The translations under genes were made by a program, and so were the position numbers. A stretch of DNA of 64,000 bases, from the NCBI RefSeq assembly GCF_013426205.1, contig NC_089424.1:4030001-4094000 (forward strand), in the 5' to 3' direction. The DNA comes from Metarhizium brunneum. Its lineage: Eukaryota > Ascomycota > Sordariomycetes > Hypocreales > Clavicipitaceae. Every line of letters starts with the position of its first letter. The stretch's first letter is position 1. The notes beneath the pieces were generated by a model, which worked only from the letters and a program-made list of their open reading frames with translations, ran no database searches and had not been told where the DNA came from. Positions 1 to 64,000 of the stretch are shown piece after piece.

Positions 1-3000
1 TGCTTTTGCATGGCTAGTCCGATTGGCCAGTTGCTCGTTAACCTTTCTTGGAGGTTACCCAACGGGAAAGCTATCCGATTCGACTTCAACCGTTGGCACA
101 TGAAAGAGCGACGCGGTTGCAAATTGCTCCGTCAACGTGGTTGGTATTCCGGGGAGATCTAAAGGCTGTAACACTTGTATACAGAGAAGGACGTGCGGCA
201 ACTGTCGCAAGTCGAAGCGCGTTTGCGGCAGATACACTCGCAAGACCATGTACGTCTTCTCTGCAGATGTTTGCCTCGGAGACAACGACGTCGGTGAACT
301 TCGAAACGATGGCAGGACCATCATCTGCCATGGCCGGCCTGGGGTGTCGAATACACCGGCCGAGTTTGCGGCCAAGACGAACACTCGGTTCGTGTAGGTT
401 TGACATGATGCATATGTCAACACGTGCACTACCCAGCGTAGGTGCAAGTCTCCTGCGCGGATCTCATCGGCGTGCAACGCATCACCTTTGCCGCATGGAA
501 TTGATACGGGACAGAGACTTGATCTCCTGGCGTCCAGCTGTATCACCAGTGCACCGCCATCCGTCAACTGGCAACAGCTTCACTTCATCTTTCTCTCCAG
601 CTACATGCCCAGCCATGGCATGGGGACTGCTACTAGCTTACTACTGTCCAATGCGGTAGCAATGTAGACGAAAATTGGCTGTTGCAGCTGCATGGCGGCG
701 TAATGGACTCCCCGGTTTCTGTAGCTGCATACGCCATTGCCCATGAACGCAATGGCCAGGCGATCGTCTGGCAAAGGAGAGAGATGTACTACTCCGTACA
801 TATGTACATGCGTAGCTTGCAACACTTGCGAACAGCACTGAGCAAGAAGCCAACCCGGCTAAGCAATGGGACGCTGGGTGCATGCCTGGCCCTGCATGTA
901 CGAGCTGGTCGAAGCCCGGCCATGGCAGAAGACGAAGGAGGCAAGCTGGGCCCGACGTGAACAATTCACCACTCGCATTCAGCTTGTTTCTCGGATTGCG
1001 CAAATACGTGCTCCCGGGCAACCTGATGATACAGCGGGATGCCTTCATATCGCATCCGCGGTGGCGGCATCGGCCCCGGGCGGTTTACCCCAAGAAGCCG
1101 CCCGATGTTTGCCGAGACACACTGTTTGGTTGGGGGATGCCGGCCGTGATGCGTCAGCTGGACAGTCGAATCCAACAGAAATGCCAAGCTGTGCTCGCGC
1201 AGTGTGACGAACTGGACACCGTTTGAACCTTGCGGCGACTGGTACGCGCAGTAGGAGCAATTATCACACGACACTCTACGCTCTGGAAAGCCTCTTTGAC
1301 AGCGACAAGTGCGGCAGGGTATTTTCCATCTCCCATCAGCACCGGGTCTTCTCTGTCGCGTATATCCTGATTCCTTGTCATGTACTCCGTACTCCGTAGT
1401 ATTGGAGGGGTCTGATGGTGGTGTAAGATATGGCTGCCCAATACCAGCTCGCTCATGTCGCCAGTGCCTCACCGTCCAATACCACAGTCGCATGGACAGC
1501 CCCAAAGCAGCATACATGACGGAGTACAGTCATGTCGGTGACAATGGTGCGAAATGTGTGCCAGTCGGTGGAATGGCTCATGGCCGCGGAGATGGGACGA
1601 CTTGGCCCGACGGCAGCCATGCTGGTAGGCCGGGGTCGTGGGAGAGGGAACAATCCCGGATTGTGGAAATTATGGGACGAGTTTTGGTCAGTGATTGCAT
1701 TTTTCCGAGACATGATGTTTCTGTCGAGGTGTTGGCTCGAGGGCTGTTGGTCGCACCGCAGGGCAGCTCTCAAAATTTCAGGACTGCCATGGACTTGACA
1801 GGACAGGGTACTCCGCACTGGGAGTGTTTGCTCGCAGGAAGTGTCAATAAAAGACGGGGAAGCCTTGGAGACTTGTCGATTTGACGGCACCAGACCGGAG
1901 GCTCAACTCCGCATATCACGCTGGCTTGTTTCTTGGATTTCCGAGCCACCATTTCAGGCCCCGTACATATCGATCGCTGGAGACGGTATCACAAGGCGTC
2001 TAGCGGGCAGGGAGCAATCAATGTGTCTGGTTTCCCTGCAGTTCCTGGCGTTCTTGGTATCCAGTCAGCCGTTTCAAGCCTCCTTGCTGCGGAGGCTGAC
2101 AAATTTGACACACATGGGTTGCTTCACCAAGGGCTCCGTAAGCGATGTAAAAAATGCACCTGTCTACTTTGAGTCGATAGTTGGATGGTCCTTGTACTAC
2201 GCGAGAGCATGGTTGCTGTGAGCTGAGAATGTATGCGGCTTAGTGCTCTTGCCGCCCTTTCTGCTTCCAGGGCACATATATTGTGCAAAGTAATGCACAT
2301 GTGTAAACGGTGGGACGAAAATGGCACCGGAATCGAATTGCATTGCATTGCCTCTATTGTTTTGAACCATAAGATCTAAAGTTTTGCATCGCGCCATCTA
2401 CATGGGCCCAGACGCTTTTCCGCCATCCGAGTTAGTGCTCACGGCGGCGCATAAAACGAGTCTAGCGCGAGATAACAAATGACAACGAGAAGAAGAATGA
2501 CGTACATGATTGAGGAACAAAGGAAGCCGCGGTAATAGCAACCACCAGTTGACATCAAACACCCACTAATGTGAAGGCGGGTTAAAGCCGCCTTCTATCG
2601 CGGTTTGGGAGACTTTTAATTTGGAGAAACTGGGAACGCGCCATGACGCATTCGGTATTAAGCTGCACATGAGACATGCACTTTTATACCTAGTAGCTAT
2701 TTGGCTACTTTTTTCCCGCACTTGTTTTTAACAAATGAGTTACCAATCGGGCCAAGTAGGTTCAGCAAACCGGGTATTTCGCCCACGAGGTTCAAAGTAT
2801 GTGTACATCAAACGAGGTCCCTACCCCCGAATTAGAAAGTTGCGGCGCTTGCCAGGCTTGACAGTTGAGCCAGAGAGCAGAGAGAATCAGCGGCCGAATA
2901 ATACCTACATATGTAGCTTTATGTGTGCCCGTGTCCCTGGCTCTCAGGATGGAGGTCAGAACTCAAGCTCGCTGCCTAAGACAATCGGATTGCTACTGTG

Positions 3001-4306
3001 GTGGCTATTGAGTATACACGCGAAGTAAGGAGTACTCCGTACATCAGCTCCCTATTAAGCAGGCCACGAGGACTGCGCGTGCCGCGGCGATCAAGTGGTC
3101 GTGAATGGTACTCGCCCCATTCATTGATGCGTCGTCCCGCAAGCCACAATTGTCCGCCGAACCTCAGCCTTGTGAGATGGTAGAAACAACCCCCCATGGA
3201 TCTCACGTGGAAAACATTTATACAAAGGGAATGGCTATGCGTGGGCCTTTGAAACCGATACTCGATGTGGACTGAAGGGATGGGTGCCGCATGGTGAATG
3301 TGGACACTGACCAACAACGCCAGGTGCGGCGGGACGAAAGACTCACCGTTTTTCATAGACCTATGGGCACGGAGTTTGAGATTGTGGCTGCCGGGTGGCT
3401 TACAAAGTCTTCCGTACAGAGCCGTAATCACATACATACACGCAACACAGACTAGACGGCACCGAAAATGGACGAGCCACGCCACAAGAGCTTGGTGGAA
3501 AAGCGGCGCCGCACATTTTCGCGCCGTCACTGAATGGACTTGGAGGGTACGGAGTATGTACGGAGTACAAAGAACAAATTCAGATCGAAGCCGCGGTTCT
3601 TGCTGACTGGCGTTGGTGGTGGATGGCGGACTGCAGGAAACACGGGCACAGCTCCAAGCACGACGGCAGGGGTTGCTGATCGGCACTCATTTCCCAGAGC
3701 CCTTGATGGCAGACGGTCTGTGCATCCGACTGGGCGGTGGTACAGATCAACACGCCCAGTTTTGACGTGTTTCGCGTGCTGCAGACCGGGTATACGGGTA
3801 GCTCGGTACGATGGCGTCGTCCGGGGGGCCGGAACGGGCGCCATGCCGACATCTGGGCCCCAAGCTGCTTGCTGGCCTGCCAACATTGAAGTGTGATGCA
3901 AACACCCGATCCATCCATTCACACGAGCGTGTAACCCATTTTTTGTCGTCTAATTTCGCCGCCGCAGCCTGTGCTAGCAGTCTAGTACCTCGCAAGCGGC
4001 CCGCCTGCGCCCAACAGCAACACGGCCGGCCCCTGTCTTAGTCCATGACACCAGACCAGACTGCTTTCAATGTTGCTCACTTGGAGCCCTTGCTTGGAGG
4101 AGCAGGAACCCGTCGATTGTTTTTAAAAGCGCGGATGCGCCGCCCGTGGACAATGAGTGCAGACTCGCATTTTGGCTTGCTCCATCGACAGCTCGTCAGA
4201 GGTATAAGTCACCACATTGTCAGTGTATGCACATTCGCCCGTGCTTGAATGCGTCCCTTGAAACTCGTCATCCATATACACTCGAGGCTGCTTTAAATCA
4301 AGAGCC
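1..4306. other. gene-free stretch with repeated TACTCCGTA motifs
   Basis: No reading frame here has recognisable domains, a believable start and splice sites; the overlapping open frames on both strands look like chance. The 9-mer TACTCCGTA or its reverse complement occurs at about 790, 1383, 1390, 3033, 3548 and 3559, far more often than a 9-mer should. Short copies of this motif are often seen in intergenic DNA of filamentous ascomycetes, but I do not know its role. No transposase or reverse-transcriptase motif was seen. Confidence 0.6.
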
Positions 4307-4931
4307 ATGCGCTTCTCAACCCTCTTGGTAGCTGGCATCTCCGCCATCGCCCACGCCACCCACGACGCGCCCGTCGTCCTCAACAACCCTCACGTCACCT
4401 ACCAAGCCGTCTTCCCCAAAGATGCCTTCTACCACGGCAACATACACGGCAACGTTTGCGGGAGCGTACGAGCCTCGCGTGGCCCGCACGGCAGGGGCGT
4501 CAGGTTCGACGTCCGCCTTGAGAACCTGCCCAAGGAGGGCGGACCATTCCGTACGTCTTGCTCTCCCCAATACCTGGACCGGCCTGCCGTCGACCGTACT
4601 GACGTTTGATGCAACAGTCTACCACATCCACGAGGACCGCGTCCCCGCCGATGGCAACTGCACCAAGACGCTCGCCCACCTGGACCCGTACGGCAGAGGC
4701 GAAGATCCCCCTTGCGATAGCAGGGCCAAGGATTCCTGCCAGGTGGGCGATCTCAGCGGCAAGTATGGCCAGCCCAAGCGAGGGTTGGAGATTTGGTACT
4801 TCGACAACTATACGTCTCTGGCCGAAGGGACCCCGGCCTTTTTGGGCAACAGGTCGATTGTGGTGCATTTTGCGAACAAGACGAGGATCACCTGTGCCAA
4901 TTTTGAGAAGCTCTCCGGGTGTCCTGCGTAG
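4307..4931 (+). CDS. secreted Cu-only-type superoxide dismutase
   Basis: Two exons, 4307-4550 and 4618-4931, with a 67-bp GT-AG intron, give a 185-residue protein. It starts with a short hydrophobic signal-like N-terminus (MRFSTLLVAGISAIAHA). Visible family signs are the HIH copper-ligand pair, the bridging His in AHLDPYGRG, a VVHF copper His and a final RITCANF, which carries the active-site Arg and disulfide Cys. The canonical zinc-site stretch reads CQVGDLSGKYG, so His ligands are replaced by Gln and Tyr. This matches the extracellular copper-only branch (Candida Sod4/5/6 type), which dismutates superoxide at the cell surface without zinc. Several N-x-S/T sites fit secretion. The ATG is the first in frame and directly precedes the signal peptide. 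The family is well supported; the copper-only state is inferred from the missing ligands. Confidence 0.85.
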
Positions 4932-5655
4932 CACGGTGAGCGTGCTGGGGTAATGATTCTTGTATTTGCTTCGTTCTGGGCGAGACGTCGTCCATGTGAG
5001 AGCAATGGCTCTATTCCAAAAGTCTTGAGGACCAATTCCTAGGCTAGCTCGAGGAACCCAATTAATGTCGTTGTCATTGCAGGCATCAGCGACGCCGCAC
5101 ATCTACCGTTCCGTTCCGTGTTTCCTTGGTGACGTATTTCATACAGGGATTCAAGATGGGCGGGTTGACTTGGATGGGTGTTTCGCTGCGGGGGATATCG
5201 CATGACTCGTCGCTGTCGATCGGTTACAGAAGAAACAAGGGACTGAGAAACAGACATCGCACTTTTACCTACATAATAGGCCTAGGTTCTGTGGCCTGTC
5301 TTTTTTTTAGTATAGGGTGGGCACTTATATGGGTGCATCACAGATGCCGTTTATTTCCGCAACGAGATTCCTGACATCATGTTCTGTATGTGCGATTGCC
5401 TACATGGCACTTTTCCAGATATATTCCGTTGACTTGAAACAAAACAAAAGAAAGCACACTACCTTAATATTTTGCGTTTACACAAATGACGCAACAATGG
5501 GACGGTAGCACGCTTGGCAGGAGACTTGCATGAACTCGTACGGCTCACTTGAAACAATCAACAAGATCGGCAGCGGCGCACAAACAGAGGCCTTGAATTG
5601 GCTACCGTAGCAGCGGTACCTTGGTCCGTCAAACCCGCGTGCTGACCTTGTCCCG

Positions 5656-5690
5656 TCATGATGCTACTTCAGTGCGGGGGAGCATCATGA
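5656..5690. repeat. perfect 10-bp inverted repeat (hairpin)
   Basis: TCATGATGCT at 5656-5665 is followed after 15 bases by its exact reverse complement at 5681-5690. It is not at the end of any gene I can support, so a role as a terminator is not indicated. Confidence 0.5.
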
Positions 5691-8600
5691 TGCAGCGAAA
5701 AGTACTCCTGGCGTCGCACACCCTCTGCCAATGAAGCGCTCGAATGATTCCATGTTTGGCTTTTGCAGCTCTTCGTGCTGGTCATCATTCACCAAGCCAC
5801 CCATCCTTGTATCCATGGCCGCAGACTATCCCAAAGGGTTGCTCTAAGCGCCTGCCTTATCTGCTATGGCGTTGACATACCCGATGGTAGCGTGGCTAAA
5901 CGACACGCTGTCTCCATCTGCAGTCCTGCCCGCGTGTCCATGGGCTGGAAGAGTCTTGTGGATGGAAAATACGGTTGCTATGCGTTTCAGCTCCTCTTGG
6001 CTGATGGGCAGAATGGCAGTAGGGGGGGATCAAGGATGAACACTCTGTGCTCGGATATGATGAAGTATCTAGATACAACTAGCGTGAAGACAAAACTTGT
6101 TGATCGTAAATATCAGGCTTAGAAGCTCGCATCGGCCTTGAGACTGGAGAGTAGATTAGCTTGTATAGCATTACTGATTAGCTATAACCCGTTTTGAAGG
6201 TACCTGGAAAGGGGGAGGGGGGTGCAGAATATTTTACAACATCGACTCTGCCAAAAAAAATTGCCCGCCCCTTTTTGTTTCTTGGTGTTGATTACCATAT
6301 TCTAACACAACTGCACCTCTTGGAACTGCCAACATTGTTCAATTGGAGCTTATAATAGATGTCCTACCATCTGTTACTACATAAGTTCGTATTCGAACTT
6401 GGAGAACGACTCGGACTCCGGTTGAGGAAGTGATCTGAACTCGCTATAATTCGAACGATATAATTCATCGTCACAATACGTATTGACTATTCAAGACGAT
6501 GGACAAACCGTCCTACCCTGTACCTTGAATGTATTTGTCGCGATAATATCACTTATACGAGCGGTTTTCCCTGTCGAGAGTCGTACTCCAATAATTCTTT
6601 CTACTTTCCGACAAGCTGGCTCCGATATTAATAAATGCAGCACCCAACAGTCCCAACCTCAGGAGGATCGAGCTGCATCTGCGGCCAGCCGCTCCGTTAC
6701 AGGAATATGACTGCGTCTCAACTCGTTCACATATTGTTGTAACATGGTCCCGTTAGAAGGAGTGGTCGTACTGGAATCACTGCCCTTTGTTTCGTGAATC
6801 CTGGAATACGCAGAGTGTTAGCCAACCTCCTTGTTCTCAATAAACCAAAAGCGAGGTGCAGCTACCTTGCTGGCTCTGCTACCTGTGGCGGAGTGACAGC
6901 TACCACCGTCACAGATCGTGAAGGGCTGTTGTTTGAAGGCATTATAGTATCTGGTAGAGTTCGGAGTTTATGAGTTGAGACAGAGACCAGAGGAATAGGA
7001 CCCTTGATGTAAGAAGTTGTGGGAAAGCAGCCAGACTACTACAACCAGAAAAGAAAGCACCGCCTGAACTGAAGGAACCTGACTTGATATTGTAGACATA
7101 ATACAACCTAAGCGACCTCCCCGACTCTGAATGTGATTGCACTACCGTGACATATTTCCAGCCCTTGAAAATGCCAGCCAGGCAACTCGTGTTCTGATGG
7201 CTGGCAGATTGTCCAATTATATCCCCAATGCATGTGATAGAGACCCAACGCAGTGGCTTGCAGGCATGTGCTTGGGCACAGGTGTAGGTGTGACTCTGCG
7301 TTGGTTTCTCTCGGCGATTGCTGCAGGCCGAAAGTAACAGAGTCATATTTGGTTGTAACTCACGTACTGCGCGGCCTGGTCTTAATTACTCAGCACATTA
7401 ATATTCGTCGTCCAGGTGGTTCGATTCGTTTTTGGTACATCAAGACGGATTGTTTACATTGGGTAGCGATGGTTTAACAACCCGCCTCCTCGGGGTACTA
7501 GCCAGCCTCTGGAACGGTCGCCGGCCAGGAAGAGCCCGTCGATTTGATTACCGAAATACCGAACCCTTGTATATCCAATCGGGTCTCATGATACCATCGT
7601 ACCTGTGTCAAGGGTTGTGTGGAGTGGGCCAATGGCTGAACATGGGGAGTACCTTTCAACCAGTACACAGATATTCATTTGGACTGTTCCATACAGGATG
7701 TTTGTATCTTTTAATGTTCTGTTTGTGCCCAATTCAAGACACTCGGGACGGGTTGCTTTAACTACATTGTTAGTGGATGTAATATTTGCATCATGTCAAG
7801 TTTAAAAACCTCGCACGACGGTCTTGAATGATGTGTATATGACGACATTTTGATAGTGAATATGCCACATCATTTCCAAAAGATTGTGAGTTATATCGAA
7901 AGGTATTCTATACGTGGTATTGGGCAGAAATTCGTTGGGGTCCCCGACATCGTATTTGGCATCCATAGAGAAAGGGGCCATGTACCTCGGCGACAATCCG
8001 TCACATTGCATTGTGAAATATTATACGTGCCTGAATTGAAGCAGTTTCATGGGACTTTGAAGCTCACAGAGCTACAATGGTCAGGGAGTCGCTAGCTCGT
8101 CGACTGCAGGCGTATGTTTCTCGATGTAGATGCCAAGCCCCGCGCATTGTCCTTCTACCGGATCTTGATAACTTGAATGTTTGTACATATCGCTGTAACC
8201 GTGACCTGTTGGTGCCTGGCTTATTGCTGCCCATGTGACATGGACGGGTGACGTCCAGGAAGCCTGCCTTGTCTGCACCCACCGCCATCATCTCTCAACA
8301 GCTTCCGAGTTGCTCTTGATAATTTCCTTTGGATGTAGCAATGCTTGTTCGCTTTCATCAAGCACAATGGTTCCTGATCTATGTTCTGTCTTGGGTTGGG
8401 ACAGGCACACGAACGTCGGTAAACTACTCACGTTGTTGCCTTGCGATCAATTCCAACCTATCGTACTGCGACGAGCTTATCCTGGTGCCATGGGACGTGG
8501 GTTGTTAGACTACTTGAAGCATGGCGTGGAGAGACTTCTTATTCAAGCACTGGCTCTTATTTCTCAATGTCATTTACATTTAGGCAGGGCCGTCTCTCTG

Positions 8601-8722
8601 CGTGCTTCATTTACGCTGAGCGGAGATGTCCCAAGTATGGTATACGCTCTTAGCCAAGGCAGACCTCCTCTTCCAATTTCTGGAACAGCTACTTGGGTCT
8701 TCTTGTTACACGGAAACGGCTG

Positions 8723-8900
8723 GTTACACAAGGGCTACGGTCACGAGACCTAGGGCAAAGTCCATCACTGACTTCTTGTGTTTAAAGACGTCTTTGACCT
8801 TTAAGGCCTTAAGGCAAACCAAGGACCTTTGATACCAAAGACTGTTATTAGTTGAATTGAGCTATTGCTCCAAGCCCTCTTTCCGAGCCCTTGTCACACT
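8723..8900 (-). repeat. degenerate relic of a dispersed repeat
   Basis: Bases 8723-8753 contain GTTACACAAGGGCT and CGAGACCTAG, split by a 7-base insertion. The same words appear contiguously, in reverse complement, at the right end of the element at 27877-28617. CCAAGCCCT and CCTTGTCACA words near 8866-8895 also recur around 28000-28025. The copy is old and incomplete, and its outer limits are uncertain. Confidence 0.4.
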
Positions 8901-9228
8901 TCTTCAGCATACAATGTCATCTCCTGCTAGTTTACCGGCTAGGACGATGCGAATAATTCACAATATTTGTTTGCCCGTCGGAAGCCGACGATGCTCGAAC
9001 TCGACGCCCGACCATCCATACTCGTCACTGATCGCCAAGCATCTCCTTCTCCTGTCTACTTGAGCAGGACTTCGCATGATATCATAACCGGCAGTGAAAG
9101 TCATTTATAATCGATATGAATGATATGAATGTTTATCTGTTATTTTCATGATTTCTACTAAAAAGGACTATAATTGGAACACCACGACAGCAGTAAACCC
9201 ATAACCGTTTTCTTTTCATGCTAAATCT

Positions 9229-10138
9229 CTACCCAGTCAAACGACCAAGCATCATCCCTCTGCAATCCGTATTCGCAGCACCCCCAATACCAAACGCCGG
9301 CATAATGCGCACCATTCGCAACGGGGCACAGACACGAAAGTGCCTCCACACAGATTTGAACCGCGCAGCAGCCGAAAACCCATCTCGTCTGTGGTGCACA
9401 TCAAGTCCCAGCAGATGAATCGGCGTGCCAACTATCTGCGCCGCCACGGGAGCCATCACTCCAGCAACCTGTAGCCGCGACTCCTCCGAGCCAAACCACT
9501 CCGAGGCTCGGGATGCGACTGCACCAGAAAAGACGGCCAGCTCGGGCGCAATCATGGTCGGCAAGGTGCACGACGCAAACAAAGTGACGACATCCCTAGC
9601 CGTGAACAAGGCATAGCTCAAGAGAGGCACCGGCGCTCTACTGGCCGCATGGGCAAAATATCCATCCTTGTAAACGCATGAGCCGATGCCCACGGCCGTC
9701 GTGGCAAAGAACTTGCAGGGCGACACGAACGTGGCGGCGGCATCTGTGCAATTGTTCCTCGCGTAGAAGGAATCGAAACAGTTGGCCGTGGCATATGCCG
9801 CAAAGTAGACGAGGAACGACATGGCCAGCGAGCTGGCTAATATCCTGGGTTTGGATACCCAAGACCGCAATGAGCAGGATACACTGGATCCGATGGCTTT
9901 GTTGTAGATGAGTCTGTTCAGGGGACACCCGGTTAACTACTTAGACTTGTAGCATCATGTCCGCCTTTGAAGGACTGATGATCAGCCTCATCTAGCTGGA
10001 CAATGTTACCACTCACTTATCAGCAACTGCGGCCCAAGGAGACACCAGCGCTGATGCATAGGCCGCAGACAAGAGGTCAGCAGCAAGGCAGCCCCATGTG
10101 CAGCGTTGTTGCGTTTTCACGCTTTCTACTTCTGTCAT
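9229..10138 (-). CDS. uncharacterised multi-pass membrane protein
   Basis: Two exons on the minus strand, 10138-10017 and 9913-9229, with a 103-bp intron (GTGAGT donor, ACAG acceptor), give 268 residues starting at the ATG at 10138 (MTEVESVK). Splicing is in frame and extends a continuous hydrophobic protein. Four to five membrane-like segments are visible, including ILASSLAMSFLVYFAAYA, a Gly/Ala-rich FFATTAVGIGS stretch, a long segment around ARDVVTLFASCTLP and a C-terminal RMVRIMPAFGIGGAAN block. The short charged loops and the ARDVV and final glycine-rich motifs recall conserved fungal mitochondrial membrane proteins of unknown function, but I do not recognise a named family. No neighbour shares its strand closely. 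The gene structure is fairly secure; the function is unknown. Confidence 0.7.
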
Positions 10139-10359
10139 GACGGAGTTTGTGTGAGATGCTGAGCAGTTCAAGGCAATGGATGGCTTATATGTGCAAGGAA
10201 CAACCGCAGTCGAGGTATATATGGCCTCTTTGTATTTGAGTTTGCTTCGTGCGGCGAAAATAGAGCGACGTGCTCTATGTATCTATGAATAGCAGCTGTC
10301 TGAACACTTATAGCCCTGTGCCCGGCTACGAGCGGCTTCCGGGCGCCTGGCTCCCATGA

Positions 10360-10659
10360 TCAACGTCCGGTGGCCAGCAGCATCTCAACAAATTGCTGTG
10401 CCTCAATTCGTGATCGTTGTGTGGCTCCGATATACGGCGATGAGGATAGCTGGGGTCGCTGTAGTCCTGCGAGTGACTTTAGCCGTATACGTGTCTCCAT
10501 TAATTTGGAGGCTACAATCTGCCAATGCAATTGGGCTTTTATCTGCAAGGCTGTATTTTTAGTCATCTCTTGTCGGGTCATGTCGGAAAGGCGTTTGAAT
10601 GCCATAAAAGTGGCGGCGGAGCTTGAGGGGAGTTGCTCTGACTCCTTCGCATTGTCCAT
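10360..10659 (-). CDS. possible small hypothetical protein
   Basis: A 99-residue frame starting at an ATG at 10659 (MDNAKESEQL) and ending at 10360. It is hydrophilic, Gln/Ser/Ala/Leu-rich and probably helical, with no signal peptide, membrane segment or known motif. Nothing on either side supports it by operon-like spacing or splice sites. It could be a fragment of a lost gene or a chance frame. Confidence 0.22.
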   Translation of the reverse strand: MDNAKESEQLPSSSAATFMAFKRLSDMTRQEMTKNTALQIKAQLHWQIVASKLMETRIRLKSLAGLQRPQLSSSPYIGATQRSRIEAQQFVEMLLATGR

Positions 10660-11576
10660 TAACACGAGCCTGGAGCAGTATTAGTGGCGTATCTAACTAG
10701 ATTTTGTTGAGATTCACCAGTTGTCACAGATTCAATTGAGCTAGATTATACAGTACCAGACATATTCGAAATCAGTCTTCGGGCCAAAATCGTGGGCAAC
10801 AACGGCAGCCCAAGGGGATAGAGTTCGCCTTGTCAAGAACTCAAGCAAAATAGATACATCTTGATTACGATGCTACTAGCTCAATATACGCGCAGCACAG
10901 GTCCCACAGACTGCGGGACCCATTCGGCTTTTAAGGACTTCATGAATGTGGAAGAGGTGGTGTATGAACACGCGCACGTCCCTTCGCTCCAGTCCAGCAG
11001 AATCATTGGCTTGTGACGGTGGGTTATGGCCTCCATGCTTTTCATCAACACTATCTAGGTTTCATGTTGGGTGGCTGCTGGGGGGAGAAAGTCGCCAGTG
11101 ACCGATGTATCATGTCGATGAGAAGAACTCGGTTAGTCATGTCGAATAGCCCAACTCGTAGTCAACTCTTTGCCCATCACAGTCGACGACGGAAGTTTTC
11201 TCTCGTTTCATCTGACATTCTGAGGATGCCTGATTGCGATTGAAGCATTCCTGTTAAGTGGCGTTGCTGAAACGACCCTGCTCAATAATGACAATGTGCT
11301 ATGAATTCCTTTCCACTTCATCGTGTATAATACAACACGTGTTGAGTTTACTATTCTCATTCTTTGCCGAGTATTAGTGACTCACCTTATGGAACGGATG
11401 GGCTTTCTTGACAGCAGCGTATAAGTATATGTGCTTCGTGTCGGGTTATTCGCTTTTGGGTGACACTCGATACAATAGAGAGAAGCTCGCAGATTTCAAC
11501 GATGAATACCTTATTTTCCAACTACGTGGAGTGACTCATTGCTAATCGAAAAGCGGTTGTCTGTTGCTATTCTGTT
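10660..11576. other. gene-free stretch
   Basis: No coding region, RNA gene or repeat could be supported here. It separates the small frame at 10.4 kb from the 3' end of the BRX1-like gene. Confidence 0.5.
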
Positions 11577-12723
11577 CTAGGTGAACAGTTCCCTTGGATC
11601 CAAAGCATTAAGTCGAAGTCTTCCAGAGCCTGTCCGAATACCAAGGTCATCTTTCTTGGAAAAATGCGCTACAGCTTGCGCCTTGCGCGCGTTGTGGCTG
11701 GCTTAGTCGCGTCTCCGGAGATCTGCCCGGACCTGGTTGGGTGAAACGAACTGCTTATTTTCATAGATGATCGGACCGCCGAATGACCCCTCCTGGATGT
11801 AGATGGGCTTCAAACAGAAACCTTGAGGGTTTGAAAATTAGCTAGCTGGACATGACTCCATCTTCGTAATCTAAACTCACGAGGGCCAATTTCACGGAGA
11901 GATAGCTTCTCGTCCTTGGTCGCATCGTCTTCCTCTTTGGCGATCTGATAGTGGCGTACCCAGATGCGGTCGTCAGCCACAATGAAGGCTAGCACTCTGT
12001 CGATGAAAGGCTTGGCTTTCCTCGCAGTGGGTGGTACGCCGAATGTGTGGGTCAGGAGCTCGTGGAGGAGACGAAGGTAAGGCTCGCCATTGAATGCGGT
12101 GTCGAAGGACAGTATTGGTCTCGACCCCTTCAAGGTATTTCCCATAAAGTTGAGTTCGGACCTAGGTCGCAAAAAAGATGGTGTTAAAAAGCTACCCATA
12201 CGTCTCTTGAAGAAATATTACATGGTGTGTAAGTTCTGGACATGGAATCGAGCTCGGGGTCCGTTGGGGGCTTTGGAAATGTGCATGTAGAGATCCTGCT
12301 GCTTTCGAGCCTCTAGAAAGAGCAACTAGCCACGTGTTAGTACACCTTGTGACTGTGAATCGCAGCCGAAGTGATGGGGGGTTGAAGAACAAACATTGTT
12401 GCAGTTGTATAGGTCGGCGAGCTCGTTCAGATCGTGAAGGTTCTTCTTGGAATCGAATTTAGACTCTCTGCGGGAGTGAGGAAGGAGGGCAGCGAGATCG
12501 TTGATGAGATGTCGGTGACTGCAGCAAGATGGCTGGGTCAATACTAGAGCTCTGAAGTTCCAGGCGGCCGAGGGTAATGGTAAGGCCCTTACCGTGCGTT
12601 GATGCCCCGCGAAGACAGCAACAGGACTCTCTGCGCATTCATTGGTTTGGCTTTTGGGGAGCCATCCTCGGCACCAGACTTGATACGAGTGACGGTAGAG
12701 AGCCTCTTGTATACGGAGACCAT
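11577..12723 (-). pseudogene. BRX1: BRX1-like ribosome-biogenesis gene with premature stop
   Basis: Five minus-strand exons can be read: 12723-12593, 12518-12395, 12325-12222, 12161-11881 and 11821-11703. All four introns (59-74 bp) have good borders, and together they give a Brix-domain protein beginning MVSVYKRLS. Family hallmarks in order are QRVLLLSSRG, LAALLPHSRRESKFDSK, ELADLYNCNN, LNFMGNTLKGSRPILSFD, THTFGVPP and EGSFGGPIIYENKQFVSPNQ. Brx1 is an essential nucleolar factor for 60S subunit maturation. A TAA at 11703-11705 ends the frame after 252 residues. The next 41 codons, to a second stop at 11577-11579, still read as the usual Brx1 C-terminus (for example AHFSKKDDLG). The gene is therefore either a recently disabled second copy or a C-terminally shortened paralogue; an intact copy should exist elsewhere. 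Intact introns argue against retroposition. Confidence 0.85.
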
Positions 12724-14854
12724 TTTCGCGAGGGGAGTTGAGAATGTTTCGTAGACCGACAGCTGGAAAGTTGAAAGGTGAAGGTGGTGTAACAGAGCAG
12801 AAAATCATCAATGATATCATTCTTCTTTTCTGCCGCAGGTGGGTCGTTAGGCCAATTAAACAGCCGTGTCGCCTCACAGTGCTCACACCGCCCAAACCAG
12901 AGATGCTCTCGTCGACCTTGTGAGGCACGAGCTTGTTTGGATCGCAGGTATCCATTTGATCTTTGGAATAATAAAATGGTGGCCCGTGGGAGGCCCGGGG
13001 AGCTGGCTACGACGTGACGAAGCCATTCAGAGCTCGATCTCACGCAAAGGAAGCTACGACACGGGAAACGAAGCTCTTCAGAGGGCACATGTGCAGCTTG
13101 TCAATGATGAGGATACAGGCGGCCCGCGAAGGCATTGCCATAGCGAGGTCGACTGCGAAGATGCCAATGGATGAAACCTCTGCATTCTATGCCACGACTT
13201 ACAGTGAGCCTCCCGTTCTAAGAGCGGAAATGCTCATTTTTCCTTGGAGACAATTCGCTCTTATCAGAATTGCGTCTCTGGGATGGCAGATAAAGACGGG
13301 TTGATAGTATCATCATAGGAGGAAGAGGACTGGGATGCAGCAACAATGAATCAATCCTCGCACTCTCATCTGGTAGGGAATCAAAGTCTGGAAGCTGGGC
13401 GGATGGCGAAGAATCGCCATCCGAATCATGACAAGAGTCAATACGCATTTGAGACCGGCGACTATACAAGTTCACAACAGGGCTCTGTGGGATTGACGAG
13501 TAAATACATGTAGTGACATCTGAATTTAGCGGAAGGATGAGTCCTAAAAATGCATGTGCCCTCAGAACTGATGGTAAGTGCTAATTTGGACCATCTGAGC
13601 CTTATTAGAAGTCAATTTTTCGGCGGGCGCACCGGACTCTTTTTGCTAGGTGCGCTGACACCCTACCCGGTACCTGGTCATCAGGTATTATATCATAATA
13701 TATTGGCATATATTTCACGACAAAAAAATATGTTCTACCATCAAGTACTTCAATATATATGAGGTGAGTTCAAATACCACACAGTAATTAATACAGCGAT
13801 GAGCGCACCTAGCAAAAAGAGTGAGCCCGCCAGCAATTCACAATTAGTAACCCGCCTTTTATAGACCCGTCAAATCTTGGAAGAGTTGTCAAGGCTACCC
13901 GTAACCTACTGCCGCCCTCTACAAAACTGTGATTCATCGTCATTCTGTATTTGAATAGGTGGCCCCTGAGCGCTGTGAAGTCGAGTAATAGGCTCGTGAT
14001 GGGCAATTCACTTCGCATGTTTTAAAAGAGTAGTTCAACCATTTCTGTGTACGGCAAGAGTGAAAGATACTATTTCTCTGAGAACTGACCTGGTGACTTT
14101 GTCATGATATCTCAAGGGAACTAAAGGTCGCCAGCTTTGACTATACTCGACCCCCTGCTTGAAGATCGGAGAATCGATCTCAAGTCACTGAGACTTAACG
14201 GAACCATACAGCTTCCAACGCTAAAACTTGCCTTTAGCTTTGATGGCTGGGAACATGGGCTCTGGAGCAGTAAATACAGAGGTTGACGTGGCGTTTCAAG
14301 ACGAACCTATGCACCCTGTTGTAATAAAACAGTATCTGGGCCTTTGGAACTAACTGGTGTATCTAGTAGTTGGATTTCGCATGCAATTGGCTGGAGTCGA
14401 GCAGGATAGTTGTCGCGTTGATGGATGGAGCTGCCAGCTGACGTGGGAAGTCCCTCCTCTAGTCCATGTTCTTGGATTCAGTATCTATCTACCGAGGTTT
14501 ACTAGCAAAAGAATAGAGCCCACAGCATACCCAGCGCGATGCCTGCAGCCATGGTGGTAGGAATTTGCCTAGCTTGTCCCGGCATTCGTCGTCATCGGAT
14601 GACCCCACGCCAGATGAGGCACTTGGCATGCTCCCTGGCGTAAACAAGAACCATGCAGATTCTCACCTGAATGAAGACCAAGCCAAATTGAGCAAGTTTG
14701 TCGGAACTTCAGCCGTGGCGTCTGGGGGCGCTTCAAGGTGGCGCGGAATCCCCGCATCATCTGATGTTGCCCAGAGATGCGCTCAAAACGAAAACAGCAC
14801 CCGGACTCTTTTTGTTCTGCGTAATTCATTCATCTACATGGCCGTGGGCATACA
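12724..14854. other. gene-poor stretch containing a small inverted-repeat element
   Basis: No supported gene. Overlapping minus-strand frames at 12.7-13.5 kb are open for up to about 200 codons, but they start at non-ATG codons or lack any motif I know. The first part probably holds the BRX1-like promoter. The element at 13622-13831 is described separately. A 14-base match to its terminal repeat (CCGGACTCTTTTTG) recurs at 14801. Confidence 0.45.
13622..13831. mobile_element. MITE-like element with terminal inverted repeats
   Basis: A 210-bp AT-rich unit is flanked by inverted repeats. ACTCTTTTTGCTAGGTGCGC begins the inner 21-bp match at 13636-13656, and its exact reverse complement lies at 13802-13822. 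An outer GGCGGGC at 13622 is matched by GCCCGCC at 13825-13831. There is no coding capacity. Size and structure fit a non-autonomous DNA transposon. No clear target-site duplication was seen, so the ends are approximate. Confidence 0.65.
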
Positions 14855-16543
14855 TTATGCCGAGTTGGAGTTGTCCGCACACGTCCACGCCCCAGACCCT
14901 CCGCTCTTCTTGTACGAGTCTATAATGCCGACAACTGACCCATAAGTACCGGTAATCATCAAAAAAGTGCCTGATACAACTACAAAGACACTGAAAATAA
15001 CCATCAAGACCCACTTGACGGTTCTATCTTGTTTGCCCTTGCTCCAATTATCGTACAACCACATGCAGCCCATGGGCTGGAAAGACATGAGTGTACCGAG
15101 GAGGGCCCCGATGAGGGAGACCAAGCCGCCAAAGACGGGGATGCCACTGGCTATGAGGTAGGCAATGACTGTGGTGACCAAGGTGCAGCTGAGCCAAGTC
15201 GCCCAGTGAACAAGGTTGTTTGCCGTCAGATGCCTTGATCCGCGCAAGATACGAACAAAAGCATACTTGGCCGGAAACTATAGGAACAAGCGGCAGTAGA
15301 ATCAGCACGTGCCATGTTGAAAGACATTGTCAGGCTGCAACCGGGGCAATACTCACGTGGATGACAATGGTAGTTGTTGCTACAAGACCCGGAAGGGCCA
15401 GGCCATACGCGATCCTCTTGACTACTGCGCCGGCAGAACCCAGCGCCGGAGACGCAACGTAGGAGCCGCAAAAGTAATAGACGACGGCGCCAATCGATAC
15501 ATATGTCACCGTCACCCCAGCCTGGCAGATGAGCAGACACCGCGTGTAGTGGCGCGGCTCGCGCATCTCGGCCGCGATGGCGAAGAAGGCCGGGGTGCCC
15601 GCATAGGCAAAAACAATGGACGATATGGCCGAAACGGCCGAAGTAAAGGACGGCGTCTTGAATAGCTCAAAGCCCGACACCCACGGGCCCTGCTGCGGCG
15701 CGGCCGCGGGACGGTCCTGAACGCCCACGGCGATGGTCACCAGCACGACTGCCAAAGTAAGTACTTGCGGCCGGCATCAACAAGAGCCGACTCACTTGAA
15801 ACAAGGATTCCGGTGAGGCCTATCCATGCCAGCCAGCTGATGCGGCCTAGCGTGCGGATGCTCGAGAGAATGAAGCCGATGATGGCGGCGACGGCGACAA
15901 AGACGGCCGTACATGCGCCGTGGGACGACATGGCGTTGAGGCTGATGGAAATGCCCAGCATTCCTGACCCGGCAACAAAGATCCAATCTAACCCGAGTTA
16001 GCACCGCGCATCTAGGAACACGATCTGTCTCAAGCGCCCCGCTGGGAAAAGGATGAGACGAGACCAGACCAGTCACTTACAAACGCAAAAGGCGGCGCCA
16101 AAAGCTTCCCGCCCGATGCGGCCAAACATCAAGCCACCAGCGTCATCGATGCCATACACCTCTGGATGCCGCCGCTTGAAGACGCCGACAATGTGGTCCG
16201 ACCACGTCGTAATGCCCGCGATGGTGAGCAGGCAAATGAGGCCCGGGATGAGCCCCAGAGTGTCGAATGTCGCCGGTATCGACAAGACGCCCAGGCCAAT
16301 CTGCGTCTTCATCATGAGTGCCACGGTTCCGACCCATCCAACCTGTCCATTGGTCAGTTTTTTCCCACCACGAGAGCAACTCGAGAGACTTGCATTGCGG
16401 TAGTTGGGCCCCTTTTCCGTCAAGTTGCCAAACACGGCGTCGCGGACGCCTGCGTCGCCGTCGGAACCCAGGTGCTCGCCTCCCACCACCGACAGGTGTC
16501 GCTCCTCGCCCTCGAGGCCAGAGGACCCGGACTTGCTGGACAT
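14855..16543 (-). CDS. amino-acid transporter, AAAP family (neutral amino-acid permease type)
   Basis: Five exons on the minus strand (16543-16394, 16342-16081, 15987-15796, 15748-15357, 15277-14855) give 472 residues. After a Ser/Gly-rich cytosolic N-terminus come about 11 membrane segments. Key family blocks are ALMMKTQIGLGVLSIP in the first segment, VAGSGMLGISISLNA, ISWLAWIGLTGI, VFAYAGTPAFFAIAAEM and HFPAKYAFVRILRGS. This is the Aa_trans fold, a proton-coupled importer of neutral or aromatic amino acids in the plasma membrane (Neurospora mtr type by family knowledge). The ATG at 16543 was chosen because a stop lies upstream in frame and earlier starts are not ATG. Intron 1 needs a GC donor (GCAAGT at 16393) to keep the frame. 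The PLP decarboxylase at 18.1 kb, on the same strand, could use an imported substrate; that link is inference. Confidence 0.85.
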
Positions 16544-18145
16544 TTCGGGCAAAGCACGCCGGATGGATGGGGTCGCGGGAAAGGCGCTGGCAGCCGAGCC
16601 TTGGCTGAGCGGAATCCCAACACGGGGACTCGGGCCCTTGGGAGGAGAGAAAGGAAGCAGTTGCAATTACAATTGCGCAGTTTGCACCGGACTGTTGTGA
16701 CTGAGCTGGTGTATGTATAGCTCTTGTCGAAAGATGGCAGGATTTCATGCAATGGCATGGGAATCATGGATGTTTTTAAAGGCTGCCTGGACGGCCGCAT
16801 TTGTTCTAAACTCGGCGGCCGAATCTCCACGCCCGCAACAGATTAGAGTCGTGGCTGTGGCTTCTTCTGGGCCATTTGGAGCTTTAGAGTTTTGGTGCAA
16901 TGTTGTGTGTTGTGTGTTGGTTTCCGTGGCGTCTCCTGCACTAGCTGGCCTTGATATAGCCCGTCGACTACGTACGCAGAAGCCTGCGATGGAGTGCGAA
17001 GCCATGTTTTGAACCAGACACGTGTTGTTACACGAACCCCTCTTGATGGGGAGATTTGCATCTGTCCATAGTACTCCGTATCCGCAGCGGAATGCCGATG
17101 CGGGGAGGGCATTGTTGTATTTTGCCAATTGTGGATGGCAAATGCTCCATCAAATGCTTGTTTATGATAAAGGGGTTGCTTGTGCGTGAGACTAGTCGAA
17201 AAGACGGCGACAAAGGAAAACGAGTAGCAAGGAGTAGGTCTGCCATGAAGAACAAGAAACACGTCGACATGGCAGATACCCCCAGTGACGCGCCACTTTA
17301 CTACGGGGCGTCGGAGGTGTCGTTTTTTGTTTTGTGACTCGTTTATACCGAGGCTTTATTATTTATGATGGAGATTCGGGTTCCGTTTTTTGTGGCTCAC
17401 AATGCCTTGACTTGGCTTACTCGTGTTACGATTCCCAGCAACATTGGTGGCCGCCTAACAGGTCCTCGGATATCCTGCCTCGTCCCTACCCTAGCATGCT
17501 TAATAAATACTGACCCGAAAGAATGGTTTAACGCTTTGAAATCGACAGTCTGCAGCATCATGGCCTTCGTTCAGTCATTGACGCCAACTTGGATGCCCGT
17601 CTTTGCCTAATCCGCCTAGTTGCACCAAAAACACGACAATTGCACTCAGCGATGCATTGATAAGAGACTTGGGCAGCTTGTACTTATTGATGATGATAGA
17701 TCATCAGTCGACTACCCTGCCTCGGTAATGCCTACATACCCAAGGAATCGCGAACCTCAGTGTCTACTGCACAGCGGACCGGCCGGCAACAAACTTATTC
17801 CAGGACTGATCCAGCTTCCCGATTCTCTCAATTACACTAGAAACTGAAAAAAGTCATCTTTCTTGCTAGCGGGTGGCCACAGAAAAAACTCAGATAATGA
17901 GTATTCACAATATTCTGCCGTTTCTTCTCCAGATGGACAACGCAGCAGTGACATTTCTCCTCATGATGCAACCGGTACTTTGGCCTCCATTGTCAAGACG
18001 ACCACGGCACAAGCACGTCCGTCAAGATGACAAGAAGGAACATTGCGATTAACTAGACTTTGTATTCAATTCAGCATTTTAGTCTCGTAACTGCAAAGTC
18101 TAGCCCAATGTCACGATCTCACCTCCCAGATCCTCGACTCATACC
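16544..18145. other. intergenic stretch
   Basis: Contains the transporter's upstream region and the region 3' of the decarboxylase. One TACTCCGTA copy lies at 17072-17080. Open frames here overlap on several strands and show no family signal. Confidence 0.5.
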
Positions 18146-21100
18146 TCAACCCGAGCCACTCAACACGGCCGCAATGGCATCCAGCTCCTTCTGCCAGGAA
18201 TCCGAATCCACCGTAATACGAACAAACTTGTCCTTATTTGGCCCCTCGGCATCAACCAGGACCGAGTGGCCAAGCGTCATGGTCCCAGTATACAACTTCT
18301 TCTTGAGCCCCTCGAGCAGCCCCGGCCCTGCGCTCCAAGACTCGTGAGGATCCTCCCACACCTCCACTTTGAACTTTTTCCTCTCGCCAAAGAAAAAGTT
18401 CTTGGGGAGGAGCTTGTTCTGCACCGGCATGGGCTGCTTCGACGCCTCGGGAATGTCCGACAGACCCAGGATCAAGCCCTTGCCCAAGAGGTCATTGACC
18501 GCTTTGGGGAGGGGCTCAGAAAAGGAGACGTCGCTGGCCGAGAGGTCGATATTGGGCGCCCGAACGAGCACATGGCTAATATGCTTCTGCTTCTCCGTGC
18601 CGTACAGGTAGAATGGCATAAAGTGCGCAGGGTACTCCCCGTCTTGGTTGGCAGAATTCAGCGGCCGACTCTTGATGACCTTTTTAAAGGTCACCACGCC
18701 CGTCTGAGCGTCAGATCTGTCCCCTGTTAGAGTTTGTTCTGTGACGTGATGCAGGAATAGGGGCTGCACATACTCGTAGCCCTTTCTGTGTATTTCCACA
18801 TCGAGATGCGGAGGCTGTCCTCGCTTGACTTGCATAGCGACGTGCTCCTTGATGTCTAGTTTGTGACAGGACCTCAGAATAACTACATCGGAGGGGTCAT
18901 TCTCCATCAGGGAGTTGTAAAACGCGGCCAGTTGATCGTCCAGCGCCGCCGAGAGAATAAGCTGCTGTCGTCGCGTTGCGCTATGGAACGATGTCTGGTA
19001 GACGAGGAATACGTCGGTGCCTGGCGGGAGAGTACGAGGCCCTTGCACGAGGAATTGTACCCGGTGGCTGGGGGTGTTTCTCTCTCGGCACACCTTGACT
19101 TCCTCCTTGACCACCTTTTCGAACTTGTGCATGAGTTTCTCGACAAAGTCCATCTCGGTTGGGAACGGGTTCATGACTACATTGCGCAGCACAAAGAGAC
19201 CCTGGTTGCATTTCTGAACGCCAATTCTCTCCATGAAGGTCTGGGCGCATTTGCCGTAGTCGTCTGGCCCAAACTTGGTCGAGGTTAAAAACATGGGGAT
19301 TTTGGTCGGATCCGTATTGGCCGAGGTGACGGACAACCTGTCCGTGACTCTCTTCATGAGGTAGTTTGCCTCGTCTAGGTCATTGTTGAGGCTCTTATCT
19401 TTATTTCGCCAGTTGATGGCAAATGCATTAATGTTGAGATCCGACCCTAGCATCCGGAGCATGTTGACAGCCTCCGGGGACTTGATGATTTGCTGGTTGG
19501 ACTTTCCTATGATGTTTGTGCGGATCCATTGTTTCTGCTTGTTCACCGCGTCGGAATCAAACCTTTTGGCGCCGTTTTCTTCAGCAGGCAGCATGTTGAA
19601 GGGGACGCAGGTGAAGAATTCGTTATCTATTGTGGCGTAATAGGCAGACAGCTGAGAGAAATTAGCTTCGCGTGGGATATCTCAAGGAGAGCACGGTACG
19701 TTACCCTGCCGCTGGTAAAAGCCGCTTCACCTAGTAGCATTCCGTAGCCACTAGGATTCAGGCCGATGGTATGGTTCGAGAACCACGCCGACATTGCTGC
19801 CGCACCCGGCTTGCTGAAGAAGAGAATGAAATCAGTAATGCCTACCTTGGTGGTCGCCGCTATTCAGATACTACTCACCTTCCTTCAACGCCGTATATGC
19901 CAATGTTGTCAGACGATCCCTGCGAAAGGTAGGGGACGGACCATGTCACCAAGTGTCGCAGTCTTCCATCTCGGTACACCAAACTTCCTGCAGGATACGG
20001 AATGTAACCGGCTTTATGGGGATCCACGGTAATCGAGTCTGCATGCTGCAAAGCCAAGAGATCCTCTTCCGATGTCTTCTTCAAACAAAGAGCCGGCACA
20101 AGTCTTTTGACATCAGAGGCTCCTTCTGCTCTAAAAGAAACATCGTCTTCCCCAGATGCTGTCTCAATATGCTTGGTTTCGACTGGCCCGTCTTTGGTTC
20201 GACGCAGCATGGTGGCAAAGTAGCCGCCCCAAGCTGCATCGGCGTGAATGAGAAAAGACAGGCCGTGTTTGTCCTGCAACTCTTTCCGCAGCTCCACGAT
20301 CTTGGATAGTCTGTCAACAGCCCCTTCTTCGGTTGAGCCAATTACGGCCACGACTGCGTATACAGGTGTCTGGCTCTTGGCGCAATCCAGCAGTTTCTCC
20401 TCCAGCACCTCGAGGTCAACGCGGGCATCGTTGTCGACAGGAATATTAATAATGGCTCCCGAACCCAAACCAGAAATTGCTGACGGGGTCAATTAGCTCA
20501 TCATCTTGGAGTCGGCTGTCTACACAGTATGGGGGTTGGCATACCTGCTGCTTTTGGCCACGAGTAGTGGTGTGTCGTTGAGATGAGATACTTGGCTTGC
20601 TTTTCCATCTTGAAGTACTTCTCAAGCGGTTCTCTGCCAACGGTTTGGATATTATATGGCTTGTGCGCATCCTCTATAAACTTGCTCGAGATGTCAAACT
20701 CGTCGCTGAGCTTGTGGGGAAGATCCAGAACAGTTTCGGGACGGAGGTTGAGCAGTTCCCAAGTGCTCATCTCAACGAGGAGCTTTTCTTCAGCACCAGG
20801 CATACAGGGCTTGACCTTGAATCTGTCGGCGACAAACTTTAGGTCCCCCTCTTTCATTGCCTGCACAAGAGCTAGCGGGTAGAATTTAAGATTTCGCGCT
20901 GTGTGCCGCACGTTAGCATTGCTCCATCTTGAAAGGCGGAAAAGGAAGCAAGCGAAAATTCGACGTTTACATACCAACCCACATGGATTCCAAATTCGCA
21001 ACACTGCCACCAGAGGTGATATGACCCCAGCCTACGGGGATGTCGGCGGAGGGGGATTTTGGAATCTCCGTGTTGTAGCCAAATAGAGTGCAGAGCTGTT

Positions 21101-21572
21101 GTCCAACCTTGAGCTCTACCAAGGTAGTGATGGGACTTGCTTCAAGGGCGACGTTGTTGGGATTATACAGCATGGTCATGAAGTACCCCAACAATGATGG
21201 CATGGTCAAGTCCATACACATGTGAGCCTCGTACCGCGGCGACCAGAACGGCACCGAGTGCTCGCCCAAGAGCTGGGCGGCCTTGCGCACGGCATTTCCC
21301 AGGTTATCTCTGATCTGCTGAAACTCTGGCGAGCGTCTGACTTTGGCAGTGATGAATTTCTGTAAATAGTGGTTAGTGGTGGGAAATAAGCCTCGAGGGA
21401 GGGTTTTGTTTGGGCAAAGTACCTCATCCTCGGGGAAATAATTGAGCCTGGCCTCGAGCAGCTCATCCAAAATGGTGTTTATGTTTGCTCTGAAGTCGGG
21501 CAAATTGGAACCCTTTGGGCCGATAAAATAGGAGAGAACAGCATTCTGTTCCTCCGAACCTTCTTGAGACAT
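18146..21572 (-). CDS. PLP-dependent amino-acid decarboxylase (group II) with long C-terminal extension
   Basis: Six minus-strand exons (21572-21423, 21359-20975, 20898-20545, 20479-19879, 19813-19705, 19651-18146) splice in frame to 1034 residues. The ATG at 21572 is the first in frame. The N-terminal half (roughly residues 90-560) is a fold-type I decarboxylase: WGHITSGGSVANLESMW at the cofactor-binding region, HADAAWGGYFATML with the PLP-pairing Asp, and VDPHKAGYIPYPAGSL with the Schiff-base Lys near residue 450. Bacterial and fungal relatives decarboxylate aromatic or acidic amino acids (Tyr, Trp, Glu, Asp); the substrate cannot be fixed from sequence. The last exon alone encodes about 500 residues, mostly beyond the catalytic fold. 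This extension appears conserved-looking but unassigned. The protein is probably cytosolic, with no signal or membrane segment. An amino-acid transporter lies 1.6 kb away on the same strand. Confidence 0.88.
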
Positions 21573-22775
21573 ATCGGGCACAGAGTAACTTGTCGGACGA
21601 AACGATGCGTTGTTGATATAGGCTCGTTAATGATAGGCACGAACCGCCGTGACACCAAGTAAATGCATCAATCGAAGCGCTTTATATTTATATCGGCACC
21701 GTCCCATGAGTTTCTTTGTCCAACAGTGGCGTCACTGCTTGGGCGCCGTAAATTTCGTCCCAATCCCCGTGCGTCCGACATGATGCATTTTATTGCCAAG
21801 CGGCAAATATGTCATTGGGTATTCCGCGATGGACAACATCGATGATTTGATCAATGCTACGCCTTTGCAGATGCATCATAGTATTGAGGGGAATCTGCAT
21901 ATTGCGGGCGTTCTTCATGCAACCTCACGGGTTCCGCGTTGGAGGGGGAATATGCCACGTTGGACGGATGTAGTAACTTGCATATTAGTGTAGACAAAAG
22001 AACCAAGCTGTACGCCACCATGGACGGGCGTCACGCTTCTCTAGCCGTAGTACTACCCACGGCTGCATGTCGGATCGCCAATACCGCAAGACATATACCT
22101 CCTGACACACGTCGATCGGATCAGTTTGGATGCTCCTGTCAGATCCGACAATATGGATCAATGAATACTGCATTCGTTTGTATGGGGTCTGGTACTTCCA
22201 CCAGACCCTTTCTTTTACGTGGGGGCAGCATTGGACATGCCCACATACTGCCCGCAAGATCTGATGCCCAAATTGGCGACGTCGTCGACGTTTCAAGGCT
22301 GATATCGTTACTAGACAGTGATATGAAGTAGTATTTGAAACTGGCAACCAGAACGTTATATCTTCATGTGTTTACTCATTTTCCAAGTCCTTGTACTCAA
22401 TACCACAATACTTGTATCCAATGAGTACTGGGCTATGCTTGTAACAAAACATCTCAACATGTTCTAGTCGAACTTGGTCTTGGCAGCCAACTGGCTCGGA
22501 ACCATTTACTTCCCATCCTCCAAGTAGGGAAGAGGGGGCAGGGGGTGAATGAAAGTATGTCTCTGGTAAATGCTCCAGGTGATGTGACAAAGATGCCTGA
22601 CTTGCTTCCCGACTCGCAGGTCAAATGTTCGCTTTCAAAAGAATCGTCATCGTCCACTTCCTAGACAAGATTGCATGTCTGAAAGCCTAGAGATGTGTCT
22701 GCTTTTTGAGTCATGTCTATTACTGGCGCAGGCGGTCGGCATGCGACGCGCCCTGTCAATTTATCCGCCAACAGC
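21573..22775. other. intergenic stretch
   Basis: Holds the decarboxylase upstream region. No gene, RNA or repeat could be supported on either strand. Confidence 0.5.
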
Positions 22776-23499
22776 TTACGTATTCTTATCAACCTCTTGG
22801 CGGGAGTGATCGAGCAGACTCCGCAAATCGGGAGGCAGCTTTTTCCCTTCATCACTGTCGTTCCAGCGACGGTGTGCCTGCTTGCACCACCGAAAATGTT
22901 CCAGAAACCCGTCCCGCGAATATAGCGTATTGCGAGCCTCGTATGCCCATGACCAGAGCTTCATGTCGCGCATGACACAGCCGTTTGCGACAAGCAGTTG
23001 ACATCCGGCACAGGACACACCTTCTTCGACTTGGCCTGTTGATGTATCATAATAAGGAAGTGCACACGTCCCCATAAAGTTGAGAATTTGCCCTCGCTGC
23101 ACGAGCGATGCCGGACTCGGTCGGTATGGGTACTCGTCCACAAACATTAGTGCCTGATAAGCAGAAACAATGGTCATGCGAGATTTGTATGTGGACTGCT
23201 CCATGTTGTATGTTCCAGGCAGAGTCTTGAACCTTTTAAGTTGATCCATGTCACACTTGGGCAATTGGAACCGCCTTTTAACAGCAGTGACAGAGTACAT
23301 TTGGAGCTCGGGTGCCTCCTGAAAGCATCTGTAACAGCATCGTTCCCATGTTAACAGGGAAATAAACCCACCAAACCCATCGCATATGGCGCAAGCCTTT
23401 GTGCAGAGTGCTCGGTAACAGTCCAGTAAGGAAACGCTCGTGGCAACTCCCGTTCGCAGCAAGGCACAGACAAGGTTGAGTCCGTGCGAGAGGACCAAC
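22776..23499 (-). pseudogene. 5'-truncated F-box-type fungal gene fragment
   Basis: A 240-codon frame without an ATG near its start. It matches the C-terminal body of a common fungal F-box protein family. The visible signs are a Cys-rich block (CTKACAICDGFGGF, then WERCCYRCFQEAPEL), LKRFKTLPGTYNMEQ and ALPYYDTSTGQVEEGVSC, ending in a long Trp/Arg-rich helix region. The N-terminal F-box, which binds Skp1 in SCF ubiquitin ligases, is missing. Immediately upstream on the same strand, the sequence changes to an RCC1-like fragment at about 23500, so this is half of a chimera. A functional product is unlikely. Confidence 0.65.
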
Positions 23500-24000
23500 C
23501 GGTATTGCTTGAGAGAATAGCGTTCTCATCGTTCACACCCCACGTAATAATTTTATTGTCCGACGTTAGCGCAACAGTATGCATGCCGCCACAGGCGACT
23601 TGGACAACAGCGAAAGCAGACAAATGTGGGTTGCGCGTAGGACGTAGGGCTTCGTTTTCTTCGGTCCAAGACCAAGCTCGCCCATTTCACCACCGCCGAA
23701 AACAAGAACCGTGAGCTTCGCGGTAGGCGCATTGTTGATGGTGGCTAATTTGGTTGGCTCCTTGGACCTAATTGAGCCGGTTTTCGCCCGTTTTGAGATG
23801 CCAGAAGTGGTGGTAGATGTCTGATCATCGTGCGCAGGTTCTAAAGAGCGTTTGCGCCCAGCGGCTGTGGACCTCGCATTATTTTGATTGGCAATGAGTT
23901 TCGAGGTCGATTTGGCGATTCGCGGCATTGTGCCCTTTCGATTCGATCCGTGTTTTTGATCATTGACTTTGCGTTCTCTTGAGGCCGATACAGAAGGCAT
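23500..24000 (-). pseudogene. RCC1-like (Ran exchange factor) N-terminal fragment, frameshifted
   Basis: Starting at ATG 24000, the frame encodes a basic Ser/Lys-rich N-terminus, then LTVLVFGGGEMGELGLGPKK, the opening of an RCC1 beta-propeller. The next blade (AFAVVQVACGGMHTVALTSD, then KIITWGVNDENA) is in a different frame. Comparison with the expected spacing suggests loss of about one base near 23640-23655. Homology ends near 23500, where F-box-family sequence begins. RCC1 is the nuclear GEF for Ran and is essential, so an intact gene should exist elsewhere. Only about one and a half of seven blades remain. Confidence 0.72.
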
Positions 24001-24289
24001 TTGAGCAACTTTGCTTTCTGTCTTTTGCTTTGGTGGATTGGTAGGAATTGCGATTTGATATTCCAGAATTAGGCAGAATAAAAAACCAGGCCCCATCGGA
24101 TGTAAACAAAGGCGCGGGACATGAATACGCACGGACTATGTGTCAGCGCACGGCAGAAAACAAGTACAGGTACCGAGTCATAATCAGCACTCTAAGAACG
24201 GTGAATGATAAAAAAAAATGCGAATTCAAATGCCGCATACTTACTTATTCCGTAGGATTCTCTGCCCTCTCTCAGGCCAGGCAAATATG

Positions 24290-24297
24290 AAAAAAAA
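24290..24297 (-). terminator. RNA polymerase III terminator of the tRNA
   Basis: Eight A on the plus strand read as T8 one base beyond the 3' end of the tRNA-Arg on the minus strand, a strong Pol III stop. Confidence 0.8.
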
Positions 24298-24298
24298 T

Positions 24299-24401
24299 TG
24301 ACCGAGACAGGGGTCGAACCTGCGACCTTCTGATCACGGGATAATAATATTATAAGAATATTTAATCGTAGTCAGACGCTCTGCCATTGAGCTACACGGC
24401 C
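24299..24401 (-). tRNA. tRNA-Arg (anticodon ACG) with intron
   Basis: On the minus strand the sequence folds as a tRNA. The acceptor 5' GGCCGTG pairs with 3' CTCGGTC (one U-U mismatch and one G-U pair). A D-arm (GCTC...GAGC), the anticodon stem TCTGA/TCAGA and a T-arm with GGTTCGAACCC follow. Removing a 31-base AT-rich intron placed one base 3' of the anticodon leaves the 7-base loop CTACGAA, so the anticodon is ACG (Arg, reading CGT and, with inosine, CGC/CGA). The mature length is 72 bases without CCA. Confidence 0.88.
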
Positions 24402-25637
24402 TTTGTTGGGGAAAGTGGGTTTATTTTAATACAAGAAGGTATGTCGCAAGGCCCACAGCGGACCTTCACGTTTTGGTCTCTAAATTGGGCAGGTTCAATG
24501 TTTTTCATGACCCATGATGCGATGTATTAGATACCCCTATCCTTTGAATGACCTTTGTTTCAGTTGCGCACATCTGGTCTCACCTGCCCCGTGTTGTCAA
24601 GCATCTCCTCTCAATTTCCGACCTTGCTCTTCCTCGCCGTGGCTGAATCTAATAAATTTGTAACCCAGCCAGGTGTCCATCGTCATTTACAGTGTAGGGT
24701 GCGTCCAGCTGACACATGTCGCGATCATTTGCTTCATTTTGTGTTAGGTATGTGGACAGAGATCATCCAATAGATCTGATTCATCGTCTGTTTACAAGCT
24801 GGCCGTTAGCTAGTTATATCTCCGAGGAAATAGAATTAGAAATGGAATTACCATCATATTCGATCTCAAAGGGCATATAAGCCCTTATCTATGAACCAGC
24901 TCTATCTCGGCATAAATGCATCGCAGGCTTTTTGATACAATATTTAGCCATGCCAAAACAGCCGCGAGGTTTACTGGACGACCGCCGTTTCTCAGCGCTA
25001 GATTCGTGTCAACATCTCTTCCCCTCGTCCTTGCGGATAAAGAGCTGTTGAATTGCTATAAGGATAATGATGTACGACACTTGGAACTAGACGCACACAG
25101 TTGGAATATGAATGCCGAGATTTACGGGAAACCTACCCAAGATTTAGAGCCGCTTTGGCATTCATACGTGACGAAATACTAGAATTTGCACTACAGAGCC
25201 CACAGCATTGCCATGATATCATACATCAAGACCCAATCGCAAGTCCCAGTCGTCGCAATTACATTGCCGGATTCCAACAATTTGATCGACTGTCTACGCA
25301 AACCAGCACGTAAAAACATGACTTGATGATGTAAAATTAGACAAGACATAACTAAAGCATACGTGTCAGCGAGCGAAATGTTCCGTAGAATATGCCGGTT
25401 GACGCATTGGCCAGGCAGCTCCTTTCAGGACGGCTTGAGTGGTTGCATATTCACCTGGAGGATATTTGTGGGCTACATGTAGATGGCATTGCGTTACCGA
25501 AGATTACCCAATCTAAACACCGTGCCTCTTTGTAACCCTGTGCTAATTGTGACTGCGACATTTCTCTCTGTCATGTTTGAGTCACACATCACCACACACG
25601 CAAGCGCTTCAGGTTGCGAGGCAGACACGAGCCGAAT
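24402..25637. other. intergenic stretch with a weak ORF
   Basis: An 88-codon frame with an ATG (24916-25182) begins with a basic, Ser/Phe-rich leader that could be a mitochondrial presequence. It continues into a short acidic stretch (AEIYGKPTQDLEPLWH) faintly like UstYa/DUF3328 proteins. It stops early and the lower part seems shifted, so I do not call a gene. Nothing else was supported. Confidence 0.35.
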
Positions 25638-27566
25638 ATGAATGACCAAAGCCTTCTTTTGATGAAAGCTCGGCTTGAAGTCGTAGATTTCAAGACAATT
25701 GCGCCTTTTCTTCAAAAATTTGACCGATTCCTTACCCTTCGTACATTCATTAGAGGCTACACCCTGGGCACCGCAGATGAGCAAATTTGGACTGTGCTGC
25801 GACTGAATAAAGTGGCGCTTGGTCTGATTAGGAGAGCGATATTTCCGAACTTGACACGATGGTTTTCTCATATCGAAAGCACCTATCCTGATCTTCGACC
25901 AACCGCTGTTGAACTCGTCAGTGCAACCAACACTGATGCTACCACCAACCAGACAAGGGGCCGCTACAACATCAAGCTACAAGCTACAGAGAACGGCGTA
26001 GTGACTAGATTTCCGCCAGAGCCGTCGTAAGAATCTTTTTATTGGGATAACTGTTTTGGGACATTGGATTTTCTGATCGTGTTTAGCGGGTATCTACACA
26101 TTGGGCATGCCAAGGCCGCCTTTTTAAACGACTACTTTACGCACGATGCCTTTTCCGGGTCCCTAATTCTACGTTTTGATGATACCAACCCCACGAGAGA
26201 GAATCAGGAATTCGAGGACTCTATTCTTCACGACCTAGGTCTACTAGGCATCAAAACACAGCGCGTGACATACACTAGTGATTACTTTGAGGAGCTTTAC
26301 GACTTGTGCTGTCAACTTATTTCTGATGGAAACGCGTATGCCGAGGATACGGATAGCAAAATACAAAAAGACAACCGTCGTGATCGCCTTCCCAGTAAAC
26401 GACGAGATCGTCCCGCGAGCGAGAGCCTCGCCATCTTCAAAGAGATGAGGGAGGGAACAGAGTTTGGCAAAGGACACTGTATCCGAGCACGCATCGCCTT
26501 TGACAGTTCAAACGGTTCAATGCGTGACCCAATCATCTACCGCTTTCCCAGCTGGGACGCCGAGAATGGACCACGGCCACATCACCGAACCGGCTGGGAC
26601 TGGAACATTTATCCCACATATGACTTTGCCTGCCCTCTGGTCGACTCCATCGAGGGCGTGACCCACGCTCCGTTTTTACGTGCTCTCAAGTTACGGCCAG
26701 TATACCTCTGGGACTTTGCGCGAATTAACTTTATCAAGACATTCTTATCTAAGAGAAAGCTGGCAAAAGTAGTTGAATCTGGGAGAGTGGATGGCTGGGA
26801 TGATCCTCGAATGCCTACTATCCGGGGCATTCTCCGCCGCGGTCTTACGGTAGCAGCGCTACGCGAGTTTATGCTAAAGCAGGGCCCGAGCCGAAACGTT
26901 GTTTCCATGGACTGGACCACCCTTTGGGCGATGAACAAGAAGATGGTTGAGCCGACTGCACCGAGACACACTGCTGTGGCATCCGTGGGTTGCGTTTTAG
27001 CCACCGTGGCGGGAGGTCCGGATCATCCCAGGCAAGACAGTCGGCCGAAACACCCTAAGAATCATAGTCTAGGAACCAAAGATGTTACATTTGCGAACCA
27101 AATTTACATCGAGCAGGCAGACGCGGCGGCCTTTCAGCAGGGCGAGGAGATTACACTTATGAGCTGGGGAAATGCGCATGTTCGACAGGTCACGAGATCC
27201 GATGACCAGACTGTGACCGGGTTACACCTTGAGCTCCATCTTGATGGTGACGCTAGCAAAACGGACAAGAAAGTTCACTGGCTAGCTGCTCACGGTGCTG
27301 AAATTTCCAGAGCGGAGCTTTGGGAGTTTGACTATCTGCTAACAAAGGACAGTCTTGTGAAGGGTGATGAGCTAGAGCACTATCTAAACCCCGTCACGTC
27401 CTGGCTTACAGATGTATTGGTGGGTTCTGAGTTTAGTCAGCTCCTTGAAGGGGATATTATTCAGATTGAACGGAAGGGGCATTTTCGCATGGATAAGCCA
27501 ATTGGTCAAGGACCTAGTGGCAAGGCGGTATTGTTCAAGATTCCAACAGGAAATAACAAGGGATAA
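25638..27566 (+). CDS. glutamyl-tRNA synthetase paralogue, N-truncated with active-site deletion
   Basis: Two exons, 25638-26026 and 26087-27566, with a 60-bp intron, give 622 residues. The N-terminus holds the second half of the GST-like domain (FLTLRTFIRGY). The class I catalytic domain follows: GYLHIGHAKAAF (HIGH motif) at about 131-143, WDDPRMPTIRGILRRG, and LSKRK (KMSKS equivalent) at about 350-354. The C-terminal anticodon-binding domain ends at a natural position. It is of the eukaryotic cytosolic GluRS type, which charges tRNA-Glu. Two departures stand out. The first half of the GST-like domain is absent. After GVTHA (about residue 324) the protein jumps directly to the block that normally follows some 15 residues later, so the conserved LRT-x-EY-x-DR segment that contacts substrate is lost in frame. 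Aminoacylation is therefore doubtful. It is a degenerate copy or a repurposed paralogue; a housekeeping gene is expected elsewhere. Confidence 0.78.
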
Positions 27567-27876
27567 GGTGTGTGTCCTGTCTCGGGCTGTCTCCCAACTC
27601 TTTCTCGCAGATACCTGCACTGCCGTTTACGTATGGATTTAAGAGAACATGGAACTATCTAAGGATTATAGTTACATCATACCTAGGGGCTCTGTTAACA
27701 TGAACTCTAACTGGTTTATGTCTTGGGAACCCCAGTTGTTGGAATAAATAAATGACTTAACTACCAGACATTGTGATCTCTTTTTCTACTTTAAAAATGT
27801 AGTAGTTAAAATGTAATATTACTACTTATTAAGTTTCGTAGGGGGGAATCACGGGTACTCCCTCCCGTTACACGGA

Positions 27877-28617
27877 GGTCACGTTGCAATTGAGGGACAG
27901 GCCGTAACCCGAAGTCTTTTAGCCTCGCTTGCTCACCGCTGCTTAATATAAAGAAGGGTTATTATTAAAGCGAATTGTTAGCTAAATACGGTTTGTTCCA
28001 AGCCCTTATAACTAGGGCCTTGTCACAACCCCCCTCTTTTGTAACCATTCCCAGCTTGGCCTTTGGAAATGCAGGCCGTCCGGCTTCACAGGGTGCTTGG
28101 TGTAGGCAAAATAACAACAATTTACACCGGGGAATAAAGGCATTTGAGCTGGAGGGTTTTGAGTGCCATTATTGAGTGAAATTCCTGATATTAATACTAC
28201 TGCGGAACTTCGTTTAGAGCCAGGCCCTGGAAATCCCGGGACATTGAGTTGACCCTCCTCATTGTAACCCATGAAGACCCCCGCCTTGACTCCATGTCAA
28301 ACCAAGCCCTGATTTGAGCTTTGGAAAAAGCATCGTGACCAACCACCTCTGTTTTTCAAGTTTTTTGGCCCGCCGTGAAACGCGCGACAAGGGCTCGCGC
28401 GAGGGGCTCCGAAAAATTACTTGTTTAAGTAGTAATTCGCTTTAATATTAAGGCCCTTAGTTTTCCTTAAAGCCTTAAGGACATATAACTCTTATTTATA
28501 CCAAAATGCCATAATGAAGCGAGCCTGGAAGCCAAAGGCCTTGAACTAGGTCTCGAGCCCTTGTGTAACCATTGCTGGGTTCAAGGTTCGGCCCGTGCCT
28601 TTTATGGCGACGTGACC
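27877..28617. mobile_element. relic repeat element with short terminal inverted repeats
   Basis: GGTCACGTTGC at 27877-27887 is matched in inverted form by GCGACGTGACC at 28607-28617 (one mismatch). Further inside, a CCTCGCTTGCTCACCGCT block on the left resembles, inverted, the GAAGCGAGCC region on the right. The right end (from about 28480) recurs at 47860-47987. The 741-bp unit is AT-rich with no intact ORF, consistent with a non-autonomous or decayed DNA transposon. It ends only 78 bp before the fusion gene's ATG, so it forms most of that gene's upstream region. No target-site duplication was recognised. Confidence 0.5.
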
Positions 28618-28695
28618 TGCGTATAACAAAACGCATCTATACGTACCACGCGCGATTTCCAAACTACATGAACGAAACACCAGACGTCTCAAAGT

Positions 28696-31440
28696 ATGGC
28701 TGCCCACTCTAACAATCTGCCGCCGGTCCCCGTCCATCGCACGCTGGTGGTTCGGACGGCCGTTCAGTCGACTGCGCAGGAGCGAGAGCACATCTTGAAG
28801 GAAGTCGAGTACAATGTATTCGCATTCCCCGCAGAAATGGTGTATTGCGACTTCCTCTCCGACTCGGGAACCTCTGCTATGACAGATGTTCAGTGGGCTG
28901 CCTTGCTGCGCGGTGACGAATCCTACGGACGCAACGCCGGGTACTATTGTCTGCAGGACGCCTTTCGGGATATTTTCGAGAGGGGACATGATCGTAGATA
29001 TCTGTTTCGTCATGTCATGGCCGGCACCGTCGACAGTCAACTATATTGCAACACATTGCTGCAGCCGAGCCAGGGGGGATTTGTCAATGGAGGACATGTC
29101 CAGCTCGCCCGCCCCAATTTCTACATTGTGCCGCAGGGAGGTTGCGCCGAGGCGATTCTCTTCTCAGAGCTGATGAATTCGTCCTCGTCCAACGATGCCT
29201 CGGTCGCGCCCGTTATTATCAGTAACGGCTTCTTTGATACGACTGCGACCAACGCGGCTGCCGCTGGCTTCGAGCTGGCAACCTTTCTTCAGCCCGGTCT
29301 CCGCGAACCGTTAGATCCTAATGAGGCATCCAGCCATAATCCATTCAAAGGCAATCTGGACCTGCTGGCAACTCGCAACTTTCTAGCCAAAAACCACCAT
29401 CGAACAGCGCTCATACTCATCACCATCACCAACAATTTCGCCACGGCACAGCCCGTGTCCATGGCCAACATACGCGCCGCAGCGTCGCTGGCCAAGGGCT
29501 TCAATATTCCATGTTTTTTCGATGCTTGCCGCTTTGCTGAGAATGCTAGGCTCATACAAGAATTCGAGCCGGGGTATGATGCCTGTTCCATTGCCGAAAT
29601 TGTCAAAGAGATGTTCAGTCTCGTAGACGGTTTTACTATCAGTCTTAAAAAGGACGGCATGTCCAACATGGGCGGTGCCCTTGCTATTCGCGACAATGGC
29701 TGCCTGATGAAGAAGTCTCAAGATATAGGCGTTCGGCTCAAAGAACGGCAAATTCTAGCTTATGGAAACGACTCCTACGGCGGGATGAGAGGCCATGACC
29801 TGATGGCTGCAGCTGCAGGCCTGTACGAGACCACCAAAGAGTCTTATTTGAGGAGCAGCATCGGGCAGGTAAGATCTTTTGCGCAGAAACTCCATTCTGC
29901 CGGAGTACCGATACTGTGGCCGCCAGGAGGACATGCCATATATCTGGACATGAATGCATTCTTTGCCGACTGTCCGCGGTCGCCGGGTGACTTTGCCTCT
30001 GTGGGATTCACCATTGAGCTTCTACGCCAGCATGGAATTCGAGCCGTCGAGGCTGGACCATTTGCTTGGGAATGGGACAAGAAGCAGTCTGAAGAGGAGC
30101 GAGACGCCATTCCTGACCTGGTCCGCTTTGCGGTTCCCCGGAATTCGATGAATGACGGCCATATTGACTACACCGTGGCGGCCATTCACGAGCTATATCA
30201 ACAGCGTCATATTCTTCCCAACGTGAGAATTATTAGGGGCAAGCATCTTCGTATCCGCCACTTCCAGTGCGGATTTGCTCTTGTCCCTGCAAGTAGGAGC
30301 AATGGGAGCCAGTCTGCAACGAATAATACTTTTTTTTCGGCGGCTGAAGCTCAAATCAGAGCACTCGGTCGTTCTCTCTCGTTCAATGACGATTTAGTAG
30401 AAGTTTTAGTCCGAGAAATGCAACTCGCAATGGGCGCCTGGGGAGAAAGTGCTGTCAGCAAATCCACCAACGGGCACATCTCTCATGTGGGAAATGACCA
30501 TGCCCCTATTGAATACTCTATCTCTTTTGATGTTAATACCGGAACGCCCCAGCTTCGATTCTTGATTGAAGCGCAGCCGCCGGAGGACGTGGCCAAAGTG
30601 AAGCTAGCAGATCTTCAATTAGCCGCTTTGGAGTTGAACCGTACTTTGCGCCAGCGGCAGGATGACGCACTTTCATTCACACGGTTCGATATGATAAAAG
30701 ACTTGTTCATTCCGGAAACAAATGATGCGCAAAATGTTTCAGGCTTCGCTGCTTGGCACAGTGCTTGCGTTTCGCCTGGCAGTAAACGCGCGGATTGGAA
30801 AATTTACCTCAATCCGGACGCCCAGGGAGCATCACAACGCGAAAGACTCATCCGAGCATCACTTACCCGTCTGGGATTTGAGCAGGTTTCTGAGCGACTC
30901 AGCCTGGCAATGGGGCCAACAGATCGGTTCTGCTATTTCTCTCTAGATCTCGACAAAGGATGGGACGCTCGCATCAAGATATACATTGAGCATCCGAATG
31001 CTACCGCTCAAAGTGTTGCCAACATGATTCAAAAGGTTTGCTTGCACTTGAAAGCAGACAATCGAGATGAAATTGTTGCCTTCGTACGCGCCATGAGCGG
31101 CAACACATCAGGTCCCTTGCAGCGCAAGTCGGTTGTGACTTGCTTCGCCTTCACGACAGATCGCACAGAACCATCCGCCACTGTTCATTTCCCCGTCTCT
31201 GATTATGCACGCAACGATGCTGAGATACATTGCAGAGTTGTCGAGTACTGTTCAAACAAGGCTCCCATGGTGCTGCCGCATTATGTGCGATCAATCGTAG
31301 CCTTGAGGCAGCGTTCGCTGTCCGATGGGAAAGGTCTGCATAGCTGGGTGTCGTTGAAACAGAGTCCAGGTGGCAGCCTTGGGCTGACTTTCTACCTATC
31401 GGCTGAGTTGTTTGGACCCTTGCCAGATTTGGAGCAGTAG
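28696..31440 (+). CDS. tryptophanase-aromatic prenyltransferase fusion protein
   Basis: One intronless 914-codon frame with an ATG at 28696. Residues about 20-528 form a beta-eliminating lyase. LLRGDESYG, the cofactor block CFFDACRFAENA (Asp276, Arg279), SLKKDGMSNMGG with PLP lysine probably Lys319, YGNDSYGGMRGHDL, and GGHAIYLDMN all match tryptophan indole-lyase. At the position where tyrosine phenol-lyases carry an Arg, it reads VEAGPF, favouring tryptophan. After a Ser/Asn-rich linker (about 532-548), residues about 550-914 form an ABBA-fold aromatic prenyltransferase. It shows PIEYSISF with a candidate indole-binding Glu606, diphosphate-binding pairs in WKIYLNP and IKIYIEHP, and the final SWVSLKQSPGG...TFYLSAELF. 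The probable activity is release of indole from tryptophan (plus pyruvate and ammonia), with prenylation of indole or tryptophan. No signal peptide, so cytosolic. Separate tryptophanase and IptA-type genes are adjacent in some Streptomyces, suggesting bacterial ancestry. The order of the reactions is inferred. Confidence 0.9.
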   Translation: MAAHSNNLPPVPVHRTLVVRTAVQSTAQEREHILKEVEYNVFAFPAEMVYCDFLSDSGTSAMTDVQWAALLRGDESYGRNAGYYCLQDAFRDIFERGHDRRYLFRHVMAGTVDSQLYCNTLLQPSQGGFVNGGHVQLARPNFYIVPQGGCAEAILFSELMNSSSSNDASVAPVIISNGFFDTTATNAAAAGFELATFLQPGLREPLDPNEASSHNPFKGNLDLLATRNFLAKNHHRTALILITITNNFATAQPVSMANIRAAASLAKGFNIPCFFDACRFAENARLIQEFEPGYDACSIAEIVKEMFSLVDGFTISLKKDGMSNMGGALAIRDNGCLMKKSQDIGVRLKERQILAYGNDSYGGMRGHDLMAAAAGLYETTKESYLRSSIGQVRSFAQKLHSAGVPILWPPGGHAIYLDMNAFFADCPRSPGDFASVGFTIELLRQHGIRAVEAGPFAWEWDKKQSEEERDAIPDLVRFAVPRNSMNDGHIDYTVAAIHELYQQRHILPNVRIIRGKHLRIRHFQCGFALVPASRSNGSQSATNNTFFSAAEAQIRALGRSLSFNDDLVEVLVREMQLAMGAWGESAVSKSTNGHISHVGNDHAPIEYSISFDVNTGTPQLRFLIEAQPPEDVAKVKLADLQLAALELNRTLRQRQDDALSFTRFDMIKDLFIPETNDAQNVSGFAAWHSACVSPGSKRADWKIYLNPDAQGASQRERLIRASLTRLGFEQVSERLSLAMGPTDRFCYFSLDLDKGWDARIKIYIEHPNATAQSVANMIQKVCLHLKADNRDEIVAFVRAMSGNTSGPLQRKSVVTCFAFTTDRTEPSATVHFPVSDYARNDAEIHCRVVEYCSNKAPMVLPHYVRSIVALRQRSLSDGKGLHSWVSLKQSPGGSLGLTFYLSAELFGPLPDLEQ

Positions 31441-32293
31441 GTTCTTGGAAGAGCTTCCACGTATACGTAAACAACTATGTACCCAAATGAGTCGCTCTGG
31501 AAGGTTGGTTAGCAGTGGGTGTTCATGTTGAGTAGATCTGTTACACGGTTAGGACCCAACAACTTTGAAGCCCAAAAAAGGGGCATCGCCGATAAAGGAC
31601 CTCAAGGTTACACAGATTCAACACGTGACCTCATGGAAACCTTGGGCACAGCTGTTCCCTTCACGTATATATATGTAGTGGTCACTCGTCCCTTCTTTCC
31701 TCTTGGAAAAACAAGGAGCTGTGACATGCTACCAGATTATCTTTGAATTGCACGGCTCATTACGCTGCAAGCGCTATCAAGCCCTTGCCGCAAGATGCGC
31801 CAAATTAAACGTCGAGAAGTGGCCATGAAGTGTCTGAGATCCCACCACAACTCTGTGCTTTTTAATATTGTCGTCCTGGAGCGCACATGGAGTGTCGTGC
31901 TACTGGTGCGGTATTTGGATATGCCACTCATAAGACCCCCCTGTCTCGTATTATAAAGTCAACCCAATTCTTACCGACCACTTTCGACAGGGCACTCCTC
32001 GCTGCTTCCATGGAAAGGGATTCCAACAGCCTGGTTGTCACCATGGTCCAAGACCCAAAATGGACGAAATCATTTATAGTGTGAAACCAGTCTTGGTTCA
32101 TCAGAAGATGACAAGAGTCGGCTGGGTACCACTAGCTCCCGCTGTGACAAGGGTTCGATGTAGAAGGCTTGGTGCAAAAGGGCTCAATTCAATAATAATC
32201 TCGAAGGGTCTCTAAGGTCTTGAGTTGCTGCGAGAGAGGAAGAGAAGGGTGACCGCCTTATATACATAAAAGGAATGCCCGGGCCTAGGGCTC
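31441..32293. other. intergenic stretch
   Basis: Follows the fusion gene. No supported gene; the open frames are short and lack motifs. It may hold the fusion gene's 3' UTR. Confidence 0.5.
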
Positions 32294-32590
32294 TTACCCG
32301 GGCACGTGTTTAAGCCGTCTGGTGTAATTAACAAGTCCTGTATCGGCGAAGCCATAGTATTTTAAGTACAATAAAGGGGCTTCACGATCTGTTGGGCTTT
32401 TTCCATGTAACACCTCCAAAGTGTTGAACTTCGCCAGACCCTCTGTGATCAGACACCAATAGTCCTTCTCGCTGTGAATCACGAGGGCCGGGGGCGCATT
32501 TTTCCAATTCTTCAGCAGTTCCTGACACGCCTGGTTAAACTCTTGAAATTGGTCAGCATTTTCCCATGAATACTGTGTGGTACCGAATTT
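32294..32590 (-). pseudogene. fragment of dipeptidyl-peptidase 5 (S9 family)
   Basis: About 98 codons on the minus strand resemble the C-terminal catalytic part of secreted fungal dipeptidyl-peptidase V. The signs are a Trp-rich FQEFN segment, LKNWKNAPPALVIHSEKDYW with the catalytic-Asp region, and EGLAKFNTLEVL. The sequence then departs from the family before the catalytic His (ENHW in relatives) and stops. The nucleophile Ser region and most of the protein are absent upstream. There is no start codon or signal peptide. This is a dead fragment. Confidence 0.6.
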
Positions 32591-33189
32591 CCATCGCTAA
32601 TGAGTATGTAGCTTTGGGCTCGGCACGACGGGGTGCTACAGATGCCGTCGTGCGAGATGGCGCAGCAGAACTACTAGAATCTACGAGACTCGTCACACGT
32701 CGAGATTGAGTACAATGGCACAACATGACCTCTGAGTGAAGCGGCCGATGTTTGTGCGTCAATCGCCTCGTCGGCATAGTTCTCACCACTCTGTGTTGGA
32801 TTTATCCGACTGGCGTCGGTGCAATTTTTTTTATTCATAGTGAAACCCTTGCGACGGGACTATTGTACAAGGGGCTTAATAGTAGAAAAATGCCTCTATC
32901 TCTGACCCGATGAGTATTGTTCTTTTGTGCCGCGATGAGACAGCATTGGATGAACAGCTCACCATCCATGCCATATTTTGGTGGTTGCAAGACGACGGTA
33001 GTGAGCGAGCAAAGGAGCCCAATCCCGACGCTCCCGGTTTGCTGCTCAATCTTTTTTTAACAAGAACAAGGTAGAGATGAAGTATTTCTTTCAACAAGAT
33101 TCTTTTTTTTGAAAGGAATTCAAGAGACTGCCTAGCTTGGCGACTGCTACCCGTTGGCAACTAATCGGCAAGCCACTTGTCCAACTAAA
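32591..33189. other. intergenic stretch
   Basis: Contains several A/T homopolymer runs near 32826 and 33052-33112. No gene could be supported. It lies 3' of the carboxypeptidase. Confidence 0.5.
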
Positions 33190-35035
33190 TCACTCCTGCT
33201 GGAGGTTCTCGATGCGTCCTAGGAGAAACTCAAGCTGCCTATACGCAGCACCTGGGGTGTATTGTGGCATTGCTTAAGGAGAAGTGTGAGATGAGGGTTT
33301 GGATTATTGACAAGAATAGGGGGAAATAAAAGCACATACCATGGCCAGCTGTGTCGATGGATACAAAGGTCAGTCCACGCTCTGTGTGAGCGTTCCCCTC
33401 TACACGAACACCAGTTTCCATAGCGGACTCTTTTCTGTAATCCAGTTCTCGCCGTTGATGCCTGTACGGGACGACCAACGGTTCAGTAGGCGCTTTCTGG
33501 AACCCTTGGTATCCGTTCCAGGTCATGTTCTGAATGGTGGCCAAGCTCCCGTTGGCCAAGAGCAGAAAGTCCTGCAAGCCATGGGCAATAATAGTGTTGT
33601 TGGTCATCTCAATGACACGCGGCAACGGGCCCAAGGCGCTGGGTCGCGGTGCAAGCCCGTCGGGGCCGGGGAATCCGCTCCAGGCAAAGCCACCGTGAGC
33701 TTTATACTCGGTTTTTGGCGGTACATGGAGCACCTTCTTTACGTCCTCCCTGTTGAAATAACTGTTGGGCCCGTCGTCCATGACACTCTCTGGAGTTGGA
33801 CACTTATCAGTCAAGTGGTAGGTGTTGAAGCAAGGGTTGACTTTGAACGCAGCTGTCAAAATGTCGCTCCAGATACTGCAGCCTGGCTGATCCTTGTCCG
33901 GTGTGGCAAATACCTTTTTCGACGGGGGATATGTCAGGACCTCTGACAGAAATTTGTTGTAGCCGCATTGTTCGGACCTCGTATTGATGTCGGAAATGAA
34001 CGTGTCGTTGAGGTTCATGACATGGTTGAAATGCTTTACCGCTGCCACAACCGGAGCTAATCCATTTACAAAATTAGCCTAGAATTTGAAATCCCACACG
34101 CATATTTAAAGTTGGTGCTCTGGGGCAATGTGTCTTGTTTTCTTAGGCGACCTACCTTGTTGTATCACCGAGAATGAGTTGATCACGCCGTCAACAATCT
34201 GTACACCCTTGACGTTCGAGTAGGTATTGTTCTTCTCATCAAGCATCCGCGACGCGATGTAAGGGATCATGTGGCCTGCATAACTTTCGCCCGTGATGTA
34301 CACTTTTCGACGTTCGAGCCCAAAAGTCGTCGCGAAGTTCTTGAACAACGAAGTGAATTGCTCTGCGATATCGATGACATTTCCGACTGTCCCCGAGCCT
34401 GGCGAGTATCCAGTTCCGGCGGGTTGGTCTATGTAGACTACATTGGTCAAGTTGTTCCATGCGTATGGATTCGGGATCGGCCTGTCGGTTCCGGGTCGCC
34501 AGAGGAAAGGGCCAGTGGCAAGAAGCATGCCGTTTAACGAGCTGTCTCCCGGCCCGCCGTTCAGCCATATTGTAATCTGTTGGATGTGTAAGCCAAGCTG
34601 TGCCCGAGTATACAAACAATTAGGCCAGAGATATGTCCTCCCAGTGCCTTGGCAGTTCAACAATAGACTCAAGGCGTACCTCATCGGAAGCTTTCGGGTT
34701 GCTCGTCGGAAAAAACCAGAAAAATAAACTCGAGTTGGATGACGGGGATATGGGGAGGAGGCCGGCATAAGACTCTCCAACATCAAACTTGACCTCGGGA
34801 ATAGACTTTCCATCGACGAGATATTCTACAATTGAGCCGAGTTAGCTTTCTTTCTTATGAAATCCATCCAAGGTCCCTTACTTCGAGTTTTGAAGTTTAG
34901 ATATTTAAACCCGTCTTCTGATGCATTGGCTGTCCTATGATCGAGCGCCGGTTGAGACACTTGACCCTCGTTTACTGGAGTCGCATCTGTAATTGGCGCA
35001 GCCAGGATAGAGAACAGAAAAGGCAAGAGTTTCAT
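33190..35035 (-). CDS. secreted serine carboxypeptidase, S10 family
   Basis: Five minus-strand exons (35035-34882, 34825-34680, 34576-34156, 34056-33340, 33272-33190) give 506 residues. The N-terminus is a clear signal peptide ([18 protein letters not shown]). Catalytic signatures in order are [11 protein letters not shown] (oxyanion block; the usual Cys after GPG is Asp), [11 protein letters not shown] with the nucleophile Ser, [12 protein letters not shown] with the Asp, and [16 protein letters not shown] with the His. Many N-x-S/T sites indicate a glycosylated secreted enzyme that removes C-terminal amino acids from peptides at acid pH. The last 26-codon exon completes the His region and supplies the stop, so its splice site (TTAAG acceptor) is needed. 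A TATA-like CATATAAAG lies about 100 bp upstream. Function is well supported; a nutrient or host-protein degradation role is inferred. Confidence 0.9.
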
Positions 35036-35132
35036 GGTAAGATGAGACACATGTGCAAAGTAAGAACAGCCGAAGGTTATGAAATGCGATATGATCCTGC
35101 TATTGAACGTCTCCAGCTAGACGAGTTACGGA

Positions 35133-35141
35133 CTTTATATG
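35133..35141 (-). promoter_or_regulatory. TATA-like box of the carboxypeptidase gene
   Basis: CATATAAAG on the minus strand, about 100 bp before the ATG at 35035, is the only TATA-like sequence in the proper place. Confidence 0.4.
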
Positions 35142-36139
35142 TGCAATCACACATCTAAATATAAACATCACCAAACCCTTGGTTGAGGCTTGTTCCGATC
35201 AACATGCTCCACAAGGCGACGTTAAAACCAAGTAGTATACCTGGCTGTGCCACGGCTAGTCATGTCAATCCTTAGGCAATAAAACGCTAAAAAATGAAAT
35301 GCGTGTTGGTGATTGTTGTTCTAGGGTAGTATTTAATTGCTGCGCCCCTGGATGACGGAGTCTGATCCACCGAATACGATGCCTCAACACGAGTGGCTAG
35401 GTTACTGACTAGGACGGGTTCAACAAGAGGAGCACACAAGAGGAAAGCATGTTTGCCTTGAATTTTTAAAAATAAGCGCCCAATATCATGTTCTCAACCA
35501 TGACATCGCGCAGCCCCTAATGGGCTCACTATCACCAGGGTGGTCAAGTATGGCTGGCACCGGTGGGGGTAAAGACGAAGCCCTTGTAACAATATGGAAG
35601 CATTTGACGGGCTTTTCAGTGAGCCTTGATTAGAAATCAGCTAAATAACAATCCAATCTATTAACAAAGGCGTTACCTTAAGCATCACCACAAGTGGTAC
35701 TGCGAAGTTTCACCGAAATAGTATAACAAGGATCGCCTTAGCATAGGACTGACTGACAACGGCTTACTTCTGAATGACAGAATGCTTTATGAAGTATTGG
35801 ATGCAGCCATCTGACATATGCCTTCAATGTTTTAGAACCAACGAAACCATCGATCATATCAAAAGGCCACGGACCCCCTTGCTATATCTCCCAGTTGGAT
35901 ATTGTCGGACCTCAGGACGAGTAGATCGTTAGATATCTCGCAAAAAATACTTTCTAGCGGCGCGTAGGTGGTGGAACGACTCAGATATAGGGTAGTCGGA
36001 GGCGTATTGCAAACCGCCATGGATCTCAAGAGGGCGATACGGTCAGATCGAGAAGCTCGTAAATCAGCTGTCCCCGGACCAGATGTTCAGAGCCACGAAT
36101 GTATCAGTCCCACTGAAATCAGCTTGTCAAAAGACCATT
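35142..36139. other. intergenic stretch
   Basis: Upstream of the carboxypeptidase and downstream of the Zn2Cys6 gene. No further gene, RNA or repeat was recognised. Confidence 0.5.
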
Positions 36140-37852
36140 CTAGACAAATGAAGGGATCGTGTCGTTCATGTTGATCACAGCTCTCATGGCGCCGACATAG
36201 TTCACCAGCAGGTCGCCATCCGCATGCAGATCCTGGTGCACCCAGATCGACCGAATCATATGTCTCAGCCATACTTTACTTCTCAGGCCCGGAATATCTT
36301 CAGTCCTGCCAATCAAACTAAGGATCGACGCTCTTCGATCGTCTGATTGTGCCTCACAGGCCAGAATAAACAAGGGAAAGAAGTGAGGGCAGGCACAGGT
36401 TCGGATAGGCCCTTCGAATGCCATGTCTATCAAAGATTCCAGATTCGCAGGCTCTTCACCGGGGCTCTGTGAAGCTCGTGCTAGATAGACTTGTGTCGCC
36501 GTCTGCCATACCTCTACTCCGAGCGTCTCCTGAGGACTCAAACTGGACGAGTCCCGCCTGAGATGGACGTTACCGATTCTCCTCTTGAGGAGGTCTAGAC
36601 TGTCGCGGTACTCCCCGCTCCGACTTGCAGGATCTCGTGGATCAATTAATGCGTTGCATGCCTCAGATAATAAGTTTAATATGGCATACGTTGGATTCGG
36701 ACTAGACTGTGCCTGTGGAAGAGTATTAGCAAATACTGATTGCGTCTGGTCCGCTGGGGCAGACGTGTAGTTTTGATCGTACCGGCCTGTATTTTGTCAA
36801 AGCCGAAAATGTAGTGACGCGGAAATGAAAGTCCTTCGTTTCAGAGACCTCACGGGCCAAAGACTTGTACTGCCAGTGGCGCAAGGGAAATCGGGAGAGT
36901 GTATCATGGTAGTAGACCCAATCAAGCAGGCGGCCAATGTCGCTTTCGTGCCATTGATATTTGAGACAAGTAGTTTGGACGATATCCATGGCTCCTCGTG
37001 TATACCAGAGCCACTCGCCTGAACTTGCACTTGGCAGCATAATCTACATCGGCGCGTTAGCACTGGCTTCAACTTTATTCCAGTGAAACCTCACACCCAC
37101 ATCAAGAGTTCCAAGAAGCATTGAGGCAGCCACTTGTCGCGCTGCTTGTGTCCAAGTTCGTGTTTCTTCCTTTGCTGAAGCAGCTAGGAAATGGAGCGCC
37201 GATATCTTCAGCCTCATGGTCTGTTGATTCAAGCCACTGTGGTGAAATGAAGCAAAGGCCAGCAGCGCGTAGAAGGCAGCATATCCGGAGAGCGTATCAT
37301 TTTCCAGAGCCATTCTGAGAAGTACATCTCTCATTTGTGACAGGTCAGCATCGAATGTGACCAACGAGAGGTGAGCAGAGTCGTGAACTAAGACGTTCAA
37401 CATTAGCTTACTCCGCAACATCATTCCTCCCATTGCACCTTTTTGCGCTTACAGTAGTTCAATAATTGCATATTACTGGCGCTTAGTTGCGGTAGCTTCC
37501 ACAAGTTGGAAAGGCGTGGAATGGGGTCGAGGAATGATTCTTGATGATGATACAGTTCCATATCCGACCAAGTTGTGTTGATAAATGAGAAGTCGGTCTT
37601 CTGGTTTCGAGATATCAGGGCCGACAGCGGACTAGACGAAGTAACGCGTCTTTTGTCGTCGTCTCTGGGCCACGATAGGCGCATCCCATATCCCTGACAG
37701 CATCGCCGAGCTCCAATACACTTCTGGCACTTGGGAAAGCCGCCATCACATCGGATCCTTCGATCTAAGCAAGGGTGAGCGGGGAGACGTTCCCACCTTG
37801 ATGTCACAAATCACTTACCTTTGCATGTCCAACAGCTTTTGCGAGACCCCAT
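36140..37852 (-). CDS. Zn2Cys6 transcription factor with fungal-specific TF domain
   Basis: Five minus-strand exons (37852-37819, 37764-37453, 37387-37101, 37043-36783, 36712-36140) give 488 residues. The first 34-bp exon plus the second form the zinc cluster: Cys7, Cys10, Cys17, Cys24, Cys27 and Cys34 with the basic KDRRIRCDGG loop, starting MGSRKSCWTC. The middle and C-terminal parts match the fungal transcription-factor regulatory domain (PF11951 type): LLNYFHDSAHLSL, SGEWLWYTRGAMDIV, DWVYYHDTLSRFPLRHW, ILNLLSEACNALIDP and a long helical tail. It should act in the nucleus on CGG-containing sites. It is divergent from the NmrA-like gene (653 bp apart) and so could regulate it; with the fusion gene nearby, a pathway-specific role is possible but unproven. 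Confidence 0.88.
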
Positions 37853-38505
37853 GGTGGCGGTCGGCTCGGCAGCTCACACCAGGTTGCGAAGGAAGTTGGA
37901 ATCCTAAACACACCGACATGACGATAAAAAAGAGGCAATGAGTGTACTTCTCTCACGAGACCCACATACGCAAGTCTTGCCATCAAGGCGTGACGTTATT
38001 TGTCAGCCTGTTTAGCATTTCAAGCCTCTTTCTCCGCATGATCCGGGGAACGCCGGCTACCAGTGTGGGAATTGATGGTTGGCTTCAATGTTATTTGAAG
38101 ACGGATCTTCCAATGGCGTTATTCCTGCAGCGCCACAGGTTGTCAAGGGACCCACCAGAAGCAACTTTTGTCGAGCCCATGAGTCGATTGCATCTATTCC
38201 CAGCGAAGTTATGTATGTAGCTTTCTCGGGAACCTGGAACCTCGCGGTCGCGGCTCGCCCTCTACATGTCAAAAGTGCAACACCGGCCCAACGATTTACT
38301 GAACGCGTAATGCATTAGAAATCAAGAGGGACATGGGCACTTGAGCCGTGGTTAGTAGCAGCCGTGGTCTGCTTTTACGTATATAAACATGCAACTACCA
38401 ACCCCAATAGCAACAGTTCTTACACAAGCTCATCATCAGAATTTGTTTTCCCACTCATCCATCTGAGATTCACAGCATACCAGCTACCCTTACACTATAC
38501 TAAAC
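37853..38505. other. shared intergenic region between two divergent genes
   Basis: The 653-bp gap serves as upstream region for both the Zn2Cys6 factor (minus) and the NmrA-like gene (plus). A TATA-like box for the latter is listed separately. No ORF here is credible. Confidence 0.5.
38380..38387 (+). promoter_or_regulatory. TATA box of the NmrA-like gene
   Basis: TATATAAA at 38380-38387, about 120 bp before the ATG. A pyrimidine-rich stretch follows before the start, as is common in fungal promoters. Confidence 0.5.
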
Positions 38506-39426
38506 ATGGCTACCTACCTTGTTACGCAGGCCACAGGTGAGCAAGGCAAATGGGTTATCAAGCACCTCCTCGCAGCATCCGTCAAAGTCCACGCCGTCGT
38601 CCGCGACCTTCAAAAAGTCCCCCCTATCCTCAAGAACCCCGGCGTAACTCTCTTCCAAGGCGAAAGCAGGAACTTTGATGAAATCTACCAAGCAGCCCAA
38701 GGTTGCACGGCAGCATTTCTAAATACCTTTCCCATCCCCGGCCTGGAAGCTCTCCAGGCCAAGACCATTGTAGACGCATGCAGGAAAGCGGGAGTTGAAA
38801 CTCTTGTTGCGTCCACAACCTTCACCGTTGGTGACAGGGCCTCGTGGGATCACGAAAAGACGGACGAATGCCAACTACGCGAGTATTTTGTTTCCAAGGC
38901 AGAGGTGGAGGATACCGTTCGTCGGGCCGGTTTCCGAGCCTACACTATTCTTCGACCGGCGATTCTTCATCAGGACTTTCTGATGCCGGGGGCGACTCAG
39001 AATTACCCTAGACTACCTACGCACGGAGAGCTAGACCACGCGTTTGATAACGGTGTAAAGGCGCCGTTTACGGATGCAAACGACGTTGGGCGGTTTGCTG
39101 CGGCAGCCTTGCGGGATCCGGATACCTATGGTGGTCAGGAGATTGACCTTGGTAGCGAGGCACTTTCCATTCAAGAGGCACATGATATTCTTGTCAAGGT
39201 TAGTGGTAGACAGGTCGGGCTGAGAAAGCGAACGCCTGAGGAACAGGAGCAAATTAAGCCCACGGTATTTGGTCAGCGATTTCAACTGTATGCGAACGTG
39301 GCAGATTTTAGTGGAAAAGTCGCTGCCGCGAAAGACGTCGCGTCCAAGTTTGGCATTCCGTTTACCACGTTGAAGGAATCGTTGGAGAGGGATAAAGCTC
39401 GGCTCTTGGAGTGCCTGCCAGCTTGA
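38506..39426 (+). CDS. NmrA-like NAD(P)-binding protein
   Basis: A single exon of 306 codons from the ATG at 38506, which has a good context (AAACATGGCT). The N-terminus is a Rossmann beta-alpha-beta with TQATGEQGKW at residues 7-16, and HAVVRD follows the second strand. STTFTVGDRASWDHEKTDE and YTILRPAILHQDF fit the atypical short-chain dehydrogenase (NmrA) fold. The catalytic Tyr-x3-Lys of active reductases appears as YFVSK near residue 129. Members are redox-sensing regulators or isoflavone-reductase-like enzymes; which applies cannot be told. It is divergent from the Zn2Cys6 gene, suggesting coordinated control. Confidence 0.9.
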   Translation: MATYLVTQATGEQGKWVIKHLLAASVKVHAVVRDLQKVPPILKNPGVTLFQGESRNFDEIYQAAQGCTAAFLNTFPIPGLEALQAKTIVDACRKAGVETLVASTTFTVGDRASWDHEKTDECQLREYFVSKAEVEDTVRRAGFRAYTILRPAILHQDFLMPGATQNYPRLPTHGELDHAFDNGVKAPFTDANDVGRFAAAALRDPDTYGGQEIDLGSEALSIQEAHDILVKVSGRQVGLRKRTPEEQEQIKPTVFGQRFQLYANVADFSGKVAAAKDVASKFGIPFTTLKESLERDKARLLECLPA

Positions 39427-39808
39427 TCGCATGTCCGTGGTCAATGTAAGAGGTTGAAGAAACCTCTTGGTGTAATTAGTTTTGACAAGTCAGTTGACTT
39501 GTGGCATGATTTCTCAAGAAATTGCAATTGTATCTTCTTGTTATATTAGTACAGCATTGAAATCCATTTGTAGATGGATGACTGCCTGTCGATATTTCAC
39601 CTTCTAACGCCCAATCGTTGTGTTGCGGAGTTTCAAAATTGTGCCAGCAACGGCCGCAACATGGGCCGGTATCATTGTTCGCGAGCCGATCATGTCCAGG
39701 GGGACGTTTTCATGCCAGCAAAACGCTTTTCTGAATGCCCCCTAATTTGGCCGCTCGCAGGTCGCATCACGGAAGCGCTGGACAATGTTTCGTCTTTCGC
39801 AAGCTGGT

Positions 39809-40326
39809 TCAGGGTGAGATTGAGGAAAACTGATGAGAGAAATACAAAGTCAGCCATGTCTGGTCTTCTACCAAGTTCAAGTATACCACAAGCAGGTTTC
39901 CCCCAGGGCCCCATTCTTCCCAATTACACACTTCTTCCGCAACGCCCATCTCGTTCAATGTCAAACCGGTGACAGTATCGGTGGTGCATCTATTATTCTG
40001 CTGGCAGGGTGCGGTATGTGTAAGCTGTGATTTTACTGCAGTTGATTTGATGTACTGTTCGCCATAATAAAATCCCAGCTCGAAGCCGACGTTGCTGTGT
40101 TCACTCATTCCTTTGACCCCTGAAATTGTGCCGGCAACTTTCCAGCCCTTGGTTGTAGAATCTGTGACGGCCGTGGACTGCGTTGTTGAAACGCTGGGGG
40201 TGAGTCCTTGACATCGTCGTCAGTGACAGTCAATGCCATGTCCACCAGGTTTTCTATTTTCAGAACCGTCTGCCGCTCGGTCAAACAGACTGCGTTGCAT
40301 GAGCCCCAATAGGTAGACGAGGACAT
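39809..40326 (-). pseudogene. frameshifted gene for an unrecognised protein
   Basis: Two minus-strand frames follow one another. The upstream one (ATG near 40326, a Trp/Cys-containing start, then QTVLKIENL) reaches about 40190. There reading must shift to the frame that continues with a Ser/Thr-rich stretch, then KGWKVAGTISG and a Cys pair (APCQQNNRC), ending at 39809. No splice site explains the change cleanly, so one indel is likely. The Thr/Ser-rich strands with a GWK(V) turn recall fungal secreted beta-rich proteins, but I cannot name the family and no signal peptide was found. Confidence 0.35.
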
Positions 40327-42668
40327 CAGATGTCATCATTGCACCATGTATAACCCGCCGGGCGGCTTCATGGCCTAGAGGTGAGAGAGACGGTTCTGAA
40401 TGCTTTATTTGTTCGAGGGCCGTAGGGATCACAGACAATTGGCGGTTCGTTTTTCTTTTCTGTCAGAAAAGTTGAGTCAGCTTTGGCATCAATGAAGAAA
40501 AAGGGGCTTGTCGCCAGACAACGAGCTCTGGGCCTCAACAGAATTTGATGAGCGAATATATTCGAACATGAGACCTACCTGCCTGGTGTTTCAGGCGAGA
40601 ATTTTGGAATATCCATTGTTACTACGAAGAGTCCACCACCGCGTCTGGTAATAGTGTCAAGTGTCAAGAACCTACGCCTGCGCCACGGCAAGATGGGCCT
40701 AGCACATGATCCTTCTGCGCGAACAAATACGTTGGGCACATCCTGTGTCAATATCAGGGGCAAAGCAGGGATCAATTGACCTCATTGCCGCGCTTGGTCC
40801 AGCAATATCCATCAAGGTAATAGTATTGGGGTGGCTTACCGCTTCTTCAAGTGTTGATACGGTGGCCCTTTTGGTGAATTAACCGGTTATAACGGCGTAG
40901 GCGTGCTTGCGAAGATCCGAAGTGCCGTATTAACCAAAGAGAAGACGACAAACCTCACCATCTGCCTGAATTCCCACGACATCTCCGACCCCCGGATTGC
41001 TCAGTCGCCACCAAGGCTCTACTCGGCGTTATCCCGGAAGTCTAAATTAGCAAGGAGATTCTTCGTGTTGGGATTCGGATGGCAGTGTCTTCTGGAGTAC
41101 TCAACAGATGATTGGCATTCCTCCAGTTCGCCACTAGCACAACGTTTTCAAGTGATTTATGGATCATTGGTTTAGTAGGTCATATCGCCATTGGCCCTCT
41201 GATGTGTTTCAGGCTGTAGCTCACGGATGATCCCTGTTTTTCAACGATGAAAAGTTGACATGCCGAATTATTGCCCCGGCGCCGTCAACCAGGCTGGCTC
41301 GGGTTGACCCACGCCATGGTGCTTTTCCGCCGGCTGGAATCAGCGCCAAGTTTGGATGAATCAAGACAGCTAGGAATCCAAAGTATGCAGAAGGGTGTGT
41401 AGATGTATGCTCACAGGCCCGAACGTAGCCACCCTGTGTCACACTGGACGCTCACATGAGCCTACTGCATAGGGTAGTAGCATGTCTATGTGGTTGAATC
41501 TTATAACTATTAGTTTTTTCGGTGCATTTATGGCTAGAATGACTGCAATGCTTTCCATATACGTGGCTGTCTACCTCACATGCGGCAACGGAACTTGGAT
41601 GAGATTGCCACACAGAGGAAAAGAAATCGCCTCGTTAGTGAAGCGGCGTAAAATATAATCTCAAACACACCCTCGGGGGTAGGCCATCTCCTGCACAGCC
41701 ATGCGCTTTTATTCTTTTGTTGGGAACATGGGCACCAGTGGGTTTGTTAAACAGTCGGGTCTCCTGGGTGGGCCGTTTTGTGGCCTCGTGATTCTTCTTC
41801 ATCTGCATATTGGTGCCCTTCGTCGAGATGCTGATTCATGGATGGGTCGGTAGTATCGTCAATGATGAATGCTACATCGCTACTGTCGGAGAACGGATGT
41901 GTAAACACTGCAGATGTCGTCTCGGTACATGCATGTGTAGCTGCAATGCTCTACTACGTGTCACTTTTATTTTTTAGAGGCGCTCAATATTGTCACGACA
42001 TTTGCTTGTGCACCTCTGTCTTCATTGCATACCTGCATGCAACCCAATATTCGTCATCTGCGCTAACCTGTCGCATCCGGGGCTCATCCCAGCTTTCTAT
42101 TGCCGTTCCAGAGATTTACCGGCGACATCCACATAATGTGGAATCTGGGTTGTTGCTGACCACGTTCCGGGACAATTAAAGTGGCATGATTTCAAGCTTC
42201 TCCATGCGTCCATGGTGCCTGAGGTTATCCCGGATAGACTCTGGACTTGATCAAGCCATCCGCAACAGGCCCGGCCCGGAAGGTCGCGATCTCGGCCCCC
42301 ATAAATATTGACTCACAACCATGTGTGATTCGTCGAACCGATGACGCGATGTACCCCCAGATTGGGGTCCAATATGTCGAGTCGGGAAATAATGACTTCG
42401 TCATGCAGCGTTCAGACACCGAGATCCAGACGCCGAGGGAAGACCGCATGCCGAGAGCCCGTCCGGATCTTCGTGATTCCATGTCACCCGATCCATGTAT
42501 GACTTCTAGATGGGAGACTTGCAGAAGCTTATAAGCACCTCTCGAGACTCCTATTTGGCTTTTCCCATCATCACAGTTTCATCACTTCCATCACTTCATT
42601 GACAATCACCATCTACTTCTCGATATTTGGACTTACACCAGTCCATTTACCCTCCAACATCTATCAAC
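40327..42668. other. long intergenic stretch
   Basis: 2.3 kb without a supported gene. The final 130 bp before the nitrilase ATG are CT-rich with TTATAAG at about 42529, a plausible promoter and 5' leader. Open frames at 40.9-41.2 and 41.8-42.2 kb carry no motif. Confidence 0.5.
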
Positions 42669-43964
42669 ATGGTTGCTACTATTCGTCAGTACAAGGCTGC
42701 TTGTGTGCAAGCTGAGCCTGGATGGCTCAACCTTGAGAAAGCAGTCAAGAAGACTGTTGACTTGATCCTCGAAGCTGGCGAGAAGGATTGCAAGCTTATT
42801 GCCTTTCCCGAAGTTTGTAAGTTGCCCATACAACAATCCCTCCTGTGCAATGCTAACAAGTTGTAGGGATTCCTGGGTAGATATTTTCCCCGAAATAACT
42901 CCTGACATGGCAAGTACTTAAGCTAATATTCAAATCAAGATTTCCCTATTGGCTGTGGCGTGTGAACTACCAAGATTCGCTGCCCCTCCTCAAGAAGTTT
43001 CACCAGAACAGCATGCGGCCCGACTCGGACGAAATGCGACGAATTCGCGAGGCTGCCAAGGCCGCTAAGATCTACGTCTCGTTGGGTTATTCCGAGCTCG
43101 ACGGCCATACCATGTACATGGCGCAGATCATCATTGATCCAACCGGAACCGTCATCAACCACCGTCGCAAGATCAAGCCCACCCATGTCGAGAAGCTTGT
43201 ATTTGGCGAGGGAAGCGGTGACTCTCTTCACGCCGTAGTCGAGACTGAAATTGGCAATCTCGGCCACTTGAACTGCTGGGAAAATGTACGCGTGCCCGTA
43301 TGCCCACCCAGACAAGCATGCTGACAAGCGTAGATGAACCCCTTCCTCAAGGCACTCAACGCCAGCAAACATGAGGAAATCCACGTAGCCGCATGGCCCG
43401 TGTACGGCCCCGGCTCGGCCATCAAGTACCCCGATCCATACACGAACGCGTCCGAAATCCAATCCGACCACGTTACACCCGCGTACGCATACGAGACTGG
43501 CGCCTGGACTCTAGCCCCAACCCAGGTTGTCACGCGCGAGGGAGCCCGTCTCGGACTTCCCGTTCGGCTGCAAAACGACGAGGCTGCCCTCGACGGGGAA
43601 GCTGATATTATTGGAAACGGCTACTCCAGAGTCTATCGTCCAGACGGATTCCGCGCCGTTGACGACCCGGCCAAGACCTTTGACGGACTCGTCATTGTCG
43701 ACATTGACTTGGACGAGAATCTGCTGACCAAGAAGATTGCCGACTTTGTATGTTGAAACTAATGATTCATGTGTCGTAAGAAATGCTAACACAAAGTTGA
43801 ATAAACAGGGCGGGCACTATATGCGACCGGATCTGATTCGCCTCCTTGTTGACGAGACGCCCAAGACAAATATTGTGGATGCCAACTCTACTGACCCCAA
43901 GACGTTCCCTAGCACTTTAGAGCGACTTGGCTTGGCTAAGCCTCTTCCTTCTGCTGAAAACTAG
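42669..43964 (+). CDS. nitrilase family enzyme
   Basis: Five exons (42669-42816, 42867-42876, 42940-43285, 43334-43747, 43809-43964) give 357 residues from the ATG at 42669. The catalytic triad is visible: Glu48 in AFPEVW, Lys130 in HRRKIKP and Cys165 in LNCWEN. Exon 2 is only 10 bp but encodes the conserved W-I-P-G that joins PEV to [10 protein letters not shown], so it is needed. Nitrilases hydrolyse nitriles to acid plus ammonia; fungal relatives act on arylaceto- or aliphatic nitriles or on cyanide. The sequence around Cys165 (CWENMNPF) looks more like nitrilases than cyanide hydratases, but the substrate is open. It is probably cytosolic and oligomeric (helical filaments in the family). 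Given the tryptophan-cleaving fusion 11 kb away, an indole nitrile is a thinkable substrate; this is speculation. Confidence 0.9.
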
Positions 43965-45249
43965 CCTCATTGTCTCCGTGTACATTCACTTCTCCTCTCT
44001 TGTTACTATAGACTTGAAAATTGAGTTCTGGCTGTTGCCCACTTTATACTAGTGTTTTTCTCGCTTTCGACGTTTGAATGTGGCAGTGAACTGTCTTTAG
44101 CAGATTCGTGAAGATGTATCATCCAACATAAATGAGTTCTTGATTCCTAGTACCACCTGGGGAAACAGGCCTAGTGTTGTACTTGGTCAGGAAATCCCAA
44201 GCTCTCGGCTATGTTGATGACTTGTATTTCTCTCTGAAGATCCGAACGCTATAATTATTTAGATCCCGTGACGTTCTCAGGCCAGAACATCATAAGCTTG
44301 CTTTTCACAGAATGTATTGCAATTTCTGGCAGTAATCGCTCTAATACTCTATTTATGGTTTACCACAACTCATGTATTATGATGTGTGTTTACACGGTGT
44401 TTCTTTTGGTCTGTCACGGTTCTCTGGTTTAGCCACCGCCAGGCACATAGACTTGACGTGACTAGGCTGTACCTGATGGAGTTGTTTACACGAGCATTGA
44501 GGTATTAAGAAAGACAAGATTGATATCTTAATAATATAAACAAGGAGTTACTTACGACTTCTTCCCATGACAGATCGAAAAAACCCATCCCCCCTGTCCA
44601 AAAAAGATTGCAGATGGCAGGGGCATGAAGCAACGGCAACTAGTGCATTCGGCTAGGACAGGCAATGAAGATTCTGGAATCCGTTGTGGCTATAGTCGAT
44701 TATTGTTGCTGTATTTTGCACAGAAACCTGTCTACAATATGTCATGTGCATCGAATGTCTTACGCTGGCTCTGTAAAGAAGTAACAGGTCAGTATACAAA
44801 TTCTTGCTGAACTGAGGAACTTGGCTCCTACATATTGTGAGCCATTGCGTTACTTGCTAGTTCATTCCAATTCTGAAGACGAGTAATACATTTCTGCCAT
44901 TCATGAAGGTCAAAGACCATTTTTGGCTATGACGCTGGCATGCTTTGTTGAGCCTCCCTTGCTTCTTCATTTCGAATTCGTCTGCAGCGCGAGATCTTGC
45001 GCATTTATTGCGAAAGATGTCGGGTACTGCTACGGGAGAATCTATTGCTAAAAGGGTAGAGCAAAGCCTTGCAACGCGGAGATTCAACGTTGGCGCTGCA
45101 TGTGATCGTAAATTTGAGGAAAGAGTTTGCGCGCCACAGGAACGTACGCCTCCAAAGTCTCGAGTTTCGATTCGACAACTTCATCTACGAGATTCTGCAA
45201 GAGAATATTGAACGGCAGCATAATTCCTGCGCGGTAAATTTAACCAGTC
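43965..45249. other. intergenic stretch
   Basis: No gene, RNA or repeat could be supported. Short frames near 44.6 and 44.95 kb are not convincing. Confidence 0.5.
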
Positions 45250-46225
45250 ATGGAACAAGCCCAGCAGAGCCAGCCAGACGCCTTGGCCGCACGCATCTAC
45301 CTGGGTTCGACCCTCGATTCTGCTGCGCTTCGATAACGCTGACTTTTGGGTGTAGGTAACCTCCCGTATACGGCCAAACCCTACGACATTGAGGAATTGC
45401 TCGCCGCCAATGGCTTCGACCATTTTCAAAAGATCCATATATCCATAGACCCCGTCAGTGGGCGAAACCCCGGCTACTGCTTCGTCGACTTCCCCGACCG
45501 CGACACTGCCGGCCATGCCCTTGCCTCCTTGAGCGCAACCATCAGCGGACGGCCTATCAAGGTCGGCCCCTGCGACCCCAAGAAGCAGCGCGATCGAGGC
45601 GGGAACCACGAGGCCGACTCTTCTTCCCGGCGATGGGGCGATTGGAGCACCCAATCCAGCGATGGCGGGATTGCCACTGGGCGATTCGACACCAAGGGCG
45701 CCGAACAGGGTCCCTACTGGGCAGTGGATCATTTTGAAAACATGGTAGAGAGCCTCGAGGGGCGGAGGCTCTACGTCGGCGGGTTGGGGAAGATGGTTGA
45801 CCAAGCTCAACACAACCGAGAAATCACGGAGCTCTTCTCCGACTTCACCCCGTGTGTGGAAACCTCTCATTCTTATACTGCATCGTGCCTTTACTAATTG
45901 CCAGGTATATACTAGGACGGCGATTGGCAAACGAATCACGCCGTATGAAAGGACGAGATTCATGCCAGGCAACCACCACTACTGCTTCGTCGACTTCGAA
46001 ACCAGGGAGCAGGCGAACGCAGCGAAGAAGGCCCTACACACCAGGACCATTCCGGGGGGCAGGCTGAAGGTTTCGGTGGCCGGTGGCATACCGAACAAGC
46101 TGGCAAATCCCGACACGGGTGTCAGATACGGTCGGAGTGTGTACGATGGTTCCCGTTCAGGAAACACGGCGCCTTCGAATAGGGCCGCAGCATCCACTGA
46201 CTGGCGCAGGAGAGATGACGAGTAA
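45250..46225 (+). CDS. RNA-binding protein with two RRM domains
   Basis: Three exons (45250-45304, 45356-45855, 45905-46225) give 291 residues from the ATG at 45250. RRM1 runs from about residue 16: RIYLGNLPY is RNP2, and NPGYCFVDF is RNP1. RRM2 has RLYVGGLGKM (RNP2) and NHHYCFVDF (RNP1). A charged Gly/Ser linker separates them and the tail is Ser/Arg-rich. Intron 2 uses a GTGGAA donor, the only choice that keeps phase 0. Such proteins bind single-stranded RNA in mRNA processing or organelle RNA metabolism; no more specific orthologue is recognised. It is likely nuclear or cytosolic, with no targeting signal clear. Confidence 0.85.
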
Positions 46226-46682
46226 CTGGGCCGTGAAGTGTCACTTTTTTTCGTATAAGCATATTTGCGGGCGTCGAGAATATAGCAACCGTCCGCTTTG
46301 TTTGACTCAGCAAACCCACCAACCGACCTACCCTGAATCACAGCTCACGGAAAATTAAGACATTCATATCAACAACGGCAGCTGCCTAAACTGACAAATG
46401 GCTCATTTTGTGTATAAAACACTGCACGGGACCAGCTCTCAATGGAGTGCTCACTCCTCAAATAACTCTCACTTTAAATTGATACAATTCACTGTCGGCG
46501 ACAATAGCCAATCAAGTGCACCTGCAGGCACCTGGGGATGAGGCCTGGCTGGTCCGAGCAGCGGCGAGCACCACGACAGACCGCCTTAATCATGACTCTG
46601 GGCGACATGTGGAGATATTCCGACTCAAATGCTCGCAAGAACGGAATCAGCCTAAAGCGTGGGCTGCTTTTAATCGCTAGCT
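46226..46682. other. intergenic stretch
   Basis: Separates the RRM gene from the phosphotransferase-like gene. Nothing else was seen. Confidence 0.5.
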
Positions 46683-47791
46683 ATGGCTGGAATACCCTGG
46701 GCTCAGCAGGCCGTCGACCGCTTTTTTGAAGGGCGCTATCCCACCCAGTTTCAGTGCGATCAAATAGCGAAATCCATCAATTGATTTCGGGCGCTTCGAA
46801 TCTTGGCGCTGTTGACACGCCGGGCTCGATGAGTTATAATGTTGTCTGCACGGGTCGCCGTGCAGGGAAGCCAGACGTTGTGGTATCCTTCCGAGAGCCA
46901 GAAGCCAACCTCGACAAAAGCATGTGCCAGTTCGCAAAGGCCATCCACGGCTACCTCGTGCCCCGGATATCTCACGCTGGCATAGTCGATGGTGCAGATC
47001 CGCCACTCACCATCTACACCATGCCGTACCTGCAGGGAATCTCGTGTCTTGATGCTCTTACTTGTCAGGTGGAGATGGGTGAAGTAGCCGAGGCCAGGCA
47101 TACTTGCTTCATTCCATGTCGCCACCTTGCCAGGTAGGGAGAACAGCGATGCCCGTTTGCTAGGTTGGCGCTGAAGTGCCTGCCACGATTGCTCACATTT
47201 GTTAGGTATTTCGCTCGATGTTTGTCCAAGCCGCTGCATACGACCACAGAAGCACAAACAGAGACTCTAGATGGAATTCAACGCAGACTCGCTTTAGTAC
47301 GATCCTCGTCATTATCCATTTTCGAAACCCCGTCATGGTGGGAATTGGAGCGCAGCCTCCCTGCTCTCTTTGCGCGGCATTATCCACAAGTTCTTACGCA
47401 TGGTGATCTCTCTAGGACGAACATCTTGGTTGATGAGGACACCTACGAAATCACGGGTATTGTCGATTGGTCTCTTGCATCGATACTGCCTTTCGGCATG
47501 GACTTGGACTGCCTGTTTCTGACGACGGGATACATGGATCGCCATGGGTGGCACGACTACGCATGCCGCTCGCGGTTGCATGAGGCTTTCTGGACCGAGT
47601 TCTGGTCTGCCTCGCAGGTCAGGGATGATGTGCGGCAATACAAAATTCGCGAGACGGCTGAGCGGGTGGCCAAGATTGGGGCCATTCTGCGCTACGCTTT
47701 CCAACGCAACGCCGACGGCTCACCTTCCGAGACGTTGATGTCCGATGGAGCCTTGACATGGAGCTATCTTCAGGCGTGGCTTGCTACTTAG
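46683..47791 (+). pseudogene. aminoglycoside-phosphotransferase-like (APH) kinase gene with frameshift
   Basis: The ATG at 46683 opens MAGIPWAQQAVDRFFEGRY and stops at 46782-46784. The protein then continues in another frame from about 46784 (LISGASN, TPGSMSYNVVC) to a clear 72-bp intron at 47134-47205 and on to the stop at 47789-47791. No intron can bridge the first change of frame, so a one-base loss is likely. The C-terminal part has the kinase-like signature THGDLSRTNILVDE (catalytic loop) and GIVDWSLA (metal-binding DFG equivalent). The family is a large fungal APH-fold group of unknown substrate. The frameshift could be real or a sequence error; if corrected, the protein would be near full length. 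Confidence 0.65.
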
Positions 47792-47859
47792 CTGTATGTA
47801 GTCTCGAGAAAGTGCCATCACTTGAGTCTTGGTTTTCCCCAAGGCCTCGAGGGCAGATG

Positions 47860-47987
47860 CCCCTTATTTATATCAAATAGCGGTGAGCAAGCGAGCGTGG
47901 AAGCCCAAGGCCTTAAGCTAGGTCTTGAGCCCTTGTGCAAGTATCGTCGGGTTCAAGGTTCGGCCCGTGCCTTTATGGCAACGTGAC
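47860..47987 (+). repeat. solo end of the dispersed repeat family
   Basis: About 128 bp closely match the right end of the element at 27877-28617. Shared words in the same order are TTATTTATA, a GCGAGCGTGGAAGCC-like stretch, CCTTAAGCTAGGTCTTGAGC, GGGTTCAAGGTTCGGCCCGT and a terminal ACGTGAC. Only one end is present here, 69 bp after the phosphotransferase-like gene. Confidence 0.6.
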
Positions 47988-48240
47988 TTCCATGTAATAT
48001 TCCATGAGCCGCCACGATTTGGAGTCGTTCTTCCATGTCCTACTTTGGCTGTGTCCCCACGAATAATCGGCCAAGAAAGAATCAATAGCTGGTCAGAGTT
48101 GCCCTGCAGGACGGTGCTGGTTCCATCTAAGCCAATAAAAGGGCTTCAATGTTTGCACAACGCTGCGCAAGAGATAACTCATTTCACAATAATCAGACCG
48201 CTGCCCACACCTTCACCCCCAAGAGAGCTTCCCCGTCATA

Positions 48241-49044
48241 GTGGCACTCCAAATTACAAAGTGGGAAGACCTAGCCTTCTTCGATGAGGAAGTCGACGAT
48301 GAAACCGGCCAATTCCAACACACAAGCTTTGCAGCGTTCGATGCAGATGACAAGGCCTACTTTGGCAAGTTGAATCAAACCAAAAGCGACATCATCTTTC
48401 CGCAACTTTTAACTGCTCTCGCTCCCGTCTCCGACAATGATCTCTTTCCAGAATGGGCGCCTTATCATGTGGAACTCACCAAGGCGCCGGATACACTCCC
48501 ACCCAACACCTACGTTAAACACCCAAATCTTTCCACGTACGAAATCTTCCAAGAGCACAACGTCCTCGACCTTATTTCCAAAGGTCTGCTCGAGGAGGCC
48601 AAAGTGATGGAGATTATCTCCCGACACCCTCACCCCAACATCATCCACTACCATGGCTGCAGAGTCCGTCGTGGCCGCATCACCGGCCTCGTCCTTGACC
48701 GCCACTCTAACACGTTAAACGACCATCTTAAAAACAAGGTTGGGTCGGTGGACAAGGAACCGTTCATGCAGGCCCTTATATCGGCTATCGACCACCTCCA
48801 CTCTCTTGGCTGGGCCCACAACGATCTTAACCCAGGTAATATCCTGGTGGACAAGGAAGGCATGCCAGTCCTAATCGACTTCGGGTCCGCCCGCGAGATG
48901 GGTGCTAAACTGGGAACCAGCCGGGGGACCAAGGGATGGATCGAGGGGGAGATGAAGGATTATCATACGTCAGACAAGCGCCATGATTTGTTTGCTATAG
49001 ACAAGATTCGCGTGTGGTTGGATGACCCCATATTTAAGGATTGA
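48241..49044 (+). CDS. small protein-kinase-like gene lacking an ATG start
   Basis: A 267-codon frame begins at GTG 48241. The residues that follow (ALQITKWEDLAFFDEEVDD) look like the natural N-terminus of this fungal family, and the in-frame stop upstream (TAA, about 48190) leaves no ATG in between. The kinase core is partial: HPHPNIIHYHGCRV, the catalytic loop WAHNDLNPGNILVD (HxD...N intact) and LIDFGSA (DFG intact), then the C-terminus. A typical glycine loop and N-lobe lysine are not obvious. Either the start codon has decayed, translation uses a near-cognate start, or a tiny upstream exon was missed. Family members are common, unassigned kinase-like proteins in plant- and insect-associated ascomycetes. 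Confidence 0.5.
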   Translation: MALQITKWEDLAFFDEEVDDETGQFQHTSFAAFDADDKAYFGKLNQTKSDIIFPQLLTALAPVSDNDLFPEWAPYHVELTKAPDTLPPNTYVKHPNLSTYEIFQEHNVLDLISKGLLEEAKVMEIISRHPHPNIIHYHGCRVRRGRITGLVLDRHSNTLNDHLKNKVGSVDKEPFMQALISAIDHLHSLGWAHNDLNPGNILVDKEGMPVLIDFGSAREMGAKLGTSRGTKGWIEGEMKDYHTSDKRHDLFAIDKIRVWLDDPIFKD

Positions 49045-50122
49045 ACATTGTCATGACATCTGTTTTATTGACCGAAGCCGTCGATGACACCGCAACTAAA
49101 CCAAGCATGCAAGATCAGGCATCTAAGTATCATTAGATGCATTAATGATTACATCGTACAGTATATTCGGATCCTGTGGGATCCCAGTGAAGAGACCATC
49201 CTGATGCGAAAACAGGACTCCCTTAGGATGACTGTACGTGGCGGCACGTGTGCTAGATTACAAGAAGCACTTTAATAGCCTTGAAAACCATCGTACCAGT
49301 CCGATACCAATGTGAGAATCGATTTCACTGATCAACTGTCAACGGGTGAAATATAGGGCATCTACAACTAGAAGGTATTTATGGCTTACCATAACAGGCA
49401 CTGGTTACTCCCTTTTGCTTAGTGTGGCTAAACCATGACGCCAACACTCAACTGCCCATTCTTACACCATAGATTTCCAGAAGCGGACACGTATTGTAGC
49501 CTCTTCCAGCTCGTACACGTCGTCATGGTCCAACGACATTGCACAACTAGCGGTACAAAGCGTCGTGATTCCGGTTATATAACATAAGATACACAGTTGT
49601 GGTACGCGGAAAAGACTTTAGCGAGACTATTGTTCATTTGCCACAGTCTCTTGAGAATATGACTTAAGATATGTCGAAATTTACAATCCATAAGCAGCCA
49701 TGGGAGTCTCAATCGCCGGCTGTGTGAGGACATGGTGGTATGACAGCGTCCCATCCCTGCTAAGTGCGATGCCACTGTTGGCTGAGCTGTTGATCCAATA
49801 AAAGAGGATTCTCAGTTGTAGCTGATGGAATATCAAATTTCATGTCGTGCGACGGCAGTTGATGCCCAACGTTCCCCTCACCGAGGATCGACGACAAAGA
49901 GTTTGGCTTCATAACCTTTCATCCTTTAGCTCTGGGATTAGCCTCATCAACCAAGTGTTTTCCCTTAACGAATATACCGTTACCTCGCTCTTGGTAATCC
50001 ACTGTCCCCCAACCTACATCCGTACAATCGAACACTCAGCGTTTCACAGCGGCATCTCCCTGCCAAAGTCGTCAACCCCTGAAAGTTCCCTCCACTATCT
50101 GTGTCTTTATTGCTCTACGAAG
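49045..50122. other. intergenic stretch upstream of the NLR gene
   Basis: No gene could be supported. The open frame in phase with the NLR continues back to 49847 without a stop, but its residues before 50123 do not resemble the family, so I start the gene at 50123. Confidence 0.45.
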
Positions 50123-53100
50123 ATGTTATATCCCTCCGCCTACTTAGTCGGCTGGATCTGCGCCACATGGACAGAGTATGTTGTCGCCCAGGCGGCTCTT
50201 GACGAAGAGCACAAAAAACCATATCATCTATCGCGAAACGACAGCAACGACTACACACTGGGCATAATTGGGCATCATAATGTGGTTATCGCCTGCTCGC
50301 CATATAGTGAATACAAAACAACTTCCGCAGCTGCTGTGGCAACGAATATGCTACGAAGCTTTCCTAATATCTGTATGGGCCTACTAGTCGGCATCGGCGG
50401 CGGTGTGCAACATGACATCCGCCTAGGAGATATCGTGGTAGGAATACCTCGTGACGGACAGGGCTCTGTATTTCAATACGACTTTGAAGAGACCGTGAAT
50501 ACTCGAGCCTTTCGAAAAACACGGTTTCTAAGTCCACTGCCTTTCTCTGTGCTGAAAGAGGTGACTTCATTGAGGGCTGAGCAAGAGCACAAAGGATACA
50601 CGATCGGGGAAGTTGAGAACCATATTCTCCAGAAGATTCCAACACTACAAAAGATATATAAGAAGCCAGATTTGGATACTGATTTGATCTTGGGCCCCGA
50701 GGTTTCTCATATCTTAACGCCCGCCGACTTCTACAATAAGTCAAATCTCAGGAGACCACAGAATACTCCGACAGTGCATTATGGTGTTATTGCCTCCGCT
50801 AAACAGCCCATAACAGATGCGGCGCTTCGAGATGCACTTGCTGCTGAAAGAAATGTCTTATGCTTTGATACAGAAGCAGCCGACTTTCAGAACCCCTTCC
50901 CATACCTAGTCATTCGGGGGATATGTGACTACTCAGACTCGCATAGGGATATAGAATGGCAAGGATATGCAGTATTAGCTGCTGCTGCATATGCAAAGGC
51001 CCTTCTTACCCGAATTAGATCAAGACCCATTCCACTTAAGGATTGGACGAGAGTTATCCATATTCTCTCTGGTCAGTTCCATGGGATAGTCATTGCATTG
51101 ACGAATACTAATCTTACGTCGTCGTAGGAACCGCCAAAAGGAATGATTTAATAGGCCGTACATACAGTAAAGACGAACGTGAGATGATGCTTAACTGGCT
51201 CACGCTGTTCGACTATGCTCATCAGCAAGCAACATACCTGCAGGAGCGACAACCAAGGACCAAACTATGGTTTCTGAAGACTTCAGAGTACACGCAGTGG
51301 CTGAATGGGAATGATTTTAAGACACTATTCTGCCCAGGAGGTCCGGGAGTGGGAAAGACAATCCTCGCCTGCTCTATTATTCACAACCTTCTTCTGCAAT
51401 TCCGGCACAAAGAAGATATTGGGATCGCGTACATATATTTCAGCTACCGGCCAAAAGACAAACAAGAGATTTATGACCTACTTGCAAACCTTTTAAGGCA
51501 GTTGAGTCAGGCGAGGTCTCCTCTGCCAGAGGCTGTGTCAGTACTTTATCATAAGCATAATCACGGGAGCACAATACCATCACTTGAGGAAATATCGAAA
51601 GCGCTCCATTCAGTGGCTGCATTATACCGGCGAGTATATATTGTGGTTGATGCACTTGATGAATGCGAGGAATCTGGCACTCGAGCAAGATTCTTGTCCG
51701 AGCTCTTCAGCCTACGAGACAAGAATCGCGTACAGATCTTCGTGACCTCAAAATTCATTTCTGAAATCACAGAGCAATTCAAAGCAGGTCCAATTTTAGA
51801 ACTCCCTGCAGGCAGAGACATATTTGAAGAGGATCAATTTTTCGAAATCCATACAAGCACAGAAGAAATTTCTAGCTACCTGGGCTCACAGTTGTGGAAA
51901 TTGCCGTCGTCTTTGACTCGGAATTCTGAAATAGTGGCAAGAATTAAGGCCAGGATCATCGAATCTGCATGTTCAACGTATGTGGACGCTTGAAGAGAAG
52001 CCGAATGCCACTAACTTTGCTAGGATATTTCTTGCGCAGCTTCAATTCAACTCTCTGTTAGACGAAGTAGGGCCGCCTCGGGATATGCAAGCTGCCTTGA
52101 ATATCCGAGCTGCTTTGAAGGGGCTTCCAACTGGATCCGATTTGTCCCATCGAACCCATGCAGACACGATGAAACGGATTATGAGGCAGACTCTAGCTGC
52201 TACAGAGCTTGCAAAACAAGTTTTGTCTTGGCTAACCTTTACTAAGAGGCCGTTGACAACATTAGAACTTCGATATGCACTTGCGGTAGAAGTCGGACAA
52301 TGTACGCTTTACGAAGAGAATCTCCCACAAATTGAAAATATAGTTGCTGTATGCGCTGGATTAGTCGCAGTCGATCAGCAAAGGAAAAAAATCCGCTTAG
52401 CCCACTACACCACGCAAGACTACTTCAAGGCAGAGGCGAATCGGTGGTTTCCGAATGCACACTTCGACATGATGAACATCTGTGTTACCTACCTCTCATT
52501 CAGCGTCTTCCAGGGCGGTCCTTGTCAGACAGATGCAGCATTGGCGAATCGTTTGCAGTCAAATCCTCTCTACGACTATGCCGCCAATTACTGGGGACAC
52601 CATGCTCGCAATGCTTCAAGATTAAGCCTAGAAGTGATGCAATTCCTGCACTCCAAGATGGCAGTAGAAGCTTCAGTTCAAGCTCTTATGCACGTCGATC
52701 AGTACTCACCACATGCCCCAAGACAAATGACAGGGCTGCACTTAGCAGCTTATTTGGGGATATCTTCAGCAGTTGATACACTTGTTCGGCAAGGGCGTAA
52801 ACCGAGCGTGAAGGATAAGTGCAACCGGACGCCACTGACGTATGCTGCCGAGCAAGGACACGATAGCGTCGTGGATTTGTTGCTGGGAATAGATACTGCC
52901 GATATCAACTCAAAAGATGAGGATGGTTCGACGCCTTTGTTAAGGGCTGCTGCCAATGGACACGAAGCTTGTGTTAAGCTGCTACTTAAGAGACATGCTG
53001 ACAGTAATTCGAAAGACGAAAATGGTCAAACCTCACTGCATTGGGCTGCGAAAAGTGGCCATAGAAAGATCGTGCAGCATCTACTTCAAAACGGAGCTAA

Positions 53101-53395
53101 CATCGATTCGATCGATAATAGAGGCTCAACACCACTTCATGAGTCTATCAGAAATATTCAACAGGAAGTTCAAGAGTTTCTGATAGAGTCAGGGGCTAAT
53201 CTAGATATAACTGACGATTGTAACCAGTCTGCCGTCGAACTAGCATGGTCGACAAAGCGTTTGGATTTGTCCGCATATGAAGTCGATAAGGAGGCGACGA
53301 TCAATCAAGGAGCGCAGGCAAACTGTGCAGTTCTGCGAAATAATTACGCAATAGGAACTCAACGGGTAAGCCTTAGCTGTAAACTCTCTGAATGA
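50123..53395 (+). CDS. NLR-type receptor: PNP-like, NACHT and ankyrin domains
   Basis: Exons 50123-51071, 51128-51977 and 52024-53395. Residues about 5-310 form a nucleoside-phosphorylase-like domain (YLVGWICATWTEYV, DYTLGIIGHHNVVIA, LLVGIGGGVQHDIRLGDIVV, GVIASAKQ). The NACHT NTPase follows, with Walker A GGPGVGKT at about 387-394 and Walker B VYIVVDALDECEE, then a winged-helix-like region (KQVLSWLTFTKRPLTTLELR). From about residue 840 there are four or more ankyrin repeats (GSTPLLRAAANGHEACVKLL, GQTSLHWAAKSGHRKIVQHL and others). This architecture is the fungal NLR class implicated in allorecognition and programmed cell death. The frame ends with TGA at 53393-53395, but the kinase ORF that follows is in the same frame. 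A 66-bp intron 53366-53431 (GTAAGC...CAAG, phase 0) would remove the stop and give one 1435-residue protein. Either model is possible. Confidence 0.82.
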
Positions 53396-53410
53396 GCGAT
53401 ATTAACACAC

Positions 53411-54764
53411 ATGAAGTTGATTTTCCGCAAGACTTTTACTTGGAGCAAGTCAGCTGCGGGAAACAAAATAAGGAGGTATTTTTTGCGAGAAAACCGAATA
53501 CTCCAAAAGCTGAACCATCCTTTCATTGTGTCATATCTGGGATATCAAGAAAATATAAGACTACAAGAAGCCTCTGTATACATGGAATTCTGCGAAGGAG
53601 GAGATTTAGAGAGTCAGCATGTTTACAGGCCAGATAGTGACGATGATTCAGATAGTACGTCGCAATTGGATCTAAGCCATCCGGTTCCCTTGCGCGAAGA
53701 GGAAGTCTGGGTTATCACGTTTCAGTTGGTGGCAGCGATGGCTTACCTACATCATGGACTCACGATAAGGGGATGGGGCACTTTCTCTTTCGCAAGACAC
53801 TGGGAGCCTGTCATACACCGAGACATTAAACCAGCAAATGGTAAGTGAATCCTTCAGGGCAATAATCGATATAAATAATTAATGCCTGGAGTACTATTAG
53901 TTGTTTTGAAACCTGTGGTTGGCAAAATACCTATTGCTAAGCTCTGTGACCTGGGGCTAGCAAAAGCCATCGTGGGCGAAGCGAAGCAAACGAGGAAAGT
54001 CGGCACGCCAGACTACTCTCCGCCTGTAAGTCCCCAAGAGAGCATAAGACAGAAACATAAGCAACTAACACTATACAGGAAGTCAGACTGGGAAAGGGCT
54101 GGACGATTAAAGGAGACATATACTCCTTTGGTGGTAGGAACAACATACTGTGAAATTAATATAATGCTTGCTAATTTTGACTTCAGCAACCGTGGATGAC
54201 CTGTATAAGGAAGCTGAACCACAACCTGAACTACGAGCGCTGCTTGACAGCTGCAAATCTCTAGACAAGTCTGCACGACCTAGTAGTCTCTCTATCCTGG
54301 AGATTGCACAAGAACACGTCGCGAAACATGAAAAGGAAATGTGTTTCTATTTAAATCAATTCTTTAAGTCAGGTTCTGGAGGCTATCTCTTGAAGTCTCT
54401 ATTAGAGATTGCATCTGGGCTTGACGAAATTGCAGCTTTTGGCGATGAAGTCAGACTACGAAGAAAGAGGATCCTTGAGAGGTTGCGCTTACTCTGCGAT
54501 GACGGTGCAGGGGAAGTATTCGACAAACATTCCAAGTCGCTTCATCTTTCAGTTCTCTTAAATCACCTAGACAAGCTTAGGGAATTACTTGCCACTGGCA
54601 AAGATATTGATGTAGACGAAAAATGGCAAAACTCAGGGTGGACACCGTTGCATCTGGGCTTTCAAGAAGACAATCAGGATGTGGTGGCATTGTTAATCAA
54701 GTATGGGGCGGACCCGGATATGAATGATAAGTATAACAGGCGGCCAGATTATTATAAGGAATGA
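53411..54764 (+). CDS. Ser/Thr protein kinase with C-terminal ankyrin repeat, probably part of the preceding NLR gene
   Basis: Exons 53411-53840, 53901-54025, 54079-54133 and 54187-54764; all three introns (53-60 bp) keep the frame. Kinase marks are FRKTFTWSK (beta-3 Lys), LRENRILQKLNHPFIVSYLG (alpha-C Glu), VYMEFCEGGDLES, the catalytic loop HRDIKPAN, DLGLAK and VGTPDYSPPE, then GDIYSFG. The C-terminal region ends with one ankyrin unit (WTPLHLGFQEDNQDVVALLI). The glycine-rich loop is missing if translation starts at ATG 53411, so this is not a complete stand-alone kinase. As the frame equals that of the ankyrin exon upstream, the two are best seen as one broken or spliced gene. If spliced at 53366-53431 the beta-3 Lys would be lost. 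It lies tail to tail (108 bp) with the HeLo gene. Confidence 0.65.
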
Positions 54765-54872
54765 CGCTATTAGTTTGCTATTGTGAACTAGCATGCAGAT
54801 TGATAAATACATGACTCTCATTCAAGGCTACAGGCAACTTATACCCTTCATCATGAATCTCATGGCTGGATG

Positions 54873-56372
54873 TCAAATGACGCTCATAACTCGACGAATG
54901 TCCCGCAACACAGTGTCAACAAAACCAATAGCAACATCCTTACTCTCTCTTTCTTGGGAAATTTGGAACTGCCCACGGGTCACTTCTTCATCCAGACATG
55001 TCATGCAGTGCCATACAAGGTCTCTCATCCTGATGCCCGCTGCCGCCGGGACCAGTCTCTCGGCCATACGGAAAAGGGTGCGCTGAACCATTTGAGGATT
55101 CTGCATGAGCCGTTCCTCGTCAGACTTTTCTTCCTCAGATTCGTTCCTGAACTCGTCTTGAGCAAAAGTTGCCCTGTACGTCTGACACATGGATACTCCT
55201 TGCGAATCACCATCGCCCGTAGTGATGGCAAGAGGATCCCATGTCAGTATTTCCAACATGCAGACACCTAAGCTGTAAATGTCATGACCCATGCAATACT
55301 CGTTATCCACGTGGTCGCTCTGGCGTTCTGGATGTTGATAAATAGCTCTTTGCCATGTGCTTTCTCCAATGAGCTTTGTGACTCTTCCGTCAACGTTTCT
55401 AGCGTATTGCCAACCAGCTAGAAACACAGTTGGAGGGGCATCATCCCCCGTGGAAAGCAAAAGGATGTTCTCAGGTCGGATATGCTTATGGACAAGACCC
55501 AGCCTCTGTGTTTGCAGAAGAGCTTCAGCAAGCCCACTGCAGAGATGAATTCGGAAGTTGAGTGACGGTTGCGGTTGGCTATATGCCTTGTCAAGAGTCT
55601 GAATAGATCCAACACCATCAGGAATGCTAAACACCAGCTGGAATTCATTCCTTGGAGGATTATCGCGAAATCCTAGCAAGGGCAAAATGCCGCCGTCTGG
55701 ACTCGCGGCAGCCAGCTTCTGTGATAGAATACGCAAGTCTTTTTTGACCTGTTTCATTGTGTATTTTGTGTAATGCTTGCCTTCCAAGATGAAGCGGCCG
55801 TTCCCCGGACAATCAGGGAAAACCGCGCTCGACGCTCGACCTCTCGTGATACATGTGGTGGCATTCAGCATGTCTCCGTCTTTCTCAGCGCCAATGAGGA
55901 CGAAATGTTGATCTTCTAGCAGCAGCAAGGGCTCTGATGTTGCGATAGTGTGCAAGCTCATGACGAGTTGGTGGAATTCAGATAAAGAAGCTCTCATGTC
56001 GCTGACCTCATCCTTCAGATCTTTTAACGCCATCGACCGTTTTCGGAGCCATAGAAGCTCAGATCCCAGCGCAATGTCTACCAAGCTACCGATGTGCTTC
56101 AGCTGACCCAAGGCTCGATTAAAGACCCGGCTTATTCGCTCTTTTTCGTCGGTTCGCGTAGTTTGATCCCTTAATACTCCTTTAGCAAGCTCCAAATCCC
56201 GAGTTACCTGCGCTTTGCCGTCATCGATAAGGAACTTGCCAAGATCTCTAGCATAATCTTTCATTCTCTTGTCATTCTTCATCTTTCTGTGGATCTTTTC
56301 GCCAATGTCGAAAAACATCTGAACCATTCCTGGGGCGGCAAGGACCAGGCCGGCAATTTCAATGCCCGACAT
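54873..56372 (-). CDS. HeLo-like domain / pseudokinase protein (fungal MLKL-like architecture)
   Basis: A single intronless frame of 499 codons from the ATG at 56372. The N-terminus (SGIEIAGLVLAAPGMVQMFF, then a charged four-helix-like stretch to about 135) fits the HeLo/HeLo-like membrane-targeting bundle of HET-S- and prion-inhibition-type proteins. Residues about 195-480 form a kinase fold with degenerate catalysis: the HRD-Asp position reads HKHIRPEN (295-302, Asp replaced by His) and DFG reads LAGW (318-321). The GHDIYSLGVCMLEILTW block keeps the structural Asp. By family knowledge HeLo domains permeabilise membranes to execute regulated cell death, and mammalian MLKL combines a related bundle with a pseudokinase. 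No prion-forming motif was seen at either end. Convergent placement beside an NLR suggests a sensor-executor pair; this is inference. Confidence 0.85.
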   Translation of the reverse strand: MSGIEIAGLVLAAPGMVQMFFDIGEKIHRKMKNDKRMKDYARDLGKFLIDDGKAQVTRDLELAKGVLRDQTTRTDEKERISRVFNRALGQLKHIGSLVDIALGSELLWLRKRSMALKDLKDEVSDMRASLSEFHQLVMSLHTIATSEPLLLLEDQHFVLIGAEKDGDMLNATTCITRGRASSAVFPDCPGNGRFILEGKHYTKYTMKQVKKDLRILSQKLAAASPDGGILPLLGFRDNPPRNEFQLVFSIPDGVGSIQTLDKAYSQPQPSLNFRIHLCSGLAEALLQTQRLGLVHKHIRPENILLLSTGDDAPPTVFLAGWQYARNVDGRVTKLIGESTWQRAIYQHPERQSDHVDNEYCMGHDIYSLGVCMLEILTWDPLAITTGDGDSQGVSMCQTYRATFAQDEFRNESEEEKSDEERLMQNPQMVQRTLFRMAERLVPAAAGIRMRDLVWHCMTCLDEEVTRGQFQISQERESKDVAIGFVDTVLRDIRRVMSVI

Positions 56373-57175
56373 CGTGCAAGGCAGTTCGACGTAAGCGGCG
56401 TAGGAGAAACGGAGAAATACTACATACGAACGCTGGTTTAGGTAGTGGTGAAGAAATGAAATGGCATTTCTTCATACCCAGATAGCATTTATCTGATGGC
56501 AATGGTGGCAAGAGGCGGCGGGCGGCCTTGCTGCCTTGCTGCCCAAGGCGAGAGACGGTTGGGCATAACAAGGAAGTGATATGTCATGTTTCAGGGCGCT
56601 ACATGAGAGATATTACGTAGCTTCAACCGTATTTCTGAGTAGTTCTACATGGTCTAGCCGGATCTTATATAAAGACATTGTATATATAGTAGGAATGACC
56701 ATCTAGTCCTCTTTTTGTAGATCTGTTTAATGACTTAACATGTAGTAGGAATTATTCGATCCCTCAACGCAGTGGTTCGGCACTCGACGGGTTCGAATGT
56801 AAGATGTAACACACACGAGTGAATCCGAACCAATCAGGAGACCGTTGGACTAGTCATGTGTCACGGGGGAAATCTCTTGTATTTCTCTGACTCGGTATGG
56901 AGAATCAGGTTTTATATGTTTAGTTATGGCACAACAGATCCGTTTCCATCCTTAGCTATCTTTTATAGTACTTTTCTTGCTTATTATTTACGCTTAAATA
57001 TGACTTGCACTAATCTTGGTAGGCATATTATTGGTCAGAAAGAGACACGCCAACCTCACGGCTTTATACTCTACGTATTAGTTGGATATTCTTCTTGTGC
57101 CCGTAAAGCACTATAACTACAAGAAATAGTTATATCTCGGTTTTCAATTGGCCGACAAATCGTCCGCCTACTACA
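56373..57175. other. intergenic stretch
   Basis: Upstream region of the HeLo gene and 3' flank of the glycoside-hydrolase candidate. AT-rich after 56.6 kb; no gene could be supported. Confidence 0.5.
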
Positions 57176-60622
<3,447 letters not shown>

Positions 60623-61978
60623 ATGGCATCTACGAAAAGGTCATACGATACGATGGCAAACTCTCACAAAACCTGCGTCAAAATACGCGACAATATCCTG
60701 GGCGGGGTTGAGCTGAACTCCGAGACAAAGGACTTCCTTCAAGACCTTATACAGCGTCACGCGCCAAAGTTACGAGACGAAAGATCTGAAATTGAAGGCG
60801 TTGATATTTTATCCCCTGGAAGGTTCATCATCACAGAGTTATCCCACGTTATCTTCAACATGCCAGTTTTCAACCAGTCTATTCGTGGGCGATGGAATGA
60901 TATCAAAAGAGCGGCCACAATCTTCGACCAGATGAAAAACGAGCTGAGTCACCTGGTTGTGCCACGGCAGAGTCTGATTCGTGTTGATGCAACATATCTG
61001 ATTGTTGAGCAGCGGCTGCCGCTCGGCTATACATCATGTCATGAAATGGCTTACGCCTTCAATAAAGATAAACTGACCCCAGCACTTGCACAACTTACCA
61101 AGTTTATAATTTGGAGTGGCTTTCGCTATGCTCATCCAAATACGGTTCCATTGCTCCAGCTTGAGGTGCGCCCAGACGGACAGTACCGAATTGGATTAAT
61201 GGACCTCGGCGATTGCGGTTCTGGAACTTTGAGCGGCCGGTTTTTTCATGACAAGACAAAGAAGAACATGAAGTACAACAAGTACAAGAAGCACGCGTTT
61301 GTTAGGAAAAGAAAGTTCACACGTGGTGTTGCAAAAAAATCGAGCATGCATTTGGTAAAGGAAGACTTGAATGAGAACATACAATACACGCTTGAAGTGG
61401 CCTTTTGTCGACGCCTCATTCAATTTGTCTATCCTCAACACTTCGATATTATTTACAAGGCAGCTTTGAGCGAAGGAGTCGACCTGAAGACGATGTTTCC
61501 CTCGCCCGAGGGATGGGAGCAAGCATGTAACGACCGCAAGTTAGCCATAGAGAACGGCTCACTGGGTTTGCAATTGTTCAGCACAATTGAATTGTGTGCC
61601 GATATCAATGCGCAATATTTCACAGGAGATTCATGGAAAATACTGCAGACAGTCCGGACAGTCCGCCTCAAACTGGACTTCGATCTTGACATTCCTATCC
61701 GAGCCTTTCGAACTGATTGCTTAATCGGAGTCCTCTTTGCCAACAAGGACAGCAATGTAGTCTCAATAATTTTACAGTCCGCGCGACATCTCGATGATGC
61801 TCCCGCAGTTCTCAAGTCGGTTCTCAGCGAGGAAGGAGAGGTCATCACAAGTGTTAAACGCATGAGTCCTGCTGAGGGATTGTGCTTACTTGTCATAGAA
61901 CATGATGAGCGACTTGCAGACTTTGTAAAGATTCATCGCGAGTCTGGGTTTCCAATTACCAATGGTTGGACTCCATAG
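60623..61978 (+). CDS. intronless orphan protein, weakly kinase-like
   Basis: A 451-codon frame starting at ATG 60623 in good context (GAAACAATGGC). I do not recognise a family. Visible features are a helical N-terminus and a central segment LIRVDATYLIVEQRLPLG, followed by a helix, then a hydrophobic strand ending in IGLMDLGD. This is reminiscent of the hinge and DFG region of divergent kinase-like folds, but no HxD catalytic loop is present. A Lys/Tyr-rich loop (KKNMKYNKYKKHAFVRKRK) follows, and the C-terminal third is mixed alpha/beta. There is no signal peptide or membrane segment. Length, codon composition and lack of stops make it a real gene. The function is unknown. Confidence 0.7.
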   Translation: MASTKRSYDTMANSHKTCVKIRDNILGGVELNSETKDFLQDLIQRHAPKLRDERSEIEGVDILSPGRFIITELSHVIFNMPVFNQSIRGRWNDIKRAATIFDQMKNELSHLVVPRQSLIRVDATYLIVEQRLPLGYTSCHEMAYAFNKDKLTPALAQLTKFIIWSGFRYAHPNTVPLLQLEVRPDGQYRIGLMDLGDCGSGTLSGRFFHDKTKKNMKYNKYKKHAFVRKRKFTRGVAKKSSMHLVKEDLNENIQYTLEVAFCRRLIQFVYPQHFDIIYKAALSEGVDLKTMFPSPEGWEQACNDRKLAIENGSLGLQLFSTIELCADINAQYFTGDSWKILQTVRTVRLKLDFDLDIPIRAFRTDCLIGVLFANKDSNVVSIILQSARHLDDAPAVLKSVLSEEGEVITSVKRMSPAEGLCLLVIEHDERLADFVKIHRESGFPITNGWTP

Positions 61979-64000
61979 CATCCGGTTGAATAATGGCTAC
62001 AGATACGACAAAATCGTTGAAATATCCGAAGCATGCTACTGCCAGATTAGGCAAAACAATTTCATATTTCTCTCACCTTTCTTGAGGCACCACAGAGTAT
62101 ACAAACAGATGTCATTATTTATGAAAAGGTACCATCGTGGGCTCATCTCCATATACTTACTGCGACTAGGTTTAACCCAAAGTCCAATAAATATTCATCC
62201 TCCACTTTCTCTCAAACTCTCCCAGCTTTAAATACTCTTGATAACACCAATCAAAAAATTTGATATATGAGAAGCATTTAGTCTTATATTATCAATTCGC
62301 ATCATTTTGTGTTACGCCCTGTTTGTTGAGTGCTCTTTTTGTTGCAGTGGGAGTATAGTTATGAATGAAGCAGGTTCAACTGTCTTTTACATAAACAAAT
62401 GGAGCTAGAAATTGCCCAAGCTATGCCATTCAGTCTATGCGAGCAGAGTGACGGATGGATGTCCTCTTATATGCTGGTATCTCCGTGGCGAAGGCGAGGT
62501 ACACCTCGAGGGTGCCAGCCACTATCAACTCCGGTCCTGTCAATAGCCACACTACATGGGCATCTATACCAGTGCGATTTATGTTTAGCCGTAATCGACG
62601 GCAGTAACGGTATTCGTCGCGTGACTGTAGCATTCACTGGCATTGACGTCGGGTATTTCCGCTCTTGTGTCCACTCTATAAGGAGAATATTGGGCCTCGT
62701 CAAGATAAATGGTCAGCCTGTAAGGAGTAGTCGAAAATAAACAACGGCATCTGAAGCTAAATTGAATCAAGGAAACCACCTGAGAGCCAACTGGCGATAC
62801 TTGTATCGTACGTATTGGTCCCCAAACACTCAAAGGTTCGAGCCAGATATCCACGCAATGAAAACGCATCGTGTTGTGCTTTCACAACTACGCCTTCTTC
62901 CCGTACTCTATGCATATAGTGACCTGCTTCCACTGCCAAATTGTACTATTTAAAAGAAATACCCATCTCTTCTCTGCAATCACTGTGTGGCCAAAACCCA
63001 TAGAGAAACTTAGCAACCAGCAATAGAGGCACTCCATAACTAGATACAAAGAGTATTTTAGAATGGAAGAAGGGTCAGGAAAGGTAGCAAGGATGATTGC
63101 TGGGCATGCGACACACCCTCCGGCACGTTGCTAGCCAGTTTTTATCTACCACAAACAAAGGCGTACTTGACTACTCGGGAAATCTCAATCGAAAACTGAA
63201 TCTAGAAGTAGTTGAGTTTCTACATAAATAATTACTTGGCGATGCTCCGATTCATGTACGAGTTGTACGTCGCAAGCTCGCCGACTGGACCGGTTTCCAA
63301 CAAAAATCGCAAGCTTCAAATTAACTGCCCCAAAAATACCGCACGAACATGGGAGGAAACTAGCCAACACGCCTCCAATTTCAACCGTTTACCATTTCGC
63401 AGATTTGGTTCAGGTCAGCCAAGATGCAAGTTACCGAATTCCTAATACGCTCCCTAAACTGCGGATCCCTCTCACTTTCTTGTATCATATTCGCGCTTCA
63501 TACAATGTCAAAAGCGCCGCTAACAATATCTAGATGTCCATTGATCACGTCTTCGACCCGCCGCTCAAATGGTCCAGATAACTGGAAGAACTTCTGCCTC
63601 AAGGACAGCATCCATGGGGTCTCACATCGGGACTTGATACTGTTTTTGCGTCTCGCGTCGCTACCGGCGCCTAGCAGAAGTCAGCATTCAAGGAGAAATG
63701 CAATACTCCCATCGGCCGAGGTGATTGACGCTTGCCTTTGTCGAGTGAGCACTGGCGATAATTGCCTTCAAGCTGTTTGACGCACTGCGATGTCTGGATG
63801 CTGCTTCATATGTCTGAGTTACAAGTAACCTATTTCGACAGCCCGTGTAGTAAAGGTGTCATGCACGCGTATCAATTGCTATTCGAAATCATGGCACTCT
63901 GCCTTGGAGCAATACGGGTTTCTAATGGACTAGCACGGTCTTTAGCAAGTGAGCTGCACTACGGCCACGGCAATTCTTAACTTGACTGCACATGTGCACA
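61979..64000. other. gene-free right end of the window
   Basis: No reading frame with a believable start, motif or splice pattern was found in the last 2 kb on either strand. No tRNA or strong repeat was seen. Confidence 0.45.

Follow-up and report, generated by a model that had tools for sequence, protein, structure and literature searches.

We found that one open reading frame of Metarhizium brunneum encodes a tryptophanase joined to an aromatic prenyltransferase, that the same fusion is spread widely among fungi, and that its two halves have separate ancestries. With a probability of roughly 0.6, we propose that the fungal family consists of bifunctional prenylindole-forming enzymes in which prenylation would precede lysis, and that it goes back to one fusion that was later split. 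In the copy studied here, which lies in a 64,000-nucleotide stretch of DNA (the window), the catalytic residues of the prenyltransferase half are intact and the lyase half has lost several near-invariant residues. The features, all on the forward (+) strand, are as follows.

28696..31440, +, tryptophanase-prenyltransferase fusion, a single ORF of 914 aa (frame translation)
28732..30279, +, tryptophanase domain (long-type beta-eliminating lyase), residues 13-528 (NF009709; PDB 8sl7)
29140..29142, +, Gly149 in the QGR motif (Arg in 216 of 217 other sequences, Trp in one)
29647..29649, +, PLP-binding lysine Lys318 in SLKKDG (shared by all 222 other sequences)
29788..29796, +, Arg365 and His367 in the (S/A)GRD motif (365 is Ser or Ala in 197 of 199 others, 367 is Arg in 191 of 197)
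29857..29859, +, Ser388 (Arg or Lys in 198 of 198 others)
30280..30333, +, linker, residues ~529-546, lying after the NF009709 match and before the 6zrz match
30292..30399, +, in-frame 108-nt stretch, residues 533-568, read as coding, which the annotated M. brunneum protein P0002 lacks
30334..31425, +, ABBA/DMATS-type aromatic prenyltransferase domain, residues 547-910 (PF11991; 7w8u; 6zrz)
30511..30513, +, Glu606 in PIEY (Glu in 75 of 78 fused proteins; invariant in A1)
30799..30807, +, Lys702-x-Tyr704 (Lys in 73 and Tyr in 72 of 78 fused proteins)
30970..30984, +, Arg759-x-Lys761-x-Tyr763 (Arg in 62, Lys in 67 and Tyr in 74 of 78 fused proteins)

Reading frame, domains and residues

The frame begins with ATG, ends with TAG and contains no internal stop, and the fusion gene was the sole match in six-frame searches of the genome. 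A sequence-only reading had described one uninterrupted frame with both domains, and we confirmed this: all 914 codons are open and both Pfam families exceeded their gathering scores, PF01212 at residues 52-493 (E 1.1e-46) and PF11991 at residues 591-853 (E 8e-14; 52.2 bits against a gathering score of 25), the latter placing the C-terminal half in the aromatic prenyltransferase family. Every motif quoted from the two halves (SLKKDG, DACRFAENA, PIEYSISF, WKIYLNP and IKIYIEHP) was located in the fusion protein. The description of the lyase as complete does not hold strictly, as Gly149 stands in place of the QGR arginine.

The tryptophanase half matched the NCBIfam tryptophanase NF009709 over residues 13-528 (455.4 bits, cutoff 285) and PDB 8sl7 (E 1e-122). 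Its scores with the equivalogs TIGR02617 (253.6 bits) and NF053783 (309.7 bits) are under the cutoffs of 825.8 and 750, respectively, indicating that it is a divergent long-type lineage. Lys318, Asp276, Arg279, Asn247, Tyr77 and Arg482 are retained, and we take the first five to be tryptophanase active-site residues. Asp181 (FDTT) is Asp in 220 of 221 other sequences, the exception being a Pantoea tyrosine phenol-lyase with Thr, and position 453 is Ala in the window protein and Arg in the Pantoea enzyme. The Asp181 site presumably distinguishes tryptophanase from tyrosine phenol-lyase (TPL), and position 453 presumably corresponds to TPL Arg381; judged by these two residues, the domain would be a tryptophanase rather than a tyrosine phenol-lyase. 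We also considered the small residue at 453 as a pocket widened for prenyl-tryptophan, and found it unassociated with fusion in independent pairs.

The closest solved prenyltransferase was 7w8u, a 6-dimethylallyltryptophan synthase (E 1.2e-31) that we take to be IptA, and the bacterial enzyme 6zrz also matched the domain (E 3e-26). The DMATS model TIGR03429 gave 92.5 bits at residues 590-902, under its cutoff of 163.85, and the predicted ABBA type rests on homology to the solved enzymes. We take Glu606 to be the putative general base on indole, Lys702/Tyr704 to be a diphosphate-binding pair and Arg759/Lys761/Tyr763 to be a diphosphate-binding triad. Each of these six residues is retained in 62-75 of the 78 fused proteins; prenyltransferase residues have thus been lost from some fused relatives, position 759 being without Arg in 16 of the 78 fused proteins, one of these having a gap.

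The absence of 36 residues (533-568) from P0002, as though an in-frame intron of 108 nt had been predicted, could suggest an annotation or assembly artefact in which two genes were joined or the two domains were in fact separated by an intron. However, the same residues are present in M. acridum P0003 and part of them (547-568) aligns to the N-terminus of the bacterial 6zrz, and for these reasons we read the stretch as coding. The recovery of fused homologues of similar length and the same domain order from many fungal genera excludes an assembly chimera and, together with the 6zrz alignment and the M. acridum protein, rules out a linker intron, making an artefact of either kind exceedingly improbable.

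Loss of conserved lyase residues in the window copy

The arginine at position 149, presumably the counterpart of Arg100, a PLP phosphate contact in tyrosine phenol-lyase, is kept in the M. brunneum and M. acridum proteins, compared to Gly in the window protein, from which Ser365 and Arg388 are also gone. The lyase half accumulated 21 changes in the window lineage versus 3 in M. brunneum (p 3e-4). The loss of near-invariant residues and this excess of changes suggest that the tryptophanase half may be impaired in the window strain, with mainly a tryptophan prenyltransferase left.

It is possible, at somewhat less than even odds, that the lyase of the window strain is dead or nearly so, the protein being only a tryptophan prenyltransferase or the gene drifting to a pseudogene. 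In keeping with this, the share of window lyase changes on the most conserved 25% of columns (5 of 21) equals the neutral share, compared to 4 of 58 on the M. acridum side, and changes on conserved columns numbered 3 of 20 versus 0 of 15 in the prenyltransferase half and 8 of 41 versus 5 of 120 with both halves pooled (p 0.004). Yet the 914-codon frame is still intact, the PLP lysine, Asp276, Arg279, Arg482 and all checked prenyltransferase residues are kept, the comparison of 5/21 with 4/58 by itself gave p 0.051, and the prenyltransferase half of the window copy did not change faster (20 versus 15 changes, p 0.5).

Distribution and ancestry of the fusion

Both halves occur together in 78 of 120 among the homologues listed, the window included, so the fusion is not confined to the window genome. 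The fused homologues belong to many ascomycete genera, to Mycena and to one liverwort record, and Colletotrichum genomes carry the fusion; outside Metarhizium they are mostly 45-54% identical, with the domain order unchanged. The sequence-only reading knew of no characterised fungal enzyme of this kind, and this was borne out within the literature searched, where we found no characterised relative of the fusion. The matches listed for liverwort prenylindoles held no relevant literature (floras and other unrelated work).

A single tryptophanase clade of fused proteins with the stand-alone proteins outside was rejected (AU p 6e-128); the fused-only clade test on the prenyltransferase was weaker (p 0.02). 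The tryptophanase tree contains at least 8 changes of fused/stand-alone state on the 38 rows counted, which exclude P0089 and P0108 and among which some stand-alones may be annotation fragments. The fusion was apparently split several times after it had formed.

The window tryptophanase groups with prokaryotic ones, in a "long" lineage near Promethearchaeota. The prenyltransferase shares the PF11991 fold family with two canonical DMATS genes of its own genome (L050, L051), but these lie far away behind a long branch with 100/100 support, and the window domain clusters among bacterial enzymes. Bacterial fusions with PF14518 (L008, L012, L015, L016, L018 and P0167) belong to the same prenyltransferase subfamily, but their partner is a C-terminal iron-containing redox enzyme rather than a tryptophanase. 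Transfer followed by fusion had been suggested earlier; the non-fungal ancestry of both domains upholds that part, but not the fusion of a transferred Streptomyces-type operon. A tree with the fungal and Streptomyces-cluster tryptophanases as one clade was rejected (AU p 3.7e-58), and the gene order on two Streptomyces plasmids (L043, L044), prenyltransferase-tryptophanase, is the reverse of the fungal domain order. Further adjacent gene pairs with both activities were found in a Nostoc MAG (L002), in the same order as the fungal domains, and in Myxococcota (L007, L011, L021). Since the fungal tryptophanase is of another lineage, fungi made the pairing independently, and judging from these trees the pairing is convergent between fungi and the bacterial gene pairs.

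Separate adjacent Streptomyces genes had been said to make prenylated indole products, in agreement with excerpts of PMC3617294, in which Type A clusters use a prenyltransferase and a tryptophanase to produce 6-dimethylallylindole-3-carbaldehyde and Type B clusters pair the prenyltransferase with a flavin monooxygenase. The fungal fusion resembles Type A, of which L043 and L044 are examples, in its paired activities, in having a homologous prenyltransferase whose catalytic residues agree and in the expected chemistry at the 6-prenylindole level. It differs in being one protein, with the tryptophanase first and of a different lineage, compared to two genes with the prenyltransferase first, and the excerpts report no fusion. 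Excerpts of PMC8537960 describe a horizontally acquired fungal tnaA in Colletotrichum, Fusarium, Podospora and the Metarhizium clade; from the genera named, these are probably the same tryptophanase genes as the window lyase. The main text of that paper makes no mention of a prenyltransferase ('prenyl' and 'dmat' 0 occurrences each).

Proposed reaction and its meaning

In the reaction that we propose, the C-terminal domain would prenylate the benzo ring of L-tryptophan, most likely at C6 or C5, with the dimethylallyl group of DMAPP. The N-terminal PLP domain would then release prenylindole from the prenyl-tryptophan by beta-elimination, with pyruvate and ammonia as the other products. With both domains in one chain, their stoichiometry would be fixed and the intermediate may stay close by. 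The simplest origin would be one fusion of a prokaryotic long-type tryptophanase with a bacterial-type prenyltransferase. This event would be independent of the pairs of neighbouring genes in Streptomyces, Myxococcota and Nostoc, and several splits or reductions would have followed it. We infer both activities, the substrate order, the regiochemistry, the products and any channelling.

Prenylation of L-tryptophan before cleavage is the most likely order because tryptophan is prenylated first in Streptomyces, where IptA and SCO7467 act on tryptophan (excerpts of PMC3617294); the handover of indole between the sites suggested by the sequence-only reading is the less likely one. Such an order, in which the tryptophanase would act first and the released indole would be prenylated as free indole, parallels the N-to-C order of the domains and agrees with an N-terminal half that is recognisable as a tryptophanase. 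We consider it unlikely, given the substrate of IptA and SCO7467, the name of the nearest solved relative and the other partners of bacterial prenyltransferase relatives (the PF14518 fusions and the Type B flavin monooxygenase), since such varied partners fit a tryptophan-level product given to different side-chain enzymes. The lyase might also run synthetically or take a different amino acid as substrate, yielding modified tryptophans and not indoles, and tryptophanase is said to be reversible in excerpts of PMC8537960; but no sequence feature favours this reading, Asp181 is present and Ala453 is not the TPL Arg, making it highly improbable.

Returning to prenylation followed by lysis, the fusion is a good candidate for the source of fungal prenylindoles. 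A Colletotrichum sp. yields 6-isoprenylindole-3-carboxylic acid (PMC6023322, PMC8255908), and the excerpts of these two papers name no fungal gene for it; the producing strain is not known as sequenced, so the link between compound and fusion stands at the genus level. Non-exhaustive scans revealed no adjoining oxidase able to finish the indole-3-carboxylate, no biosynthetic cluster was recognised in the 10 ORFs scanned around the gene, none of the 108 P450 matches in the genome, obtained by scoring 92 of 181 candidates, lay inside the window, and the base composition around the gene was not striking.

More tentatively, and with the balance slightly against the picture as a whole, this one-protein prenylindole synthase, built from a long-type tryptophanase and a bacterial-type (myxobacterial-like) tryptophan prenyltransferase, would be a fungal invention, made independently of the two-gene pathways of as many as three bacterial phyla and convergent with them. 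It would have spread across fungal classes and into Mycena and a liverwort, would be the source of the Colletotrichum 6-prenylindoles, and would now be reduced by lineage (Fusarium without the prenyltransferase, Penicillium without the tryptophanase, the tryptophanase decaying in the window Metarhizium), so that fungi would end at indole, prenylindole or prenyltryptophan.

The window-genome copy may be the wrong choice for an assay. Dozens of fungal proteins named only 'tryptophanase' or 'beta-eliminating lyase' bear an overlooked second catalytic domain, and the fusion provides a sequence-level candidate for the fungal 6-prenylindole class, such as 6-isoprenylindole-3-carboxylic acid. The tryptophanase and the tryptophan prenyltransferase were brought together on more than one occasion, in some lineages as adjacent genes and in fungi as a covalently joined protein, and this speaks strongly for two steps that belong together.

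The fusion protein and its two domains

The sequence-only reading had proposed a single uninterrupted ATG-started frame with a beta-eliminating lyase and an aromatic prenyltransferase domain, and both the frame and the domains were borne out.

28696-31440, + strand: fusion ORF, ATG to TAG, uninterrupted, 914 aa

Residues 52-493 matched PF01212 (beta-eliminating lyase, E 1.1e-46) and residues 591-853 matched PF11991 (Trp_DMAT, E 8e-14), both above the Pfam gathering scores. With NCBIfam, the protein scored 455 bits for tryptophanase NF009709 (cutoff 285) and 92.5 bits for TIGR03429 DMATS, below its cutoff. The solved structure nearest to the tryptophanase half was tryptophanase 8sl7 (E 1e-122), and the two have in common an insertion of about 45 residues relative to 1ax4; the prenyltransferase half was nearest to 7w8u (E 1.2e-31), named 6-dimethylallyltryptophan synthase, followed by PriB and other DMATS-type enzymes. 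In the 37.8 Mb genome, no tryptophanase match was found besides the fusion gene; matches to several canonical DMATS genes are also present. Another DMATS-like match (L058, G000:C1:8757762-8758085), a fragment interrupted by three in-frame stops, is perhaps a gene relic. The window also holds the following frames, the second entry being aromatic amino acid enzyme frames about 7 kb from the fusion gene start:

26064-27566: 500-aa frame, TTG start, all three Glx-tRNA synthetase domains
18146-21581, - strand: PLP decarboxylase-like frames, PF00282 and tyrosine decarboxylase C-terminal PF21391

The prenyltransferase half keeps Glu606, Lys702/Tyr704, Arg759/Lys761/Tyr763, Thr829/His831 and Tyr900. 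Among 78 fused proteins, counting a gap as not kept, these residues were retained in 75 (Glu606), 73 (Lys702), 72 (Tyr704), 62 (Arg759), 67 (Lys761), 74 (Tyr763), 64 (Thr829) and 69 (Tyr900), and at position 831 there were 54 His and 14 Tyr. Because key residues are missing in some of the 78, a minority of fused prenyltransferase halves look degenerate. The tryptophanase half keeps the PLP lysine Lys318, Asp276, Arg279, Asn247, Tyr77 and Arg482. It has Asp181 and Ala453 where Pantoea tyrosine phenol-lyase has Thr and Arg; these sites, which we take to separate the two enzymes, point to tryptophanase over tyrosine phenol-lyase.

Distribution and ancestry of the fusion

A whole-length protein search gave at least 1307 homologues among the best 7999 candidates, and the best 120, including the window's own, were aligned. 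Of these 120, 78 carry over 60% of either half and count as fused, 39 are tryptophanase alone and three are partial, which rules out an artefact of this genome or a gene unique to it. Named fused copies within this set included those of Metarhizium brunneum and M. acridum (the nearest proteins, at 88% and 82%), Xylaria, Hypoxylon, Nemania, Rosellinia, Colletotrichum, Podospora, Triangularia, Microdochium, Diaporthe, Corynespora, Lentithecium, Stachybotrys and the basidiomycete Mycena pura. The two-domain fungal enzyme is real and widespread, and apparently uncharacterised. The annotated M. brunneum protein is without 36 residues (533-568), resembling a predicted in-frame intron; we read the stretch as coding because it is present in M. 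acridum and residues 547-568 align to the N-terminus of bacterial 6zrz.

In the prenyltransferase tree (61 rows, bootstrap not fully settled), the fused domains, stand-alone proteins of Daldinia and Penicillium/Aspergillus and a few others formed one 28-row clade (100/100), with L050 and L051, DMATS genes of the window's own genome, set apart from it by a long branch (100/100). Support for the placement of the closest bacterial rows was weak (81/81). The Penicillium/Aspergillus group, represented by five stand-alone proteins (P0149, P0150, P0151, P0159, P0160), nested within the clade (fused-only clade, p 0.02), and these stand-alone enzymes apparently lost a tryptophanase half earlier.

P0149-P0151, P0155, P0156, P0158-P0160: Penicillium and Aspergillus stand-alone prenyltransferases, 413-453 aa

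The tryptophanase tree comprised 58 rows (44 of the best 120 homologues, 12 loci and two PDB fragments); some rows are odd in composition, and a long branch to three myxobacterial rows is possibly a false join. Fungal long-type rows, two proteins of the liverwort Riccia sorocarpa and four metagenomic rows formed one 40-row clade (100/100), neighboured by three Promethearchaeota rows with one other row (98/80), then by Fusobacterium with 8sl7. The long type also occurs in other prokaryotes, such as a MAG of the Caldilineaceae at 49%. Among the fungal rows, fused and stand-alone ones were intermixed, and a single clade of fused rows was rejected (AU p 6e-128). At least eight changes of state are required, a count that does not distinguish gain from loss and in which some stand-alone tryptophanases may be annotation fragments.

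The Riccia proteins lie in chromosome-sized contigs: a fused copy, P0004 (31.9 Mb), and a diverged tryptophanase-only protein, P0075 (52.3 Mb). Both nest among fungi in the tryptophanase tree, as P0004 also does in the prenyltransferase tree; possible origins are fungus-to-plant transfer or contamination joined during scaffolding.

Bacterial pairs and other fusions

With the prenyltransferase alignment as query, a scan of prokaryotes at one genome per species yielded 17 loci: 15 titled Myxococcota, one titled Deltaproteobacteria, and one in a Nostoc MAG (contig of 10.8 kb). Three of them (L002, L007, L011) have an adjoining tryptophanase gene. PF11991 matched in 9 of 195 genomes from the phylum of Hyalangium. 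The earlier statement that some Streptomyces have separate adjacent genes for the two activities agrees with two plasmids that carry the gene pair; the Nostoc and Myxococcota pairs, tandem or convergent, stand outside actinomycetes.

L002, Nostoc MAG: tryptophanase then prenyltransferase, the fungal order
L007, Polyangiaceae: reverse of the fungal order
L011, Hyalangium: convergent
L021/L027, Myxococcota, elsewhere in the genome of L004: convergent
L043, L044, Streptomyces plasmids: prenyltransferase then tryptophanase

Over their main matches, the six paired bacterial tryptophanases shared 30-35% identity with the window's (42% for a short L007 piece), and all fell outside the long-type clade; the four displayed have no long-type insertion. 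Forcing paired bacterial and fungal tryptophanases together was rejected (AU p 3.7e-58), and on these sequence relationships the pairing in bacteria and fungi is convergent. Transfer followed by fusion, as suggested earlier, stands in outline, though not as a fusion of the Streptomyces gene pair, whose tryptophanase is of another lineage. The most economical history has two prokaryote-derived genes fusing once, long ago, with several later losses of either half and transfers between distant hosts.

Five of 17 prenyltransferase ORFs examined (drawn from 16 loci, all but L013, with two ORFs in L008) carry a C-terminally fused PF14518 iron-containing redox domain. These Myxococcota/Deltaproteobacteria proteins belong to the same prenyltransferase subfamily as the fungal fusion and represent another tryptophan-tailoring fusion that may merit study. 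Together with the adjacent tryptophanases, they show this subfamily repeatedly gaining a partner, neighbouring or fused.

L008:12015-13853, L012:7710-9614, L015:7782-9632, L016:7749-9611, L018:5933-7711: prenyltransferase-PF14518 fusions

The window's lyase half and the proposed reaction

Of 527 tryptophanase columns, 134 show conservation of 97% or more among 114 other homologues, and the window differs at eight of these. Five of the departures (Gly149, Thr185, Arg365, His367, Ser388) are absent from both M. brunneum and M. acridum; in a larger set, the other sequences have Arg149 (216/217), Ala185 (214/221), Ser/Ala365 (197/199), Arg367 (191/197) and Arg/Lys388 (198/198). The window lineage has 21 substitutions in the tryptophanase half versus 3 for M. 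brunneum (p 3e-4), and 20 versus 15 in the prenyltransferase half (p 0.5). Five of its 21 lyase changes fall on conserved columns, which make up 25% of the half, as expected without constraint, versus 4 of 58 on the M. acridum side (p only 0.051 directly, 0.004 with both halves pooled). This is fair evidence, short of proof, that the lyase half is impaired or relaxed in the window's strain.

According to the available text of PMC3617294, IptA of Streptomyces prenylates L-Trp at C6, a cluster with tryptophanase yields 6-dimethylallylindole-3-carbaldehyde, and 6-prenylindole was suggested as an intermediate. By analogy with this cluster, the fungal protein would prenylate Trp and then cleave the product to prenylindole, pyruvate and ammonia; the order in the sequence-only reading, with indole released first, is the less likely alternative. 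Enzyme activity, the sequence of steps, regiochemistry and any channelling are inferred. 6-Isoprenylindole-3-carboxylic acid is described, in the text available, from a Colletotrichum endophyte (originally Lu et al. 2000; PMC6023322, PMC8255908) and also from Streptomyces (PMC12734698). Colletotrichum genomes carry the fusion, a link at genus level.

No description of a tryptophanase-prenyltransferase fusion was found in the papers examined among the matches to searches of open PMC full texts, which leave subscription papers mostly uncovered, and one may exist elsewhere. Transfer of tnaA into a Sordariomycete clade including Colletotrichum, Fusarium, Podospora and Metarhizium has been reported in a paper whose main text, as available, has no mention of a prenyltransferase (PMC8537960), and a survey of DMAT genes in Hypoxylaceae nowhere uses 'tryptophanase' in its available text (PMC8403587). 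The fungal enzyme presents a known pairing in a new form, a fusion with a convergent origin on sequence grounds and a concrete product hypothesis.
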